Shown: piece by piece, positions 1 to 64,000 of the stretch
Layout of the letters: each line of letters begins with the position of its first letter
How positions within the stretch are numbered: the first letter of the stretch is position 1
Origin: Actinomyces oris
Lineage (GTDB): Bacteria > Actinomycetota > Actinomycetes > Actinomycetales > Actinomycetaceae
Direction: 5' to 3'
Assembly: GCF_006546825.1 (NCBI RefSeq)
Contig: NZ_VICC01000006.1
Location: 124,001 to 188,000, forward strand
DNA length: 64,000 nucleotides
Program-made: the position numbers and the translations under genes
Notes under the pieces: model-generated
What the model was told of the DNA's origin: nothing
Seen by the model: only the letters and a program-made list of their open reading frames with translations
Database searches by the model: none

Positions 1-50
1 AGAAACGCCAAACCAGTGAAATAGCAATATATGACGAGAGGAGGACACCG

Positions 51-590
51 ATGACAACACAGACAACAACGAACGCACGAGATGAGCACCCGGCCGTGCT
101 GGAGGCGGTACCGGCCACCGCACGAGGCGACGGTGGTGCGGACGCTGGGCCGATCGCCATCTTCTACGGCGCGGCTCACTACCCCTTCGAGCTGGCCCGG
201 CAACGGGAGCTGGTGGAGGACTATGCCGAAGCAACTGGCCTCAACCTGGTCACCGAGTTCCACGACCGACAGCAGTGCCAGGACGGGCTGAGCATGCTAC
301 TGGACGCCTGCCAGCGTGGTGGGGTCGAGTACGTCATCACGGCAGACTGGCCCACCCCCAACCTCACCACCACCGAAGCAGACGCGGTCATTGAGCAGCT
401 CGCCCAAGCCGGTACCCACCTGGTCTGCCTCAACGGCTGGCAGCCGGGCGACGGCACCCCACCAGCCTGGTGGGATGACGAAGAAGGCGTGTGGATGCGC
501 CAGCTCGACGCACTCAGAGAGGAAGAGCATAGGCAGCGCGAGCAGAGCAGTGAACCCACCGAAACCACCAAGGAGGTGCACCATGCCTGA
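51..590 (+). CDS. Serine-recombinase-like protein without catalytic residues
   Basis: This 179-residue protein is preceded by a good ribosome binding site (GAGGAGG, six bases before the ATG). From about residue 34 it follows the resolvase N-terminal fold pattern: a first strand (PIAIFYGAA), a helix with RQRELVEDYAEATGL, a strand VTEFHDR, a helix GLSMLLDACQRGG, a strand VEYVITADW and a final LVCLNG. Where active recombinases have the RVS serine motif and the LDRLSR arginines, this protein has GAA and DWPTPN, so it should be catalytically dead. Its stop overlaps the start of the large recombinase by eight bases, so the two are translationally coupled. A role as accessory or directionality partner is inferred only. 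No close family is recognised. Confidence 0.7.
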   Translation: MTTQTTTNARDEHPAVLEAVPATARGDGGADAGPIAIFYGAAHYPFELARQRELVEDYAEATGLNLVTEFHDRQQCQDGLSMLLDACQRGGVEYVITADWPTPNLTTTEADAVIEQLAQAGTHLVCLNGWQPGDGTPPAWWDDEEGVWMRQLDALREEEHRQREQSSEPTETTKEVHHA

Positions 591-2577
591 CGCACTCGCC
601 CCCGATCCCTTCACCGCCATGGCCGCCCAGCTCACTCCCAAGCGGGCCGTCTCATACATCCGCGTCTCTACTCGGGAGCAGGCCCAGCGTGGTGGTAGTG
701 AGGAGGGCTTCTCCCTGCCGGCCCAGCGGGAGGCCAACAAGCGTAAGGCCCAGTCGATGGGGGCGCTGGTGGTTAAGGAGTTCGCCGACCGGGGCGAGTC
801 GGCTCGTAGTGCGAACCGCCCTGAGCTGCAGAAGATGCTGGCCTACCTCAAAGAAGACGGTGGGATCGACTACGTCATCGTCCATAAGCTTGACCGCTTA
901 GCCAGAAACCGCGCCGATGACGTGGAGATCAACCGCGCCTTCGAGCAAGCCGGCGTCCGGCTGGTTTCCACCAGCGAGAACATCGACCAGACGCCTGGCG
1001 GCATGCTCTTGCACGGCATCATGTCCTCCATCGCCGAGTTCTACTCCCGTAACCTGGCCAATGAGGTCATCAAGGGGATGGGCGAGAAAGCCAGGAATGG
1101 CGGGACGCTGGGCAAGGCGCCACTGGGGTATGTGAACGTCCGTGCCAGGGATGAGAACGGCCGAGAAGTCCGCACCATCGCCCTGGATGAGGAGCGGGCA
1201 CCGCTCATACGCCTCGCCTTCACGGAGTATGCGACGGGGCAGTGGACGACGAAGAGGCTCGCTGCGCACCTGCACGATCGCGGGCTGACGACCGTGCCGA
1301 CGGCCCGTAAACCGGCCAAGGCGGTGACGGGTGCCCAGCTGCATCGCATGCTGCGCCACCCCTACTACAAGGGCGTCATCTCCTTCCAAGGCGTGGAGTA
1401 CGCCGGGGCGCATGAGCCCTTGGTGGACGAAGAAACCTGGAGCCAGGTACAGGCCGTGCTCGACTCCCATCGCTTCGGCGAGCGCGAGCGTCAACACAAC
1501 CACCACCTTAAGACGACGGTGTACTGCAGCCTGTGCGGGGCCCGCTTGCTGGTGCAGAACACGCGCAACAGCAAAGGCGACCTCTACCCCTACTTCATCT
1601 GCGCCAGGCGCCAGCGAACCCACGACTGCGCCTTCCGCGCCGTTCTGATCGACGTCGTCGAAGAGCGCATGAGTGACCTCTACCGGACGATCCAACTCAG
1701 CAGCCAGGATCGCCAGCTGGTGGAGCAGTATGTGCGGGAGGAGCTACGGCACCTTGAGCGCGACAAAGACCGGACAATCCGCTCCCTAACGACACGGCGG
1801 ACGAACATCGAGGACAAGCGCCGCCGCTTGATGCACGCCCACTACGAAGGAGCCGTCCCCCTGGAGCTGCTCCGGGAGGAACAGACCCAGCTCACGAGCG
1901 AGCTCGACCATATTGAGCGCCAACTGGCCGCCTACCAGGCCGACATAACCGAGGTGCGGCAGCGCCTCACTCAGGCCCTTGACCTCCTCGAGGACTGCCA
2001 CCGCCTCTACACCGCCGCGCCTGCCCACCTAAAGAAGCTGCTCAACCAGGTGTTCTTCGAGCGGGTGCTGGTCAATCCGGCGGTGGATGAGGAGGGCCGA
2101 GTCATCCTGCCGGACGATGGAACGAATGATGGCAGAGGCAAGACCATGACCGACATAGCAGCTGGCGACTGCCCGATAGGGGAGAGTGACGACGGGCCAT
2201 TGCAGCGGGCTGCAGCACCGCGCCTGCTGGCCGACGCAAGTAGCGACGCCAGCCTGGCAGCCGACCTCCGGCGGCCCTTCGACTGGCTGACCAGCCGCCG
2301 GATGCACAATGTCGCACGACAGCACCGTGCGACCTTGTTGCAAGACAACACCCAGGAAAACCGGGACAACCAAGTGGACTGCCCGGTCACCAACACCGTC
2401 TGCAACGACGAAGCGCTCACCAGTGGTGGTGAGCGCTTCGCATCTTCATCAACTAACCCAGACCGTGTTACTCATGACCTAGGTTTGGGTAAGGCTATCG
2501 TGGTACCCCCACTGGGATTCGAACCCAGGACCTTGTGTTTATCAGACACGATACGAGGTATAAGCTCGCTGCTCTAA
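583..2577 (+). CDS. Large serine recombinase (site-specific integrase)
   Basis: A 664-residue serine recombinase expected to integrate and excise the element. The start at 583 follows an AAGGAGG site; the reading frame is open much further upstream but that part only shadows the preceding gene. Visible parts: resolvase N-terminal domain with the catalytic motif YIRVS (serine at residue 29) and the KLDRLARNR arginine motif; recombinase domain to about residue 300; zinc ribbon with CSLC near residue 314 and two further cysteines near 340 and 349; then a long charged coiled coil to about residue 480. The last 150 residues are low in recognisable conservation, contain a 13-bp perfect inverted repeat in the DNA, and the final 25 or so codons are the antisense of a tRNA. 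The C-terminus may therefore be set by the integration site. Confidence 0.9.
   Translation: MPDALAPDPFTAMAAQLTPKRAVSYIRVSTREQAQRGGSEEGFSLPAQREANKRKAQSMGALVVKEFADRGESARSANRPELQKMLAYLKEDGGIDYVIVHKLDRLARNRADDVEINRAFEQAGVRLVSTSENIDQTPGGMLLHGIMSSIAEFYSRNLANEVIKGMGEKARNGGTLGKAPLGYVNVRARDENGREVRTIALDEERAPLIRLAFTEYATGQWTTKRLAAHLHDRGLTTVPTARKPAKAVTGAQLHRMLRHPYYKGVISFQGVEYAGAHEPLVDEETWSQVQAVLDSHRFGERERQHNHHLKTTVYCSLCGARLLVQNTRNSKGDLYPYFICARRQRTHDCAFRAVLIDVVEERMSDLYRTIQLSSQDRQLVEQYVREELRHLERDKDRTIRSLTTRRTNIEDKRRRLMHAHYEGAVPLELLREEQTQLTSELDHIERQLAAYQADITEVRQRLTQALDLLEDCHRLYTAAPAHLKKLLNQVFFERVLVNPAVDEEGRVILPDDGTNDGRGKTMTDIAAGDCPIGESDDGPLQRAAAPRLLADASSDASLAADLRRPFDWLTSRRMHNVARQHRATLLQDNTQENRDNQVDCPVTNTVCNDEALTSGGERFASSSTNPDRVTHDLGLGKAIVVPPLGFEPRTLCLSDTIRGISSLL
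2409..2440. terminator. Perfect hairpin inside the recombinase 3' region, possible terminator
   Basis: Two 13-base arms, starting CGAAGCGCTCACC, pair perfectly around a six-base loop. The hairpin lies within the open frame of the recombinase, about 60 bases past the end of the tRNA transcribed from the other strand. It could terminate the tRNA transcript (minus) or the recombinase transcript (plus, where it is followed by a modestly T-containing stretch), or be a protein-binding site near the attachment site. Its position inside coding sequence is unusual. Confidence 0.5.
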
Positions 2578-2595
2578 CCGCTGAGCTATGGGGGC
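2501..2595 (-). tRNA. Unusual tRNA-Ile-like gene with two possible anticodon arms (UAU and GAU)
   Basis: Read on the minus strand the gene has a 7-bp acceptor stem (GCCCCCA with TGGGGGT, one G-U pair), a D arm (GCTC/GAGC), a T arm (CTGGG, loop TTCGAAT, CCCAG), discriminator A and an encoded CCA. Between D and T arms are two consecutive hairpins instead of one. The first (GCGAG/CTCGT) has loop CTTATAC with anticodon UAU. The second (GTGT/ACAC) has loop CTGATAA, a standard tRNA-Ile GAU anticodon loop, followed by a normal five-base variable region AGGTC. Read conventionally it is a 92-base tRNA (95 with CCA) with anticodon UAU and a 24-base variable region, a length seen in Leu, Ser or Tyr tRNAs but not Ile. 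Removing either hairpin leaves a normal tRNA-Ile. Confidence 0.75.
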
Positions 2596-2787
2596 GCGGC
2601 CACGACATCGACGGCGTCGAGGAGGCCGACGCCGCCGGCACCGGAGGGGGCCAGCAGCGCGGAAGTAGGTTACCCCAGATGACGGCCGCATCGGTCGTTT
2701 TCCCCACTGTGTTCCGTCAGGTAAGCCCACACGCAGGCACCACGCTTCGTTGCCCCCTGACATCTCAGGAACCGCCGGCCCTACCGC

Positions 2788-2793
2788 TAGCCT
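2788..2793 (+). promoter_or_regulatory. Leaderless -10 box for the NIF3-like gene
   Basis: TAGCCT ends six bases before the ATG at 2800 and there is no ribosome binding site, so the transcript probably starts at or next to the start codon. The same arrangement recurs at several other genes in this window. Confidence 0.6.
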
Positions 2794-2799
2794 GGTCGC

Positions 2800-3702
2800 A
2801 TGAGTCACACTCCTGCACCCGCATCTCCCGAGGCCGGACACGGACCTTCGCCTAGCACCCCGGAAGGCCACCTGACCGTCGGCGACGTCGTCGCCCTCGT
2901 AGAGGCCGCCGCACCTCCCGGCCTGGCCGCCTCATGGGACTCCAACGGACTCATCTGCGGCGACCCCGCCGAGCCGGTGCGCAGCATCCTGCTGGCCGTC
3001 GACCCGGTGGCAGCCGTCGTCGACGAGGCCATCGACGCCGGCGTCGACATGGTCATCACCCACCACCCCCTCTACCTGCGCGGAACCGAGCACGTCGCGG
3101 CCACCGACCCCAAGGGCCGCACCGTCCACCGCCTCATCCGCGCCGGCATCGCGCTCCTCAACGCCCACACCAGCCTCGACGCCGCCCACGGGGGAGTGGC
3201 CGACGCCCTGGCCGAGCGTGTCGGACTCGTCTCCACCGTCCCCCTCGAGCCCGACCCCGCCTCCCCGGATCAGGGCATTGGGCGGGTCGGCACGCTCCCA
3301 GAGCCCGTCACTCTGCGCCGGCTCGCCACCGACGTCGCCGCAGCCCTGCCCGACTCCGCCCCCGGCCTCCTCGTGGGCGGGGATCTGGACGCCGTCGTCG
3401 AGCGAATCGCCGTCTCAGGTGGGGCGGGTGACTCTCTCCTGCAACGGGCTCGAGAGGTCGGAGCCGATGTGTTCCTCACCGCCGACCTGCGCCACCACCC
3501 CGCCTCCGAGCACCTGGAGGACGGCCGCCCCTATCTCCTGTGCGGGACCCACTGGGCTACCGAGTGGGTCGGCCTTGAGCCCCTGGCCCGCAGGCTCACA
3601 GAAGACGCCCACTCCCGGGGAGCCTCACTGGCCGTCCAGGTCTCCCACATTGTCACGGACCCCTGGGCGCTGCGCCTGCCGACCGGATCAGACCGGGCAT
3701 GA
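2800..3702 (+). CDS. NIF3-like dinuclear metal centre protein
   Basis: This 300-residue protein belongs to the NIF3/YbgI (DUF34) family, a conserved group that binds two metal ions in hexameric toroids; its reaction is unsettled, with GTP cyclohydrolase-like and metal-handling roles suggested for members. Family motifs are visible: THHPLYLRG near residue 87 and NAHTSLD near residue 126 supply metal ligands, and a late CGTHWATEW segment holds the usual second-half histidine and glutamate. Length is normal for the short form without an inserted PII-like domain. The first 25 residues are a proline/serine-rich extension. The start is supported by a leaderless promoter. It is followed after 46 bases by the zinc-ribbon homologue, a common actinobacterial pairing. 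Confidence 0.88.
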   Translation: MSHTPAPASPEAGHGPSPSTPEGHLTVGDVVALVEAAAPPGLAASWDSNGLICGDPAEPVRSILLAVDPVAAVVDEAIDAGVDMVITHHPLYLRGTEHVAATDPKGRTVHRLIRAGIALLNAHTSLDAAHGGVADALAERVGLVSTVPLEPDPASPDQGIGRVGTLPEPVTLRRLATDVAAALPDSAPGLLVGGDLDAVVERIAVSGGAGDSLLQRAREVGADVFLTADLRHHPASEHLEDGRPYLLCGTHWATEWVGLEPLARRLTEDAHSRGASLAVQVSHIVTDPWALRLPTGSDRA

Positions 3703-3748
3703 GAGGATTCGCAGGAGCAACCTGCGCACACCTGAAGGAGCACACGCC

Positions 3749-4483
3749 GTGACCAGCGCCCCCATCGCCCAGCAGCGCCTTCTCATCGACCTCCAGGACC
3801 TCGACTCCCGCCTGGCACGGCTGCGTCACGAGCGCAAGCACCTTCCGGTCCTCACCCGCATCGAGTCGGTCATCGAGCGCCTCAAGGTCAACAAGCGCGC
3901 AGCCATTCAGGCCGAGGCAGCCCTCGACGAGGCCAAGAAGCAGGCCACCCGCAGCGAGGAAGAGGTCGCTCAGGTGGTGCGCCGCGCCGAGGTGCTGCGC
4001 GAGCGCCTCCACTCCGGTACCAGTGCGGCCCGTGACCTCTCCGCCATCCAGGGGGAGATCGACCAGCTCGGCCAACGGCAGTCAGCCTTGGAGGAGGCGC
4101 AGATCGTGGCCATGGAGGAGCTCGACTCCGCCCGGCAGGAGGCGGAGCGCCTCAGCCAGGAGGAGTCCGAGATCCGTACGGCCGGGCGGGAGCTCACCGC
4201 CAAGCGCGACGCCGAGTTCGCCCGACTCGATGAGGAGATCGAGTCCCTGGAGAACCAGCGGGCGGACCTGGCCGGAACCATCGAGGCACCCCTCCTGGCG
4301 GACTACGAGGCCGTGCGCACCTCCACCGGCGGGCTCGGCGCAGTCGCCCTGAGAGGACGTACCGTTGAGGGTGGCGCCGTCGAGATCAGCCCCCAGGAGT
4401 TGGCCCGCATCGTGGCCGCCCCTGCCGAGGAAGTCATCCACGCCGAGGAGAACGACGTCATCGTTGTACGCATGGACATCTGA
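3749..4483 (+). CDS. Coiled-coil protein of the C4 zinc-ribbon (DUF164) family, lacking the cysteines
   Basis: A 244-residue protein, starting at GTG 3749 six to eight bases after GAAGGAG. Residues 1-180 form a long, highly charged antiparallel coiled coil, as in the DUF164 family that usually follows NIF3-like genes. The family normally ends in a four-cysteine zinc ribbon. Here the matching C-terminal stretch (EGGAVEISPQELARI, then EVIHAEENDVIVVR) keeps the framework but has no cysteine at all; the protein contains none. Members of this family can bind nucleic acid, but the role here is not known. Transcribed with the NIF3-like gene, and ends at a hairpin shared with the convergent yaaA gene. 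Confidence 0.8.
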   Translation: MTSAPIAQQRLLIDLQDLDSRLARLRHERKHLPVLTRIESVIERLKVNKRAAIQAEAALDEAKKQATRSEEEVAQVVRRAEVLRERLHSGTSAARDLSAIQGEIDQLGQRQSALEEAQIVAMEELDSARQEAERLSQEESEIRTAGRELTAKRDAEFARLDEEIESLENQRADLAGTIEAPLLADYEAVRTSTGGLGAVALRGRTVEGGAVEISPQELARIVAAPAEEVIHAEENDVIVVRMDI

Positions 4484-4496
4484 CGGCGCGGCCCGT

Positions 4497-4522
4497 CTGA
4501 AGCCGGCCGCCACCGGCTTCAG
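4497..4522. terminator. Bidirectional terminator hairpin
   Basis: CTGAAGCCGG and CCGGCTTCAG pair perfectly around a six-base loop between the convergent zinc-ribbon homologue and yaaA. It overlaps the last bases of yaaA. No clear T-run follows on either side. Confidence 0.65.
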
Positions 4523-5328
4523 CGGGTCACCAGGGTGAGAGTCCGACGCCCCTGCCGGTCCGGCTCGCAGACCTCGACGTCGTCGATGCCCTCCAGGCCC
4601 CCGGCGATGCTTGCGATGTCGTCCACGTGGACGTGCTCGGGCACGGAGCCGGCGGCAATGGCCCTGAGGAGCTCTCCGGTGAGCAGTCCGCGAGCGTGCT
4701 TGGCCATGTGGGAGACCACCTTGCGCGAACCGTCGTCGGCGGTGCGCACCACGCGCACGCTCACCACCTCAATGCCGTCGCGCGCGGACGGCTTCCATGC
4801 GGCCGCATAGTCCGCCGACCGGCAGTCCACCACCAGTCCCTGTGCAGCCATGTCAGTGAGCGACGGCGCCAGGTGCGGCTTCCAGAACGCCGGCAGGCGC
4901 CCCGGTCCAGGCAGGGACGTGCCCATCGACAGGCGGTGGTCGGGCACCAGGTCAGTGGGGGACAGGATGCCCCACAGCCCCGAGAGAACAACGCAGTGGC
5001 GCTCCAGCGCAGCCCGGCCGGCCGCCTCCTTGGCGATCGAGTCGAGCCTGGCGGCCTCGTACAGGACCCCGGTGAACAGCTGATGGGCGGGGACGCAGGG
5101 CGAGGTCTCCAGCGTCAGGTTCGTTGCAACTTGCTCGGCGCTACGCGGTCCCAGCCCCAGGACGGAGGCCCCCTCGGCACTCCGGCTCACCTCAGCCAGC
5201 GCGGACATCACCTCGCGGCGCGCAGCAGTAAGCCTGTCCGCGTCCAGGAGCGAGTCAAGTTCCAGCGACGGTCCACTGGCAGGAGCGGTCTTTCCCTCAG
5301 AGGGAGGAAGCAGGATCAGCACCTGCAC
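4519..5328 (-). CDS. yaaA: YaaA-family peroxide stress protein
   Basis: A 269-residue member of the YaaA (DUF328) family, which in Escherichia coli limits free iron and DNA damage under hydrogen peroxide stress. The start is placed at GTG 5328 because the family begins with a strand and the motif LILLPPSEGKT, and because the upstream in-frame extension runs into the RNase P RNA gene. A second GTG lies two codons later at 5322. Other conserved stretches are the LSGLWGILSPTDLVPDHRL segment and KHARGLLTGELL near the end. The gene points away from rnpB and is convergent with the NIF3 pair. Confidence 0.85.
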   Translation of the reverse strand: MQVLILLPPSEGKTAPASGPSLELDSLLDADRLTAARREVMSALAEVSRSAEGASVLGLGPRSAEQVATNLTLETSPCVPAHQLFTGVLYEAARLDSIAKEAAGRAALERHCVVLSGLWGILSPTDLVPDHRLSMGTSLPGPGRLPAFWKPHLAPSLTDMAAQGLVVDCRSADYAAAWKPSARDGIEVVSVRVVRTADDGSRKVVSHMAKHARGLLTGELLRAIAAGSVPEHVHVDDIASIAGGLEGIDDVEVCEPDRQGRRTLTLVTR

Positions 5329-5397
5329 ATGATAGGCGGCTCCCAGCAGGTCAGGGGCCGACGGCGAGCGAGACTCCGTGCTGATGCCCCACGGCGC

Positions 5398-5403
5398 TAC
5401 ACT
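5398..5403 (+). promoter_or_regulatory. -10 box of the RNase P RNA gene
   Basis: TACACT lies seven bases before the predicted 5' end of the RNase P RNA helix P1 at 5411. No convincing -35 hexamer is visible. Confidence 0.5.
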
Positions 5404-5410
5404 GACCCGT

Positions 5411-5811
5411 GCGGACGAGCCGACCGGGCGGCCGCGGTACCGGCCACCGCCTTCATAGTGGTGGCGGGCTGAGGAACGTCCGGGCTCCACAGAGCAGGGC
5501 GGTGGCTAACGGCCACCCGGGGTGACCCGCGGGACAGTGCCACAGAGAGCAGACCGCCCACCGGATACCGGTGGGTAAGGGTGAAAGGGTGGGGTAAGAG
5601 CCCACCAGCGCGGCGGGTGACCGTCGCGGCTCGGTAAACCCCGCCCGGAGCAAGACCGCACAGCTGGCGCTTGAAGGCTGCTCGCCCGAGTCAGCGGGTA
5701 GGTCGCATGAGGCCGCTGGCAACAGTGGTCCAAGATGAATGGTCGCCACCGCCCAGGCCGGCAACGGTGGGCGGCAACAGAACCCGGCGTACAGGTCGGC
5801 TCGTCCGCCCC
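5411..5811 (+). ncRNA. rnpB: RNase P RNA (bacterial type A)
   Basis: The catalytic RNA that trims the 5' ends of precursor tRNAs. Its ends form helix P1: fifteen bases at 5411-5425 pair perfectly with 5794-5808. Inside are the hallmarks of the bacterial RNA: GAGGAACGTCCGGGCTCCAC near the 5' end (P4/CR I), the ACAGTGCCACAGAGAGCAGACCG segment split by CR II features, GGTAAGGGTGAAA, and the GGTAAGAGCCCACCAGCG segment. Open reading frames crossing this interval on both strands are artefacts. A strong hairpin 20 bases downstream ends the transcript. Confidence 0.95.
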
Positions 5812-5828
5812 ATAGAACCTGTTGAAAC

Positions 5829-5867
5829 GGTTGTGGCCCGCCAGGATGATCCTGGCGGGCCACAACC
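5829..5867. terminator. Strong bidirectional terminator after rnpB
   Basis: An 18-bp GC-rich stem beginning GGTTGTGGCCCGCC, with a tiny loop, pairs perfectly between rnpB and the convergent membrane-protein gene. It can serve both. Confidence 0.8.
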
Positions 5868-5895
5868 GACACGTGGTCAGAGGCGGGTAGCGCGT

Positions 5896-7089
5896 TTACT
5901 TCGCCGCCACGTAGACCTCATTCTTGTTGTCCACCTGCGAGAAGGCGCTCACCGCGAAGGCGCCCTTCTTCTCATTGGCGGCGGACTCGTCAACGAGGAA
6001 GACGAAATCACCCTTCGCCTTACCTCCATCTCGAGGCATGCTCTGGCGGATGAAGAGCGACTGTCCGCCGATAGACAGCTCAGCCTCGGAGGTGTTCCCC
6101 TCGTGGGTGAACCCCACCTGGAGCCTGAACTCCTGGAACTGTCCCTCTCCGTGGTAGGTGATCTCAACGGGAACGCGAATGTACACCTTGCCAGCCGGAG
6201 GCTCCTTGTAGCTGTACTGGTTCGTGGCGGCCTTCAACGAATCATTGGCGTTCCACTCGACATCGCCGACGGTGACGTCAACCGAGGCGTTCGGGTCGTC
6301 GTCGTACTTACCGGCATGCAGCGTGATCGGCCCGGCCTTCGGGTCGAGGGGGTTCTTCTCGCTTGATCCGGGGTCGTTGCTGCCCGGCTTGCTGGTCTTG
6401 GAGGACTTCTTCTGATCCGGGCTGTCAGTCTTGTCGGAGTCGCTAGGCTTCTTCTTGGAGTCAGAGTCAGAGTCAGCCTTTTTCTGGCTCTTCGGCTCCG
6501 AGGTTGACGTGCTGTCCGCCTTGTCGTCCGAATCGCTGGAATCGCCCTTGAACATGAAGATGCTACCGATCACCAGGGCGACCACGACGACTGCAGCAAT
6601 ACCGGTCCAGAACCACCACTGCTGGGTCAGCGGCTTGGAGCCGTTGCCAGGGCCGGCCGGAGCGGCGGCGTTGGGCTGCCACCCGCCAGCGGGAGGCTGC
6701 ATGCCTCCGGCGGCCCCCTGGGGCTGGTAGGGCGTGGGCGACTGGGCGTAGTCCATGTTGGCCGCGTAAGGGCTGCCCCCGGTTGCGGGAGCGCCGGCGT
6801 AGTCCCCGGAGGGGGCGGAGGCCGACATGCCTGTCGGGTCGGCAACCGGTGAGGCAGTGCTCAACGACGCCGTCGGGGCGGTCGACACCGCCTGGGTCGG
6901 AGCCCACGCCGGGTCGGCCTCGGTAGCGGCGCCTGCGGCCGAAGCAGCGGAGGCGGCGGAGTCGTCGACCCAGATCTGCCAGCCTTCTGGAGCCGGTCCC
7001 CAGGCCGGGTCGGGCTGCCAGCCTGCAGGCGGTTCGAAGCCCTCGGGTGGCGCGGGCCAGTTCGGCGGTGGATTGAAGCGCAAAGCCAT
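5896..7089 (-). CDS. Single-pass membrane protein with proline-rich N-terminus and extracellular C-terminal domain
   Basis: This 397-residue protein is not assigned to a named family. Residues 1-40 hold a proline/tryptophan motif (PAGWQPDPAWGPAPEGW) found at the cytoplasmic end of many actinobacterial membrane proteins. A proline/alanine-rich stretch follows to residue 158, then one membrane segment at 159-180. Residues 181-250 are a serine, aspartate and lysine linker, and 250-397 look like a beta-rich exported domain of the DUF4352 or immunoglobulin-like kind (strands such as VYIRVPVEITYHGEG and DFVFLVDES). It has a good ribosome binding site (GGAGG). A surface or sensing role is possible but not shown. 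Confidence 0.7.
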   Translation of the reverse strand: MALRFNPPPNWPAPPEGFEPPAGWQPDPAWGPAPEGWQIWVDDSAASAASAAGAATEADPAWAPTQAVSTAPTASLSTASPVADPTGMSASAPSGDYAGAPATGGSPYAANMDYAQSPTPYQPQGAAGGMQPPAGGWQPNAAAPAGPGNGSKPLTQQWWFWTGIAAVVVVALVIGSIFMFKGDSSDSDDKADSTSTSEPKSQKKADSDSDSKKKPSDSDKTDSPDQKKSSKTSKPGSNDPGSSEKNPLDPKAGPITLHAGKYDDDPNASVDVTVGDVEWNANDSLKAATNQYSYKEPPAGKVYIRVPVEITYHGEGQFQEFRLQVGFTHEGNTSEAELSIGGQSLFIRQSMPRDGGKAKGDFVFLVDESAANEKKGAFAVSAFSQVDNKNEVYVAAK

Positions 7090-7250
7090 GAGAACCTCCG
7101 GGAGGAAATAAACAGGGAGAAACCCGCATGGGTTTCCTGGGCAGAATAGAGATGTCCGCTACTCAAGGACCCTACGTCGTCACCTTATCGTGAGGCAACG
7201 TGACCGCGCTCGATCGTCCTGGATGTGGATGGGTAGCGATACCCACTGCC

Positions 7251-8156
7251 TCAAGGCAGGGTGAGCACCTCGGCGCCGTCCTCGGTCACCACGAGCGTGT
7301 GCTCGAACTGGGCAGTACGGGAACGGTCCTTGGTGACCACCGTCCAGCCATCGTCCCACTGCTCCCACTCGATGCCACCGAGTGTGAGCATCGGCTCGAT
7401 GGTGAACACCATGCCCGTCTCGATGACGTCGTCGTGCAGAGGGGCGGCGTCGTAGTGGGGGATGATGAGGCCGGAGTGGAACGCCTCCCCGACGCCGTGT
7501 CCGGTGTAGTCGCGCACCACCCCGTAGTCGAAGCGCTTGGCGTAGGCCTCGATGACGCGGCCGATGACGTTGACCTCGCGCCCCGGCTTGACGGCCTTGA
7601 TGCCCCGCTCCATCGCGGTGCGGGTACGTTCGATGAGCAGCTCCGTCTCGCGGTCGACCTCGCCGACGGCGTAGGTGGCGTTCGTGTCGCCGTGGACCCC
7701 GCCGACGTAGGCGGTGACGTCAAGATTGATGAGGTCTCCCTCGTTCAATCGGGTCGAGTCCGGGATGCCGTGGCAGATGACCTCATTGATCGAGGTGCAG
7801 ATCGACTTGGGGAAACCCATGTAGCCCAGGCACGAAGGGTAGGCGCCGTGGTCGCACAGGTACTCGTGGGCGATCCGGTCGAGCTCGTCGGTGCTCACCC
7901 CCGGGGCGATCGCCTTGGCGGCCTCGGCCAGGGCGCGGGCGGCCAGCCGCCCCGCGACCCTGATCCGCTCGATCGTCTCGGCGTCCTTGATCTCCGAGGC
8001 CGTGACGCGCTCGGGGCCGTCGTGGAACATGTATTCGGGGCGTGCGATGGACGCAGGCACATGACGCTCAGGACTGAGCGTCCCGGGAGTCAGCGTGCCA
8101 CGCGGCGCGCGGTCGGCCAGTGAGGCCGAGGACGCAGGGGAAGCCGAAGAAGTCAT
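7251..8156 (-). CDS. map: Methionine aminopeptidase, type I
   Basis: Removes the initiator methionine from nascent proteins in the cytoplasm. The 301-residue protein has an N-terminal extension of about 40 residues before the catalytic domain, as in the actinobacterial MapB type. Metal ligands are visible: the aspartates in NLDVTAY and GDTNATY, the histidine in TGHGVG, and the glutamates in TIEPML and FEHTLVV. Two ATG codons lie further upstream (8180, 8168), but the start at 8156 is preferred because a TATGCT box ends seven bases before it, giving a leaderless transcript, and no ribosome binding site exists for the others. Confidence 0.92.
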
Positions 8157-8163
8157 GGTCGTA

Positions 8164-8169
8164 AGCATA
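8164..8169 (-). promoter_or_regulatory. Leaderless -10 box for map
   Basis: TATGCT on the minus strand ends seven bases before ATG 8156. It lies within the longer open frame, which argues that the longer N-terminus is not made. Confidence 0.55.
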
Positions 8170-8261
8170 GGAGGAGGCATCCGGTTCGCGTGACCTTCCC
8201 TCCAGCCTGTGGTTCAAGGCCTCCACCATGACGCTGTGGGTCTTATCACTGTCAGGAACCG

Positions 8262-9110
8262 TCAGGAGCTGAACCAGTGCTTCTCCGCGGGGAAGGACTC
8301 CTCGCGCACCGCGGCCCCATAGTCGGCGGCCGCCTGCCTCAGGGCCTCGCCGACCTGCCCGAACTGGTGGGCGAAGCGCGGAGACCAGTCCGTCATCCCG
8401 GCCATGTCCGTCCACACCAGGACCTGCCCGTCGCAGCGCGCGCCCGCGCCAATACCGATCGTGGGGATCGTGAGCGACTCGGTCACGCGCGCGGCCAGGG
8501 GCTCGGGCACCATCTCCAGGACCAGGGCGACCGCCCCCGCCTCGGCCAGTGCCTGCGCGTCAGCCATCAGCACGTCAGCGGCCTCGCCACGGCCCTGAAC
8601 CCGGAAGCCGCCGAGCATGTTGACGCTCTGCGGGGTGAACCCCAGGTGCCCCACCACCGGGATGCCCGCCTGGGCCAGTGCCCTCACGCTGGCTGCCCGG
8701 GGGGTGCCGCCCTCGAGCTTGACGGCGTTGGCCCCCGCCTTCATGAGACGCACCGCGCTGGCCAGTGCCTGCTCCGGACCGGCCTCGTACGTGCCGAAGG
8801 GAAGGTCGGCCACAACCAGGGCGCGCTTGGTCGCCCGGGCCACCGAGCGGGTGGCCACCACCATCTCGTCGAGCTCCACCGGGAGTGTGGAGTCGTGCCC
8901 CAGCATGACGTTGCCGATGGAGTCGCCCACCAGCAGCAGGTCGGTTCCCGCCGCATCCAGGATCCGGGCGGTCACGGCGTCGTAGGCGGTGAGCATGACC
9001 AGCTTGGTGCCGTCCTTCTTGGCGGATGCCAGGTGATGGACGCGCACGGGCTTGCCGCCTGCGACGATGGGGGCGGATGAAGGTCCGTAAGGGGACTCGG
9101 GTGTAGCCAT
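8262..9110 (-). CDS. panB: 3-methyl-2-oxobutanoate hydroxymethyltransferase
   Basis: First committed step of pantothenate (and so coenzyme A) synthesis: transfers a hydroxymethyl group from methylenetetrahydrofolate to 2-oxoisovalerate, giving ketopantoate. The 282-residue protein has the full PanB barrel: MLTAYDAVTARILDAAG, the metal-binding LLVGDSIGNVMLGHD, VVADLPFGTYE, NAVKLEGG, VVGHLGFTPQS, and the catalytic glutamate in LVLEMVPEPLA, followed by PTIGIGAG. Normal length. Transcription appears leaderless. The other pan genes are not in the window. Confidence 0.96.
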   Translation of the reverse strand: MATPESPYGPSSAPIVAGGKPVRVHHLASAKKDGTKLVMLTAYDAVTARILDAAGTDLLLVGDSIGNVMLGHDSTLPVELDEMVVATRSVARATKRALVVADLPFGTYEAGPEQALASAVRLMKAGANAVKLEGGTPRAASVRALAQAGIPVVGHLGFTPQSVNMLGGFRVQGRGEAADVLMADAQALAEAGAVALVLEMVPEPLAARVTESLTIPTIGIGAGARCDGQVLVWTDMAGMTDWSPRFAHQFGQVGEALRQAAADYGAAVREESFPAEKHWFSS

Positions 9111-9116
9111 GATCCG

Positions 9117-9122
9117 AGGCTA
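9117..9122 (-). promoter_or_regulatory. Leaderless -10 box for panB
   Basis: TAGCCT on the minus strand ends six bases before ATG 9110, identical in sequence and spacing to the box before the NIF3-like gene. Confidence 0.6.
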
Positions 9123-9313
9123 CCGGAGGTCGCCGGGCGTCCTTGACGGGCTGAGTCCCCGCCCAGTTCGCGGCCGGCTTCTCCCACTGATGGTGATACA
9201 CGAAACCTGCCTGACGCACCCGCGCACTAGGCTGGTCCAAGCAGAACGTCTCAGGCGCAAGAACGCCGGCCACGCCGTCGGTCCGCTGCCGCACCCCACG
9301 CTGAGGAGGCACC

Positions 9314-10645
9314 ATGGACAAGCAGCAGGAGTACGTGCTCCGAGCCATCGAGGAACGCGACATCAGCTTCATCCGTCTGTGGTTCACTGACGTCTCCGGA
9401 CAGCTCAAGTCCGTGGCCATCGCACCGGCCGAGGTCGAGAGCGCCTTCGAGGAGGGCATCGGCTTCGACGGATCGGCGATCGAGGGACTCACGCGCGTCT
9501 TCGAGTCCGACATGCTCCTGGCCCCCGACCCCTCCACGTTCCAGATGCTGCCGTGGCGGGACGGGGACAACGGCGTGGCCCGCATGTTCTGCGACGTCCT
9601 CACACCCGACGGCGAGCCCGCCCGCACCGACCCGCGCTCGGTGCTCGAGCGTCAGCTCGCCCGGGTCGCCGAGGCCGGCTTCACCTGCTACATCCACCCG
9701 GAGATCGAGTTCTACCTGGTCAACCGCGACGCCGACGGGCGCATCCGCCCCACTGACGACGCCGGCTACTTCGACCACGTGCCCGGGGGCACCGCTCACG
9801 ACTTCCGCCGCCACGCCATCCTCATGCTTGAGCAGATGGGGATCTCGGTGCAGTTCTCCCACCACGAGGGTGGCCCGGGCCAGAACGAGATCGACCTGCG
9901 CTTCGCCGACGCCCTGTCGATGGCGGACAACATCATGACCTTCCGCGCCGTCGTGGAGGAGGTGGCCCTCAAGGAGGGCTGCCTGGCGACCTTCATGCCC
10001 AAGCCCTTCCCCAACGAGTTCGGCTCGGGCATGCACACGCACTTCTCCCTGTTCGAGGGTGACCGCAACGCCTTCTTCGACCCCGCCGGCCAGTACCAGC
10101 TCTCCGCCACCGGCCGCTCCTTCATCGCCGGACTGCTGCACCACGCCTCGGAGATCACGGCCGTCACCAACCAGCACGTCAACTCCTACAAACGCCTGTG
10201 GGGAGGGGACGAGGCCCCCAGCTACGTGTGCTGGGGCCACAACAACCGCTCCGCCTTGGTGCGCGTCCCCATGCACAAGCCCGGCAAGGCCCAGTCCGCG
10301 CGGGTGGAGTTCCGCGGCATCGACTCCTCGGCCAACCCCTACCTGGCCTACGCGGTCACTCTTGCCGCCGGCCTCAAGGGCATCGAGGAGGGCTACGAGC
10401 TCCCCCCCGAGGCCGAGGACGATGTCTGGGCCCTGTCGGAGATGGAGCGCAGGGCGCTGGGCATTCACGCCCTGCCCACCTCGCTCAAGAGCGCGGTCGC
10501 CGCCATGGAGCGCTCCGACCTGGTGGCGGACACCTTCGGCGAGGACACCTTCGAGTTCTTCCTGCGCAACAAGCGCCGCGAGTACCGGGCCTACGACGCC
10601 CAGGTCACCGACTTCGAGATCAGCCAGTTCTTCCCGCGCGCCTGA
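9314..10645 (+). CDS. glnA2: Glutamine synthetase, GlnA2 type
   Basis: Type I glutamine synthetase of 443 residues that makes glutamine from glutamate, ammonia and ATP. It has the family signatures FDGSAIEGL, the metal and ATP site segments EIEFYLV, HHEGGPGQNEIDLRF, FMPKPFPNEFGSGMHTH and NRSALVRVP, and RVEFRGIDSSANPYL. The length and lack of the 25-residue insert place it in the short alpha subfamily. The region where the long enzymes carry an adenylylation tyrosine motif reads YELPPEAEDDV, so a tyrosine is near, but regulation by GlnE is not certain for this type. A GAGGAGG site precedes the ATG, and glnE follows 18 bases later, as in mycobacteria. A TAGGCT box at 9228 may be its promoter. 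Confidence 0.93.
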   Translation: MDKQQEYVLRAIEERDISFIRLWFTDVSGQLKSVAIAPAEVESAFEEGIGFDGSAIEGLTRVFESDMLLAPDPSTFQMLPWRDGDNGVARMFCDVLTPDGEPARTDPRSVLERQLARVAEAGFTCYIHPEIEFYLVNRDADGRIRPTDDAGYFDHVPGGTAHDFRRHAILMLEQMGISVQFSHHEGGPGQNEIDLRFADALSMADNIMTFRAVVEEVALKEGCLATFMPKPFPNEFGSGMHTHFSLFEGDRNAFFDPAGQYQLSATGRSFIAGLLHHASEITAVTNQHVNSYKRLWGGDEAPSYVCWGHNNRSALVRVPMHKPGKAQSARVEFRGIDSSANPYLAYAVTLAAGLKGIEEGYELPPEAEDDVWALSEMERRALGIHALPTSLKSAVAAMERSDLVADTFGEDTFEFFLRNKRREYRAYDAQVTDFEISQFFPRA

Positions 10646-10663
10646 GCGGAGCAGGAGACAGCT

Positions 10664-13600
10664 GTGAGAGACCGCAGCGAGAAGCGAGCGCCGATCGGGT
10701 CCCCCTCCCGGCACAGCTCCTCGCCCAGGACCCTGCTGCTGCGGGCCGGATTCCACGACGCGGCCCGCGCCGGAAAGCTCCTGGGCGACCCGGCGCTGCT
10801 GCCCTTCCTACCGGACGGCACTCAGGCCGACGACGTCGGCGAGGCAGGCGACCACGGTGGGCGCGCCTTGGCGGACCGCTCCACACGGCTGGGTGGCCGA
10901 CCCGCTGAGATACGGCTGGGGCCTGAACGTGAGGAGCTCATTGACTCCCTAGCACTCACCGCCGACCCCGACATGGCTCTGCTCAGCCTCGTCCGGCTCG
11001 CCGAGGCCGCCACCGCGGCCGAATCAGCTCACCGGGCATCGGTGGGCGGTGTCGAGACTGGGGGTACGACGACGCCAGCAGCACTTCTGTGCAGCGTCAT
11101 GAGCGATCCTGCCGCAGGGCCGCGTGAGCACAGGCACCGCCTGCTCGCGGTCCTGGGCGCCTCGCAGGCCCTGGGCGACTTCCTCGTGGCCCATCCTGAG
11201 CGCCTCACCGCGCTCGCGCCTGACAGGGCGTGGGACGCCCCGCAGGAGCCCGGCGCCGGTGAGGCGCTGCAACGGACGGTCCGCGACGCGCTGGGGCAGG
11301 CCGACCCCGTGAATGCGGACCCCTCGAACAGCGACGAAAGGTCCCCACACCCGGGAAACGATGCCGTCAGCCGGGCGACCGCGGCGCTGCGACGCGCCTA
11401 CCGGGACCGGCTCACGGCGATCGTCGCCGATGACCTCACCAGCGCCGACCCGATCGAGCACGTCCCCACCGTGTGCCGCCGCATGACCGAGCTTGCCGAC
11501 GCCGCCCTGGACGCGGCCCTGCTTGTCGCCCGCGCCGCCGTCGGACCACGGGCCGACGACGTGGCCCTCGCCGTGATCGCCATGGGAAAGACCGGGGCCC
11601 GAGAGCTCAACTACATCTCGGACGTCGACGTCGTCTACGTCGTCGGCCCCACCCACGAGGCCTGCGGTGCTCAGGAGCCGATCAGCGAGGAGCGCCTCGT
11701 GGAGGTCGGCACGCATGTGGCCACCGAGCTCGCCCACGTCGTCTCCGCCACCGCGCCCGAACCTCCCCTGTGGCCACTGGACACGGCGCTGCGTCCCGAG
11801 GGCAAGGACGGTGCGCTCGTGCGCACGCTTGACTCCCACCTGGCCTACTACCGCAGGTGGGCCGCCTCCTGGGAGTTCCAGGCCCTGCTCAAGGCCAGGG
11901 CCTGCGCCGGCGACGTCGAGCTCGGGGCCCGCTACGAGCAGGGCGTGGCGCCCTACGTGTGGGAGGCCAGCAGGCGGGAGAACTTCGTTGAGGACGCCCG
12001 TGCCATGCGGCGCCGGGTGGAGAAGGAGTCCGTGCCGCGCGGAGGAGTCGACCGGCGTATCAAGCTGGGCCCCGGGGGACTGCGGGACGTCGAGTTCACT
12101 GTCCAGCTCCTCCAGCTCGTCCACGGCCGCTCCGACGAGAGCCTGCGCGCGCGTGCCACCCTGGAGGCTCTCGACGCTCTCAGCGCAGGCGGATACGTCA
12201 GCCGCACCGACGCAGCGGCCTTGAGCGGCTGCTACAAGGCCCTGCGGCTGCTGGAGCATCGCAGCCAGCTCTTCCGGCTGCGCCGCACCCACAACCTTCC
12301 TGAGAAGGAGGAGGACCTGCGCCGTGTCGAGCGGGGCATCAGTGACTGCCTGGGCCGCGGAGACAGCCTGTGGGAGGACTTCAAGGACCTGCGCCGGCGG
12401 GTACGGGCCCTCCACCAGGAGATCTACTACCGTCCCCTACTGGCCTTCGCGGCCGCCCTCAGCGCCGATGAGATGGCTCTGAGTCCTCAGGCGGCGCGCG
12501 AGCGTCTTGCCGCAGTCGGCTACGCGGATCCCGACGGGGCCCTGCGCCACATCCAGGCCCTCACCGAGGGGGTCAGCCGCCGCGCCGCGATCCAGCGCCA
12601 GCTGCTGCCGGTCATCATCGGCTGGATCGGTGGGGGAGCCGACCCCGATTTCGGTCTGCTCTCCTTCCGGCGGCTGTCCGAGGCCATCGGGGGCTCGCAC
12701 TGGTACCTGGCCATGCTGCGGGACTCCCCGGTGGCGGCGCGCAGACTGTGCCAGGTCCTCTCCAGCGCCCACTGGGCCACCGAGCGCCTCGCGGAGTTCC
12801 CCGAGTCCATCGCCTGGCTCGACGACGACGACGAGCTCGCCCCCCGCCGATCCGGCGCCCTGGCGGAGGAGATCGCCGCCGTCCTGCGCCGCCGCAGCCT
12901 GACCGGCCCCGATGACGCTGCCCTTGCCGAGCAGGCGCTCGAGGCGGTTCAGGCGATCCTGAGAGTGCGCGCCCGCGAGGAGGTACGGGCCTCACTAGCG
13001 GACTGCCTGGACGGTATCGACCCCGCACGCACCGCCTCCATCCTCTCCGACGCCACCGACGCGGTCCTGGCTGGGGCGCTGACCGTGGCCACCGGGCTGG
13101 TCATCGCCCAGCGTGACGGGTTGGAGGCCGTCTCCGCCGGGCCCGACGCCAGCGGGTGCTGGCAGGCCGCCCGCGCCCGCCATGCCATCATCGCCATGGG
13201 ACGCCTGGGAGGCCGCGAGATCGGGTACGCCTCGGACGCGGACGTCCTCTTCGTCCACCAGGCCCGCGACGGGGCGGGTGAGGAGGATGCCGCCCAGGAG
13301 GCCGAGGCCGTCGCCAAACAGGTCATGGGACTGCTGGCCGCGGCGCTCCCGCACCCCCTTGAGGTGGACTGCGATTTGAGGCCCGAGGGACGCAACGGCG
13401 TCATGAGCCGCTCGCTGGACGCCTACCGCGAGTACTACGGCCGCTGGTCCGCCCTGTGGGAGCGTCAGGCACTGCTGCGCGCCCGTCCCTGCGCCGGAGA
13501 CCGAGACCTGGGTCGGCGTTTCGAGGAGCTCATCAACCCGCTGCGCTGGGCGCAGGAGGGTCTGGCGCCCCAGGACCTGCGGGAGATCCGCAGGATCAAG

Positions 13601-14260
13601 GCACGGGTGGAGGCCGAGCGCCTGCCACGGGGCATTGACCCGGCCCGCCACCTCAAGCTCGGCCCCGGTGGGCTCAGTGACGTGGAGTGGAGCGCCCAGG
13701 TGCTTCAGCTCGCCCACGCCGGTCGGATACCCCAGCTGCGGACCACCTCGACCGTCGGCGCGCTCCAGGCCGCGGTCCAGGCCGGGGTACTGAGCGCGGA
13801 TGGCGGGGGAGAACTGGTCGCGGCCTGGATCCTGGCCAGCCGCCTGCGCTCGGCGATCGTCCTGGGAACCGGGCGCGCCTCGGGGCCGCGCTCCCAGGTC
13901 CTCCCCATCCAGAGCCGGGAGATCCGTCTGGTGGGGCGCCTCATCGGCCTTAGTGCGGGCAGGGAGCGAGAGCTCGAGGACCTCTACCGCCGCAGCGCCC
14001 GCCACGCGCGCGCAGTGGCCGAGCGCATCGTCTTCACCGACGCCGCCCATGGCTCCACCGCTTCAGCGCCGTCGAGCACCGTGTCAACGGCTCAGCCGTA
14101 CAGCCAGGAGTCACCGCCGCCACGTTCAGCAGGCTCGGCCCGGAGCTCTCGCGCACGGTCCCGCCGAGATACTGGGGCGGCAGCCTCCAAGGGCTCCAGA
14201 CGGGCCAGCCGTCCCCGCACCACGAGAAGGCGACCGGAGGGACCCTACCCCTGGAGCTGA
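10664..14260 (+). CDS. glnE: Bifunctional glutamine synthetase adenylyltransferase/adenylyl-removing enzyme
   Basis: Adds or removes AMP on a tyrosine of glutamine synthetase to switch it off or on with nitrogen supply. The 1198-residue protein has both expected nucleotidyltransferase halves: GARELNYISDVDVVYV near residue 310 (adenylyl-removing half) and GGREIGYASDADVLFV near residue 847 (adenylylating half), each followed by LRPEG and the KLGPGGLRDVEF or KLGPGGLSDVEW motif. The start is GTG 10664 after GGAG. It is longer than the 946-residue E. coli enzyme; the extra length is an N-terminal stretch and a basic, serine/arginine-rich tail of about 65 residues. The likely target is glnA1, which has the modification motif. 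Confidence 0.95.
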   Translation: MRDRSEKRAPIGSPSRHSSSPRTLLLRAGFHDAARAGKLLGDPALLPFLPDGTQADDVGEAGDHGGRALADRSTRLGGRPAEIRLGPEREELIDSLALTADPDMALLSLVRLAEAATAAESAHRASVGGVETGGTTTPAALLCSVMSDPAAGPREHRHRLLAVLGASQALGDFLVAHPERLTALAPDRAWDAPQEPGAGEALQRTVRDALGQADPVNADPSNSDERSPHPGNDAVSRATAALRRAYRDRLTAIVADDLTSADPIEHVPTVCRRMTELADAALDAALLVARAAVGPRADDVALAVIAMGKTGARELNYISDVDVVYVVGPTHEACGAQEPISEERLVEVGTHVATELAHVVSATAPEPPLWPLDTALRPEGKDGALVRTLDSHLAYYRRWAASWEFQALLKARACAGDVELGARYEQGVAPYVWEASRRENFVEDARAMRRRVEKESVPRGGVDRRIKLGPGGLRDVEFTVQLLQLVHGRSDESLRARATLEALDALSAGGYVSRTDAAALSGCYKALRLLEHRSQLFRLRRTHNLPEKEEDLRRVERGISDCLGRGDSLWEDFKDLRRRVRALHQEIYYRPLLAFAAALSADEMALSPQAARERLAAVGYADPDGALRHIQALTEGVSRRAAIQRQLLPVIIGWIGGGADPDFGLLSFRRLSEAIGGSHWYLAMLRDSPVAARRLCQVLSSAHWATERLAEFPESIAWLDDDDELAPRRSGALAEEIAAVLRRRSLTGPDDAALAEQALEAVQAILRVRAREEVRASLADCLDGIDPARTASILSDATDAVLAGALTVATGLVIAQRDGLEAVSAGPDASGCWQAARARHAIIAMGRLGGREIGYASDADVLFVHQARDGAGEEDAAQEAEAVAKQVMGLLAAALPHPLEVDCDLRPEGRNGVMSRSLDAYREYYGRWSALWERQALLRARPCAGDRDLGRRFEELINPLRWAQEGLAPQDLREIRRIKARVEAERLPRGIDPARHLKLGPGGLSDVEWSAQVLQLAHAGRIPQLRTTSTVGALQAAVQAGVLSADGGGELVAAWILASRLRSAIVLGTGRASGPRSQVLPIQSREIRLVGRLIGLSAGRERELEDLYRRSARHARAVAERIVFTDAAHGSTASAPSSTVSTAQPYSQESPPPRSAGSARSSRARSRRDTGAAASKGSRRASRPRTTRRRPEGPYPWS

Positions 14261-14342
14261 CCGGGTGCAGACGGCACCGGACGCAGGTCTTTGGGCGATG
14301 AGGATCGCACCGTCGTCGTGGGTCCCCGCGCTACGAACCTGG

Positions 14343-14348
14343 CAGACT
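14343..14348 (+). promoter_or_regulatory. Leaderless -10 box for the histidine phosphatase
   Basis: CAGACT ends seven bases before GTG 14356, with no ribosome binding site between. Confidence 0.45.
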
Positions 14349-14355
14349 TGCCGCC

Positions 14356-15009
14356 GTGAGGCTCATTCTTGTACGCCACGGTCGCACCGAGGCCAATGTC
14401 ATGCAGGCACTCGACACCGCCTTCCCCGGAAATCCCCTGGATGAGGTAGGGCTGGAGCAGGCCGACGGATTGCCGGACCGTTTGGACAAGGCCGGCCTCC
14501 TCCACGGGCTGGGGTCGCTGTGGGTCTCCCCGATCCTGCGCGCCAGGCAGACCATCGCCCCCATCGAGGCCGCCACCGGCCTGAGCGCCACTGTCGACTC
14601 GGGACTGCGTGAGGTGTTGGCCGCCGATCTGGAGATGAACACCGACGCGCGCTCGGTGGCCTGCTACGTGGACACCACCCGGGCATGGATGGCGGGGCGC
14701 CCCGCCTGCCGCATCCCCGGCTCCCCGGAGGACGGGCACGACACGCTTCAGCGCTTCGACGAGGCCATCGACCGCATCTGCGAGCAGGCCGCACGGGCGG
14801 GAGACTCAGCGGCCCTGCTCGTCTCCCACGGCACCGCGCTGCGTCTGTGGACCTCCCTGAGGGCCGCGGCCGGAGGCGGCGTGGACCCGCTGTGGGTCGC
14901 CGATCGCCCCATGCACAACACCGGGATCACCGTCGTCGACGGCGATCCCGGCGGTGGATGGAGCCTGACCTCCTGGGATGACGGGGCCTGGGACCAGGCC
15001 CCCTCCTGA
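14356..15009 (+). CDS. Histidine phosphatase (phosphoglycerate mutase-like) family protein
   Basis: The 217-residue protein starts with the RHG active-site motif ([10 protein letters not shown], histidine at residue 8) and has the second catalytic histidine in [12 protein letters not shown], with the acid-side segment [14 protein letters not shown] between them. The branch cannot be set: substrates in this family range from 3-phosphoglycerate to sugar phosphates, cobalamin intermediates and signalling nucleotides. The start is GTG 14356, supported by a leaderless box. It is convergent with the amino-acid transporter operon, only 12 bases away. Confidence 0.85.
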
Positions 15010-15021
15010 ACCGGCCCGACC

Positions 15022-15822
15022 CTACAGGACCGAGGAGAGGAAGGCCCGGGTGCGTTCGGCCTGGGGATCGTCCAGGACCTTGACGGGGTCACCGGACTCG
15101 CAGATGACACCGCCGTCCATGAAGATCAGCTGGTCGCCGACCTCCCGGGCGAAGCCCATCTCGTGGGTGACCACGACCATCGTCATGCCGGAGGCGGCGA
15201 GGTCCTGCATCACCTGCAGCACCTCACCGACCAGCTCGGGGTCCAGGGCCGAGGTCGGCTCGTCGAAGAGCATAAGCTCGGGGTCCATCGCCAGGGCCCG
15301 GGCGATCGCCACTCGCTGCTGCTGGCCGCCGGAGAGCTGGGAGGGGTAGTGGTCGAGGCGATCCCCCAGCCCCACCCGCTCCAGTAGCTCGATGCCGCGT
15401 TCACGGGCCTTGGCCTTCGGAGTCTTCTTGACCAGGACCGGTGCCTCCATGACGTTCTGCAGAGCCGTCATGTGGGGGAAGAGGTTGAAACGCTGGAAGA
15501 CCATCCCGATCTTGGCGCGCTGAGCGGCGCGGGCCTTGTCCGACAGGGCGTGCAGCTCGATGCGCCCCCTGCGCTCGACCTCACGCATCCCGATGAGCTC
15601 ACCGTCGACCTTGATCCGGCCGGCGTCGATGGACTCCAGCTCGTTGATGCAGCGCAGCAGCGTCGACTTTCCCGAGCCCGACGGACCGATGAGGACTGTC
15701 ACCGAGCCGGGCGGGACGATGAGGTCGATGCCCCGCAGCACGTGCAGCTCACCGAAGAACTTGTGCAGGTCGCTGATCTCGACCTTGGGCGTGGCGGCTG
15801 CTGCCTGGGCGGATGTGCTCAT
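15022..15822 (-). CDS. Polar amino-acid ABC transporter ATP-binding protein
   Basis: The 266-residue ATPase drives an importer of polar amino acids. Walker A is GPSGSGKST near residue 46, the Q-loop is in [14 protein letters not shown], the signature is LSGGQQQR, Walker B is [12 protein letters not shown] and the H-loop is VVTHEMG. These phrasings are typical of the GlnQ/HisP branch. It overlaps the permease stop by four bases (ATGA), so the two are translationally coupled. It is the last gene of a three-gene operon: binding protein, permease, ATPase. The substrate cannot be read from the sequence. Confidence 0.93.
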
Positions 15823-16784
15823 GGGGTGACCTCCAGGAAGGGATCGTCCTTGGTGGTGTGCGCATCGAGGATGGCCTGCTGACGGGCCGACAGGCCCCGG
15901 CCCGAGGAGCCGGAGGACTTGTCAGAGTCGAAGCCCTTGCCGTAGTAGCGCTCGATGTAGTGCTGTCCCACCATGAGGATCGAGGTGATGATGATGTACC
16001 AGATGGCCGCGACCAGAAGCAGCGGAATGATCTGGTAGGTCAGCGACGCGTAGGAGTTGGTGACGAAGGTCAGGTCCAGGGTGAAGGGGACCGCCAGCAC
16101 CAAGGAGGTCGTCTTGAGCATGGAGATCGTCTCGTTGCCGGTGGGCGGGACGATGACCCTCATCGCCTGGGGAAGGACGATCCTGCGCAGGATCTGGCCC
16201 CTGCTCATGCCCAGGGCACCGGCGGCCTCGCTCTGGCCCTTGTCCACTGAGTTCAGGCCGGAGCGGACGATCTCGGAGAGGTAGGCGCCCTCGTTGATGC
16301 CCAGTCCCAGGACCGCCGCGACGAAGGGGGTGAAGACCGTCGTCGTCTTGAAGGTCAGCAGCTCGGGGCCGAAGGGGATGCCCAGGCTCAGCTTCTGGTA
16401 GAGCGCGGACAGCGCCCCCCAGAAGACCAGCTGGGTGTAGATCGGGGTGCCACGGAAGAACCACAGGTAGGCCAGCGCCACCCAGCGCAGGACCGGGTTG
16501 GAGGACTGGCGCAGGATCGCCGTGGTGACCGCGAGCACGATGCCGATGGCCATGGCCATGAAGGTCAGCAGCAGCGTCCAGCCGACGGCCTTGACCACGT
16601 GGACCTCGCGCAGGAAGAACCAGACCGTGGACCAGTGGAACTTCTCATTGGTGACCAGGCCGTGGATGAGCATGGCCCCCAGGACCGTGACGATCGCGGC
16701 ACTGATCCACGTCCCCGGGCGGGGGACGGGCTTGGGGTTGTTGAGGACGACCTTGTCGTCCTCAGAGGCGGGTGAGGCGGTCAC
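15819..16784 (-). CDS. Polar amino-acid ABC transporter permease
   Basis: The 321-residue inner-membrane subunit of the HisM/GlnP family has several hydrophobic segments and the cytoplasmic loop that contacts the ATPase: [20 protein letters not shown] near residues 212-231. Other family stretches are [13 protein letters not shown] and [17 protein letters not shown]. The start is GTG 16784; its AAGGAG site lies over the stop of the binding-protein gene. A hydrophilic tail of about 40 residues after the last membrane segment is longer than usual. A single permease suggests a homodimeric pore. Confidence 0.92.
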
Positions 16785-16787
16785 TGC

Positions 16788-17708
16788 TCACTCCTTCACT
16801 GCGGGATTGAGTTCTGCGGTGGTCAGGGCGGCGTCCTTCACGCCCCAGTTGTCCAGGATCTTCTGCCAGATGCCGTGGTCCATGAGGTACTGGACGGCGG
16901 CCTGGATCGCGGCGGTGAATTGTGGATCGGCTTTGGCGGTCACCACACCCTGGGGGGCGGCGTCCTCGATCTCACCGAGGGTGACGATCTGGCCATCGGT
17001 CAGCTCGACGGCGTAGCCGGCCACGGTGGAGTCCGAGTAGGTGGCGTCGATGGTGCCGCCCACCAGGCCGGTGGTGGCCTCGGACTGCTTGGAGTAGGAA
17101 CGCACGGACAGCACCGGCTTGCCCTCCTGTGCGCACTTGTCGGCGGCGTCGCGCATGGTGGTCTCCTGGGCGGTTCCCACCTGGACGCCGATGGTCCGCC
17201 CGCACAGCTGGAGGTGGTCGGAGGTCTCGACGCCCTTGGGGTTGCCGGCCTGGACGTTGAATCGCGAGCCCACGTTGATGTAGGCGGTCATGTCGACCTC
17301 CGCGGTCCGTTCGGGGGTGACGGTGAAGGAGGAGATGCCGGCGTCGTACTTCGAGCCGATCGAGGCGATGATGGAGTCGAACTCGGCGGTGTGCACCTTG
17401 CCCTTGACGCCTAGGACGGCGGCGATCGCGTTGGTCAGGTCGACGTCGTAGCCCACGGCCGTGCCCGAGGGGTCGAGGAACTCGGCCGGCGCGTAGTCCG
17501 TGGAGGCGGCCACGTCGAGGACACCGTCCTCGAGGGCGCCCTGAGGGAGCTTGGCAATGATGTCGGGCTGCGCTTGGATCGACGAGGTGTCGAAGGAGTG
17601 GATCTGCGAGCTCCGGTTCGCGTTCCAGTCAGCGGCGTTGGTGCATCCGCTGAGGACCAGGCAGGCGGTGGCTGCCAGCCCGAGGGAGGCGTGATGGCGG
17701 ATCCTCAT
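16788..17708 (-). CDS. Polar amino-acid ABC transporter substrate-binding lipoprotein
   Basis: The 306-residue binding protein of family 3 captures the amino acid outside the membrane. A lipoprotein signal peptide is clear: basic MRIRHH, a hydrophobic core and the lipobox LVLSGC with the lipidated cysteine at residue 22. The mature part has the family segments DYAPAEFLDPSGTAVGYDVDL, DAGISSFTVTPERTAEVD and GVQVGTAQE. The start at 17708 is chosen over the frame's first ATG at 17777 because it gives the signal peptide and follows a GGAG site. It is the first gene of the operon. AT-rich sequence upstream (17730-17780) with a TATACT on the minus strand may hold the promoter. Confidence 0.93.
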   Translation of the reverse strand: MRIRHHASLGLAATACLVLSGCTNAADWNANRSSQIHSFDTSSIQAQPDIIAKLPQGALEDGVLDVAASTDYAPAEFLDPSGTAVGYDVDLTNAIAAVLGVKGKVHTAEFDSIIASIGSKYDAGISSFTVTPERTAEVDMTAYINVGSRFNVQAGNPKGVETSDHLQLCGRTIGVQVGTAQETTMRDAADKCAQEGKPVLSVRSYSKQSEATTGLVGGTIDATYSDSTVAGYAVELTDGQIVTLGEIEDAAPQGVVTAKADPQFTAAIQAAVQYLMDHGIWQKILDNWGVKDAALTTAELNPAVKE

Positions 17709-17800
17709 CGTGGGATCTCCTCTTCGGAGTGGATCAAGACAGAGAAAGAATATCCGCAATGCAGTATAGATATGCAAACTGGGGTGGTGGCGTACAGCAC

Positions 17801-17846
17801 GACGGCGGCCCAGAGCCTCGTGCGTAGGACACTCAGGGCCGCCGTC
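17801..17846 (-). terminator. Probable terminator of glnA1
   Basis: GACGGCGGCCC and GGGCCGCCGTC pair perfectly as an 11-bp stem with a 24-base loop, 17 bases past the glnA1 stop. The loop is long and there is no T-run, so termination is likely but not certain. Confidence 0.5.
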
Positions 17847-17863
17847 TGAGCTGGGTCACCGGC

Positions 17864-19288
17864 TCACAGGTCGTAGTAGAGCTGGAACTCGTAGGGGTGG
17901 GGGCGCAGCCGCAGCGGCTCGATCTCGTTGGTGCGCTTGTACTCGATCCAGGTCTCGATGAGGTCGGGGGTGAAGACGTCTCCCTCAGTGAGGAAGTCGT
18001 GGTCGTCCTCCAGGGCCTCCAGCGCCTGATCCAGGCTGTCGGGGAGCTTGTCGATGTCGAAGTACTCCTCGGGAGCCAGCTCGTAGAGGTCCTTGTCGAT
18101 GGGCTCGCGGGGCTCGATGCGGTTGCGGATGCCGTCAATTCCGGCCATGAGGACGGCGGCGAAGCACAGGTAGGGGTTGGAGGAGGGATCCGGCACCCGG
18201 TACTCCACCCGCTTGGCCTTGGGGGAGGAGCCCGTGACCGGGATGCGGATGCAGGCCGAGCGGTTGCGGGCCGAGTAGACCAGATTGACCGGCGCCTCGA
18301 AGCCGGGGACCAGGCGGTGGAAGGAGTTCACCGACGGGTTGGTGAAGGCCAGCAGCGCCGGGGCGTGGGCCAGGATCCCACCGATGTACCAGCGGGCGAG
18401 GTCCGAGAGCTGGCCGTAGCCCCGCTCGTCGAAGAACAGTGGCTTGCCGTCCCTCCACAGCGAGTGGTGGGTGTGCATGCCCGAGCCGTTGTCGCCGAAG
18501 ATCGGCTTGGGCATGAAGGTGGCCGTCTTGCCGTTGCGCCAGGCCTCATTCTTGATGATGTACTTGAACTTCATCATGTCGTCGCCCGCGGCGAGCAGAG
18601 AGCTGAAACGGTAGTTGATCTCCTGCTGTCCGGCGGTCCCGACCTCGTGGTGGGCCCGTTCGATCTCCAGTCCGGAGGCGAGGCAGGTACGGACCATGCG
18701 ATCACGGATATCGGCCATCTGATCGTTGGGGGAGACGGGGAAGTAGCCGCCCTTGAAAGCGGTCTTGTATCCCTTGTTGCCGCCCTCCTCCTCGCGGCCG
18801 GTGTTCCAGGCCGCCTCGCAGGAGTCGATGGCGTAGAAGGACTCGGCCGGTGAGGCCTCGTAGCGCACCGAGTCGAAGAGGTAGAACTCGGCCTCGGCCC
18901 CGATGTAGCAGGTGTCGGCGATTCCGGTGGAGCGCAGGTAGTCCTCGGCCTTGGCGGCGATCGAGCGGGGATCGCGCGAGTAGACCTCGTCCGTGAAGGG
19001 GTCGACGATCGAGAAGTTGACGACCAGGGTCTTCTCCTCGCGGAACGGGTCCAGGAAGGCGGTGGACACATCGGGAACCAGCTTCATGTCCGACTCGTGG
19101 ATCGCCGTGAAGCCTCGGATTGATGAGCCGTCGAACATGAGGCCGTCAGTGAGGGCCTCATCCTTGAAGGCGGCCACAGGAATAGTGAAGTGCTGCATGA
19201 CGCCGGGTAGGTCGCAGAACCGCACATCGACCAGCGCGACATTCTCCTTCTCGATGAACGTCAGTGCCTCGGATGCGTCCTTGAACAT
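17864..19288 (-). CDS. glnA: Glutamine synthetase, GlnA1 type (adenylylatable)
   Basis: The main 474-residue type I glutamine synthetase. Signatures are [64 protein letters not shown] and [14 protein letters not shown]. The long beta-type insert is present and the segment [10 protein letters not shown] near residue 399 carries the tyrosine that GlnE adenylylates. The start at 19288 follows GGAGGAGAT; the frame runs 19 codons further upstream without support. glnE lies 3.6 kb away in the same window. Possible -10 TATAGT (minus, 19356-19351) lies about 60 bases upstream of the start. Confidence 0.95.
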
Positions 19289-19485
19289 ATCTCCTCCAAG
19301 TGGGAACGGCGCACATACTCCACACGTATGCACTGTGGCTGACAACGGCCACTATATTGACGCCACCGTGACAAAGGAATGGCGTCAGTGTTGCCTGAGT
19401 GTTTCGCCCGTTCATCGCTGGGCCTCGGCGACTCCGGCAGGGCTCTGAGTGATGGCAGATGGAGGTGGGGCAGGTGTTGAGAGAG

Positions 19486-20205
19486 TCAGCGCCCACGCAT
19501 GGCACGGCGGTCGGGGCGGACCCGATTAGGATCGATGTGCTTGGGGATCGGCAGGTTCTTGCCGGCCATCGACGTCAAGCGCTTGGAGACCTGCGTGATC
19601 TCGCTGTCAGTCAGTGACGTGGGCTTGGTCGGAAGCTGGCGCAGCGTCTTGGACAGGTCCGTCAGGCGTACCTGGCCGGCGTCAGTGCCCACCTGAAGGG
19701 TGTGGATGGGAACGGTCGACAGCAACCGATGGACCTTGCGCTCCTCCTCGGCCAGCATGCGTCGGGTGCGGGTGCTGGGTCCCTCCGCGATGAGAACGAC
19801 ACCGGGGCGTCCCACCAGCCGCCATACGAGGTCCTGATCCTTGGTGAAGGCCACGGGCTCGGGCTCCACGAACCAGCCCCGACCGATCTGGTCCAGAACG
19901 GCCTTCGCCGCTCCTGGCATTCCCTCGATCTGGGAGAAGGAAGCGCGGCGCACCACGACTGACAGGATGACCATGTCGATCATGAGCGCCATGAGGATGC
20001 CCACCATCAGCCAGTACCACAGGGACAGTCCGTAGCCGAAGGAGACAGCGGCCCCCAGGGCGAGGCAGGTGGCGAGTACCGCCAGCATCACCCATCCGAT
20101 CCACGGGTAGCTCCGCCGCGAGATCGTGTAGGAGTCCTTGATGTTCTGAAGGTACTGAGCCAGCCGGCGCTTCTTCTTCGGCTGGGGGGACTGGGCACTA
20201 CTCAC
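19486..20205 (-). CDS. DUF4191 membrane protein
   Basis: The 239-residue actinobacterial protein of unknown function has a basic N-terminus (PQPKKKRR), two membrane segments at about residues 35-57 and 62-85, and a cytoplasmic domain. A second recognisable stretch is GRPGVVLIAEGPSTRTRRML, followed by an arginine-rich C-terminus. In actinobacteria this gene commonly neighbours lipA, as it does here (111 bases downstream of lipA on the same strand). The start is placed at GTG 20205, twelve codons into the longest frame, because a TATGGT box ends six bases before it. Confidence 0.8.
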   Translation of the reverse strand: MSSAQSPQPKKKRRLAQYLQNIKDSYTISRRSYPWIGWVMLAVLATCLALGAAVSFGYGLSLWYWLMVGILMALMIDMVILSVVVRRASFSQIEGMPGAAKAVLDQIGRGWFVEPEPVAFTKDQDLVWRLVGRPGVVLIAEGPSTRTRRMLAEEERKVHRLLSTVPIHTLQVGTDAGQVRLTDLSKTLRQLPTKPTSLTDSEITQVSKRLTSMAGKNLPIPKHIDPNRVRPDRRAMRGR

Positions 20206-20211
20206 GGGCAC

Positions 20212-20217
20212 ACCATA
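20212..20217 (-). promoter_or_regulatory. Leaderless -10 box for the DUF4191 gene
   Basis: TATGGT on the minus strand ends six bases before GTG 20205. Confidence 0.5.
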
Positions 20218-20316
20218 GACGACGTTGGTGTGCCGGCACACATGGTCTCGCCGTCAGCGTGGCAGGCCGGTGCGCACCGGGAACCCGGTCGGCTGCGTGG
20301 GACCCGCGCTTCGCCT

Positions 20317-21348
20317 TCAGCAGGCGGCGGCGAGGTGGGGGTGGGCTCCCAGCAGGGCCGACGCCTCCTGGCGGGCGGTGGCCGGCTCGGCGAGCTGCGA
20401 GAGGTGCTCGGGGATGGGGCGACCGCGCTTGACCATGGCCCGTCCCCACAGCATGCCGGCGCGGTAGGAGGAACGCACCATGGGGCCGCTCATGACGGCG
20501 GCGAACCCGATCTCCTCGGCCAGGCGGCTGAGGTCCACGAACTCCTGTGGCTTGACCCAGCGGTCAACGGGGTGGTGCAGCTTGGAGGGGCGCAGGTACT
20601 GGGTGATGGTCAGGATGTCGCAACGCGCCTCCACCAGGGCGGACATGGCCGCCTCGATCTCGTCACGGGTCTCACCCATGCCCAGGATGAGGTTGGACTT
20701 GGTGACCAGTCCTGCCTCCGCGGCGGCTGTGATGACGTCGAGGCTGCCCTGGTAGGAGAAGGCCGGCCGGATCCGCTTGAAGATGCGCGGGACCGTCTCC
20801 AGGTTGTGGCCGAGAACCTCAGGGCGCGAGGAGAAGACGTCCTCAAGCGCGTCGGGGTTTCCCTTGAAGTCGGGGATGAGCAGCTCGACACCGGTGCCCG
20901 GCGAGAGCTCGTGCACCTGGCGGGCGGTCTCGGCGTAGAGCCAGGCGCCGCCGTCGGGACGGTCGTCGCGGGCCACCCCGGTCACGGTGGCGTAGCGCAG
21001 GTCCATCTCCTTGATCGAGACCGCCACACGCCGGGGCTCATCGACGTCGTACTCGGTGGGACGTCCGGTGGCGATGTCGCAGAAGTCGCAGCGTCGGGTG
21101 CACATCTCGCCGCCCACCAGGAAAGTGGCCTCACGGTCATTCCAGCACTCGTAGATGTTGGGGCAGTTCGCCTCGGCACACACCGTGTGCAGGCTCTTCT
21201 CCCGCACCAGGCCGCGGACCTCCTGGTAGGTGTCGGAGACGACGGCGCGGGTGCGCAGCCAGTCGGGCTTGGACTCAATGGGGGTCTGGGCATTGCGCGC
21301 CTCAACCCGCAAGAGCTTACGTCCCTCAGGGGCCACGGTGGTGCTCAC
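20317..21348 (-). CDS. lipA: Lipoyl synthase
   Basis: A radical SAM enzyme that inserts two sulfurs into protein-bound octanoyl groups to make lipoyl groups. In the 343-residue protein both iron-sulfur clusters are visible: the auxiliary cluster CX4CX5C at cysteines 57, 62 and 68 ([12 protein letters not shown]) and the radical SAM motif CTRRCDFC at 83, 87 and 90. The C-terminal RSSYRAG serine ligand motif is also present. The start is GTG 21348 after GAGGAGAGG. With lipB upstream it supplies lipoyl groups for the 2-oxoacid dehydrogenase E2 encoded at 28.5 kb. Confidence 0.97.
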
Positions 21349-21439
21349 GTCTACCTCTCCTCGCTGACGACGGTTCTACGGGGAGTCTAGTACGCTCCCG
21401 AGGTTCTTAGGACCTCCGGCCTAGGAGTAAGGCCTGTTG

Positions 21440-22141
21440 TCACGTGGCATCCGCCACCAAGGGCGACAGGTGGCTCTCCAGGGTGGATACCAAGGCGTCC
21501 GCGGGAGCGCCGGTCGCCAGGTGCCGGCCGGTCTCCGCTGCCAGTGAGGTCACTCCGGCGTCGTCGATTCCGCAGGGAATGATGCGATCCAGGGAGAAGG
21601 CCTCCAGGTCGGGATCGACGTTCAGGCCGATCCCGTGCATGGTCACGCCGCGGGCGACCCTCACCCCCAGGGCGCAGATCTTGCGCTCGGGGCGCGCAAG
21701 CTGATCCGCCTCGCCCGCGGCTTCAGGATCGGCCGGCAGCCAGACCCCGGAGCGCCCCTCGACACGGATCGTCTCCAGTCCGTAGAGGCCACACAGGTCA
21801 ATGACGGCGGCCTCCAGGGCCCGTACGTAGCGGATGACGTCAATGGGCTGGGCCAGGCGCAGGATCGGGTACACGGTCAGCTGTCCGGGCCCGTGCCAGG
21901 TGGTCTTGCCGCCACGGTCCACGTCGACCACCGGTACGTGACCGGGCTCGACGACGTCGGCGCTGGGCCGCTCCCAGGAGTGGGCTCTCCTGCCGACGGT
22001 GTAGACCGGTTCGTGCTCCACGAGCAGAAGGGTCGAGGGGCGGCGCCCCTCCACAATCTCGCCGTGAACATCCCTCTGCCGCTGCCAGCCCTCATGGAAG
22101 GGGATGAGCCGGGAACCGAGCTCCATGTCCTCACGCAGCAC
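21440..22141 (-). CDS. lipB: Lipoyl(octanoyl) transferase
   Basis: Moves an octanoyl group from acyl carrier protein to the lipoyl domains of E2 proteins and GcvH, ahead of LipA. The 233-residue protein has RGGKTTWHGPGQLTVYP, the catalytic lysine in ERKICALGVR, HGIGLNV and the catalytic cysteine in IIPCGIDD. The start is GTG 22141, giving a TAGACT leaderless box at the standard spacing. lipA follows 91 bases downstream and has its own ribosome binding site and possibly its own promoter. Confidence 0.96.
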   Translation of the reverse strand: MLREDMELGSRLIPFHEGWQRQRDVHGEIVEGRRPSTLLLVEHEPVYTVGRRAHSWERPSADVVEPGHVPVVDVDRGGKTTWHGPGQLTVYPILRLAQPIDVIRYVRALEAAVIDLCGLYGLETIRVEGRSGVWLPADPEAAGEADQLARPERKICALGVRVARGVTMHGIGLNVDPDLEAFSLDRIIPCGIDDAGVTSLAAETGRHLATGAPADALVSTLESHLSPLVADAT

Positions 22142-22147
22142 GGGTGC

Positions 22148-22153
22148 AGTCTA
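22148..22153 (-). promoter_or_regulatory. Leaderless -10 box for lipB
   Basis: TAGACT on the minus strand ends six bases before GTG 22141. Confidence 0.6.
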
Positions 22154-22182
22154 CGTGACCACAACCGGCACCCGAACCCGAG

Positions 22183-22191
22183 TTATCCACA
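22183..22191 (+). promoter_or_regulatory. Perfect DnaA-box sequence between lipB and the kinase gene
   Basis: TTATCCACA matches the bacterial DnaA box consensus exactly, in the short divergent space between lipB and the kinase-like gene. It stands alone, so it is not an origin. It could be a regulatory or titration site or a chance match. Confidence 0.35.
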
Positions 22192-22207
22192 GGCCGGTCG
22201 AAAGGGC

Positions 22208-22235
22208 TGGTCATCACGGTGCGCCGTGATGACCA
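22208..22235. repeat. Perfect 12-bp inverted repeat at the start of the kinase gene
   Basis: TGGTCATCACGG and CCGTGATGACCA pair perfectly around a four-base loop. The repeat ends one base before a GGAG motif and nine bases before ATG 22244, so in RNA it would sit directly against the translation start; in DNA it could be an operator. Confidence 0.6.
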
Positions 22236-22243
22236 TGGAGTGC

Positions 22244-23968
22244 ATGAGCCCGACGACGTGCCCCCGCCCCGCCGACCGCCCCGGAGATGGCGCCTCCCAC
22301 CGTCCCCGACGCCGTCCCGTACCTCGCCGGCGACTGCGGCCGCGCCGCGCGGGCGCCCCTCGCGCCGGCTCACTGCCTCCCTCGGACGCGGAGCCGAGCA
22401 TCCCTGACTCGGCGCTCGGCGCCCTGTCGCAGCAGGGCTACACCATCGGTGAGGTCATGGGGCGTTCCACTGCCCCCAGCGCCCCTCGCCGTGGCCTCGA
22501 TGCGCAGGGCCGCCATGTGGTCATCCGGGTCGTCGACCTGCCCCACGGACGTGCTGGAGCCATAGTCCTGCGGCGCTTGGCCGACCTGCGCGTCCTGCGC
22601 CACCCCGGCCTGGTCACCGTGCGGGAGGTGGTCTCGCTGCCCGAGCATCGGGCGGGCGTCATCATGGACCTCGTCGACGGGGCGGGACTCGACGTGGTTC
22701 TGGGGGCGCGAGGACGGCTGAACGTCTCCTCGCTGGCCACGCTCCTGGACGTTCTGGGCTCGGCACTGGCCTACCTGCACGAGCACGGAGCGACCCACGG
22801 GGACGTGTCGAGTGGCAACGTCCTGGTGACCGCCGATGGGCACCCGGTTCTCGTTGACCTGCTGGGCTCCGTCATGGAGACGGGCACGCAGGAGTATGCC
22901 GCGCCGGAACGCCTCGCCGGTGCCCCGCCTTCCGCGGCCGGTGACGTCTACGCTCTGGCCCGTCTGCTGACCGAGTGCTCGGGACAGGGCGGTACCGCCT
23001 CCCGGCGTCTGGCGGGAATCCTGACTGATGCCCTGGCCGAGGAGCCCGCAGACCGTCCCACCGCACGGGATCTGGCGGCCCGGGCACCTCAGCTCGGGCA
23101 GGCCTCACCCATCGAGCTGCCTGACGGCGCCCGCATGGCTGCCGGCTCCCTGCGAGCAGCAGCCCGCACCCCGACCCGCACGGTCGGCTCCCGGCTCACG
23201 CCCAAAGCCCGACCGAGCCGCCGACCGAGGATGAGGAGCGAGCCACGGAACAACCATGGCAGTGCCGGCCGCACCGGGCGAGGGCCCGCGGCCATACGCT
23301 GGGGGAGAAGGGGAGGATCAGGGCGCTCGCGCACCCGCGCCTGGGGACTTACGGCAGTGGCGCTGGTGGCCATCTGCCTGGCCGCCTGGGGGCCGGCCAA
23401 GGCCCTGGTGTCGCACAGGCCCGCGTGGGCGCTCGGAGCGGTCGCCGGCCCGCCAGCATCGGCGCGGCCGCTGACCTCCTCCCGCGCCGGAGCCATCCCT
23501 TCAGGTAGCCCGTCTCCCTTAGTCGCCGGGAGCTCAGTCGCAACGGCGTCGACGCAGGCTCCTGGTGGGAGCGGCGGCGTCGATGTGGCCAGCGTCGTCG
23601 TCGGACTGTCCGCGGCTCGAGATCGGGCCCTCATGGCCGGCGATGCCGTCGCTCTGGCTGCCACGACGGTACCGGGGTCGCCCGCGGCGCGGGCCGACAC
23701 TCAGGTTCTCACTGAGCTGTCGGACTCCGGTGAAGGCGTCAAGGAGCTGCACACCTCCGTCAGCCAGGTCGCTGAGGTGAGGCTGCCTGACGACGCGGCG
23801 GAGCAGTGGGCCGGCGCGAGAGCGGTCCAGGTGACGCTGTCTCAAAGCGCCTCAACGCGTTCGGGGCCTGCGGGAACTCGGACAGTCCCGGCCCTCGCAC
23901 CCCGCCAGGTCGTGCTCATCGTCGTCCCGGAGCCGTGGCGCGTTGCCGACATTCGAGCCGTGAAATGA
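22244..23968 (+). CDS. Membrane-anchored protein kinase-like protein with degenerate active site
   Basis: The 574-residue protein has a kinase-like fold from about residue 65 to 275, a basic linker, one membrane segment near residue 375 and an exported domain of about 170 residues. Kinase landmarks are altered: the strand that normally carries the ATP-binding lysine reads VVIRV (arginine instead), the catalytic loop is HGDVSSGN, and the metal-binding DFG is DLLG, with a recognisable APE segment (YAAPERL). It may be a weak kinase or a pseudokinase. The start is uncertain: ATG 22244 follows GGAG with short spacing, while in-frame ATGs at 22229 and 22235 lie inside a hairpin. It is divergent from lipB. 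Confidence 0.7.
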   Translation: MSPTTCPRPADRPGDGASHRPRRRPVPRRRLRPRRAGAPRAGSLPPSDAEPSIPDSALGALSQQGYTIGEVMGRSTAPSAPRRGLDAQGRHVVIRVVDLPHGRAGAIVLRRLADLRVLRHPGLVTVREVVSLPEHRAGVIMDLVDGAGLDVVLGARGRLNVSSLATLLDVLGSALAYLHEHGATHGDVSSGNVLVTADGHPVLVDLLGSVMETGTQEYAAPERLAGAPPSAAGDVYALARLLTECSGQGGTASRRLAGILTDALAEEPADRPTARDLAARAPQLGQASPIELPDGARMAAGSLRAAARTPTRTVGSRLTPKARPSRRPRMRSEPRNNHGSAGRTGRGPAAIRWGRRGGSGRSRTRAWGLTAVALVAICLAAWGPAKALVSHRPAWALGAVAGPPASARPLTSSRAGAIPSGSPSPLVAGSSVATASTQAPGGSGGVDVASVVVGLSAARDRALMAGDAVALAATTVPGSPAARADTQVLTELSDSGEGVKELHTSVSQVAEVRLPDDAAEQWAGARAVQVTLSQSASTRSGPAGTRTVPALAPRQVVLIVVPEPWRVADIRAVK

Positions 23969-24043
23969 CCCGCAGGCTCGCCCGCCTGTGACGCGCGGCC
24001 AATGATCGGGGTGGACTCGGGGTGGGCATGGACCGCACGGCGC

Positions 24044-26312
24044 TCAGTACGGCTCGGTCAGGACCGACGTGTAGCCCTCGCGCTCGAGCACGTCTCGTGC
24101 GTCTGCCACCATCGCCGCTGAACCGCACAGGTAGACGTCCGTGCCATCGGGATCGAGCCGGAGGTCGTGAGCGAGAGCGGTGACGGCCTGGGTGACTCGT
24201 CCGTGGAATGCGCCTGGAGCCTCCTGGCGGCTTAGACAGCGCACGACGGTCCCCGGCAAGGGGGAGCTGATCCTGGTGGTCAGGTCCTCCTCCCGGTGAC
24301 GGCACCCGAAGAGCAGAATATCGCGTTCCAGACCGGCAGCCTGAGCGAACATGGCCAGCATGGGTGCGATCCCCGTGCCAGTGGCGATGAACAGGCGGCG
24401 CCTGCCCGAGTCGGCGAGCCCGAAACCGCCCAGGGGCAGCTCCACCACTGTCTGCGCGCCCGTGTCCGCGTTCTCGATGAACCGGGATCCTCGGCCGCCT
24501 GTCCGGGTGGAGATGAGCAGCCGAAGACGATCCTCCTCCAGCCCCGCGATCGAGTAGTCACGCCATGCGTCATCGCCCACGTGCAGACGGGCGAACTGCC
24601 CTGGCGCCCACGAGCCGATCCTGCCGTCCAACTGCAGCTCCGCCTCCCACACGCTGGGAGTCAGACGCCGTTTGGAGACCAGGGTGGCGAGGTGTTTGCC
24701 CTCGGGCAGTGGGTGCACTGCTCGAGACTCAGGAGCCTCGGGCCTCTCTCGCAGGGCGGAGGCGATGGTGGGATACCCACGGGGCCCAAGGACCTGGCAC
24801 GCGGCTGCGACTCCGCCCATCATGGCTCCCATGATGCCGGCGCTCCCGGCGTCCTGGCCGGAGAGGAACAGACCGGGGACGGCCGTGCGCGGCCCCAGGG
24901 GGCGGGACCGGAACCTCAGCGGAGTGGCCGGAGGACCGTAGAAGGCCCCGGCGGGATGAGCGGTGTAGTGCTCGTAGGTCAAAGGAGTGGAGGTTTCCAC
25001 GTAGTCCACGAGCTCGGTCAGCCCCGGGGCCGCGCTCTCAGCCAGCTCCAGCATGCCTTGGGCGATGCGCTCCTTGAGAGCGAAGTACTCGGGGCCGCGA
25101 TTTTCTCGGGGCTGCTCGGCCCACTGCCGGAAGGCTCGCGCGTCACAGAAGGAGATGAGCTCGGCGGTATGTGGGGACTCGCCGGACTTCAGAGAGGGGA
25201 AGGACACGAAGACATCGTGAGGATGCCCCTCGAGCAGCGAATCGCTGCACCGTTGTGCGCCCTCGTGATCGAGGTCCCGGTTCACCCAGATGTTTCCACC
25301 ATCGATGCCGATGCTGCGCGGGTCATCACGCAAGCGTAGGAAGACGGTAACCGCGGACGTGCCCGTACCCAGGTGCTCCAGCGAGCGGCGTACGGGCCAG
25401 GTGCGCCGCCCGATCTCTCCGAATGTGGGCAGCAGGCGGTTGAAGGTGTTGCAGGCGCCGATGGCGGACACGATGACCGGGGCGCGGTAGACGCGTTCGC
25501 GTACCTGGGCGCCGCGGTGGTCCATGACTCGGACCCCGACCGCCTTCCCGTTCTCGGTGAGAATCTCGGTGACCTCCTGCGCGACGCGGACAGCGCCTCC
25601 AGCCTGCTCGATGCCCTTCTCGAAGGTGCGGGCGATCCGAGCGCTCCCACCGCGGGGAAACCAGGCGCCCTCGAGGTAGTGGGAGACGATCAGCGCGTGC
25701 ACGGCAAAAGCTGATTGGGACGGCGGCAGGCCGTAGTCCCCCCCACTGGCTGGCCAGGACGGCCTTGAGCTCGGGGGAGCGGAAGTGGGCATCCAGATAC
25801 GCCTTCGTCGTCCCCGTGGCTCGTCGTCCTCCCAGGCGCTGAGCCGCTCTGAGCAGCGAGGCCGCGGGGCGGGGGACCATCCCCTGGGCGAGGCCCAGTG
25901 TCACCCACCGTGACACCCGCTGAACATCCTGGAAGTAACGGTGAATGACTCTGACCTCCTGGGGGAAGCCGGCAACCAGGTCGCGCTCGTAGCGAACCGG
26001 ATCGCTGCTGACGCATAGGTCCACTCCCGGGTAGACGAACCTGTCATAGGCGTCGGGCATACGGTTCCACTCCAGCTCTCCGCCCGAGAGGTAGTCGAAG
26101 TAGGCGCGGCCCTGGCTTCCGGGGCCGAGGTGACCGATGTAGTGCACCCCGACGTCCCAGGAGGCGCCATCGCGCCGGAAGGTGTGAGTCAGGCCGCCCG
26201 GTTCCGTGTGCCGCTCCAGGACGAGGACTCGTTTACCGGCGGCGCGCGCCAGCAGTCCGGCAGTCGTCAGGCCTCCGATACCTGAACCGATCACGATGAC
26301 GTCGTAGGACAT
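24044..26312 (-). pseudogene. Retinol saturase/carotenoid isomerase-like oxidoreductase fused to a ferredoxin reductase domain, frameshifted
   Basis: Two overlapping frames together encode one protein of about 755 residues. The N-terminal frame (26312 to about 25745) has the FAD-binding start VIVIGSGIGGLTTAGLLARA and the family motif HTEPGGLTHTF. The second frame (about 25738 to 24044) continues with DYGLPPSQSAFAVHA and YLEGAWFPRGG, and ends the first domain with GLFLSGQDAGSAGIMGAMMGG. A C-terminal ferredoxin-NADP reductase-like module follows: flavin motif RDYSIAG and nucleotide motif FIATGTGIAPML. The break is at a run of seven G (plus-strand C, 25738-25744); six would restore the frame as WGDYG. 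This may be phase variation, decay or a sequence error. The ATG at 26312 has an AAGGGG site. A TetR regulator is divergent. Confidence 0.85.
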
Positions 26313-26330
26313 GGTGTACCCCTTACGTGA

Positions 26331-26376
26331 CTAGACAGTGTCAAGTCGGCATAACAGTGAACTGGACACTGTCTAG
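26331..26376. promoter_or_regulatory. Paired operator palindromes between the oxidoreductase and TetR genes
   Basis: CTAGACAGTGTC at 26331-26342 and its exact reverse complement GACACTGTCTAG at 26365-26376 flank a 22-base spacer. Each arm also contains its own nine-base palindrome (GACAGTGTC or GACACTGTC). One lies just upstream of the oxidoreductase ribosome binding site, the other over the -35 region expected for the regulator gene. This is the expected placement for binding by the adjacent TetR protein. Confidence 0.75.
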
Positions 26377-26387
26377 TAGTGCGGTTC

Positions 26388-26393
26388 TAGACT
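26388..26393 (+). promoter_or_regulatory. -10 box of the TetR gene
   Basis: TAGACT ends six bases before an ATC codon at 26400, the same spacing as in the leaderless genes of this window. A TGGACA at 26363-26368, within the operator, could be the -35. Confidence 0.55.
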
Positions 26394-26399
26394 CCTCCC

Positions 26400-27020
26400 A
26401 TCACCTCTGAACCGACAGGCGCCTCAGGGCGCCGCGGCGGCCGGGACCTGCGCTCCGAGCTGCTGCGAACCAGCAGGGAGCTCCTCGACGAAGCCGGCCC
26501 CAGTGCCCTGAGCATGCGGGAGGTCGCGCGCCGTGCCGGCTGCACGCACCAGGCGCCCTACCACTACTTCGCAAATCGTGAGGCCATCCTGGCGGCCTTG
26601 GTGTGCGAGGGCTTCGATGAGCTCGCCGACAGGCTCGCTGCGGCGCACGAGGGGCTTGGGGGTGCGAATCTGCATGCGGTTCTGGTGGCCTCGGGAAACG
26701 CCTATGTTGAGTTCGCGCTACGTCACCCCGGGGTGTTCCGGGTGATGTTCCGGCCCGACGTCTGTGATCCCGAGCGCTTCCCGGAGGTGGTGCAGGCCGG
26801 TGAGCGTGCGCGTCATGAGCTGGCCCGTCTGGTGAAGGCTGCCATGGGTGATAGCGCTCAGGTCGAGGCGGAGGTGCTGATCTGGTCCGGCGTGCACGGC
26901 CTGGCCTCGCTGCTCCTCGACGGCCCCTTGGTGGGCGAGTTCAGCTCTACTGAGGATCGCATCGACTTCGCTCGCGGTGTCGTCGGTCTTGCTGAAGTGT
27001 CTGTGGCGAGCAGGGACTGA
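26400..27020 (+). CDS. TetR-family transcriptional regulator, probable ATC start
   Basis: The frame encodes a TetR repressor of 206 residues if read from 26400. The DNA-binding region is DLRSELLRTSRELLDEAG, then ALSMREVARRAGCTHQAPYHYFANREAILAAL, which is the complete family HTH. The first ATG (26514) would delete the first helix, and no ATG, GTG or TTG occurs in frame before it after the upstream stop at 26388. The only codon at the leaderless distance from the -10 box is ATC 26400, so an ATC start is proposed. The ligand-binding half has WSGVHGLASLLLDG, typical of the TetR_C_13-like groups. It probably controls the divergent oxidoreductase and itself through the paired palindromes. Confidence 0.82.
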   Translation: MTSEPTGASGRRGGRDLRSELLRTSRELLDEAGPSALSMREVARRAGCTHQAPYHYFANREAILAALVCEGFDELADRLAAAHEGLGGANLHAVLVASGNAYVEFALRHPGVFRVMFRPDVCDPERFPEVVQAGERARHELARLVKAAMGDSAQVEAEVLIWSGVHGLASLLLDGPLVGEFSSTEDRIDFARGVVGLAEVSVASRD

Positions 27021-27116
27021 GGGTGTGGGAGTCGGCTCAGTGGTGGGTGTGTGGCGGAAGCGGAAAGGTGTTCGGTCGCCTGGCTGAATGTCGTTATTGA
27101 AGGTGAGTAGCAACAA

Positions 27117-27148
27117 AGGTTGACAAAGTAGTTCTGTCAACCTAAGTT
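27117..27148 (+). promoter_or_regulatory. Promoter with 9-bp operator palindrome for the HTH/Clp-N pair
   Basis: AGGTTGACA and TGTCAACCT form a perfect inverted repeat with a nine-base centre (27117-27143). The left arm contains a consensus -35 TTGACA (27120-27125); 17 bases later is TAAGTT (27143-27148), six bases before ATG 27155, so the transcript is probably leaderless. A repressor bound to the palindrome would cover the promoter, and the small HTH protein encoded next is the natural candidate. Confidence 0.7.
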
Positions 27149-27154
27149 GCTTAC

Positions 27155-27397
27155 ATGGATGCGCTCACCGCAGCCACCGAGGCTGCTGACACCACTCGCC
27201 CCGAAGATGGGCTACGAGCTGTGGCGGCTCTGCGGCGACTGACGGACACTCTTGAGCTTGCGCAGGTCGAGGCCGCCTTGCGCGCAGGCATGGGATGGAG
27301 CGAGATCGCCTCCTGTCTTGGAGTCTCTCGTCAGGCAGTCCACAAGAAGTACGCCAAGCGAGTCCAGCCCGGTTTGGCCCCGACCCGAAGGAGATGA
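27155..27397 (+). CDS. Small helix-turn-helix protein
   Basis: An 80-residue protein with a C-terminal HTH: GMGWSEIASCLGVSRQAVHKKYAKR, where the turn is SCLGVS and RQAVHKKY the recognition helix, as in sigma-factor region 4 or MerR/homeodomain-like HTHs. The N-terminal half looks helical (LRAVAALRRLTDTLELAQVEAALRAG). No larger family is recognised. It overlaps the next gene's region: its stop TGA sits four bases before the next start, so the two are co-translated. It likely binds the palindrome over its own promoter. Confidence 0.75.
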   Translation: MDALTAATEAADTTRPEDGLRAVAALRRLTDTLELAQVEAALRAGMGWSEIASCLGVSRQAVHKKYAKRVQPGLAPTRRR

Positions 27398-27399
27398 CG

Positions 27400-28374
27400 A
27401 TGGCCGCTGTTTCCCACTACCTGACCTGGCTCGAAGCCATGCGCGCGGAGGCTGCGCGCCTGCATCATCGGGAGATCGAGCCGGAGCACATGCTCCTCGG
27501 TCTCCTCGCCCAAGGTGGGACGGCTGCGGCTGTCTTGGCGGCCCAGGGCGTGACACTCACGCGAGCACGCGCTGCCATCGAGGAGATGGCTGATGCGGAC
27601 CTCGCTCGCGCGGGCGTCAGCCTTTCCGACGCCCTCAGGCCAGCGCCGATCGCAGCCGAAGAGCTGACCGTGAGGGCAGGAGGGGAGATTCCCCTCTCGG
27701 ACGCTGCCGCCGAGTTCATTGACGACACGGGGGCTTCATTCAGCACCAGCGCTCAGGCTTTGCAAGCGCTCATCTCCTCATCCACCGTCTCGCTCCAGTC
27801 CCCGGTCGTCAGGCTTCTTGCTCACTGCGGTGTTGATGTCGGCTACTTGCGCACTGAGCTCAGTGAGATAGTGGCCGACGAGGAATCAGCCCGGGGACGC
27901 TACCGGATGACTGACGAGTACCGTGGGTATGGCCTGGACCGGGTCCTGAGTCAGGAACGCTTCATCTCAGCGCCGGTGGCTCAGCTGGTCGCCCTACTGA
28001 GGGACCCGGACCGGCTCACGTGGTGGGCCCTGCCCCGACAGCAGCTGGTCGAGGTTCTTTCCGACGGCGTCGTGCAGAGGGTGGAGGGGCGCCGCCGAAC
28101 CGGCTTCCTGAGGTGGCGGCTGGAAACATCTGTGGCCGCAAGGGTTACCTGGTCGTGCAGCGTCGTCTCAGGGCCTCGCGACGGTGAGGTCGCATCCGTT
28201 CGTGATCTGCACCTGATCGAGGCGCCGGGCGGCACTCGTGTCCGTCTGGTTCTGGCACATCGCACATGGGGGCGGCTGGGAGCGCTGCTCTACCCGTTCT
28301 TCTGGCGAGGAACTCGTCTGGGCTTGGACAACACGCTTGCCGGTATCGCACGGGCTGCGGCGGAGGACTCCTGA
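27400..28374 (+). CDS. Clp N-terminal domain protein without ATPase, with C-terminal SRPBCC-like domain
   Basis: The 324-residue protein begins with a double Clp_N repeat: LTWLEAMRAEAARLHHREIEPEHMLLGLLAQ, then a second repeat around LSDAAAEFIDDTGASFSTSAQALQALISS and PVVRLLAHCGVDVGYLR. Clp_N normally recognises substrates or adaptors in ClpA/ClpC chaperones, but no AAA+ domain follows here. Residues from about 180 (RYRMTDEYRGYGLDRVLSQ) to the end look like a helix-grip lipid or ligand-binding domain of the SRPBCC type. ATG 27400 is chosen over 27394 because GAAGGAG lies six bases before it. Function unknown; a Clp-linked adaptor or inhibitor is one possibility. Confidence 0.72.
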   Translation: MAAVSHYLTWLEAMRAEAARLHHREIEPEHMLLGLLAQGGTAAAVLAAQGVTLTRARAAIEEMADADLARAGVSLSDALRPAPIAAEELTVRAGGEIPLSDAAAEFIDDTGASFSTSAQALQALISSSTVSLQSPVVRLLAHCGVDVGYLRTELSEIVADEESARGRYRMTDEYRGYGLDRVLSQERFISAPVAQLVALLRDPDRLTWWALPRQQLVEVLSDGVVQRVEGRRRTGFLRWRLETSVAARVTWSCSVVSGPRDGEVASVRDLHLIEAPGGTRVRLVLAHRTWGRLGALLYPFFWRGTRLGLDNTLAGIARAAAEDS

Positions 28375-28452
28375 GCCGAGCCGTGAGCCCGGGAACGGAC
28401 AGCGGCGGTTGTCGTATGCCCGAGTACAGGACCCGATAGCCCGGGTACAACG

Positions 28453-28489
28453 AACGGGGCCCCGCACCGTGATGGTGCGGGGTCCCGTT
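28453..28489. terminator. Bidirectional terminator hairpin
   Basis: A 16-bp stem with one G-U pair and a five-base loop (arms AACGGGGCCCCGCACC and GGTGCGGGGTCCCGTT) lies between the convergent Clp-N gene and sucB. It can end both transcripts. Confidence 0.8.
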
Positions 28490-28518
28490 GTTGACGGCCT
28501 AGCGGGCCGAGCGCAGGC

Positions 28519-29847
28519 TCACAGCCCCAGCTCGCCGCCGAAGTCGCCCTCCTCGAGGCGCTTCTTGACCGTCATGAGGTAGCGGGCCGCGTCCGCGCCG
28601 TCCACCAGTCGGTGGTCGTAGGACAGGGCCAGGTAGCACACCGAGCGGATGGCGATGACCTCGCCGCCGTCGGCATCCTTGATGACGCGCGGCTGGCGCT
28701 GGATGGCGCCCAGGCCCAGGATCGCGACCTCCGGCTGGTTGATGATCGGGGTGTCGAACAGGGCACCGCCGCTGCCGGTGTTGGTGATCGTGAAGGTCGA
28801 GCCGCTGAGCTCATCGGGGTTGACCTTGTTGTCCCGGGTACGGGCGGCCAGGTCGTTGATGCGCTTGGCCAGCCCGGGGATGTTGAGGTCCCCGGCGTTC
28901 TTGACCACCGGCACGAGCAGGCCGCGCGGCGTGTCCACCGCGATGCCGACGTGCTCGACATCGTGGTAGGTGACGTTCTTGCCCTCGATGGAGGCGTTGA
29001 TCTTCGGGTGGGCCTTGAGGGCCTCCGTCGCCGCCTGGACGAAGAAGGGCAGGAAAGTCAACTTGGTGCCGTTCTTGGTCAGGAAGTCGTTCTTCGCGCG
29101 GGCCCGCAGAGCGGCCACGCGAGTCACGTCCACCTCGACGACGGTGGTCAGCTGGGCGGAGGTCTGCAGGGAGTCGATCATGCGATCGGCGATGACCTGA
29201 CGCAGTCGGCTCATCTTCTCCGTGCGGCCGCGCAGGGTGGTGTCCACCTCGGGCTTGGCCGAGGCCGGCTTGGCCGCGGCGGCAGGCGCCGAGGCCTCAG
29301 CAGCCGGGGCCGGGGCGGCTGCCGCCGCGCGGGCCTCCTCAGCGGCCTTGGCGGCAGCCTCCACGTCCTGCTTGCGGATGCGTCCGCCCACACCCGTACC
29401 GGTGACGGTGGACAGGTCCACACCCTTGTCCTTGGCGAGCTTGCGCACGATCGGCGTGACGTAGGAACCCGAGGCTCCAGAGCTCACCGGGGCGGCGGCT
29501 GCAGGCGCCTCGGTCGCAGCCGGGGCGGCGGGGGCCGGGGCGGGAGCCGGGGGCTCGGGTGCGGCCTGGGGTGCGGGGGCGGCCGGGGCCGGGGCGGAGC
29601 CCGCCTGAGAGGGGTCGCCGATGATGGCCAGGACAGTGCCGACCTCGACGGTCTCGTCCTCGGGGACGCGGATCTCCAGCAGGACGCCGGATGCGGGGGA
29701 GGGGACCTCGGTGTCCACCTTGTCGGTGGCGACCTCCAGCAGGGGCTCGTCGGCCTCGACGGTGTCTCCCACGGCCTTGAGCCAGGAGGAGACCGTCCCC
29801 TCGGTGACGGACTCACCCAGAGCGGGCATCTTCACGGACTCTGACAT
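28519..29847 (-). CDS. sucB: 2-oxoacid dehydrogenase E2 (dihydrolipoamide acyltransferase)
   Basis: The 442-residue E2 core protein transfers acyl groups from lipoyl to coenzyme A. It has one N-terminal lipoyl domain with the lipoylated lysine 43 ([15 protein letters not shown]), an alanine/proline-rich linker, an E3-binding domain ([20 protein letters not shown], about residues 139-175), a second linker and the catalytic domain ending in the DHRLVDG active-site motif. The actinobacterial context usually labels this SucB or DlaT; whether it serves pyruvate, 2-oxoglutarate or branched-chain dehydrogenase cannot be set because no E1 gene is in the window. lpd lies 30 bases upstream on the same strand. 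Confidence 0.93.
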
Positions 29848-29877
29848 TACTGTCTTCCTTACTCTCGTCTAGCTGGA

Positions 29878-31251
29878 TCAGCCGTGGTTGTGCAGCGGCT
29901 TGCCGGCGAGGGCCATGGCGGCCTCGCCGAGGGTCTCGTTCTGGGTGGGGTGGGCGTGGACCAGGGCGGCGACGTCGTCGGCGTCGGCCTCCCAGGACAC
30001 CATGAGCTGTCCCTCACCCACCTGCTCGCCCATGCGGGCGCCGATGGCGTGGAAGCCCAGGATCGGGCCGTCCTTGAGGGAGACGAGCTTGACGAAGCCC
30101 TGCGTCCCCAGGATCTGGCTCTTGGCGTTGCCGGCCACGTTGAACTCGGCGGAGGTGATGTTCTCCTTGCCGTGGATCTCGGCGGCCTTGGCCTCCGACA
30201 GCCCCACCGAGGCGATCTCGGGCTCGCAGAAGGTCACCTTGGGGACCAGGACGTCATCGACCGGGGTCGGGTCCAGGCCCGCGATCTTCTCCGCCACGAC
30301 GATGCCCTGGGCAAAGCCGCGGTGGGCGAGCTGGACACCGGGGACGATGTCACCCACGGCCCACACGCCCGGGACGTTGGTGCGGCCGTACTCGTCGGCC
30401 AGGACGAAGCCGCGGTCCATGGCGACCCCGACCTCCTCGTAGCCGAGGTTGGCGGTCGCCGGTCCACGGCCCACGGCGATGAGGAGGACCTCGGCCTCAT
30501 GGGTCTTGCCGTCCTGGGTGCGCACGGTCACCCCGCCGTCGTGGCGCTCGACCGACTCGAACATCGTGTTGGTGCGGAAGGTGATCTTGCGCTTGCGGAA
30601 GGCGCGCTCGAGCTGCTTGGAGATCGCCTCGTCCTCGTTGGGCACCAGGTGGGGCAGCCCCTCGATGATAGTGACCTGGCTGCCCATGGAGGCCCAGGCC
30701 GAGGCGAACTCCACCCCGATGACGCCGCCACCCAGAATCACTGCCGAGGCGGGGACGTGGTCCATCTCCAGGGCCTCCTCGGAGGTGATGACGCCTCCGG
30801 AGATCTCCTGCCCGATGGTCTTGGAGTAGGAGCCGGAGGCGAGGACCACGTTGCGGCCGGTGATGCGACGGCCGTCAACCTCGACGGCGTCGGCGGCCAC
30901 CAGACGTCCCCACCCCTGGATCAGATCGATGCCCCGCGAGGACACCAGGCCCTCCAGGCCCTTGTGCATCCGCGAGACGATGCTGTTCTTGTACTTCTGG
31001 ACGCCAGGCATGTCCACGCCCTCGAAGGCGGCCTTGATGCCCACCGTGGCGGCCTCGCGCACGGCATCGGCGGTCTCGGCGGCGTGCAGCAGGGCCTTGG
31101 TGGGCACGCAGCCGCGGTGGAGGCAGGTGCCCCCCAGCTTGTCCGCCTCGATGAGGGCGACCTTGAGGCCCAGTTGGGCGCCACGCAGGGCGGCGGCGTA
31201 GCCCCCTGATCCCGCGCCCAGAATGACCATGTCGTAGACGGTCTCTGTCAC
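29878..31251 (-). CDS. lpd: Dihydrolipoyl dehydrogenase (E3)
   Basis: Flavoprotein that reoxidises the dihydrolipoyl group of E2 and reduces NAD+. The 457-residue protein has the FAD motif VILGAGSGGYAAAL, the redox disulfide GGTCLHRGCVPTK (cysteines 43 and 48), the NAD motif AVILGGGVIGVEFA, and the C-terminal active-site histidine and glutamate in AHPTQNETLGEA. The start at GTG 31251 has an AAGGAG site; the longer frame to 31395 has no support. It is the first gene of an lpd-sucB operon. Confidence 0.95.
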   Translation of the reverse strand: MTETVYDMVILGAGSGGYAAALRGAQLGLKVALIEADKLGGTCLHRGCVPTKALLHAAETADAVREAATVGIKAAFEGVDMPGVQKYKNSIVSRMHKGLEGLVSSRGIDLIQGWGRLVAADAVEVDGRRITGRNVVLASGSYSKTIGQEISGGVITSEEALEMDHVPASAVILGGGVIGVEFASAWASMGSQVTIIEGLPHLVPNEDEAISKQLERAFRKRKITFRTNTMFESVERHDGGVTVRTQDGKTHEAEVLLIAVGRGPATANLGYEEVGVAMDRGFVLADEYGRTNVPGVWAVGDIVPGVQLAHRGFAQGIVVAEKIAGLDPTPVDDVLVPKVTFCEPEIASVGLSEAKAAEIHGKENITSAEFNVAGNAKSQILGTQGFVKLVSLKDGPILGFHAIGARMGEQVGEGQLMVSWEADADDVAALVHAHPTQNETLGEAAMALAGKPLHNHG

Positions 31252-31417
31252 GAACTCACTCCTTGTTGGTTGGTCACGTCGCCCCCGCGGGGCGGCTCGG
31301 CACGGGGCCATTGTTCCACCTGAAGAGGGAGTGCAGGAGCCACGGGGGTTGCTGTTTAGGGACCAGAGTCCTGAAAACGGGGTGAGACGCATCACCGTTC
31401 ATGGGTGGTTTCGGCAA

Positions 31418-31460
31418 CGAGCCGTGCCGGGGCGCTCGTGTGAGGCCCCGGCACGGCTCG
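31418..31460 (-). terminator. Terminator after pepA
   Basis: A perfect 16-bp stem (arms CGAGCCGTGCCGGGGC and its complement) with an 11-base loop lies 29 bases past the pepA stop. This accounts for most of the 238-base gap between pepA and lpd. Confidence 0.75.
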
Positions 31461-31489
31461 TCGTCAACTCGTCTCCGCTGGGCGCGGGC

Positions 31490-33436
31490 TCAGGAAAGGA
31501 TGCTGACCTCGGCGGACAGCGAACGGAGCAGCTCCACCAGGGTGGAGACCCCCATGCCCGTCCCGCCGGTCGGAGTCAGGCCCCAGGGAGAGGAGTCGTT
31601 GTAGGCGGGACCGGCGATGTCGAGGTGAGCCCACGGCCGGTGCCCGACGAACTCTCGGAGGAACAGCCCGGCCGAGAGCATCCCGCCGGCACGCGAGCCG
31701 ACCTTGGTGTTGCGCAGGTCGGCGAAGGGGGAGTCCAGGGTGGCACGCAGGTGCGCCGGCAGCGGCATCGGCCAGAAGGACTCCCCGGCCCGCTGCGCCG
31801 CGGCGACGACCTCCTCGCGAAGGTCCGGTGTCCCCATGACGGCGGCCACGTGGTCGCCCAGGGCCACGATCTGCGCCCCGGTGAGGGTGGCCACGTCCAG
31901 GACGGCATCGGGCTCCTCCGTGACGGCCCGTGCCAGGGCGTCGGCCATGACCAAGCGCCCCTCGGCGTCGGTGTTGGTCACCTCCACGGTGGTGCCGTCG
32001 AACATCGTGATGACGTCGCTGGGGCGCTGGGCGTCGGCGCCGGGCATGTTCTCGGCCAGCGCCAGCCACGCGGTGACGCGGATCGGAAGTGCCAGGCGCG
32101 CGGCCGTGACGATGGCGCCCAGCACGGTGGCGGCCCCCGCCATGTCGGACTTCATCTCCGGCATGGATGAGGCCGGCTTGAGGGACAGGCCGCCGGAGTC
32201 GAAGGTGATGCCCTTGCCGATGAGGGCGACGTGCTTGGGGCGACCGGCTGCTCCGTCACCCTCGGCCTGTGAGCCCTCCTGCCCACCGGAGGCCTTGGCT
32301 GCATGCTCCGGCGACCACTCCAGACGGACCAGGCGCGCCGGGTGCACCGAGCCCTGAGCCACGCCGAGGATCCCCCCGAAGCCCTGCTCGACCAGTGCCG
32401 GGGCGTCCCAGATCTCAACGCGGATGCCGGCCTCCTGCCCGGCTGCGCGGGCCCTCTCGGCGAAGACCTCCGGAGTCAGCCGGTTCGGCGGCTCGTTGAC
32501 CAGATCCCGGGTCAGTGCCGTGGCCTGGGCCAGCGCCAGGGCTCCCGCCAGCGCCGCCTGCCCCTCGGGGGTGTCGGCCAGGGGGGAGATGATCGAGATG
32601 GTCGTGAGCGGGGAGGTGTTCTTCGAGGCCGTCTCCTGTCCGGGGCGGTCCTCGTTCTTCGTCGCGCTCCAGGAGTAGGCGCCCAGGGCGGCTCCGTGCG
32701 CGACGGCGGCGAGCTGCTCCTCGCAGAGCGTGGGCAGTGCCAGGACCGCGGAGTCGGTCCCGGCCAGTGCTCGGGTGGCGCGTCCGGTCGCCCGGCGCAG
32801 GAGACCGGTCTGGTCGTAGCCCAGTGCGGCCTCGTCGTCGATGGTCATGGCGAGCGGATCGGTGTCGGCCCAGCCCGTTCCGACGCCGACCACGAGGATC
32901 GTCGCCGGTCCCCGGTAGCCCTGGCCGGCCACCGCGGAGGAGGGCAGGCGCACCACGGAGTCCTGGGCACCCGAGAAGCCCAGGGTCGGCAGCAGGGTCA
33001 CCAGGGCGTTGATGTCCAGGCCCTCCAGAGCGGTGCTCGAGGGTGGCTCGAGGCCCTCCAGGAGGATCTCGGGTGCCTCGGCCCCGTCCCGGCCCGGCGC
33101 TGCGGCCAGGACGAGCACGTCGGCCTCGGTGCCGGAGGCGTCATCAGGGACGACGTCGGATCCCGCCTCGGATCCGCTGCCCTTGACGCTGGCACCGTCG
33201 GCGTTGCCCTCCTGGTCCTCGGAGGCATCCTCGTCGCCGTCGGAGTCCTGCTTCAGGTCCCGCTCGGCGGCTTCGGCATCTGTCGAGCCGGCCCCGTCGC
33301 CGGCTGCGGGAGCCTCGGAGCTCTCGGCCTCCTCGACCGTGTCGACCTCGGCCTGACTGCTGAGGTCGGTATCCTTGCGGTCATCGTCCGCCGAGGCGCG
33401 TGCGTTCAGGGATTTGGTCAACTTAATGGTACTCAC
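31490..33436 (-). CDS. pepA: Leucyl aminopeptidase (M17 family) with an acidic N-terminal insert
   Basis: Cytoplasmic two-metal aminopeptidase that removes N-terminal residues from peptides. The C-terminal catalytic half has all M17 ligands: GKGITFDSGGLSLKP, MKSDMAGAA, and NTDAEGRLVMADAL. The 648 residues exceed the usual 480-520; the excess is a roughly 95-residue, Glu/Asp/Ser/Gly-rich stretch (residues about 20-115) inserted before the first strand ADVLVLAAAPG, plus a short glycine/serine-rich loop after RLEWSPEHAAK. The start at GTG 33436 is chosen because TACTAT ends seven bases before it and the upstream extension has no support. Confidence 0.92.
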   Translation of the reverse strand: MSTIKLTKSLNARASADDDRKDTDLSSQAEVDTVEEAESSEAPAAGDGAGSTDAEAAERDLKQDSDGDEDASEDQEGNADGASVKGSGSEAGSDVVPDDASGTEADVLVLAAAPGRDGAEAPEILLEGLEPPSSTALEGLDINALVTLLPTLGFSGAQDSVVRLPSSAVAGQGYRGPATILVVGVGTGWADTDPLAMTIDDEAALGYDQTGLLRRATGRATRALAGTDSAVLALPTLCEEQLAAVAHGAALGAYSWSATKNEDRPGQETASKNTSPLTTISIISPLADTPEGQAALAGALALAQATALTRDLVNEPPNRLTPEVFAERARAAGQEAGIRVEIWDAPALVEQGFGGILGVAQGSVHPARLVRLEWSPEHAAKASGGQEGSQAEGDGAAGRPKHVALIGKGITFDSGGLSLKPASSMPEMKSDMAGAATVLGAIVTAARLALPIRVTAWLALAENMPGADAQRPSDVITMFDGTTVEVTNTDAEGRLVMADALARAVTEEPDAVLDVATLTGAQIVALGDHVAAVMGTPDLREEVVAAAQRAGESFWPMPLPAHLRATLDSPFADLRNTKVGSRAGGMLSAGLFLREFVGHRPWAHLDIAGPAYNDSSPWGLTPTGGTGMGVSTLVELLRSLSAEVSILS

Positions 33437-33443
33437 GTTGTGA

Positions 33444-33449
33444 ATAGTA
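33444..33449 (-). promoter_or_regulatory. Leaderless -10 box for pepA
   Basis: TACTAT on the minus strand ends seven bases before GTG 33436. Confidence 0.5.
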
Positions 33450-33523
33450 ACGTTCTGGCATTGGTTGGAGGTTGAACCGGTGCTGCGCGTGCCGAAGGTC
33501 ATCACACGGAAAGGTCGTTCCTC

Positions 33524-34078
33524 ATGGACGAGCGCTCATCGGTACGCCCGGTTCAGGACACCCGCCGTCCCGCATACGGGTGGGGGCGGATCCTGGTCGG
33601 CGTCTTCGCCGTCTTCGGGGCGATCGTCCTCGTCCCTTCCCTGACGACGCTGTTGAGAAGCCCCGATGAGGAGCCCGCGGTGTGGTCGCTCAACCTCCTG
33701 GGGGGCGTCCTGTACCTCCTGCTGGCCGTCTGCGTGGCTCACAACGGGCGCCGGATGCGCAATATCGGCTGGATGTGCCTGGGGGCGCTGGCCACCATGG
33801 CGGTGCTCATCGGTGTTCTCACCCTGCCCACACCTTCGCCCGCCGACCTCAGCGTCTCGGTGTGGGCGCACTGGGGCCGGTCTCGGTGGTACCTGCCCGC
33901 GATCCTCCCGGTGGTCGCCGCTGCCTGGATGTGGATGTCCGACCCCCGGCGCATCGTGGCCAACGCCGAGCGCATCACCGAGTTGTCCGACACCCTCACC
34001 GAGAGCATCAGCGAGAAGGCCCGGGCGGTCCAGGAGGGCCGGACTCACAAGACGTCCCGCGGTGGTCGGGACCGGTGA
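33524..34078 (+). CDS. Small multi-pass membrane protein of unknown function
   Basis: A 184-residue protein with four hydrophobic segments: about residues 20-42, 52-71, 80-101 and 120-138. A basic, charged cytoplasmic tail follows (DPRRIVANAERITELSDTL and onward), ending in TSRGGRDR. No family is recognised. It is divergent from pepA, sharing an 87-base intergenic space, and convergent with the ClC gene. A purine-rich GGAAAGG 15 bases before the ATG is a weak ribosome binding site. Confidence 0.65.
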   Translation: MDERSSVRPVQDTRRPAYGWGRILVGVFAVFGAIVLVPSLTTLLRSPDEEPAVWSLNLLGGVLYLLLAVCVAHNGRRMRNIGWMCLGALATMAVLIGVLTLPTPSPADLSVSVWAHWGRSRWYLPAILPVVAAAWMWMSDPRRIVANAERITELSDTLTESISEKARAVQEGRTHKTSRGGRDR

Positions 34079-34132
34079 GGCGCTGCGGCGAGTCCTGAAC
34101 GGGGCCGCGGCGCGTTGAGCCCCGGCGGACTT

Positions 34133-36085
34133 TCATCGGCGCCGGGAACGGCGTGAGCTGCGCGAGCTGACTCGGCTGATACGGCTGATCCTTCCGATTC
34201 TGCGCCGAGGAACGGGGCGGGAGTGCCACCTGTCCTGAAGCCGTGAGCCCCAGGAGGTGTAGGTGGCGGCGGCTGTGCGGGCCTGCGCCTGGGCTTCGTA
34301 GACCCGCTCGACGACGATCCTCTGGGATACCCAGCCCACCAGCTCCTCCGCACCGGAGCCGGCGGTGCGGGTGACCACCGGAAGGCCCTCCAGGCGGGTA
34401 TCGGTCAGGGCCTGAAGCACGTCGGTCGCCTCGTCCTCGCAGTCGAGACGGTCACGGACCAGCGTCAGGTCCGCCACCGTCGCCGGCCGGGCAGAGACGT
34501 CGTCGGAGTCCTCGCTCAGGAGCGACTCGGCGAGCTGTGCGGCCGTCACGCAACCGAGCAGCTCGCCGCCGGTGCGGTCCTGTCCGGTGGCGACCACGGG
34601 CAGGGCCGAGAGGCCACGCCGGCTCATCACGGAGGCGGCCTGGCTGAGTGACGCCGTGGCCTGGAGCACCCCGGGAGGATCCACCATGAGTCGGGAGGCG
34701 CGGGTGCGTCCCAGGAGTGTGGTGGCCATCGGGTCCTCGACATCCTCTCCGCGACGACGCAGCTCCTCGGTGAACAGTGTGCCGCGTGACAGGAACCGGC
34801 TGATGAAGGTGGCCAGCACCGTGGCCAGCATGAGGGGCACCAGGAGCGCGTGCTGCCCGGTCATCTCAATGATGAGCAGGACCGCCGTCATCGGGGCGCG
34901 AGCCGCACCGGCGAAGACCGCCCCCATGCCGATCACCCCGAAGACTCCGGCGGCCGGCGCGTAGCTGGGAGCCACGAGGGTGCCGAAGGCGGCGCCGAGT
35001 GTCCCACCGATGAACAGGGACGGGGCGAACACTCCGCCGACGAAGCCCATTCCCAGGGTCAAGGAGGTCGCCAGCATCTTGGCCACGCACAGCACCAGCA
35101 GCAGCGTCAGGGCGTAGCGTCCTGCCAGCGCCCGGTTGAGAGCGGCTGATGACTCGCCGTACATCTCGGGCAGAATCAGGAGAGTCGTACCGACCGCCAG
35201 CCCGCCAATGCCCGGACGCGCCCAGATCGGAATGCCCAAGCGCTGCCAGGCGCGGGTCAGGGCGTCGAGGATGACGAAGCGAAGACGCATGAAGCCGACA
35301 CCGACTCCGCCGCCCACGGCTCCCAGCAGCGCGACCCAGCCCAGCTGGGCGTCACCGGACAGGTCCAGGTAGGGGAGTGACAGAGACAGCGTCGTTCCCA
35401 GTAGGTGGTGCGACAGGACCGTCGAGGAGACGCAGGCCAGGACAATGACGATGAAGGCGTCGGCGCTGAAGCCCATGAGGATGACCTCCAGGGCGAAGAA
35501 GGCCCCCGCCAGTGGCGCGTTGAAGGCGGAGGCGATGCCGGCAGCCGTTCCGGCGGCGGCCAGGTGGCGGATCGAGGACCGGTGCAGCCGCAGCCTCCGT
35601 CCGATGATGCTTGCTGTCGACGCGCCCAGCTCGGCGATCGGCCCCTCCGGACCGACCGAGCCCCCGCCACCGATCGTCAGCGCAGCCGACGTCGTCGCGG
35701 CCAAGGCCGGCAGGGGCGCCATGGTGCCGTCGCCGTGGCGAGTGGACCAGATGACGCCGGCCACCCCGTGGCCCGTGGGGGTACGGCCCAGTCGGGACAT
35801 CAACGGTCCTGTCAGCAGGCCGGAGAGCACCGGGGTGACTAGGACGAACCAGGTTCCCAGAGGCGCCAGGAGCCCGACCGAGGGCCCCATCGACACGGTG
35901 TAGTCGTTGGCTCCGCTCAGCAGCTGGGACCAGGCGTCGATTCCCAGCCGGAACAGCACCGCACCCAGGCCCGAGGTGAGTCCTACCAGCACCGCCAGGA
36001 TGTAGAGGCCGAAGCGATGATGGCGGAAGAGGCTGCCTGCGCGCCGCGACAAGGGGGCGGACAGCCTCTTCCAGACGCGATCCAT
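34133..36085 (-). CDS. ClC-family chloride channel or proton/chloride antiporter with CBS domains
   Basis: The 650-residue membrane protein has the ClC ion-pathway motifs: the loop GGGGSVGPEGPIAELG near residue 137, with the gating glutamate in GPEGP, and GMGFVGGVFAPSLFIGG near residue 342. About ten hydrophobic helices are visible. Two CBS repeats follow (residues about 440-590), a likely nucleotide-sensing module. The C-terminus is a strongly basic tail rich in arginine, isoleucine and serine. The start ATG 36085 shares one base with the stop of the peptidase gene (TGATG), so the pair is translationally coupled. Whether it is channel or exchanger is not decided here. Confidence 0.9.
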   Translation of the reverse strand: MDRVWKRLSAPLSRRAGSLFRHHRFGLYILAVLVGLTSGLGAVLFRLGIDAWSQLLSGANDYTVSMGPSVGLLAPLGTWFVLVTPVLSGLLTGPLMSRLGRTPTGHGVAGVIWSTRHGDGTMAPLPALAATTSAALTIGGGGSVGPEGPIAELGASTASIIGRRLRLHRSSIRHLAAAGTAAGIASAFNAPLAGAFFALEVILMGFSADAFIVIVLACVSSTVLSHHLLGTTLSLSLPYLDLSGDAQLGWVALLGAVGGGVGVGFMRLRFVILDALTRAWQRLGIPIWARPGIGGLAVGTTLLILPEMYGESSAALNRALAGRYALTLLLVLCVAKMLATSLTLGMGFVGGVFAPSLFIGGTLGAAFGTLVAPSYAPAAGVFGVIGMGAVFAGAARAPMTAVLLIIEMTGQHALLVPLMLATVLATFISRFLSRGTLFTEELRRRGEDVEDPMATTLLGRTRASRLMVDPPGVLQATASLSQAASVMSRRGLSALPVVATGQDRTGGELLGCVTAAQLAESLLSEDSDDVSARPATVADLTLVRDRLDCEDEATDVLQALTDTRLEGLPVVTRTAGSGAEELVGWVSQRIVVERVYEAQAQARTAAATYTSWGSRLQDRWHSRPVPRRRIGRISRISRVSSRSSRRSRRR

Positions 36086-38112
36086 CAGTGCAGGTTCTCC
36101 ACCTTGACCGTGAAGGTCTCCTCCTCACCCTGCCCCTCGGCATGGGAGGAGGCTGCGCCGATCCTCCACACCTGCCGGTAGAAGCTCAGCTCGGCCTCGT
36201 AACGCCGCCGGATGTTCGACGCCAGACGGAAGCCGTGGCCCTCACCCTGGAACACCTCCAGGGCCACCGGGGCGCCGGCCTCCTTGAGGGCCTCATACAT
36301 GGCGGTGGCCTGCTCCGCCGGGACGATCGGATCCTCCGAGCCCTGGATGAGCAGCAGCGGGACGTTGATGTCCTCGATGTGGTTGATGGGGCTGCGCTCA
36401 TCGAGCACCGGGTCGTCGATGTCCTGGGTTCCCATGAGTTGGCCGATGTAGTGCGACTCGAACTTGTGGGTAGTGCGCACCAGCCTCTTGAGGTCGGTCA
36501 CCCCGAAGCAGGAGCTGGCCGCCGTGAACACGGAGGAGCGGGTGATGGCCGACAGCACCGTGAAGCCCCCGGCCGAACCACCGCGGATCGCGATACGGCG
36601 CGGGTCCACGAGCCCTGCGTCGACCAGGTGCTGGGCCCCGTTGACGCAGTCGTCGACGTCGTAGATGCCCCACTTGCCCTCCAGGGCCTTGCGGTAGCCG
36701 GTTCCGTAGCCCATGGAGCCGCGGTAGTTGACGTCCAGGTAGCCGAAGCCCCGGCTGGTCCAGTACTGGATGCGCAGGTCGTAGCCGGGGACCGCCGTGG
36801 CCGTCGGGCCGCCGTGGACGTTGACGATCAGCGGCGCCAGCTCGCCATCGGGGCCAGTGTGAGAGGCCGAGGTCGGCGGGTAGTAGAAGCCGTGGGCGGT
36901 GGCGCCGTCACTGGTGGGCCAGGAGACCGGCTCGGGGAAGGACACCCCGGTACCCTCAGGTACGAACTCGCCCGAGCCGCGCAGCACCTTCACCGTGCCG
37001 TTCTTGACCTCCACGATGCTTGGCATCGACATCTCGTTGGAGGCCAGCATGACGACGCGCCCGGCGTTGGAGGCGACGTTGCCGATCGGCTGCCACCCCA
37101 CGTTCCACTCCTCGAGCTCCCCGTTGGCGAGCTTGATGGTCCCCAGGTGCGAGACCGCATCGCGGGCCCAGGAGGTGATGATGTGCTCGGAGTCGAGCAC
37201 GTCGAATGAGTGCGGCCCCAGCTGCCATGCCGGGTTGGTGAAGGTGGCCTCGGCCGGGTGCAGGGGGCGGGTGCGCAGCTTCTCCGACCAGCCGGTGCGG
37301 TTGGTGCCGCGTACCGGGAAGCCCTCAGTGCGGTAGAGGTTCCAGAAGCCCGAGGCGTTGGAGCCGTGCACGAGCTCGCACTCCTCGGTCCACCGGGGCT
37401 CGGAGACCGAGTGCCCGTCGCCGCCGTCCACCAGCGTCTGCTCGCCAAGAGTCCCGTCCGGGCCGAGATCCCCCACGTGCAGGCTGGCGTTGTCCCACGG
37501 CATCCCCGGGTGGTCCCAGGTGATCCAGGCCAGGTGCTCGCCGTCGGGGGACAGCGTCGGGGCGACCACGAAGTCCGTGCCCGACACCAGTGTGCGCACG
37601 TGGGAGTCATCGCGGGCGGCCGAGCCGTCCAGGGGAATGGCGACCAAGGTGTTCACGGCCTCGCCGCCGCCTCGGTGGTCCTCGCGGACGGCGTAGACCA
37701 GGCCCCGGCCCGTGTCGATCTCCAGGTCGCCGTGTCGCACGTCCCCGTAGATCGTGAGCGGGACCAGGCCCCGCATGCGGTGCGCCACGTCGTACCGGTA
37801 GAGGCGCCCGTCCCCGGCGTGCGAGACCACGATGATCCCGCTGTCGACGGCGTAGGCCCGCCCTCCGTACTCGTGCACCCGGGTGCGCACATCGACCAGC
37901 TCGTCGGCGGGTGTCAGCGGAAGAACCTCACCGATCTGGCCGTCGCCGTTGCGGCGGAGCAGTACGTTGCGGCCCGCCTGTGAGGCGCGCTGCTCCACCC
38001 AGTAGGTGTCTGCGCCGTCCACACGGACCTGGGAGAGCAGGACCGTCCGGGTCGTGATGGTGCCCGGGGTGATGGGCGAGGGCCAGGTACCGAAAGGGGC
38101 TGTGGTGCTCAT
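36085..38112 (-). CDS. S9-family prolyl oligopeptidase-like serine peptidase
   Basis: The 675-residue protein has an N-terminal beta-propeller (about residues 50-400) and a C-terminal alpha/beta hydrolase. The catalytic triad is visible: serine in RGGSAGGFT, aspartate in GSEDPIVP and histidine in GEGHGFR. The oxyanion region is NVHGGPTATAVPGYD. It belongs to the acylaminoacyl-peptidase/dipeptidyl-peptidase-like branch. No signal peptide is visible, so it is probably cytoplasmic. ATG 38112 is preceded by GGAGGAAC; the frame upstream to 38277 has no support. It forms a coupled pair with the ClC gene. Confidence 0.9.
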   Translation of the reverse strand: MSTTAPFGTWPSPITPGTITTRTVLLSQVRVDGADTYWVEQRASQAGRNVLLRRNGDGQIGEVLPLTPADELVDVRTRVHEYGGRAYAVDSGIIVVSHAGDGRLYRYDVAHRMRGLVPLTIYGDVRHGDLEIDTGRGLVYAVREDHRGGGEAVNTLVAIPLDGSAARDDSHVRTLVSGTDFVVAPTLSPDGEHLAWITWDHPGMPWDNASLHVGDLGPDGTLGEQTLVDGGDGHSVSEPRWTEECELVHGSNASGFWNLYRTEGFPVRGTNRTGWSEKLRTRPLHPAEATFTNPAWQLGPHSFDVLDSEHIITSWARDAVSHLGTIKLANGELEEWNVGWQPIGNVASNAGRVVMLASNEMSMPSIVEVKNGTVKVLRGSGEFVPEGTGVSFPEPVSWPTSDGATAHGFYYPPTSASHTGPDGELAPLIVNVHGGPTATAVPGYDLRIQYWTSRGFGYLDVNYRGSMGYGTGYRKALEGKWGIYDVDDCVNGAQHLVDAGLVDPRRIAIRGGSAGGFTVLSAITRSSVFTAASSCFGVTDLKRLVRTTHKFESHYIGQLMGTQDIDDPVLDERSPINHIEDINVPLLLIQGSEDPIVPAEQATAMYEALKEAGAPVALEVFQGEGHGFRLASNIRRRYEAELSFYRQVWRIGAASSHAEGQGEEETFTVKVENLH

Positions 38113-38465
38113 GGTTCCTCCTGGAGGGCAGTCCTGAGGGGCGGTCGGGCGATCAGGAACGACGCCGTCGACCGGTGGGCGCGGACGGTTCGACACCCAA
38201 GGCATACAGTACGTGCTCATCCGTGACCCGCGTGACACGTGGCCGCACAGTGGTCGTGGCGGCTCTATGCTGAGCACCCTCGGTCGACTCAGGAGCGTCG
38301 CTCCGGGAAGCCCGGCGGTCCCCGGGCCCGGGAAGGAGACTCCTGGGAAGACCCCTTCGCCTCGTCAACGGCTACCCTGTCCCGAGTGCCGCTTCAGCGA
38401 CCCGCCGCGGCTCGCTCTTGAGCGACACGAACAACTCGTCACCACCTTCGACAAGGAGGCGCACC
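38113..38465. promoter_or_regulatory. Divergent intergenic region between the S9 peptidase and dxs
   Basis: This 353-base stretch holds no convincing gene. On the minus strand TACTGT (38211-38206) is a possible -10 for the peptidase gene. On the plus strand TACCCT at 38373-38378 is a possible -10 for dxs. The dxs leader would then be about 80 bases and end with an AAGGAGG ribosome binding site. No riboswitch was recognised. Confidence 0.4.
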
Positions 38466-40523
38466 GTGCCAGCAGCTGCTGAGCGCCCGGCAGGGCCCGC
38501 CGGACAGACCGGCAAGGCGCTCCTGCCCTGCGTGCGCAAGCCCGCCGACCTCGATCGGCTCACCAGCGAGCAGCTGGTGACGCTCGCCTCGGAGATCCGC
38601 CAGCATCTTGTCGCCTCAGTGGCGCGCACCGGCGGCCACCTCGGCCCCAACCTTGGGGTCGTCGAGCTGACGATCGCGCTGCACCGCACCTTCCGCTCCC
38701 CGCGGGACACCATCGTGTTCGACACCGGCCACCAGGCCTACGTCCACAAGCTGCTCACCGGTCGTCAGGACTTCACTCATCTGCGCGAGCGCGGCGGCCT
38801 GTCCGGCTACCCCTCACGGGCCGAGTCCGTCCACGACGTCGTGGAGAACTCCCACGCCTCCACCTCCCTGTCCTGGGCCGACGGCATCGCCCGGGCCAAC
38901 CACCTGCAGGGCCACGACGAGCGCCACGTCGTCGCCGTCATCGGGGACGGCGCCATGACCGGGGGAATGGCCTGGGAGGCCCTGGACAACATCGCCGACT
39001 CCTCGGACCGCCACCTGGTCATCGTCGTCAACGACAACGGCCGCTCCTACGCCCCCACCATCGGGGGACTGGCCCACCACCTCGACGCACTGCGCACCAA
39101 TCCCGGCTACGAGCGTGTCTTGTCCGGGGTCAAGCGGACGCTCCTGTCGCAGGGCGCCCCCGGCCGGGCCGCCTTCGACGCCCTGCACGGACTCAAACGG
39201 GGGCTCAAGGACGTCCTGGTTCCCTCGGCCTTCTTTGAGGACCTGGGGATCAAGTACACCGGACCGGTTGACGGCCACGACATCACGGCCGTCGAGTTCG
39301 CCCTCACTCGCGCCCGCGAGTATGCCGAGCCGGTCATCGTCCACGTCATCACCGAGAAGGGGCGGGGCTACACCCCGGCCGAGGAGCACGTCCCCGACCG
39401 CTTCCACGCGGTGGGTCAGATTCATCCCGAGACCGGCCTGCCGGTGGTGGCCGAGCGCTTCGGCTGGACCGCCGTCTTCGCCGAGGAGATCGTCTCCCTG
39501 GCCCGCGGAGATGAACGGATCGTCGGGGTCACCGCCGCCATGCAGGCCCCGGTGGGCCTCCAGCCCCTGGCCGATGAGATGCCGACGCGGGTCATCGACG
39601 TCGGCATCGCCGAGCAGCACGCGCTGACCTTCTCCGCCGGCCTCGCCTTCGCCGGCATGCACCCGGTGGTCGCCCTCTACGCGACCTTCCTCAACCGCGC
39701 CTTCGACCAGGTGCTCATGGATGTCGCCCTGCACCGGGCCGGAGTGACGATCGTCCTGGACCGGGCCGGAATCACGGGAACTGACGGGGCCAGCCACAAC
39801 GGCATGTGGGACATGGCGCTGTTGGCGCACGTTCCTGGTCTGCGCCTGGCGGCCCCCCGCGACGAGGCGACGCTGCGCGAGAGCCTGCGCACAGCCGTGA
39901 GCACTGACGATTCCCCCACTGTCGTGCGCTACCCCAAGGGCGCGCTGCCCGAGCCCCTGACCGCGTTGCGACGCCTCGGTCCGGAGTCGGAGGAACCGGG
40001 GCGCGGCGGAGATCCGGTGCACCAGGACACGCCTTCCGTGAGTGTCTTCGACGTCGTCGATGTCCTGCTCGAGAGCCGCCGGCCGGCCGGTGGCGCGCGG
40101 ATCCTGCTGGTGGGGGTGGGTGCCATGGCCACCCAGGCCTACGAGGCCGGCAGGCTCCTTGAGCAGGAGGGGTACGCCGTCACCGTGGTGCACCCGCACT
40201 GGGTGATTCCTGCCCCGGCTCCTCTCGTGACGGCCGCAGCCGACGTCGATGTCGTCGTCGTGGTCGAGGACGGTCTGGTCGACGGCGGTATTGGTTCCCA
40301 GCTGCGTGACGCGGTCGAGGAGTACCAGGCCGCCCACAGCGCTACCGGGGGCTCGCCGGTCTTCCGCCGCATCGGCGTTCCGCGCCAGTTCGTCGACACG
40401 GCCACCCGTGCTCAGCTGATGGAGGACTTCGGCATGCGAGCGGCTGATATCGCCCAGGCGGCCCGCAGGGCGGCCGACGGCGTCGTAGGCACCTGTGCCG
40501 ACCAGGACCTTAGGGCCGAGTAG
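38466..40523 (+). CDS. dxs: 1-deoxy-D-xylulose-5-phosphate synthase
   Basis: Thiamine-diphosphate enzyme that condenses pyruvate and glyceraldehyde-3-phosphate, the first step of the methylerythritol phosphate route to isoprenoids. The 685-residue protein has the thiamine motif GDGAMTGGMAWEALDN, the early active-site stretch ARTGGHLGPNLGVVELT, HQAYVHKLLTGR, and the transketolase-like middle with DVGIAEQHALTFSAGLA and DRAGITGTDGASHNG. The start at GTG 38466 follows AAGGAGG. It is slightly longer than the usual 620-640 residues because of an N-terminal extension and a loop near residues 500-520. Confidence 0.96.
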   Translation: MPAAAERPAGPAGQTGKALLPCVRKPADLDRLTSEQLVTLASEIRQHLVASVARTGGHLGPNLGVVELTIALHRTFRSPRDTIVFDTGHQAYVHKLLTGRQDFTHLRERGGLSGYPSRAESVHDVVENSHASTSLSWADGIARANHLQGHDERHVVAVIGDGAMTGGMAWEALDNIADSSDRHLVIVVNDNGRSYAPTIGGLAHHLDALRTNPGYERVLSGVKRTLLSQGAPGRAAFDALHGLKRGLKDVLVPSAFFEDLGIKYTGPVDGHDITAVEFALTRAREYAEPVIVHVITEKGRGYTPAEEHVPDRFHAVGQIHPETGLPVVAERFGWTAVFAEEIVSLARGDERIVGVTAAMQAPVGLQPLADEMPTRVIDVGIAEQHALTFSAGLAFAGMHPVVALYATFLNRAFDQVLMDVALHRAGVTIVLDRAGITGTDGASHNGMWDMALLAHVPGLRLAAPRDEATLRESLRTAVSTDDSPTVVRYPKGALPEPLTALRRLGPESEEPGRGGDPVHQDTPSVSVFDVVDVLLESRRPAGGARILLVGVGAMATQAYEAGRLLEQEGYAVTVVHPHWVIPAPAPLVTAAADVDVVVVVEDGLVDGGIGSQLRDAVEEYQAAHSATGGSPVFRRIGVPRQFVDTATRAQLMEDFGMRAADIAQAARRAADGVVGTCADQDLRAE

Positions 40524-40714
40524 GGCACGAGTAGGGCAATGGAGGCGGCGCCTCGGCTCCGGTTCCCCGCACGGTAACGATAATCCGCTGGGACACCTGT
40601 CCTAATCATTCCGATAGGTTGATGCGCTGGGAACGCGGCCCCACTCGTCCTCGTTGTCGAAGGCTGGAGGGAGTTGGTCGCTGGTGGCGGAAATCCTCCT
40701 GAGGGGTCGATATA

Positions 40715-40728
40715 GGGACTTATGTCCC
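40715..40728. promoter_or_regulatory. DosR/DevR-like palindromic box
   Basis: GGGACTTATGTCCC is a perfect GGGAC/GTCCC palindrome and differs at one position from the core of the mycobacterial DosR consensus GGGACTWWAGTCCC. DosR is the response regulator of the hypoxia and nitric-oxide regulon. The box lies about 85 bases upstream of the possible -10. Whether this organism has a DosR orthologue is not known from the window. Confidence 0.55.
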
Positions 40729-40776
40729 GGATTGCGACGACGGTGATCGACCTGTGAGTCATCTAACCGGCCCTTC

Positions 40777-40796
40777 TTGGGACCAGCGACCCACAA
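40777..40796. promoter_or_regulatory. Weaker second site resembling the palindromic box
   Basis: TTGGGACCAGCGACCCACAA has TTGGGAC and a loosely matching right arm, placed where the -35 of the TAGTCT promoter would be. It could be a second, degenerate half-site pair for the same regulator. Confidence 0.3.
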
Positions 40797-40908
40797 GCCA
40801 TCCTCCGAGTTCTAGTCTGAGACCGACGGCGCGCCGATGTGCCGCCTCGCCTCACAAGGGCGATCGCAACCGGGTGGCTCTCCGGTCACCCACATGAGGA
40901 GGGCACGG

Positions 40909-43023
40909 ATGACCACTGAGGTCACAACATCTGCCACCACGGCGAGCGGCAATGACGCCTGGGAGGGCTTCGTTAACGGACCGTGGACCGAGGACATTGA
41001 CGTCCGCGACTTCATTCAGCGCAACTACACCCCCTACGACGGCGACGCCTCGTTCCTCGCCGACGCCACGGACAAGACCCTGCGTCTGTGGGACACCCTG
41101 GAGAAGGACTACCTCTCCGAGGAGCGCAAGGTTCGCATCCTCGACGTCGACACCCACACCCCCGCCGACATCGACGCATTCCCGGCCGGCTACATCAGCG
41201 AGGACGATGACGTCATCGTTGGTCTGCAGACGGATTCCCCGCTGCGTCGCGCCATGATGCCCAACGGTGGCTGGCGCATGGTGGAGACCGCCATCAAGGA
41301 GGCGGGCAAGGAGGTCGACCCCGAGGTCAAGAAGATCTTCACCCGCTACCGCAAGACCCACAACGACGCGGTCTTCGACATCTACACCCCGCGCATCCGC
41401 GCAGCGCGCTCGAGCCACATCATCACCGGTCTGCCCGACGCCTACGGCCGCGGCCGCATCATCGGTGACTACCGCCGCGTGGCGCTCTACGGCGTCGACT
41501 TCCTCATCGAGCAGAAGCAGAAGGCCAAGGACGCCGTGGCGGACAAGCCCTTCTCCGAGCACTGGGCCCGCTACCGCGAGGAGCACTCCGAGCAGATCAA
41601 GGCGCTCAAGAAGCTCAAGGTCATGGCTCAGACCTACGGCTACGACATCTCCGGCCCGGCCAAGAACGCCCATGAGGCGGTCCAGTGGACCTACTTCGCC
41701 TACTTGGCCTCCGTGAAGTCCCAGGACGGCGCCGCCATGAGTATCGGTCGTCTCTCCGGCTTCCTGGACATCTACTTCGAGCGGGACCTGCGCAACGGGG
41801 TCATCGACGAGACCCGCGCCCAGGAGCTCATCGACAACATCGTCATGAAGCTGCGCATTACCCGCTTCCTGCGCACCATCGACTATGACCAGATCTTCTC
41901 CGGCGACCCCTACTGGGCCACCTGGTCCGACGCCGGCTTCGGTGAGGACGGTCGCGCCCTGGTCACCAAGACCTCCTTCCGTCTGCTGCAGACCCTGCGC
42001 AACCTCGGCCCGGCCCCGGAGCCGAACATCACGATCTTCTGGGACGAGAACCTGCCGCAGGGCTACAAAGACTTCTGCGCCCTCATCTCGATCACGACGT
42101 CCTCCATCCAGTACGAGGCCGACGAGCAGATCCGTGAGCACTGGGGCGACGACGCCGCGATCGCCTGCTGCGTGTCCCCGATGCGCGTGGGCAAGCAGAT
42201 GCAGTTCTTCGGCGCCCGCGTCAACTCCGCCAAGGCCCTGCTCTACGCCATCAACGGCGGCCGCGACGAGATGACCGGCAAGCAGGTCGTCACCGGTCTG
42301 CCCGGCATCGAGGGCGACGGCCCCCTCGACTTCGACGAGGTCTGGGACAAGTACGAGAAGATGCTCGACTGGGTGGTGGCCACTTACGTCGAGGCCCTCA
42401 ACATCATCCACTACTGCCACGACCGCTACGCCTACGAGTCCATCGAGATGGCGCTGCACGACTCCGACATCGTGCGCACCATGGGCTGCGGCATCGCCGG
42501 CCTGTCGATCGTGGCCGACTCCCTGGCGGCCATCAAGTACGCCAAGGTCACCCCGGTTCGCGACGAGACCGGCCTGGTGGTCGACTACGTCACCGAGGGC
42601 GACTTCCCGATCTACGGCAACGACGACGACCGCGCCGACGACATCGCCGCCACCGTGGTCCACACGATCATGTCCAAGATCAAGGCCCAGCCCTTCTACC
42701 GCGACGCCATCCCGACCCAGTCGGTGCTGACGATCACCTCCAACGTGGTCTACGGCAAGGCAACCGGCTCCTTCCCCTCGGGGCACCAGAAGGGGACCCC
42801 CTTCTCGCCCGGAGCCAACCCGGAGAACGGGATGGACACCCACGGCATGGTCGCATCGATGCTCAGCGTCGGCAAGCTCGACTACAACGACGCCCTCGAC
42901 GGCATCTCGCTGACCAACACGATCACCCCGCAGGGACTGGGGCGCACGCTCGACGAGCGCGTCGCCAACCTCGTGGGCATTCTCGACGCCGGCTTCGTCC
43001 CCGACGACTGCGCCGAGATCTGA
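40909..43023 (+). CDS. pflB: Pyruvate formate-lyase large part, lacking its glycyl-radical domain
   Basis: Cleaves pyruvate with coenzyme A to acetyl-CoA and formate in anaerobic metabolism. The 704 residues match the PFL barrel, including [19 protein letters not shown] near the start, the catalytic cysteine pair at 420-421 (ACCVSPM), IFWDENLP and [18 protein letters not shown]. The protein ends at [16 protein letters not shown], so the last 55-60 residues of normal PFL, including the radical glycine, are absent. They are encoded by the next gene. This is not a simple stop: the next 76 bases are not PFL-like in any frame and contain a new ribosome binding site. ATG 40909 follows GAGGAGGG. Confidence 0.95.
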
Positions 43024-43099
43024 TCGAGCCGCTCAATCCGGCCGATCACACCGCAGCAATTTCCACACATCGATAACATCACCTCAGAAAGGGGCCACC

Positions 43100-43345
43100 A
43101 TGGCCACGTACGAAGAGCGCCTCGCCTCCATGAAGGCACAGCGTCAGGACAACGGCGGCGTCAAGGGCCTGTACCACGCCAACATCAACGTCCTGGACCG
43201 CAACACCCTTGAGGACGCGATGGAGCACCCGGAGAACTACCCGAACCTCACGGTTCGCGTCTCCGGCTACGCCGTCAACTTCGTCAAGCTGACTCGCGAG
43301 CAGCAGCTTGACGTCCTCCACCGCACCTTCCACTCCCAGGCCTGA
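43100..43345 (+). CDS. grcA: Separate glycyl-radical domain protein of pyruvate formate-lyase (GrcA/YfiD-like)
   Basis: An 81-residue protein that matches the C-terminal end of pyruvate formate-lyase: [19 protein letters not shown], then the radical loop [10 protein letters not shown] with the predicted radical glycine at residue 56, and [18 protein letters not shown]. About 28 residues at the N-terminus have no counterpart in the PFL chain and resemble YfiD-type proteins. In enterobacteria YfiD is a spare part that repairs oxygen-damaged PFL. Here the large subunit has no glycine domain, so this protein should be an obligate subunit. It has its own AGAAAGGGG site and lies 76 bases after pflB and 23 before pflA. 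Confidence 0.92.
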
Positions 43346-43368
43346 GCCCTGGAGCACGGCGAGCGGTC

Positions 43369-44244
43369 ATGACGCAGACCACGACGACCGTGCGCGACGG
43401 CGGTCGGGACCAGGACTTCCTGGCCCCGGCCGCCCGCTTGCGCGGTGCGGGCATCGGCGGGCTCGAGGAGCTGACGGATCTTCAACGCTCGGAGCGCCTG
43501 GCTCGGATGCGCGATGGCGAGCTGGGCTCGATCCACTCCTGGGAGCTCGTGACCGCGGTGGACGGTCCCGGCACCCGGATGACGGTCTTCCTCAACGGAT
43601 GCCCCCTGCGGTGCCAGTACTGCCACAATCCCGATACCTTCCTCATGAAGGACGGGGAGCCGGTCGAGGCTGAGGAGCTTCTCCGCCGCATGCGCCGCTA
43701 CCGGGGAGTGTTCCGCGCGTCCAAGGGCGGGATCACGCTGTCGGGCGGTGAGGTCCTCATGCAGCCGGCCTTCGCGGGCAGGCTCCTGGCCGGGGCCAAG
43801 AAGATGGGCATCCACACCTGCATCGACACCTCAGGGTTCCTGGGTGCCAATGCCAGCGATGAGATGCTCGATAACATCGACCTGGTCCTGCTCGACGTCA
43901 AGAGCGGTGACGAGGAGACCTACAAGAAGGTGACGGGGCGCTCCCTGGCTCCGACCATCACCTTCGGGGATCGTCTGGCGGCCAAAGGGATCGAGATCTG
44001 GGCCCGGTTCGTGCTGGTCCCGGACCTGACGGATGACCCTGAGAACGTCCACAACGTGGCCCGGATCATCGAGCGCTGGGGCTCGGTCAGCCGCGTCGAG
44101 GTGCTGCCCTTCCACCAGATGGGTACCGACAAGTGGGACGCCCTGGGACTGACGTACCAGCTTCGTGACACCAGGCCCCCGGAGCCGGAACTGGTGGAGT
44201 CCACTCGCGCCATCTTCCGTTCCTACGGCTTCGAGGTCCACTGA
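43369..44244 (+). CDS. pflA: Pyruvate formate-lyase activating enzyme
   Basis: A radical SAM enzyme that generates the glycyl radical. The 291-residue protein has the cluster motif GCPLRCQYCHNP (cysteines 78, 82 and 85), the GGE-type SAM motif LSGGEVLMQP, and the family stretches VDGPGTRMTVFLNG, LDVKSGDEETYKKVTG and VLPFHQMGTDKW. About 40 extra residues at the N-terminus precede the usual start of PflA. It is the third gene of the pflB-grcA-pflA cluster. The ATG at 43369 has only a weak ribosome binding site (GAGCGG), consistent with coupling to the upstream gene. A hairpin terminator follows. Confidence 0.95.
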   Translation: MTQTTTTVRDGGRDQDFLAPAARLRGAGIGGLEELTDLQRSERLARMRDGELGSIHSWELVTAVDGPGTRMTVFLNGCPLRCQYCHNPDTFLMKDGEPVEAEELLRRMRRYRGVFRASKGGITLSGGEVLMQPAFAGRLLAGAKKMGIHTCIDTSGFLGANASDEMLDNIDLVLLDVKSGDEETYKKVTGRSLAPTITFGDRLAAKGIEIWARFVLVPDLTDDPENVHNVARIIERWGSVSRVEVLPFHQMGTDKWDALGLTYQLRDTRPPEPELVESTRAIFRSYGFEVH

Positions 44245-44299
44245 GGCCGGCGAAGGTCACTGGTTTCTCGAGCCGAGCTCCTCTGACGAGAATCACGTC

Positions 44300-44331
44300 G
44301 TGCGCCGTCCACGTCACCGTGGGCGGCGCAC
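44300..44331. terminator. Bidirectional terminator after pflA
   Basis: A 14-bp stem with one G-U pair and a four-base loop (arms GTGCGCCGTCCACG and CGTGGGCGGCGCAC) lies between pflA and the convergent RNase D gene. Confidence 0.8.
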
Positions 44332-44354
44332 TGTGGTACGCGCGTGATGGCGCG

Positions 44355-45704
44355 TCAGCCCAGTGCTGCGGCGAGAGCGGGGGCGGCCTGCTCGATCTGC
44401 CACGGCCTGGCCCCCATGGCGGCCAGACGCTCACTGATCTCCTGAGCAGTGACTCTGCCGGTACGACCGGCCTCGATCTCCGCGCCGAGGTCCCAGGCCA
44501 GATGACGTTGGCACTCCGGGGTCAGGAGGAGCTCCTGGGGCACGCGGATCTCCTCAGCGTGCTGTCTGATGGCCGCGCGTACCTCGGTGAGTCGCTCGGC
44601 GGCCGCGGCGTGGTGGCGCTGCCAGGAGCGCGGATGGGGGAGCTCGCCGGGCGCCAGTGGTGCGCGGGTGGGGGGAAGCTCGTCGTCAGGCAGCTCCAGG
44701 GCGCGTTCGATGGCTCTCCACCAGCGCTCCTGGTTCTGGCGGGCCTGGCGGGAGGAGAACTCCTTGAGGGCGCTCATCTTGCGTCGTGACCGGGGGCGGG
44801 CGACGGCAGCGGCGACGAGTGCCTGGTGGGGCAGGACCTTGGAGGGGGTGCGGTCGAGCTCTGCGGCCAGCTGCTCGCGCGAGTTCCACAGCTCGCGCAG
44901 GATGGCCAGTGAGCGGGGGGAGCGTACGGAGCTGCCTGCTCGTGGGGTCTTGCGCCACGGGTCGACCTTGGCCGGCCTGGCCGGCTTGGTGCGCACGTGC
45001 TCGAACTCCTGGGCGGCCCACTGGTCCTTGCCGGCTGCTTCGAGCTCGGTGGCCAGGGCGTCGCGCAGGTCGATGAGCAGCTCGACGTCGAGGGCGGCGT
45101 AGGTGAGCCAGGAGGTGGGCAGGGGCCGGGTGGACCAGTCCGCGGCCGCGTGGTCCTTGGCCAGACGCAGGCCCAGGGTCTCCTCGATGACGGCGCCGAG
45201 CCCGACGTGCTGTCGGCCCAGGAGGCGGGCTGCCAGCTCGGTGTCGAACAGGGAGGCGGCCTTCAGCCCGCGTGCGGTCAGGCAGGGGATGTCCTGGTCG
45301 GCGGCGTGGAGGATCCACTCGGGTCCGTCGAGGGCTGCGGCCAGCTCGGTCAGAGGCCCGGTGGTGACCGGATCGATGAGTAGAGTGCCGACGCCGTCAC
45401 GGCGCAACTGGATGAGGTAGGCGTCCTGTCCGTAGCGGAAGCCTGAGGCTCGTTCGGCGTCGACGGCGACGGGGCCCCGACCGGCCGCCAGGAGCTGAGC
45501 GGCTCGGTTCAGTTGGGTGGGGGTGGCGGTGATCTCGGGGAGCCCGTCCTTGGGACGGGGGTAGTCGATGATGTCGTGCGGGTTGATGGGGTGATCTGTT
45601 GTGCCAGGGGGGACGGCTGGGCGGGGCACGGCCGAGGAAGCAGGTGGGCGGGGCGCGGCCGAGGTCGCAGCTGGGCGGGGCACGCCGGTGCGGCGGGGCG
45701 TCAC
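44355..45704 (-). CDS. rnd: Ribonuclease D-type 3'-5' exoribonuclease with HRDC domain
   Basis: A DEDD-family exonuclease likely involved in trimming structured RNA 3' ends. In the 449-residue protein the acidic motifs are visible: VDAERASGFRYGQDA (Exo I, near residue 80), LHAADQDIPCL (Exo II, near residue 133) and YAALDVELLIDL (Exo III, near residue 200). An HRDC domain is at about residues 255-330, with a second helical region to the end, as in RNase D. The first 35 residues are proline/alanine-rich. The GTG start at 45704 overlaps the DUF3000 stop by four bases. Confidence 0.9.
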   Translation of the reverse strand: MTPRRTGVPRPAATSAAPRPPASSAVPRPAVPPGTTDHPINPHDIIDYPRPKDGLPEITATPTQLNRAAQLLAAGRGPVAVDAERASGFRYGQDAYLIQLRRDGVGTLLIDPVTTGPLTELAAALDGPEWILHAADQDIPCLTARGLKAASLFDTELAARLLGRQHVGLGAVIEETLGLRLAKDHAAADWSTRPLPTSWLTYAALDVELLIDLRDALATELEAAGKDQWAAQEFEHVRTKPARPAKVDPWRKTPRAGSSVRSPRSLAILRELWNSREQLAAELDRTPSKVLPHQALVAAAVARPRSRRKMSALKEFSSRQARQNQERWWRAIERALELPDDELPPTRAPLAPGELPHPRSWQRHHAAAAERLTEVRAAIRQHAEEIRVPQELLLTPECQRHLAWDLGAEIEAGRTGRVTAQEISERLAAMGARPWQIEQAAPALAAALG

Positions 45705-46297
45705 CTTCCGGCTCCGGCGAGAGTGAGGGGGTGGACTGCGGCCGGTTCATGGCCGGAGGCGACCAGCAGCAGCTCGTGCCAGGCGGTGAGGTGGGGGCCG
45801 AGCTGGGGGGTCGTGGGGGACCAGGACGCCCGGATCTCGGCGTGGGCGCATGAGTCGGTGAGGGTCAGCCCACCGAAGGTCTCGGACAGGACCCTGGTGA
45901 CGGTTCCGACCAGTGCGTGGTAGCCGGCGCGGGAGTCCTCCAGGCCGTCGGTGAGCCAGCTCCAGGCGGCGGACTCGAAGACGGGGTCCATGCCGATCTC
46001 GTCGTCGATGCGGGCGCGCGTCTGCACCACGATGCGGAAGTCCCCGTCCCAGGCCTCCTGGCCGTCGGGGTCGTGGAGGACGACGAAGCGTCCGGTGGCC
46101 ACGGGGGTGGCGCCGACAGTCTCCACGGTTTCGGCGCTCAGGGCGGCGGAGTAGGGGGCCAGCTTCTTGGGGGCGGGCACCTCCTCCATGAGGAGTCCCC
46201 GGGGGCGGGGCGCGTCGCGAAGGGACAGGAGCGCTTCCTCGAATCGTTCGGGGATGCCACCTGCCTCATTCTGACGCGGCCTACCGTTGACAGTCAC
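45701..46297 (-). CDS. DUF3000 family protein
   Basis: The 198-residue protein belongs to an actinobacterial family of unknown function that usually precedes an RNase D gene, as here. Characteristic segments are FEEALLSLRDAPRPRG, EVPAPKKLAPYSAALSAE, GRFVVLHDPDGQEAWDGDFRIV and ESAAWSWLTDGLE. The stop overlaps the rnd start by four bases, so both are translated together. The start at GTG 46297 is preferred over GTG 46306 because TAGCGT ends seven bases before it. The link to RNase D suggests an RNA-related or cell-envelope role, but nothing in the sequence proves either. Confidence 0.85.
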   Translation of the reverse strand: MTVNGRPRQNEAGGIPERFEEALLSLRDAPRPRGLLMEEVPAPKKLAPYSAALSAETVETVGATPVATGRFVVLHDPDGQEAWDGDFRIVVQTRARIDDEIGMDPVFESAAWSWLTDGLEDSRAGYHALVGTVTRVLSETFGGLTLTDSCAHAEIRASWSPTTPQLGPHLTAWHELLLVASGHEPAAVHPLTLAGAGR

Positions 46298-46304
46298 GGA
46301 TGCC

Positions 46305-46310
46305 ACGCTA
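46305..46310 (-). promoter_or_regulatory. Leaderless -10 box for DUF3000-rnd
   Basis: TAGCGT on the minus strand ends seven bases before GTG 46297. Confidence 0.45.
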
Positions 46311-46458
46311 GTGCGCTACCGCAGTGGGCACATGAAGCCACGCCGCTGGGAGGGTTGCATTGTGTCAACGAGGTGCCTGCCTTTCTGAACGGATGTGCAT
46401 CGGCCGCTTCCGGTTCGCCGGCATCTGGTCGGCCGGGGAAGCCTCCTGGTGGGACTGG

Positions 46459-48258
46459 TCAGCGTCGGGCGACGAGCGTCTGTCCGGGGGGCAGGCAGGA
46501 CGGGTCGGAGCCGACCGGGGCCCAGGAGAGGAGCACGTCACTCAGTTCGGCAGCGGGCCGTGGCCTCCCGGAGAGGTTGGTGACGACGACGATGTCCTCG
46601 TAGGTCACGGTGACAACATCGTCGGCCTCATCGATCTGCGGCCACGCGGTGCGTTGGGACCAGGCCAGCTCGCGGCGCAGGGCGGTCAGTGCCCGGTACC
46701 AGGCCAGCATGCGGGTGTGCTCGGTCTGCTCAAGCTCGGACCAGTCCAGGCGCGAGGTCTCGACGGTCGCGGTGTCCTGGGGGTCGGGGATCTCGTCAGC
46801 GTCCCAGCCGAAGGCGGCGAACTCCCGGGCGCGCCCCTGGCTGACGCTGCGGGCCAGGTCCTCCTCCTCATGGTCGGTGAAGAACTGGAAGGGGGTGCGG
46901 GTTCCCCACTCCTCGCCCATGAAGAGCATGGGAGTGTAGGGCGACAGGAGCACCAGGGCGGCAGTGGCGGCCAGGGCGGCGTCGTCGAGGCCGGCCGAGG
47001 GACGGTCCCCGACGGCTCGGTTGCCGATCTGGTCGTGGTTGGATCCGAAGACGACGAAGCGCCTGGGGTCGGTGTCCTCGGGGACGGGGGCGCCCCAGAC
47101 CCGGTCCCGGAAGGTGGACCAGGTGCCGTTGTGGAGGAAGGCGCTGCTGTAGGCCTTGGTCCACGCCCCGGGCTCGGCGAAGTCGGCGTAGTAGGCCTGC
47201 GCCTCGCCGGTGATCCGTGCGTGCAGGGCATGGTGGACGTCGTCGGCCCACTGGGCGGTCATGCCCAGGCTGGGTGTCGCGGCGGGGGGCTCCTGGTCGG
47301 TGGGGGTGATGACTCCGACATCGTTGAGGTCGGCCTCGGCCACCAGGCTCAGGGGCCGGTCCAGCTCGTCAGACAGCGCGGCCACGGCGTTGGAGAGCTC
47401 GGCCAGGACGTGCACCTGCGGCGGGTCGGCGGCTGCGGCGTCGTCCTTGATCTCGTGGATGGCGTCCAGGCGCAGGGCGTCGATGTGGAAGTCCCGCAGC
47501 CAGCGCAGGGCCGAGTCGATGACGAAGGCACGCACCTGGTGGCTGCCGTCGTGGTCGTAGTTGACGGCCTCACCCCAGGGTGTGTGATGGGCGGGGGTGA
47601 AGTAGGGGCCGAAGACGCTGAGATAGTTGCCCGACGGGCCCAGGTGGTTGTAGACGACGTCGAGGCACACGCCGATGCCGCTGCGGTGGGCGGCGTCGAC
47701 GAAGCGCATCAGGGCCTCGGGGCCCCCGTATGCCTCGTGGACGGCCCACAGGCCCACCCCGTCGTAGCCCCATCCGGCTCGGCCGGGGAAGGCTGCCAGG
47801 GGCATGAGTTCGACGATGTCGACGCCCAGCTCGGCCAGGTGATCGAGCCGGGAGATGGCGCTGTCCAGGGTGCCCTCGGGGGTGAACGTGCCCACGTGGA
47901 GCTCGTAGATGACTGAGCCGAGCAGGTCCTTGCCCATCCAGTTCTGATCGGTCCACGGCCAGGCGGTCGGGTCCACGGTTCGTGAGGGGCCGTGGACACC
48001 GTGGGGCTGCAGGGCGCTGCGGGGATCGGGGCGGTCGGGGGAACCGTCGACCCGGAAGGCATAGTCGGTGCCCGGCTCCAGGTCGAAGGGGGCGGCCCAC
48101 CAGCCGTCGGGGGCCGGGACCATGTCAACCAGCCGGTCATCCAGTCCCTCATCGCCGGGCAGGTGCAGCTCGACCCGCCTCGCCGTGGGGGCCCACACGG
48201 GAACGCGGGGGCCCACAGGCAGGGCCGGTGACTGCCAGGTCCAGGATGCCGGGTTCAT
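46459..48258 (-). CDS. treZ: Malto-oligosyltrehalose trehalohydrolase
   Basis: Releases trehalose from the end of maltooligosyl-trehalose made by TreY. In the 599-residue GH13 enzyme an N-terminal carbohydrate-binding-like domain (PVWAPTARRVELHLPGD) precedes the barrel. GH13 motifs are DVVYNHLGPSGNYL, the nucleophile aspartate in DALRLDAIHEIKD, the acid glutamate in VAEADLND and FGSNHDQIGNR. The family start YELHVGTFTPEGTLD is also visible. The start overlaps the treY stop by four bases (ATGA). It is the last gene of the glgX-treY-treZ run. Confidence 0.95.
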   Translation of the reverse strand: MNPASWTWQSPALPVGPRVPVWAPTARRVELHLPGDEGLDDRLVDMVPAPDGWWAAPFDLEPGTDYAFRVDGSPDRPDPRSALQPHGVHGPSRTVDPTAWPWTDQNWMGKDLLGSVIYELHVGTFTPEGTLDSAISRLDHLAELGVDIVELMPLAAFPGRAGWGYDGVGLWAVHEAYGGPEALMRFVDAAHRSGIGVCLDVVYNHLGPSGNYLSVFGPYFTPAHHTPWGEAVNYDHDGSHQVRAFVIDSALRWLRDFHIDALRLDAIHEIKDDAAAADPPQVHVLAELSNAVAALSDELDRPLSLVAEADLNDVGVITPTDQEPPAATPSLGMTAQWADDVHHALHARITGEAQAYYADFAEPGAWTKAYSSAFLHNGTWSTFRDRVWGAPVPEDTDPRRFVVFGSNHDQIGNRAVGDRPSAGLDDAALAATAALVLLSPYTPMLFMGEEWGTRTPFQFFTDHEEEDLARSVSQGRAREFAAFGWDADEIPDPQDTATVETSRLDWSELEQTEHTRMLAWYRALTALRRELAWSQRTAWPQIDEADDVVTVTYEDIVVVTNLSGRPRPAAELSDVLLSWAPVGSDPSCLPPGQTLVARR

Positions 48259-50888
48259 CGGGCGGCCTCCTGCTCCTGGGCGGCCTGGTCTGAGTCGGTC
48301 TGGGAGTCGGGGGAGCCGACCCTGGCCAGGACGACGACGGCATCGTCCCCGACCACCTCGGCCAGAGGCTGGCTGCCTCCCTCCACGGTGCCGGTGCGCA
48401 GGACGTGCTCCCAGGTCCCCTCCGGCAGGACGATGCTCTCCTCACGCCATCCCCCCAGCTGCTCGAGCCGCCGGGACAGGCGCCTGACGATGACGACGAC
48501 GTCGGGGATCTCGTCGAGCAGGCGGGTGTAGGCGAAGGCGAAGGAGGTGGTCACCGGGATCGTGCGGTAGCCCGAGCGGGGACCGACGAAGGTGTGGGGG
48601 CGAGCAGCGCGCAGACGCGCCAGGCGTGAGGTGAGGAAGAGCTTGTCCTCATCCAGGCTGCGCGGTGCGGCTCCGGAGTCGAGGCGCTCCAGGGCGCTGA
48701 TGAGACCCGAGGGCCCGGCGTAGTCGACCGCGCGACGGTTGTCGGGGTCCACCAGTGAGGTGCGGGTGATCTCGCTGCCCTGATAGATGTCGCTGACCCC
48801 CATCCAGGTCAGGGCGAGCGCCTTGCCGGCGAGGATCGCGGTGCGTACGGACCTGGCCGTCAGGGCCGCGAAGGCCTCGAGCTCGGCGCAGACCTCCTCG
48901 CTGGTGAGCAGGTGGGTGGCGTAGTCGGTCAGGGCCTGTTCCCGAGCCAGGTCCGGGGCGGTCCAGGTGGTCCAGATCTTCTGCTCCCGGGAGGCTTTGA
49001 TGAGATAGGCGCTGAGCCGCTCGGGGGTCATGGGGTCGTCGCTGTCCGGTGCCCAGGTCCCCCATAGGGTCTGCCACAGCAGGTTCTCGCTGCGCCCGTC
49101 GAGGTCCAGGGGGCGGACCTGTGCGGTCATGGCGCGCAGACGGTGGATGAGGTCGCTCCACTCCTCGGCGTAGGAGGCCAGCACGTCCAGGCGGGCGCGC
49201 ACGTCCTCACCGCGCTTGGTGTCGTGGGTGGTGGAGGTGACCATCGTGTCGGGCCAGGTGTTCTGGATCCGGTCGGCCCACGCGTGGGCCTCGTCGGCGC
49301 TCAGTGCGAAACCGGCCGGGTTGCCGCCGACCTCGGTGAGGCTGGTCAGGTGGGTCCATCGGTAGAAGGCCGTGTCCTCCACTCCCTTGGCGGTGACGGC
49401 CCCGCACACCTGCTGGAAGCGGATGATGGCCTCGGTGCGCTCGGGGGACTCCGACAGGCCCTCGGAGCCGACCGGCTCACCCAGGAGGATGGCGACCACG
49501 AGGTCGAGGGTCTCTCCCTGGTCCGGCTCGAGGCGCTGGCGCGCCCGCTCGGCGTCGGCCTGGAGGACGGCGGCCGTCTCCGGGCCTGGGGGCGTCCCGG
49601 GAACGACATAGACCCGGTACTGGTCGGCGGCCACGAGCAGCTCGACGACGCAGGCCCGCAGGTCGCGCAGGGTGTGGTCGCGCAGGCGCACGTCCTGGGA
49701 GGTCAGGGAGTCCAGGATGCGGGCCAGACGGTCGACCTCCGCGGCCAGTGAGCCGGCGATGACCTCTCGCTTGGCCTCCTCGACAATGCGGTCGTAGTCC
49801 ACCGGAGCGTCCCCGGTGAGCTCCTGCATGAGCGCGCCCAGGCGGGCCGCGCCGGCGGGGTCCACCTGGAGCTGGTCGATCCGCCAGGCGGCGTCGTAGC
49901 CGGTGGTTCCGGCCACCGGCCAGGAGGTGGGCAGGGACTCGTCGGGCGCCAGGATCTTCTCCGCGGCGATCCACGCCCCGCTGGTGGCCTCGGCCAGCTG
50001 GGTGAGGTAGCCACCGGGGTCGGCCAGGCCGTCGGGGTGGTCGACCCGCAGGGCGCTGATGACTCCGTCTCTCATGAGATCGAGGATGAGGCCGTGGCTT
50101 CCGGCGAAGACGTCGGGCTCCTCGACGCGGATCGCGGCCAGGGTGCCGACATCGAAGAACCGTCGGTAGTTGATCTCCTCGTCACCGACCTTCCAGTAGG
50201 CCAGGCGGTAGTGCTGGCGCTCGACGAGGACGTGCATCGGCAGCGCCTCGGTGCCCTGGGCAACGGGGAAGGCATGGTCGTAGTAGCGCAGCACCCACTG
50301 CTCGCCCAGATCCTCCTGCCCCGGAACCACCATCTGCTCCAGGGTGAGCTCATCATCGGCCAGGACGGCGCCGATGCGCTTGCCCAGGATCGGCATGAGG
50401 ATGGGCTCGTCCAGGGAGAGGTCGAACCAGGCAGCGTAGGGGGAGTCCGGTCCCTCACGCAGCACCGACCACAGGGGCAGGTTGTGCCAACCGGGGGTGG
50501 GCACGGCCATGTGGTTGGGAACGATGTCCACCACAACGCCCATCCCATGGGCGTCGGCCTCGGCGGCCAGGGCCTCGAGCTGCTCCCTTCTTCCCATGAC
50601 GGCCGAGACCCGGCGGTGATCGACGACGTCGTAGCCGTGGGTGGAGCCCGGCGCGGCGGTGAGGATCGGGGAGAGGTAGAGGTCGGTGACTCCCAGATCG
50701 GCCAGGTAGGGGACCAGGGCCTTGGCGTCTGCGAAGGTCAGATCCTCACCGAGCTGGAGACGGTAGGTGGTCAACGGCGTCCGGTGTTCCGGAGCCGGCA
50801 CGTGCCCCGACCACGGCGCGTAGGCGGGTGTCTCCGCAGAACCCGCCGAACCTGCCTGATCCACTGCTGCGTCCACTGCGTCGGTCAT
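48255..50888 (-). CDS. treY: Malto-oligosyltrehalose synthase
   Basis: Converts the reducing end of a linear alpha-glucan to a trehalose linkage by intramolecular transglycosylation. The 877-residue GH13 protein has the typical opening TYRLQLGEDLTFADA, GVTDLYLSPILTAAPGSTHGYDVVDH, DIVPNHMA, the nucleophile in ALRVDHPDGLADP, the acid glutamate in WIAAEKILAPDE, and STTHDTKRGEDVRARL. An AGGAAGTGAC site precedes ATG 50888. Length is slightly above the usual 720-830 residues. Confidence 0.95.
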   Translation of the reverse strand: MTDAVDAAVDQAGSAGSAETPAYAPWSGHVPAPEHRTPLTTYRLQLGEDLTFADAKALVPYLADLGVTDLYLSPILTAAPGSTHGYDVVDHRRVSAVMGRREQLEALAAEADAHGMGVVVDIVPNHMAVPTPGWHNLPLWSVLREGPDSPYAAWFDLSLDEPILMPILGKRIGAVLADDELTLEQMVVPGQEDLGEQWVLRYYDHAFPVAQGTEALPMHVLVERQHYRLAYWKVGDEEINYRRFFDVGTLAAIRVEEPDVFAGSHGLILDLMRDGVISALRVDHPDGLADPGGYLTQLAEATSGAWIAAEKILAPDESLPTSWPVAGTTGYDAAWRIDQLQVDPAGAARLGALMQELTGDAPVDYDRIVEEAKREVIAGSLAAEVDRLARILDSLTSQDVRLRDHTLRDLRACVVELLVAADQYRVYVVPGTPPGPETAAVLQADAERARQRLEPDQGETLDLVVAILLGEPVGSEGLSESPERTEAIIRFQQVCGAVTAKGVEDTAFYRWTHLTSLTEVGGNPAGFALSADEAHAWADRIQNTWPDTMVTSTTHDTKRGEDVRARLDVLASYAEEWSDLIHRLRAMTAQVRPLDLDGRSENLLWQTLWGTWAPDSDDPMTPERLSAYLIKASREQKIWTTWTAPDLAREQALTDYATHLLTSEEVCAELEAFAALTARSVRTAILAGKALALTWMGVSDIYQGSEITRTSLVDPDNRRAVDYAGPSGLISALERLDSGAAPRSLDEDKLFLTSRLARLRAARPHTFVGPRSGYRTIPVTTSFAFAYTRLLDEIPDVVVIVRRLSRRLEQLGGWREESIVLPEGTWEHVLRTGTVEGGSQPLAEVVGDDAVVVLARVGSPDSQTDSDQAAQEQEAAR

Positions 50889-50981
50889 GTCACTTCCTGA
50901 AGCTCGTCTGGTCTGCGTCGGGTGGTGCTGCTTGATGGGTGATGTGCGTTCGGTGGCGCGCCGGAGGGCCGCGGAGAGCCC

Positions 50982-53189
50982 CTACCTCGGGTGGCGCTCC
51001 GTGGTGGCGGCGGACTCGGGGGCGTCGATGAGGAAGAGCATGGAGCGGGCCTCGACCACGACGGTGTCGTCAGCAGCGAGAACCGGGTCGGAGTCCCCGT
51101 CCACTGCGGGAGCCGTGTCCAGCGCGACCTTCCAGGTGGGGGCGTACCCCTCGCCGGGCAGGGTGAAGGTGATGTCCTCGTCGGAGGCGTTGATGAGTAC
51201 GAGGAAGGAGTCGTCCACGATCCTCTGGCCCCGCTCATCGGGCTCGGCGATCGCCTCCCCGTTGAGGAAGACCATCATGGCCCGGGCGTACCAGGTGGTC
51301 CAGTCCTGGTCGGTCATGGACTCACCGGCCGGAGTGAGCCACTCGATCTCGCCGAGCTCGCTCTCCCCGCCGTGGCGGGCGTCCCCGGTGAAGAAGCGCC
51401 GACGCCGCAGCACCGGGTGGTCGCGACGCAGCCACATCATGGTGCGGGTGAACTCCAGCAGGTCGTTGTCCTGCTCACTGAGATCCCAGTTGACCCAGGA
51501 GATCTCGTTGTCCTGGCAGTAGACGTTGTTGTTGCCCCCCTGGGTGCGTCCCATCTCGTCGCCGTGGCAGATCATGGGCACGCCCTGACTGAACAGGACG
51601 GTGGCCAGGAAGTTGCGGGTCTGGCGCTGACGCAGCTCGGTGATCGTCGGATCGTCGGTGGGCCCCTCGGCGCCGCAGTTCCAGGACCGGTTGTTGTTGT
51701 CCCCGTCTGCGTTGCCCTCGAGGTTGGCCTCGTTGTGCTTCTCGTTGTAGGAGACCAGGTCACGCAGCGTGAAGCCGTCGTGGGCGGTGACGAAGTTGAT
51801 GCTGGCCACCGGGGTGCGCCCGGCATGCTGGTAGAGGTCGGAGGAGCCGGTGATACGGGAGGCGAACTCGCCCAGGGTGGAGGGCTCCCCGCGCCAGAAG
51901 TCGCGCACGGTGTCGCGGTACTTGCCGTTCCACTCGCTCCACAGGGCCGGGAAGCCGCCCACGTTGTAGCCGCCGTCGCCCACGTCCCAGGGCTCGGCGA
52001 TGAGCTTGACCTGGGAGAGCACCGGGTCCTGGTGGATGATGTCGAAGAAGGCGCTGAGCTTGTCCACCTCGTGGAACTGGCGTGCCAGAGTGGAGGCCAG
52101 GTCGAAGCGGAACCCGTCGACGTGCATCTCGGTGACCCAGTAGCGCAGCGAGTCCATGATGAGCTGGAGGACCGCCGGCGAGCGCATGAGCAGCGAGTTG
52201 CCGGTACCGGTGGTGTCGAAGTAGTGGCTGGCTGAGCCATCGACGAGGCGGTAGTACGAGCTGTTGTCGATGCCTCGGAAGGACAGGGTGGGGCCCAGGT
52301 GGTTGCCCTCGGCCGTGTGGTTGTAGACCACGTCCAGGATGACCTCGATGTCGGCCTCGTGGAAGGCCTTGACCATGGACTTGAACTCCTGGACCTGCTC
52401 ACCCTCGGCGCCGTAGGCGGCGTAGGTGTTGTGCGGGGCGAAGAAACCGATCGTGTTGTAGCCCCAGTAGTTCGACAGGCCCTTCTCCTGCAGGTGGGTG
52501 TCGTTGACGAACTGATGGACCGGCATGAGCTCGATGGCCGTCGCACCCAGGTTCTTGAGGTGGTCGATGACGGCGGGCTGTGCCAGACCGGCGTAGGTGC
52601 CCCGCAGGTCCTCGGGAACCATCGGGTGCAGCTTGGTCATGCCCTTGACGTGGGCCTCGTAGATGATCGTCTCGTGGTACTCGTGGTTCGGGGGACGGTC
52701 GTGGCCCCAGTCGAAGTAGGGGTTGATGACCACCGAACGCATGGTGTGGCCCGCCGAGTCCTCCTCGTTGCGCACCTCCGGGTTGTCGAAGGAGTAGGAG
52801 TACAGCGTCTGGGACGGGGTCACCTCGCCGGAGATCGCCTTGGCGTAGGGGTCCAGCAGCAGCTTGGAGGGGTCGCAGCGGTGACCGGAGGCCGGGTCGT
52901 AGGGGCCCGCCACCCGGTAGCCGTACTTCTGGCCCGGAGAGATCCCGGGCAGGTAGGCGTGCCAGACGTCACCGTCGACCTCCTTGAGCGCCACCCGCTC
53001 CTCATGGCCCTCGTCGTCGAACAGACACAGGTCGACACCGGTGGCGGCCGAGGAGTAGAGGGCGAAGTTCGTTCCCGAGCCGTCATAGGTCGCCCCGAGC
53101 GGGTAGGGGTGGCCCGGCCAGATCTGGCGCTGGGGGCCCTCCTGAGGTTCCGGTGCGGCCTGAGGCGTCGGTGTTGTCGGCGTGGTCAT
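50982..53189 (-). CDS. glgX: Glycogen debranching enzyme
   Basis: An isoamylase-type GH13 enzyme that hydrolyses alpha-1,6 branches, giving linear chains for TreY. In the 735-residue protein an N-terminal CBM48-like domain (HPYPLGATYDGSGTNFALYS) is followed by YEAHVKGMTKLHP, DVVYNHTAEGNHLGPTLSF, the nucleophile in VDGFRFDLAS, the acid glutamate in LIAEPWDVGDGGYNVGGFP, and FVTAHDGFTLRDLVSYN. The start at ATG 53189 gives the family N-terminus; the extension to 53324 has no support. CAGGGT seven bases before it may be a leaderless -10. treY follows 93 bases downstream. Confidence 0.95.
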   Translation of the reverse strand: MTTPTTPTPQAAPEPQEGPQRQIWPGHPYPLGATYDGSGTNFALYSSAATGVDLCLFDDEGHEERVALKEVDGDVWHAYLPGISPGQKYGYRVAGPYDPASGHRCDPSKLLLDPYAKAISGEVTPSQTLYSYSFDNPEVRNEEDSAGHTMRSVVINPYFDWGHDRPPNHEYHETIIYEAHVKGMTKLHPMVPEDLRGTYAGLAQPAVIDHLKNLGATAIELMPVHQFVNDTHLQEKGLSNYWGYNTIGFFAPHNTYAAYGAEGEQVQEFKSMVKAFHEADIEVILDVVYNHTAEGNHLGPTLSFRGIDNSSYYRLVDGSASHYFDTTGTGNSLLMRSPAVLQLIMDSLRYWVTEMHVDGFRFDLASTLARQFHEVDKLSAFFDIIHQDPVLSQVKLIAEPWDVGDGGYNVGGFPALWSEWNGKYRDTVRDFWRGEPSTLGEFASRITGSSDLYQHAGRTPVASINFVTAHDGFTLRDLVSYNEKHNEANLEGNADGDNNNRSWNCGAEGPTDDPTITELRQRQTRNFLATVLFSQGVPMICHGDEMGRTQGGNNNVYCQDNEISWVNWDLSEQDNDLLEFTRTMMWLRRDHPVLRRRRFFTGDARHGGESELGEIEWLTPAGESMTDQDWTTWYARAMMVFLNGEAIAEPDERGQRIVDDSFLVLINASDEDITFTLPGEGYAPTWKVALDTAPAVDGDSDPVLAADDTVVVEARSMLFLIDAPESAATTERHPR

Positions 53190-53403
53190 GGGGACTACCC
53201 TGCCACGACTGAGGTGCGAAGGCAGGAGAGTGGGAGAAAGACATGTCACGTCGGAGCGTCTCCCGGCACGTCCCGGGTGCTGCCCGGTGATCGAGGTGGG
53301 TCGGTGGGGCGTGAGACACCTCATGAGGACACGGGCTCGGCTGCGTTTTGCCTCCGAGGGATACCTCTGCTAACTTTCTTCCCGCACCCCACAAGGGTGT
53401 CAC

Positions 53404-53476
53404 GCGGATGTGGCTCAGTTGGTAGAGCATCACCTTGCCAAGGTGAGGGTCGCGGGTTCGAGTCCCGTCATCCGCT
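53404..53476 (+). tRNA. tRNA-Gly (GCC)
   Basis: A canonical 73-base tRNA: acceptor GCGGATG with CATCCGC, D arm GCTC/GAGC, anticodon stem TCACC/GGTGA with loop TTGCCAA (anticodon GCC), T arm GCGGG/CCCGT with loop TTCGAGT, and discriminator T. CCA is not encoded. Confidence 0.97.
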
Positions 53477-53477
53477 C

Positions 53478-53552
53478 GGGCGATTGGCGCAGCGGGAGCG
53501 CGCTTCCCTGACACGGAAGAGGTCACTGGTTCGATCCCAGTATCGCCCACCA
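53478..53552 (+). tRNA. tRNA-Val (GAC)
   Basis: Acceptor GGGCGAT with ATCGCCC, D arm GCGC/GCGC, anticodon stem CTTCC/GGAAG with loop CTGACAC (anticodon GAC), T arm ACTGG/CCAGT with loop TTCGATC, discriminator A and an encoded CCA. It starts one base after tRNA-Gly, so both come from one precursor. Confidence 0.97.
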
Positions 53553-53569
53553 GAACCGATAGTCGAAGT

Positions 53570-53596
53570 GAGCCCGGAGCCCAGCGCTCCGGGCTC
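53570..53596 (+). terminator. Terminator after the tRNA pair
   Basis: GAGCCCGGAGC and GCTCCGGGCTC pair perfectly around a five-base loop, followed by TTGTCGTTCT. It lies 17 bases past tRNA-Val. The following 236 bases to the next gene hold no convincing feature apart from a possible TACCAT -10 near 53793. Confidence 0.8.
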
Positions 53597-53832
53597 TTGT
53601 CGTTCTCCGGGAAGGCGGCCTCGCGCAGGGTGGCATGTGTCACCGTCAGGCCGTGATGTCGTCGTCCAGGTGCGGACTATCGCGCGGAATCACGCTGGAT
53701 TGAGGGGGCGGGGCGGAGGCGGTCGGGGACGGTCCCGTGTCTGGATCGTGATGTTCCTGGAGCGGCCGGGAACGGGGCGTCCCGGCGTGCTCTACCATCT
53801 GGGGAGGAGTTGGCCCCTGCGGCAAGAAACGG

Positions 53833-55080
53833 ATGGTTATGACGCAACGCTTCAGGCACCTGCTGCCCGTGGTCCTCGGCGGTGATATCGGCGCCTACGC
53901 CCTGGCGCGGCAGCTTCATGAGGTCACCGGCACGTCGGTGACGGTCGTGGCCTCGGATCCGATCGTCGCGATCTCCGAGTCGGTCTACATCACCGTGGTC
54001 CACCAGGAGGCTGGGGCCCCGCCGGAGCGGACCATCGCGCTGCTGCGAAAGCTGGCCCAGGGCCGAGGGCCCCGCAGCGCTGTGCTCATGGCCAACACCG
54101 ACGCCGCGGCCGCCATGATCTCGGCCCACCGCAGCGAGCTCGAGCCCACCTATGTCCTGCCCTTTCCGGACATCGACGTTCTCGATGCCGTCAGCGACAA
54201 GGCCTCCTTCTCCCGTCTGTGTGCCGAGGTGGGGGTGCTCACGCCCCGGGAGGTCGTCGTCGACCTGGCCGACCCTGACTGCGAGCCGCCGACCAGCGCC
54301 GACGAGCTCGGCATGGAGTTCCCGCTCGTGGCCAAGGCGGCCATCGGCGCTGACTACGACCGTATCTCCTTCCCCGGCAAGCGCAAGATCTGGTTCATCG
54401 ACGACGCCGCCGAGCTGGCAGGCATGTGGAGGAGCTTGAAGGAGGCCGGTTACCGCTCCACCTTCCTGGTGCAGGAGTGCATCCCCGGTGACGACACCGC
54501 CATGCGCTCGGTGACGGCCTACATGGACTCCACCGGTGAGCTGCGCCTCATCGGCTCGGCGCGTGTTCTGCTGCAGGACCACGCGCCCACCATGATCGGC
54601 AACCCGGTGGCCATGATGACCGAGGCCTTCCCCGACCTGTGGGAGGCCACCGGTCGCCTGCTGCGCCACGCCGGCTACCGCGGCTTCGCCAACCTCGACA
54701 TCAAGGTCGACCCCCGTGACGGACGGGAGCTCTTCTTCGAGGTCAACCCCCGTATCGGCCGCAACTCCTTCTACCTGACCGCCGCAGGTGCCAACCCCAT
54801 GGCCGTCATGCTCAAGGACCTGGTCCTGGACCAGCGTGACGAGCCCATCGAGGTCACCCGGCAGATCCTCTACTCCCTGGTTCCCGACGGCGTCATCGCA
54901 CGCTACGTGTCCGACGAGGCTCTGCGCCGCAAGGCCAAGGGCCTGGGGCGGGGCGTCGACCCGCTGCGCGATCCGGCCGAGCGCTCGCTGCGCCGTCGCG
55001 TGACGATCGAGCTCCAGCGCCTCAACCACTACCGCAAGTTCGCCCGCAACTATCCGCAACGAGTCGACAGGTCCCGCTGA
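53833..55080 (+). CDS. ATP-grasp carboxylate-amine ligase-like protein
   Basis: The 415-residue protein has an ATP-grasp fold. A pre-grasp Rossmann-like N-terminus (VVLGGDIGAYALARQLHEV) is followed by the ATP lid region with lysine in PLVAKAAIGADYDR, VQECIPGDDTAMRS, and metal ligands in FANLDIKVD and FFEVNPRIGRNSFY. Members join a carboxylate to an amine through an acyl phosphate. The next gene, directly abutting, is a FemAB-like aminoacyl transferase, so the inferred role is adding an amino acid through its carboxyl group to the peptidoglycan interpeptide bridge. The substrate is not proven. No clear ribosome binding site precedes ATG 53833; ATG 53839 is an alternative. Confidence 0.8.
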   Translation: MVMTQRFRHLLPVVLGGDIGAYALARQLHEVTGTSVTVVASDPIVAISESVYITVVHQEAGAPPERTIALLRKLAQGRGPRSAVLMANTDAAAAMISAHRSELEPTYVLPFPDIDVLDAVSDKASFSRLCAEVGVLTPREVVVDLADPDCEPPTSADELGMEFPLVAKAAIGADYDRISFPGKRKIWFIDDAAELAGMWRSLKEAGYRSTFLVQECIPGDDTAMRSVTAYMDSTGELRLIGSARVLLQDHAPTMIGNPVAMMTEAFPDLWEATGRLLRHAGYRGFANLDIKVDPRDGRELFFEVNPRIGRNSFYLTAAGANPMAVMLKDLVLDQRDEPIEVTRQILYSLVPDGVIARYVSDEALRRKAKGLGRGVDPLRDPAERSLRRRVTIELQRLNHYRKFARNYPQRVDRSR

Positions 55081-56412
55081 ATGCCCGAGAACGAGAACAT
55101 GCCCGACAGCACCACCCCCGACGCCACGACTGATTCCGCGACTGACTCCACCCCTGAAACCAAGGTCGAGGCCGGTGCGCCGGCCCCCCAGAAGGCTCAG
55201 GCGACTCAGCCCAAGAACAAGGGGCGCAAGGGCGGCGAGTCCGAGCAGCCCGAGCAGCCCGAGCAGAAGGTTGACCCGACCGACAAACCCGCCAAGGCCG
55301 CCAAGGCCGACAAGGCCGACAAGGCTGACAAGCCCAAGGCGCCTCGGCTCACGCATCCCGAGCCGGTGCACTCCACCCCGGACCGTTCCGAGACCCTGCG
55401 TCGGGTCGACGGGCGCGAGATGCGTCTGGCCGTGGGCAACAGTCACTTCCCGGTTGAGCAGACCGAGGCCTGGGAGCGCTTCGAGGAGGCCATGGGCCGC
55501 CCCCTGTGGGGCCGCTACCTCTATGAGGACGAGGGTAAGCCCGTGGCCGCCATCGCCCTGTACCGCTACGAGATGGGCGGCCAGACCTTCCTGTGGGCCA
55601 AGCACGGCCCGGTCTGGCTCAAGGAGCAGTCGCCCGAGCGCGAGGCCCACCTGCGTCGTCTGCTGCGCTCCGTGGTCAAGGAGCGCGACCGCTCCGTGCG
55701 CTTCATCCGTATGCACGCCCGCTACCGCGCTGCCGACCTGCGAGAGCTGCTGTCCACCATCACCTATGACCGCACCTACGTCATCGACCTGGTGCCCAAG
55801 ACACCGGAGAAGATCGCGGCGATCATGCCCAAGGACGGGCGCCGCGCGGTCAAGCGCGCCGAGCGCGTGGCCCGGGAGGCCGGCTGCGCCATCAGCGACG
55901 AGACCGGCCTGAGCCGCGAGGAGTTCGACGAGGTCTACGAGGTCCTGCGCGAGACCGCCGAGCGCGACGGCTTCAAGCCCCACGACGCCGAGGTCTACTG
56001 GACCATGCTGACCTCCCTGGGGGAGAAGAACGCCCGCCTGTTCGTGCTGCGCAAGGACGGTGTGCCCCACGCCTGGGACCTCATCCTCACCTCGGGCAAG
56101 GACTCGGTGGCCTACTACGGCGCCTCCTCCAACGAGTCGCGCACCTTCCGCGGGGCCGAGGCCCTGGACTGGTGGGCGTCCTGCACCCTGGCCCAGGAGG
56201 GCTACCGCGGCCTCGATCTCATGGGCGCCGGCTCCACCCGCGTCCCCTCGCTCTACACGGTGGGCCAGTACAAGAAGCGCTACGCCCAGCACGTCACCGA
56301 GGTGGACGGGGCCTGGGACGTCCCGGTCTCCCGACTCATCTACTCCGGGATGTCCGCCGCCAAGCGCCTGCGTGACGCACTGCGCGCGCGGCGTGGCTCA
56401 CGGGAGGACTGA
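55081..56412 (+). CDS. FemAB-type peptidoglycan bridge aminoacyltransferase
   Basis: The 443-residue protein has a low-complexity, Lys/Glu/Pro/Asp-rich first 90 residues, then a FemABX double GNAT-like fold with the usual GRYLYEDEGKPVAAIALYRY, LWAKHGPVWL, FIRMHARYR and the C-terminal KDSVAYYGASSNES and GLDLMGAGSTR. FemAB enzymes add amino acids from aminoacyl-tRNA to the lysine or ornithine of lipid II. The ATG directly follows the ATP-grasp stop. Oral Actinomyces have Lys-D-Glu containing bridges (A5 type), which would need both an amino-acyl transfer and a carboxylate ligase; this pairing is an inference from gene content. Confidence 0.87.
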   Translation: MPENENMPDSTTPDATTDSATDSTPETKVEAGAPAPQKAQATQPKNKGRKGGESEQPEQPEQKVDPTDKPAKAAKADKADKADKPKAPRLTHPEPVHSTPDRSETLRRVDGREMRLAVGNSHFPVEQTEAWERFEEAMGRPLWGRYLYEDEGKPVAAIALYRYEMGGQTFLWAKHGPVWLKEQSPEREAHLRRLLRSVVKERDRSVRFIRMHARYRAADLRELLSTITYDRTYVIDLVPKTPEKIAAIMPKDGRRAVKRAERVAREAGCAISDETGLSREEFDEVYEVLRETAERDGFKPHDAEVYWTMLTSLGEKNARLFVLRKDGVPHAWDLILTSGKDSVAYYGASSNESRTFRGAEALDWWASCTLAQEGYRGLDLMGAGSTRVPSLYTVGQYKKRYAQHVTEVDGAWDVPVSRLIYSGMSAAKRLRDALRARRGSRED

Positions 56413-56499
56413 GCCCGCGCGACCACGACGTAGACTCGCGGTCGAACCGGGGTGCACCAGTACAGCGCCCCGCACCGATGCAGCAGAGGAGACGAACCC

Positions 56500-58551
56500 G
56501 TGTCAGACCAGCCCATGATTGAGATCACCCTCGACGGCGCGCCCCGCACCATTGAGGCGGGCATCACGGGGGCGCTCCTCCTGCAGGACGCCGTCAAGAA
56601 GGACGGCGTTGTCGCGATGCGCGTCAACGGCGAGCCCTGGGACCTGGAGCGCCAGGTCCCGGCCGGCGCCGTCGTCGAGCCCATCACCCTGGCCAGCGAG
56701 GACGGCCTCAACATCCTGCGCCACAGCGCCACCCACGTCATGGCGCAGGCCGTCCAGGAGATGTTCCCGGACGTCAACCTCGGCATCGGCCCCTTCATCA
56801 CCGACGGCTTCTACTACGACTTCGGCGCCATCGACGCCGTCACCCCCGAGATGCTGCGCGAGATCGAGAAGCGCATGAAGCGGATCGTCAAGGAGGGGCA
56901 GCGCTTCGTGCGCCGCGACATCACCGAGGACCAGGGGCGTCAGGAGCTGGCCGACCAGCCCTACAAGCTCGAGCTCATCACCACCAAGGGAGCGGGCGCC
57001 GAGGGCGCCTCGGTCGAGGTCGGCGCCGGCGGGCTGACCATGTACGACAACGTCCGACGCGACGGCACCGTCGCCTGGACCGACCTGTGCCGCGGCCCCC
57101 ACCTGCCCTCGACCCGCCTCATCGGGCAGGGCTTCGCGCTGACCAAGTCCTCGTCGGCCTACTGGAAGGGCGACCAGTCCGGTGACTCCCTCCAGCGGAT
57201 CTATGGCACCGCCTGGGCCACCAAGGACGATCTCAAGGCCTACCAGACCCGCCTGGCCGAGGCCGCCAAGCGCGACCACCGCAAGCTCGGCGCCGAGCTC
57301 GACCTCTACTCCTTCCCCGAGGAGATCGGCCCCGGCCTGGTGGTCTTCCACCCCAAGGGCGCCATGCTGCGCCACCAGATCGAGCAGTACGTCGTCGACC
57401 GCCACCAGGACTACGGCTTCGACTTCGTCCACACCCCCGAGATCTCCAAGGGCGGGCTCTTCCACACCTCCGGGCACCTGCCCTACTACGCCGACACCAT
57501 GTTCCCGCCCATGCTCGCCGACGAGGAGCGCGACGCCGAGGGCAACATCACCAAGGCCGGCCAGGAGTACTACCTCAAGGCCATGAACTGCCCGATGCAC
57601 AACCTCATCTTCCGCTCCCGCGGACGCTCCTACCGCGAGCTGCCGCTGCGCTTCTTCGAGATGGGCCACGACTACCGCTACGAGAAGTCCGGTGTCGTCC
57701 ACGGGCTCACCCGCATGCGCGGCTTCACCCAGGACGACTCCCACACCTACTGCACCCCGGAGCAGGCCGGCGAGGAGATCCGCGCCCAGATCGACTTCTT
57801 CCTGTCCATCCTCAAGGCCTTCGGACTGACCGACTTCTACCTCGAGCTGTCCACCCGCGACGAGGACGGCGCCAAGAAGGACAAGTTCATCGGATCCGAC
57901 GCCGACTGGGCCGCTGCCACGCAGGCCCTCCAGGACGCCTGTGACGCCTCCGGGCTGGAGGTCGTTCCCGACCCGGGCGGCGCCGCCTTCTACGGTCCCA
58001 AGGTCTCGGTCCAGGTCAAGGACGCCATCGGCCGGACCTGGCAGATGTCCACCATCCAGTACGACTTCAACCAGCCCGAGCGCTTCGACCTGGAGTACAC
58101 GGCCGCGGACGGCACCCACCAGCGCCCCATCATGATCCACTCGGCCAAGCTGGGCAGTGTGGAGCGCTTCATCGGGGTACTCACCGAGCACTACGCGGGC
58201 GCCTTCCCCGCCTGGCTCTCCCCGGTGCAGGTCCGGCTCATCCCCGTGGCCGAGGCCTTTGACGCCTACGTTGACGACGTCGCCGCCCAGCTGCGCGCCC
58301 AGGGGGTGCGCGTCGAGGTGGACCACTCCGACGACCGCTTCGGCAAGAAGATCCGAAACGCCTCCAAGGACAAGATCCCCTTCACCCTCATCGCCGGGGG
58401 AGAGGACGCCGAGGCCGGCGCCGTCTCCTTCCGGTTCCGCGACGGCCAACAGACCAACGGCGTGCCCGTCAAGGAGGCCGTGGCCCACATCGTCAGCGTC
58501 ATCGACGCCCGTATCAACGACCCGGCGGGGGAGAAGCTGCACAGTGACTGA
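56500..58551 (+). CDS. thrS: Threonyl-tRNA synthetase
   Basis: Charges tRNA-Thr. The 683-residue class II synthetase has an N-terminal TGS domain ([16 protein letters not shown]), the editing domain with [11 protein letters not shown] near residue 75, the catalytic motifs [24 protein letters not shown] and [10 protein letters not shown], and a C-terminal anticodon-binding domain ([18 protein letters not shown]). The start is GTG 56500 with GAGGAGAC upstream. No T-box leader is visible in the 87-base gap. It is followed by overlap with the HIT gene. Confidence 0.96.
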
Positions 58552-59158
58552 GGACGTGACCGGAGAGACGATCAGCGCCCCCGGGGGCGGTGACGACGTC
58601 GAGGTGGAGGCTCCCTTCTACCACGAGGGCGCTCCGCAGGCCTTTCAGCGGCTGTGGACTCCGCACCGCATGGTCTACATCGGGGGGCAGAACAAGCCCT
58701 CCGATGACACCCCCGCACAGTGCCCGTTCTGCACCGGGCCGCAACGCGGTGACGAGGAGTCCCTCATTGTCCACCGGGGCCAGACCAGCTACGTCATCAT
58801 GAACCTGTACCCGTACAACACCGGTCACCTGCTGGTGTGCCCCTACCGGCACATCTCGGACTGGACCGAGGCCACCGCGGCCGAGCGTCAGGAGATCGGT
58901 GAGCTGACTGCCACGGCCATGAGCGTCGTGCGCTCGGTGAGCCGCCCCCACGGGTTCAACCTGGGGATGAACCAGGGCGAGGTCGCCGGTGCGGGGATCG
59001 CCGCCCACCTCCACCAGCACATCGTGCCGCGCTGGAAGGGGGACGCGAACTTCATGCCCATCATCGGTCGGACCAAGCCCGTTCCCCAGCTGCTCGGCGA
59101 GCAGCGGGACATGCTCGCCGCCGCCTGGGCCGCCTCGGTCGGGCAGAGCGGGGACTGA
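58544..59158 (+). CDS. HIT-family nucleotide hydrolase or phosphorylase
   Basis: The 204-residue protein has the histidine triad HLHQHIVP near residue 160, preceded by [20 protein letters not shown] and the metal-binding CPFC motif. This form and the position between thrS and pgsA match the mycobacterial diadenosine tetraphosphate phosphorylase, the likely activity here. The start GTG 58544 overlaps the thrS end by eight bases and follows GGGGGAG at ten bases. Confidence 0.88.
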
Positions 59159-59274
59159 TCCCCCTGGCCTCGATCGACGTGCTCCGGCAGGCTGAGGGCG
59201 CACCTGCGTCCTAGTCCGTCCCGTGCCACCACGGCCCGTCTCTTAGACAGTTCCACCCCAGTGTTAAGGACCTC

Positions 59275-59907
59275 ATGCTCGGCAACCACGGCCGCGGCCT
59301 GACCAAGGCCCTGTTCACCCGACCCGCCCTCGCGCTCGGGCGGCTCGGGGTGACTCCCAACATGCTCACCGTCACCGGAACGGCTCTGTCCGTGACGGCG
59401 GCGGTCACCCTGCTGCCCCAGGGGCACTTCGTGGCCGGGCCCCTGGTCCTGCTCGTGGTGCTGGTGGCCGACTCCTTCGACGGCATTCTGGCCCGGGCCA
59501 CCGGGAAGAGCTCGGTGTTCGGGGCCTTCCTGGACTCCACTATGGACCGCCTCGCCGACGGCGCCGTCCTGGGATCCCTCGCGGCCTGGGCGGCTCTGTC
59601 CATGCCCGTCGGCGCGCTGCGTACCGTGACCGTCGCGGCTGCCCTGGTCGCCGTCGTCATGGCGGCCACTGTTCCCTACGCCCGCGCCCGGGCCGAGTCC
59701 ATTGGCGCCACCGCCTCCGTGGGGATCGCCGAGCGCACCGACCGGCTCTTGGTCGCGCTCGGTTCCACCTTCCTCGTGGGGCTCGGGGCGCCCCAGTGGG
59801 TGCTCGCCGCGGGGCTCGTCTACGTGGCGATCGCCTCCTTCATCACCGTGATCCAGCGCGTGCGCGCCGTCCACCAGCAGGTCCGGCAGGGGGATGAGAA
59901 GGCATGA
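59275..59907 (+). CDS. pgsA: Phosphatidylinositol phosphate synthase (CDP-alcohol phosphatidyltransferase)
   Basis: Joins CDP-diacylglycerol with inositol phosphate, the first step of phosphatidylinositol and PIM synthesis in actinobacteria. The 210-residue membrane protein has the CDP-alcohol motif DSFDGILAR, then GAFLDSTMDR (DGxxAR...GxxxDxxxD), and about six membrane segments. The context (HIT before, acyltransferase and pimA after) matches mycobacterial pgsA1. An AAGGA site precedes ATG 59275. Its stop overlaps the next start by four bases. Confidence 0.9.
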   Translation: MLGNHGRGLTKALFTRPALALGRLGVTPNMLTVTGTALSVTAAVTLLPQGHFVAGPLVLLVVLVADSFDGILARATGKSSVFGAFLDSTMDRLADGAVLGSLAAWAALSMPVGALRTVTVAAALVAVVMAATVPYARARAESIGATASVGIAERTDRLLVALGSTFLVGLGAPQWVLAAGLVYVAIASFITVIQRVRAVHQQVRQGDEKA

Positions 59908-60902
59908 GGGTGCGCCTGCCAGCCGTCTCAGACGCCTACCGCCTGGCCTGGCGTGGTACCCGCCACCTGCCCGCGCCGGTGGGCTACAGCCTGGCGCACA
60001 CTGTCGCCGACGCGCTGTGGGCCTGGCAGCGACTGCGGCGCTCCACCGCCGGGGTGGGACAGCTCGAGCGCAACCTCTCACGCATCCTCCCGGTGGGAAC
60101 ACCACCGCGCGCGCTGCGCCGGGCGACCCGAGCCGGCATGCGCTCCTACATGCGCTACTTCTACGAGGCCTTCGCCCTGCCCGGTATCACATCGGAGCAG
60201 ATCCTGGCGCGCGTGCGCACCGACATCGACCCCCAGCTGCACGAGGACGTGCGCGCCGGCAGCGTCGTCATGGCTCTGCCACACATGGGCAACTGGGACC
60301 TCATCGGAGCCTGGGCCTGCCGTGAGCTCGCCACCGTCCTGACCGTCGCCGAGCGCCTGGAGCCCGAGGACCTCTTCGAGCAGTTCGTCTCCTTCCGCCA
60401 GTCACTGGGCATGCGCATCATCGGCCAGTCCCACGGGGAGAAGGTCTTCGACCGCCTCCTTGAGGCGGCGAGCCAGGGGCACTACGTCGTCGCGCTCCTG
60501 GCGGACCGGGACCTGTCCTCGGCCGGCATCACCGCGCAGCTGGGCGGCGCCACCGCACGGGTGGCAGCCGGCCCCGCGGCGATCGCTCAGCGCCTGGGAC
60601 GCCCCCTGTACGCCGCCTCGATCCACTACGAGCCGCTCGCCGGGCAGAGGCTCCGTCGGGCTGGATCGTCCTGGGGGATCGTGCTGACCGCCCGCAGGGT
60701 TCCGGCGCCCCACCAGCTGGAGGGACGCGAGCAGGTCGTGGCGCACACGCGCGCCTGGGTCGCCGCGCTGGAGCCTCTGCTTGCCGAGCACGCCGAGGAC
60801 TGGCACATGCTTCAGCCCGTCTTCGATGCCGACCTGGACCAGGAGCGCCTGGCTCGCAGCCACGCCCGCGACCAGCAGGGCGCCCACGAGGAGGACGCAT
60901 GA
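59904..60902 (+). CDS. patA: Phosphatidylinositol mannoside acyltransferase
   Basis: A lysophospholipid-type acyltransferase of 332 residues expected to acylate the mannose of phosphatidylinositol mannosides at the membrane. The catalytic motif is the H-x4-D of LPHMGNWD near residue 131, followed by ERLEPEDLFEQFVSFRQSLGM and ALLADRDLSSAG. It is the LpxL-like family found between pgsA and pimA in mycobacteria. It overlaps both neighbours by four bases (ATGA), so pgsA, patA and pimA form one translationally coupled operon. Confidence 0.9.
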   Translation: MRVRLPAVSDAYRLAWRGTRHLPAPVGYSLAHTVADALWAWQRLRRSTAGVGQLERNLSRILPVGTPPRALRRATRAGMRSYMRYFYEAFALPGITSEQILARVRTDIDPQLHEDVRAGSVVMALPHMGNWDLIGAWACRELATVLTVAERLEPEDLFEQFVSFRQSLGMRIIGQSHGEKVFDRLLEAASQGHYVVALLADRDLSSAGITAQLGGATARVAAGPAAIAQRLGRPLYAASIHYEPLAGQRLRRAGSSWGIVLTARRVPAPHQLEGREQVVAHTRAWVAALEPLLAEHAEDWHMLQPVFDADLDQERLARSHARDQQGAHEEDA

Positions 60903-62080
60903 GGATCGGTATCGTCTGCCCCTACTCCTTCGACGCTCACGGAGGCGTCCAGGTCCACGTCATGGACCTGGCCGGTGAGCTCTTCCGCCGCGGCCACGAG
61001 GTACAGGTCCTCGCGCCGGCCTCCCAGGACACCGAGCTGCCCGACTGGGTCACCAGCGCCGGTGACTCCATCGCCATTCCCTACAACGGCTCGGTGGCGC
61101 GGCTGAACTTCGGTGCCCTCGTGGCCAGGCGGGCCCGACGCTGGCTGGATGCCGGGGACTTCGACATCCTGCACATCCATGAGCCCATCACCCCCAGCGT
61201 CGGGATGCTGGCCCTGCAGGCCGCCACCGGGCCGGTGGTGGGCACCTTCCACGCCGCCATGGACCGCTCGCTGGCCCGTGAGCTGCTGAGCCCGGCGACG
61301 GTGCCGCTCATGGAGAAGCTCTCGGCCCGCATCGCCGTCTCCGAGGAGGCCCGCCGCACCCTCATCCAGTACCACGGCGGCGACGCCGTCGTCATTCCCA
61401 ACGGCGTCAATGTCAGGCCCTTCGCCGACGCCCCCAAGGACGACCCCCGGTTCCTGGGCACGGACGAGGCCCCCACCATCTCCTTCCTGGGGCGTCTGGA
61501 CGAGCCCCGCAAGGGACTGCGGGTCCTGGCCGATGCCATCCCGACGGTGCTGGAGTCGGTGCCCAGGGCGCGCTTCCTCATCGCAGGGCGCGGGCAGGCC
61601 CAGGAGATCCGTGAGGAGCTGGCCCGCTTCGGCGACTCCGTGGTCTTCCTGGGTGGCGTCAGCGACGAGGACAAGGCCGCCATGCTGGCCTCGGCCAGCT
61701 GCTACGTGGCCCCGCAGACCGGAGGGGAGTCCTTCGGCATCGTCCTGGTGGAGGCCATGGCCGCCGGCACCCGGGTCGTCGCCTCCGACCTCAAGGCCTT
61801 CTCGGACGTGCTTGGCGAAGGCCGTTATGGGGCCCTGTTCCGCAACGAGGACGGCAGCGACCTGGCCCGAGTCATCATCGACACCCTGCAGGACGCCACG
61901 GCCGCTCAGGCCCGCGTTCAGGCGGCCAGTCAGGTGGTCGGCCGCTACGACTGGTCCGCGGTCACCGACGAGGTGCTCGACGTCTATGACATGGCTCTGT
62001 CCACCGCTCACACCCGGGTCGAGCCCGCCCCCGGTTCGCGCACCATGCTGGGCCGGTTGCGCGATGCCCTGGACGACTAG
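60899..62080 (+). CDS. pimA: Phosphatidylinositol alpha-mannosyltransferase
   Basis: A GT4 glycosyltransferase that adds the first mannose from GDP-mannose to phosphatidylinositol. The 393-residue protein has the N-terminal GGVQVHVMDLA, LHIHEPITPSVGML, the central AFHAAM-like VGTFHAAMDRS, the nucleotide-sugar region FLGRLDEPRKGLRVL, and the E-x7-E motif in ESFGIVLVEAMAAGTRVVAS. Located directly after pgsA and patA, as in mycobacteria. Start ATG 60899 overlaps the patA stop. Confidence 0.92.
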   Translation: MRIGIVCPYSFDAHGGVQVHVMDLAGELFRRGHEVQVLAPASQDTELPDWVTSAGDSIAIPYNGSVARLNFGALVARRARRWLDAGDFDILHIHEPITPSVGMLALQAATGPVVGTFHAAMDRSLARELLSPATVPLMEKLSARIAVSEEARRTLIQYHGGDAVVIPNGVNVRPFADAPKDDPRFLGTDEAPTISFLGRLDEPRKGLRVLADAIPTVLESVPRARFLIAGRGQAQEIREELARFGDSVVFLGGVSDEDKAAMLASASCYVAPQTGGESFGIVLVEAMAAGTRVVASDLKAFSDVLGEGRYGALFRNEDGSDLARVIIDTLQDATAAQARVQAASQVVGRYDWSAVTDEVLDVYDMALSTAHTRVEPAPGSRTMLGRLRDALDD

Positions 62081-62112
62081 CAGCTGATCTCAGGAGTGAT
62101 GAGGAACCGACC

Positions 62113-62880
62113 ATGGCAGCAAGCATGACGACGGCCATGACGCAGGCCGTCGATACCCCGGCCAGTGCGACCACGGCCCTACCGGCACTGTCCTCCACAG
62201 AGTCCGGCGCGATGACGGCGCCGCTGTGGAGCGTCGTCGTGCTGCTGGTCGGGTTGGCCGTGACCGTCGGGTGGGCCCTCTACGCCAGGGCGGTGCGGGT
62301 GGACCGGCTGCACCGGCAGGTGCTGGGAGCTCGGGCCACGCTTGAGGCCCAGCTCGTTCACCGGGCCGAGGCGGCAGCGGAGCTGGCCACCGTTCCCGCC
62401 CTGGATCCGGCCTCCGGCCTGCTGCTCAGCCGGGCCGCTCGCGAGGCGCTGGACGCCGAGGGGCCGCTCGTCGATGACGGTCTGGACACCTCCACGCCTC
62501 TTGAGGGCATCCCCTCCTCCCATCCTGCTTCCAGCGGCGCGGCGCTCCCGGCGCCGACCGCCCGCAGTCGGGCCCTCATCGAGTCCGACCTCAGTCGGGT
62601 CCTGCGAACGGTGGTCAGCGAGCCCGCACGCCGCGAGCTGTCCGCCGACCCGCTGAGCCTGCCCGCGCTCAACCGCCTGGACCGGGCCTGCTCCCGCCTG
62701 GTCCTGGCCCGCAGGTTCCACAACACCCACGTCAGCGAGGCCCAGGCCCTCAGGGCACGGCTGCTCGTCCGGATGTGTCACCTGGCTGGGCACGCGCCCA
62801 TGCCCCAGACCTTCGATGCCGACGACGACACCACCCCTGAGACGCCGCCCGAGCGCGACGACGAGGTGCAACCGAGGTGA
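62113..62880 (+). CDS. Single-pass membrane protein, LemA-like
   Basis: The 255-residue protein has one membrane segment (about residues 36-58) followed by a helical cytoplasmic or outer domain. The stretch after the membrane segment, VDRLHRQVLGARATLEAQLVHRAEAAAEL, has the look of the LemA helical core, and a second helical region follows (RALIESDLSRVLRTVVS). In mycobacteria the matching position after pimA holds a membrane protein with a Nudix domain; no Nudix box is seen here. GAGGAACCGACC precedes the ATG. Its role in PIM synthesis, if any, is unknown. Confidence 0.65.
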   Translation: MAASMTTAMTQAVDTPASATTALPALSSTESGAMTAPLWSVVVLLVGLAVTVGWALYARAVRVDRLHRQVLGARATLEAQLVHRAEAAAELATVPALDPASGLLLSRAAREALDAEGPLVDDGLDTSTPLEGIPSSHPASSGAALPAPTARSRALIESDLSRVLRTVVSEPARRELSADPLSLPALNRLDRACSRLVLARRFHNTHVSEAQALRARLLVRMCHLAGHAPMPQTFDADDDTTPETPPERDDEVQPR

Positions 62881-62884
62881 TTCC

Positions 62885-64000
62885 ATGAGCATGCCCCCCA
62901 GTCCCTGGGCTCCCCGTCCCGGATACCGGCGCTCCAGTGCCCTGCCGCGGACCCCAGCCGACTCCGGCCCCCTTCCCGGAGTCGGGCAGCGGTATCAGGT
63001 TCATCGTGACACTCAGGGCACGCCTCCTTCGCGGGCCACGGATCCTGAGGATGGCCGGCAGCAGCACGAGCAGGTGGCCTCCCTCATCCCACCTGGTATT
63101 CCGGCGAGGGTCGGGGCGATTGTCATGCTGACCGCGATCGTTCTGTTCTCGCTGCTCACCGTGTACTTCTTCTCAGGGCTTCGAGACGATTTCGGTCCGG
63201 TCGTGCTTCCATCGTTTCTGCTGGCGCTCATCCCCTTGGGCGGGGTGCTGGTGGTCACGATGCTGCTCGCGGGAGTGTTCTGGTACGTCCGCTGGGAGCC
63301 CAGGCCTCCCGGTGTGTTCACGGTGGTCACGCTCCTGGTGGCGTTCCTGTGGGGGACGAGCGTGTCCACCCTGTGCTCGTTGGTGGTCAACGGCTGGGTG
63401 GCTCGGGTCATCGCCGAGGCCATGGGGGACCCGAACGCGGCCGGTGTCATTTCAGCGCCTCTGGTGGAGGAGCTGACCAAGGGACTGGGCGTCCTGTTCG
63501 TCTTCCTCATCTGGCGCCGCACGATCAATGGGACGATCGATGGGGTCGTGTATGCGGCGTTCACCGCCGCAGGCTTCGCCTTCGTGGAGAATATTCTCTA
63601 CTTCGTTCAGGGCTGGGAGTACGTGGGGACGATCTTCGTCATGCGAGGGGTCCTGTCCCCGTTTGCCCACCTGACCTTCACCGCCTGCACCGGAGTGGCC
63701 ATCGGTGTCTCCTCCCGCCGGCGCTCTCAGTACGCCTGGGCGTGGATGGCTCCTGTTGGTCTGGTCGGTGCGATTTTGCTTCATGCGACCTGGAACGGCT
63801 TTGTTGCAGCAAACTTCGGGGTGTATCTGCTGCTTCAGTTCCCCTTCTACGCTCTGTGCGCCGGACTGGTCTCGTGGCTGCGTTGGAGTGAGCGCCGGTC
63901 GATGCGTCGCGGGCTGGAGGACTACGCCCGCGCCGGCTGGTTCTCCCCGGCCGAAATCCAGATGCTCACCACCGGTGCGGGGCGCCGGTCGGGCAAGCGG
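62885..64000 (+). CDS. PrsW-family intramembrane metalloprotease, C-terminus cut by window end
   Basis: The reading frame is open to the last base, giving 372 residues without a stop. The first 70 residues are proline-rich and cytoplasmic, then about eight membrane segments follow. PrsW motifs are visible: SAPLVEELTKGL (glutamate pair), FAFVENILYF, FAHLTFTACTG and LLHATWNGF, whose acidic and histidine residues make the membrane protease site. In Bacillus PrsW starts the cleavage of an anti-sigma factor; the target here is unknown. ATG 62885 lies four bases after the previous stop, so it is probably co-transcribed; ATG 62891 is an alternative start. Confidence 0.85.
   Translation, partial: MSMPPSPWAPRPGYRRSSALPRTPADSGPLPGVGQRYQVHRDTQGTPPSRATDPEDGRQQHEQVASLIPPGIPARVGAIVMLTAIVLFSLLTVYFFSGLRDDFGPVVLPSFLLALIPLGGVLVVTMLLAGVFWYVRWEPRPPGVFTVVTLLVAFLWGTSVSTLCSLVVNGWVARVIAEAMGDPNAAGVISAPLVEELTKGLGVLFVFLIWRRTINGTIDGVVYAAFTAAGFAFVENILYFVQGWEYVGTIFVMRGVLSPFAHLTFTACTGVAIGVSSRRRSQYAWAWMAPVGLVGAILLHATWNGFVAANFGVYLLLQFPFYALCAGLVSWLRWSERRSMRRGLEDYARAGWFSPAEIQMLTTGAGRRSGKR

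Follow-up and report, generated by a model that had tools for sequence, protein, structure and literature searches.

The locus and the two pieces of the enzyme

The window, i.e., the whole stretch of 64,000 nucleotides of Actinomyces oris DNA that was analyzed, comes from a genome rated 100% complete (3.17 Mb, 19 contigs). On its + strand, a large gene of the pyruvate formate-lyase (PFL) family is followed by a small gene and then by pflA. The features of the locus are listed in Table 1. Among the matches listed, the best-matching named relative of the large protein is encoded by another Actinomyces oris record (L034), with 99% identity.

Table 1. Features of the PFL locus, in positions of the window
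Feature	Position	Strand	Basis
RBS of the large gene (GAGGAGGG)	40896..40903	+	direct sequence reading, ATG 5 nt downstream
pflB-like large subunit, 704 aa	40909..43023	+	TIGR01255, Pfam, E. coli alignment
catalytic Cys420-Cys421 codons (E. coli C418/C419)	42166..42171	+	sequence and alignment
intergenic gap, 76 nt	43024..43099	.	three-frame reading, terminator check
RBS of the small gene (AGAAAGGGG)	43086..43094	+	sequence; RBS-like core in 31/32 split loci
small radical subunit, 81 aa, NCBIfam GrcA2 NF008341	43100..43345	+	profile matches and alignment
N-terminal extension, codons 1-22 of the small gene	43100..43165	+	conserved pattern T-x-x-E-R-L-A-x-M-K-A-x-R
radical Gly56 codon (E. coli PFL G734)	43265..43267	+	sequence and alignment
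pflA, PFL-activating radical SAM enzyme, 291 aa	43369..44244	+	TIGR02493 303.8 bits, cut-off 231.75

PFL, a central enzyme of fermentation, is usually a single polypeptide. The original prediction held that it is encoded here as two proteins, a body and a separate domain with the radical, which is sensitive to oxygen, and the domain matches bear this out. The Gly_radical domain (PF01228, 106 positions) is divided between the two products, with positions 1-65 on the large protein and 65-106 on the small one. In an alignment to E. coli PFL, the large protein spans residues 9-693 and the small protein residues 696-756, so that hardly any part of the enzyme is absent. This places the cut point between residues 693 and 696 of the E. 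coli enzyme. A PFL barrel (PF02901, 666 bits) with the adjacent active-site cysteines makes up the large protein, which ends after a helix and a short tail and lacks the radical domain. The SGY motif is absent from the large protein; the radical glycine, Gly56, sits on the small one. The best PDB matches of the large protein are formate acetyltransferases and its best NCBIfam model is TIGR01255, which scores 992.4 bits, just below the cut-off of 994.2, and reaches only position 681 of 744.

The small protein is a match to the GrcA2 model (NF008341) with 166.2 bits at a cut-off of 145, over positions 2-79 of 80. It stays below the cut-offs of the classical GrcA model TIGR04365 (84.6 bits, cut-off 170) and of GrcA3 (NF038360; 98.5 bits, cut-off 158). 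Its N-terminal extension of about 22-25 residues had been predicted to resemble that of YfiD/GrcA. This turned out to be wrong, as TIGR04365 covers residues 14-79 only, leaving the first 13 residues outside the match, and the extension has a conserved sequence of its own. A natural fusion of both parts from a relative was modelled, and shares 55% identity with E. coli PFL over 738 structurally aligned residues. In this model the confidence of the radical domain is modest (pLDDT of 36-72 per block beyond residue 740), and the N-terminal extension is helical but of low confidence (pLDDT about 44-52).

Genome content and conservation among relatives

A six-frame search of the window's own genome revealed a single PFL barrel and no intact PF01228 domain; just the two halves were matched. 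The genome additionally contains a glycyl-radical enzyme of a different kind, a class III ribonucleotide reductase, as a 717-aa open frame (PF13597), and no pyruvate:ferredoxin oxidoreductase was found above the cut-off. A full-length PFL elsewhere in the genome, which the original prediction had named as the finding that would contradict it, was thus looked for in this genome and none was found. Since the large protein lacks the radical glycine and no other PFL was found, a working enzyme would have to obtain its radical from the small protein, which supports the earlier claim that the latter is an obligatory subunit.

It is very improbable that the small protein serves as a dispensable spare, comparable to E. 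coli GrcA/YfiD, with the real PFL encoded elsewhere or the large protein working alone. Such a role is suggested by the NCBIfam label, 'autonomous glycyl radical cofactor GrcA2', and by 41 of the 156 Actinomycetaceae genomes with the small gene, which also hold some full-length Gly_radical domain; the other 115 have split pieces only (hand count). However, the own genome has no intact PFL in the searches, the large protein is devoid of a radical glycine and the small protein misses the TIGR04365 cut-off. Moreover, whole-genome searches of 35 named genomes, taken without completeness ratings, detected no full-length Gly_radical domain in 29 of the 33 that are of the split type. The exceptions are L040, L042, L048 and L058, which have extra glycyl-radical enzymes. 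L052 (Sanguibacter) has a full-length PFL.

Full-length and split versions of pflB were compared among relatives, as had been proposed, in the best 80 named loci of a longer list. These comprise 46 full-length loci, 33 split loci and a single fused one (L053), in which the fusion arose through an altered stop codon. Both genes are complete in 31 of the 33 split loci; the large gene of L065, a MAG, is interrupted, and L095 stops at a contig end, its class being assigned by whole-genome search. According to the record names, the split form occurs in Actinomyces, Propionibacterium, Arcanobacterium, Actinobaculum, Varibaculum, Trueperella, Corynebacterium, Brachybacterium, Helcobacillus, Rothia, Neoactinobaculum and Pseudactinotalea. 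Within the Actinomycetaceae, the small gene scores above the NCBIfam cut-off in 156 of 213 genomes, and 39 genomes have a full-length domain with the small gene not above the cut-off (hand count). In the window's genus it is found in all 49 genomes, the own genome counted, so the split is no assembly error. In an order-wide sample, any match to the domain was obtained in 180 of 396 genomes. The split pair is kept across many relatives, and the observation is more general than could be seen from the sequence alone.

This distribution also bears on whether the pair is a decayed, inactive PFL or the product of a recent mutation. Such a reading is always allowed by a truncated frame, and the changed stop codon of L053 and the interrupted large gene of L065 fit it. 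Even so, we consider it highly unlikely, as the small gene is present throughout the genus, complete pairs exist in Actinomyces, Corynebacterium, Brachybacterium, Propionibacterium, Rothia and others, the extension is conserved and A. naeslundii excretes formate. A whole-genome search of A. naeslundii NCTC 10301 (L036) detected split pieces only; this strain and DSM 43013 are presumably the same type strain. DSM 43013 excreted 2.53 ± 1.69 µg of formate per 10^6 cells on glucose in 20 h, the highest amount among three species (PMC6493303, excerpt). An enzyme that does not belong to the PFL family could be the source of this formate. Formate is also made by Mobiluncus mulieris and Fannyhessea (Atopobium) vaginae, and 1 mM of the PFL inhibitor hypophosphite lowered the formate of both species by about 90% (PMC12208373, excerpt). 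The excerpt of a Schaalia transposon study (PMC12369343) makes no mention of the genes of the split PFL.

The gap, candidate docking elements and a proposed mechanism

The region between both genes was analyzed in the window and the other split loci with complete pairs, 32 in all. Gap lengths range from 4 to 225 nt. It is hardly credible that frameshifting or readthrough fuses the parts into one full-length PFL: 12 of the 32 gaps do stay in the frame of the upstream gene, but 20 are in the other two frames, and close relatives differ by single nucleotides (75 nt in L035, 76 nt in the window, 77 nt in L034). In addition, the small gene has an RBS-like core upstream at 31 of the 32 loci, the exception being L056, and the longest gap is 225 nt. 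No PFL likeness was seen when the 76-nt gap of the window was read in its three frames. Together with the gaps in all three frames over the 32 loci, this agrees with the original claim that there is no frameshift or single stop. As also claimed, the small gene has its own ribosome binding site. The gap of the window contains no terminator-like site. A structured RNA in the gap was considered and rejected (z -1.31; 25 of 200 shuffles equally stable). Downstream, a pflA motif is found within 429 nt at 29 of the 32 loci. It was missed at L040, where the contig ends, and at L061 and L062; the strict motif recovers a downstream pflA at only 12 of 47 full-length genes and is valid for presence only.

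The start of the small protein is conserved across these loci, with T in 91%, E in 88%, R in 100%, A in 91%, M in 97%, K in 94% and R in 100%, followed by G-L-Y. The large protein ends with a conserved GF (32 of 32) and a short tail. Because the extension and the GF with its tail are absent from the full-length PFL of these loci, they are candidate docking elements. A weak resemblance links the N-terminus of the small protein to the native helix that precedes the domain. That the extension is a degenerate copy of this helix, with the split arising by duplication and reciprocal truncation, was considered and set aside as no more than suggestive; the best register is one residue off the native spacing. 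In this comparison, 210 of 5000 column shuffles were as good over all registers, and 103 of 5000 near the native spacing.

The three genes very likely encode an obligatory two-subunit pyruvate formate-lyase, to which we assign a probability of roughly 0.86, complex formation and catalysis being predicted from the sequences. The large subunit would provide the PFL barrel with both cysteines, but without its last strand, and the radical loop as well as the C-terminal helix would also be missing. By docking in the open barrel, the small subunit would bring precisely these elements. PflA would then generate the radical on Gly56, which would hand it to Cys421/Cys420 in the manner of ordinary PFL. 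Most likely, the extension of the small subunit and the GF with tail of the large one would stand in for the lost covalent link. The expected reaction is the cleavage of pyruvate with CoA into formate and acetyl-CoA once PflA has activated the enzyme; the neighbouring pflA gene and the formate excreted by A. naeslundii point to it indirectly. More speculatively, the small subunit might be swapped after oxygen damage. That the two-subunit enzyme acts mainly on another 2-oxo acid (e.g., 2-oxobutyrate) rather than pyruvate is very improbable. The sequence gives the substrate without certainty, but the best structural and family matches are to formate acetyltransferases and TIGR01255, and this is the sole PFL barrel found in a genome without pyruvate:ferredoxin oxidoreductase above the cut-off.

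The proposed two-subunit enzyme can be compared with systems known from E. coli. It has the barrel, the Cys pair, the radical loop and the PflA partner in common with E. coli PflB (PDB 1h16/2pfl). In contrast to PflB, the radical domain is a separate chain with a new N-terminal extension, and the large subunit terminates in GF and a short tail. E. coli GrcA/YfiD (TIGR04365; PDB 6owr) is likewise small and consists of the radical domain only; it is activated by the PFL activase (PMC8683613, excerpt). However, the N-terminus of GrcA is longer and unmatched, and GrcA mends a complete PFL, whereas none was found here. The small protein is a full-length member of NCBIfam GrcA2. The name of this family suggests a cofactor that is optional, but the genomes speak for a subunit that is obligatory.

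A close parallel in cut position is laboratory-made. Truncated E. coli PFL (residues 1-695) combined with YfiD has nearly the same cut, and was used to examine if a detached radical domain is able to serve such a shortened enzyme (PMC8683613, excerpt). Binding of YfiD was too weak to measure and activation was 32-fold lower, although the enzyme, once activated, equalled the wild type in activity (same excerpt). A working split enzyme would thus need extra binding, and the natural split enzymes must have overcome the weak binding of the radical domain. In vivo, E. coli PflB without its radical glycine yields formate only when GrcA is present (PMC12338860, excerpt), which establishes the in-trans chemistry. 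In many oral, skin and gut bacteria, the sole PFL found is of this design in natural form, a truncated PFL with a separate radical domain. With these enzymes, the docking and activation of a radical subunit, and perhaps its exchange after oxygen damage, can be tested directly.

A second split form and the evolution of the split

A search of the phylum with the GrcA2 model gave matches in 66 of 396 genomes, two of them above the cut-off, and revealed short radical-domain genes in another class, 21 among the matches listed. Fourteen regions were examined. One contains a pair like that of the window, hereafter type A (L134), one a full-length PFL (L135) and 12 a different arrangement, type B. As in type A, a truncated PFL is followed by a radical-domain gene (GrcA3, NF038360). 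Compared to the window, the cut lies some 12-17 residues earlier, after LGK, and the small subunit retains the native helix. The large subunit carries a new tail. In all 12 regions PFL ends after LGK with a new tail that contains Cys; this tail is Cys-rich in the 12 regions and not in Collinsella aerofaciens or Subdoligranulum. The same pair is found in C. aerofaciens (Coriobacteriia), where it is annotated as pflB and grcA3, in a Subdoligranulum variabile record (Clostridia) and in L154, a faecal contig labelled as phage.

A structure with PDB entry 38lb ('Formate acetyltransferase', 739 aa) aligns with the type B large subunit up to residue 737, the tail included, which indicates that a solved structure of a type B large subunit exists. 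No 38lb chain was among the PDB matches listed for the small subunits. Entry 38la, which ends at the same point, may be another type B large subunit or a construct. The authors of both entries may be aware of the split PFL.

The small proteins themselves are already filed as families, under the NCBIfam names GrcA2 and GrcA3 'autonomous glycyl radical cofactor'. This label can mask an obligatory subunit: GrcA2 scores above the cut-off in 156 of 213 Actinomycetaceae and GrcA3 in 37 of 149 genomes of the class around one type B region. No natural split PFL was mentioned in the titles or abstract openings of the open-licence PMC matches listed, and a search of open-licence PMC for GrcA2/GrcA3 returned 0 papers.

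Coriobacteriia such as Collinsella, and Subdoligranulum, are presumably strict anaerobes. The independent occurrence of type B in the Coriobacteriia and in the Subdoligranulum record weakens the original suggestion that the split is suited to a facultative or aerotolerant anaerobe; with type B present in such gut anaerobes, aerotolerance is less likely to explain the split in general.

In phylogenetic trees, types A and B occupy separate, well-supported parts, with full-length enzymes on either side of the division. These positions and the different cut points indicate two origins of the split. In one rooted tree, L065 and L095 were omitted because their large genes are incomplete, the Bifidobacteriaceae were thinned to five rows and the outgroup did not form one side of a branch. 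In this tree the full-length PFL of the Bifidobacteriaceae is nested within the split clade of type A, next to Neoactinobaculum (100/98). The motif HANINV points in the same direction, as it is present in all 32 small proteins, in 30 of 30 Bifidobacteriaceae and in Sanguibacter, and in none of 15 Cellulomonas-type enzymes. These data suggest that the one-piece PFL of bifidobacteria may be a re-fusion of a split ancestor, although AU tests do not reject the alternative: a tree with all split forms as one clade was retained (p 0.218), as was one with a single split clade and Sanguibacter left free (p-AU 0.094). Sanguibacter may be a pre-split sister. When the Bifidobacteriaceae were left free, which tests the position of Sanguibacter, the constrained tree scored above the free tree (p 0.64).

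A wider scenario is put forward tentatively and is rather doubtful as a whole: PFL would have been split at least two times, at two cuts, the small subunit would be a replaceable radical cartridge, renewed after cleavage by oxygen, with repair as the normal mode of the enzyme, and the split would have been reversible in bifidobacteria. For a second tree, thirteen near-duplicate rows and L147, which has a very long branch, were removed. The full-length L153, an unverified record labelled Bacteriophage sp., falls within type B, and a single type B clade without it was rejected (p-AU 0.0003, for a group chosen after the tree). The position of L153 is a second hint of re-fusion.

Split and fused forms of pyruvate formate-lyase

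A second split form of pyruvate formate-lyase (type B), in which the cut lies earlier than in the pair of the window (type A), is found at loci L124-L133, L136, L137, L151, L152 and L154, the last of these being a faecal contig labelled as phage. The large subunits of type B carry a new C-terminal tail, which is Cys-rich in the first twelve loci (L124-L133, L136 and L137), with ends such as CSCC, CGCC and CACC. Two PDB chains titled 'Formate acetyltransferase', 38la (687 aa) and 38lb (739 aa), are without the radical domain, and the type B tail is present in 38lb. In Corynebacterium sp. Marseille-P4321 (L053:1684-4092), both PFL genes are joined in a single frame via a changed stop codon, forming a natural fusion.

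Radical-subunit-like stretches in phages

A stretch resembling the small radical subunit occurs in 1533 of 50,697 phage records, mostly from phages of Enterobacteriaceae, and some of these stretches are annotated as grcA.

RNA genes and the decoding of AUA

RNA features of the window
Feature	Position	Strand	Score (bits)
RNase P RNA, class A, ordinary	5416-5807	+	283.9
tRNA called Ile, anticodon UAU	2501-2595	-	

The tRNA called Ile (UAU) is 95 nt long and has a long variable arm. A search (E 0.001) for the lysidine synthetase TilS gave no match in the genome from which the window derives (GCF_006546825.1); the same search was positive in all 14 control genomes, in 10 of them above the cut-off. 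Because TilS was not matched, the UAU tRNA may decode AUA in this genome, in place of a lysidine-modified CAU tRNA.
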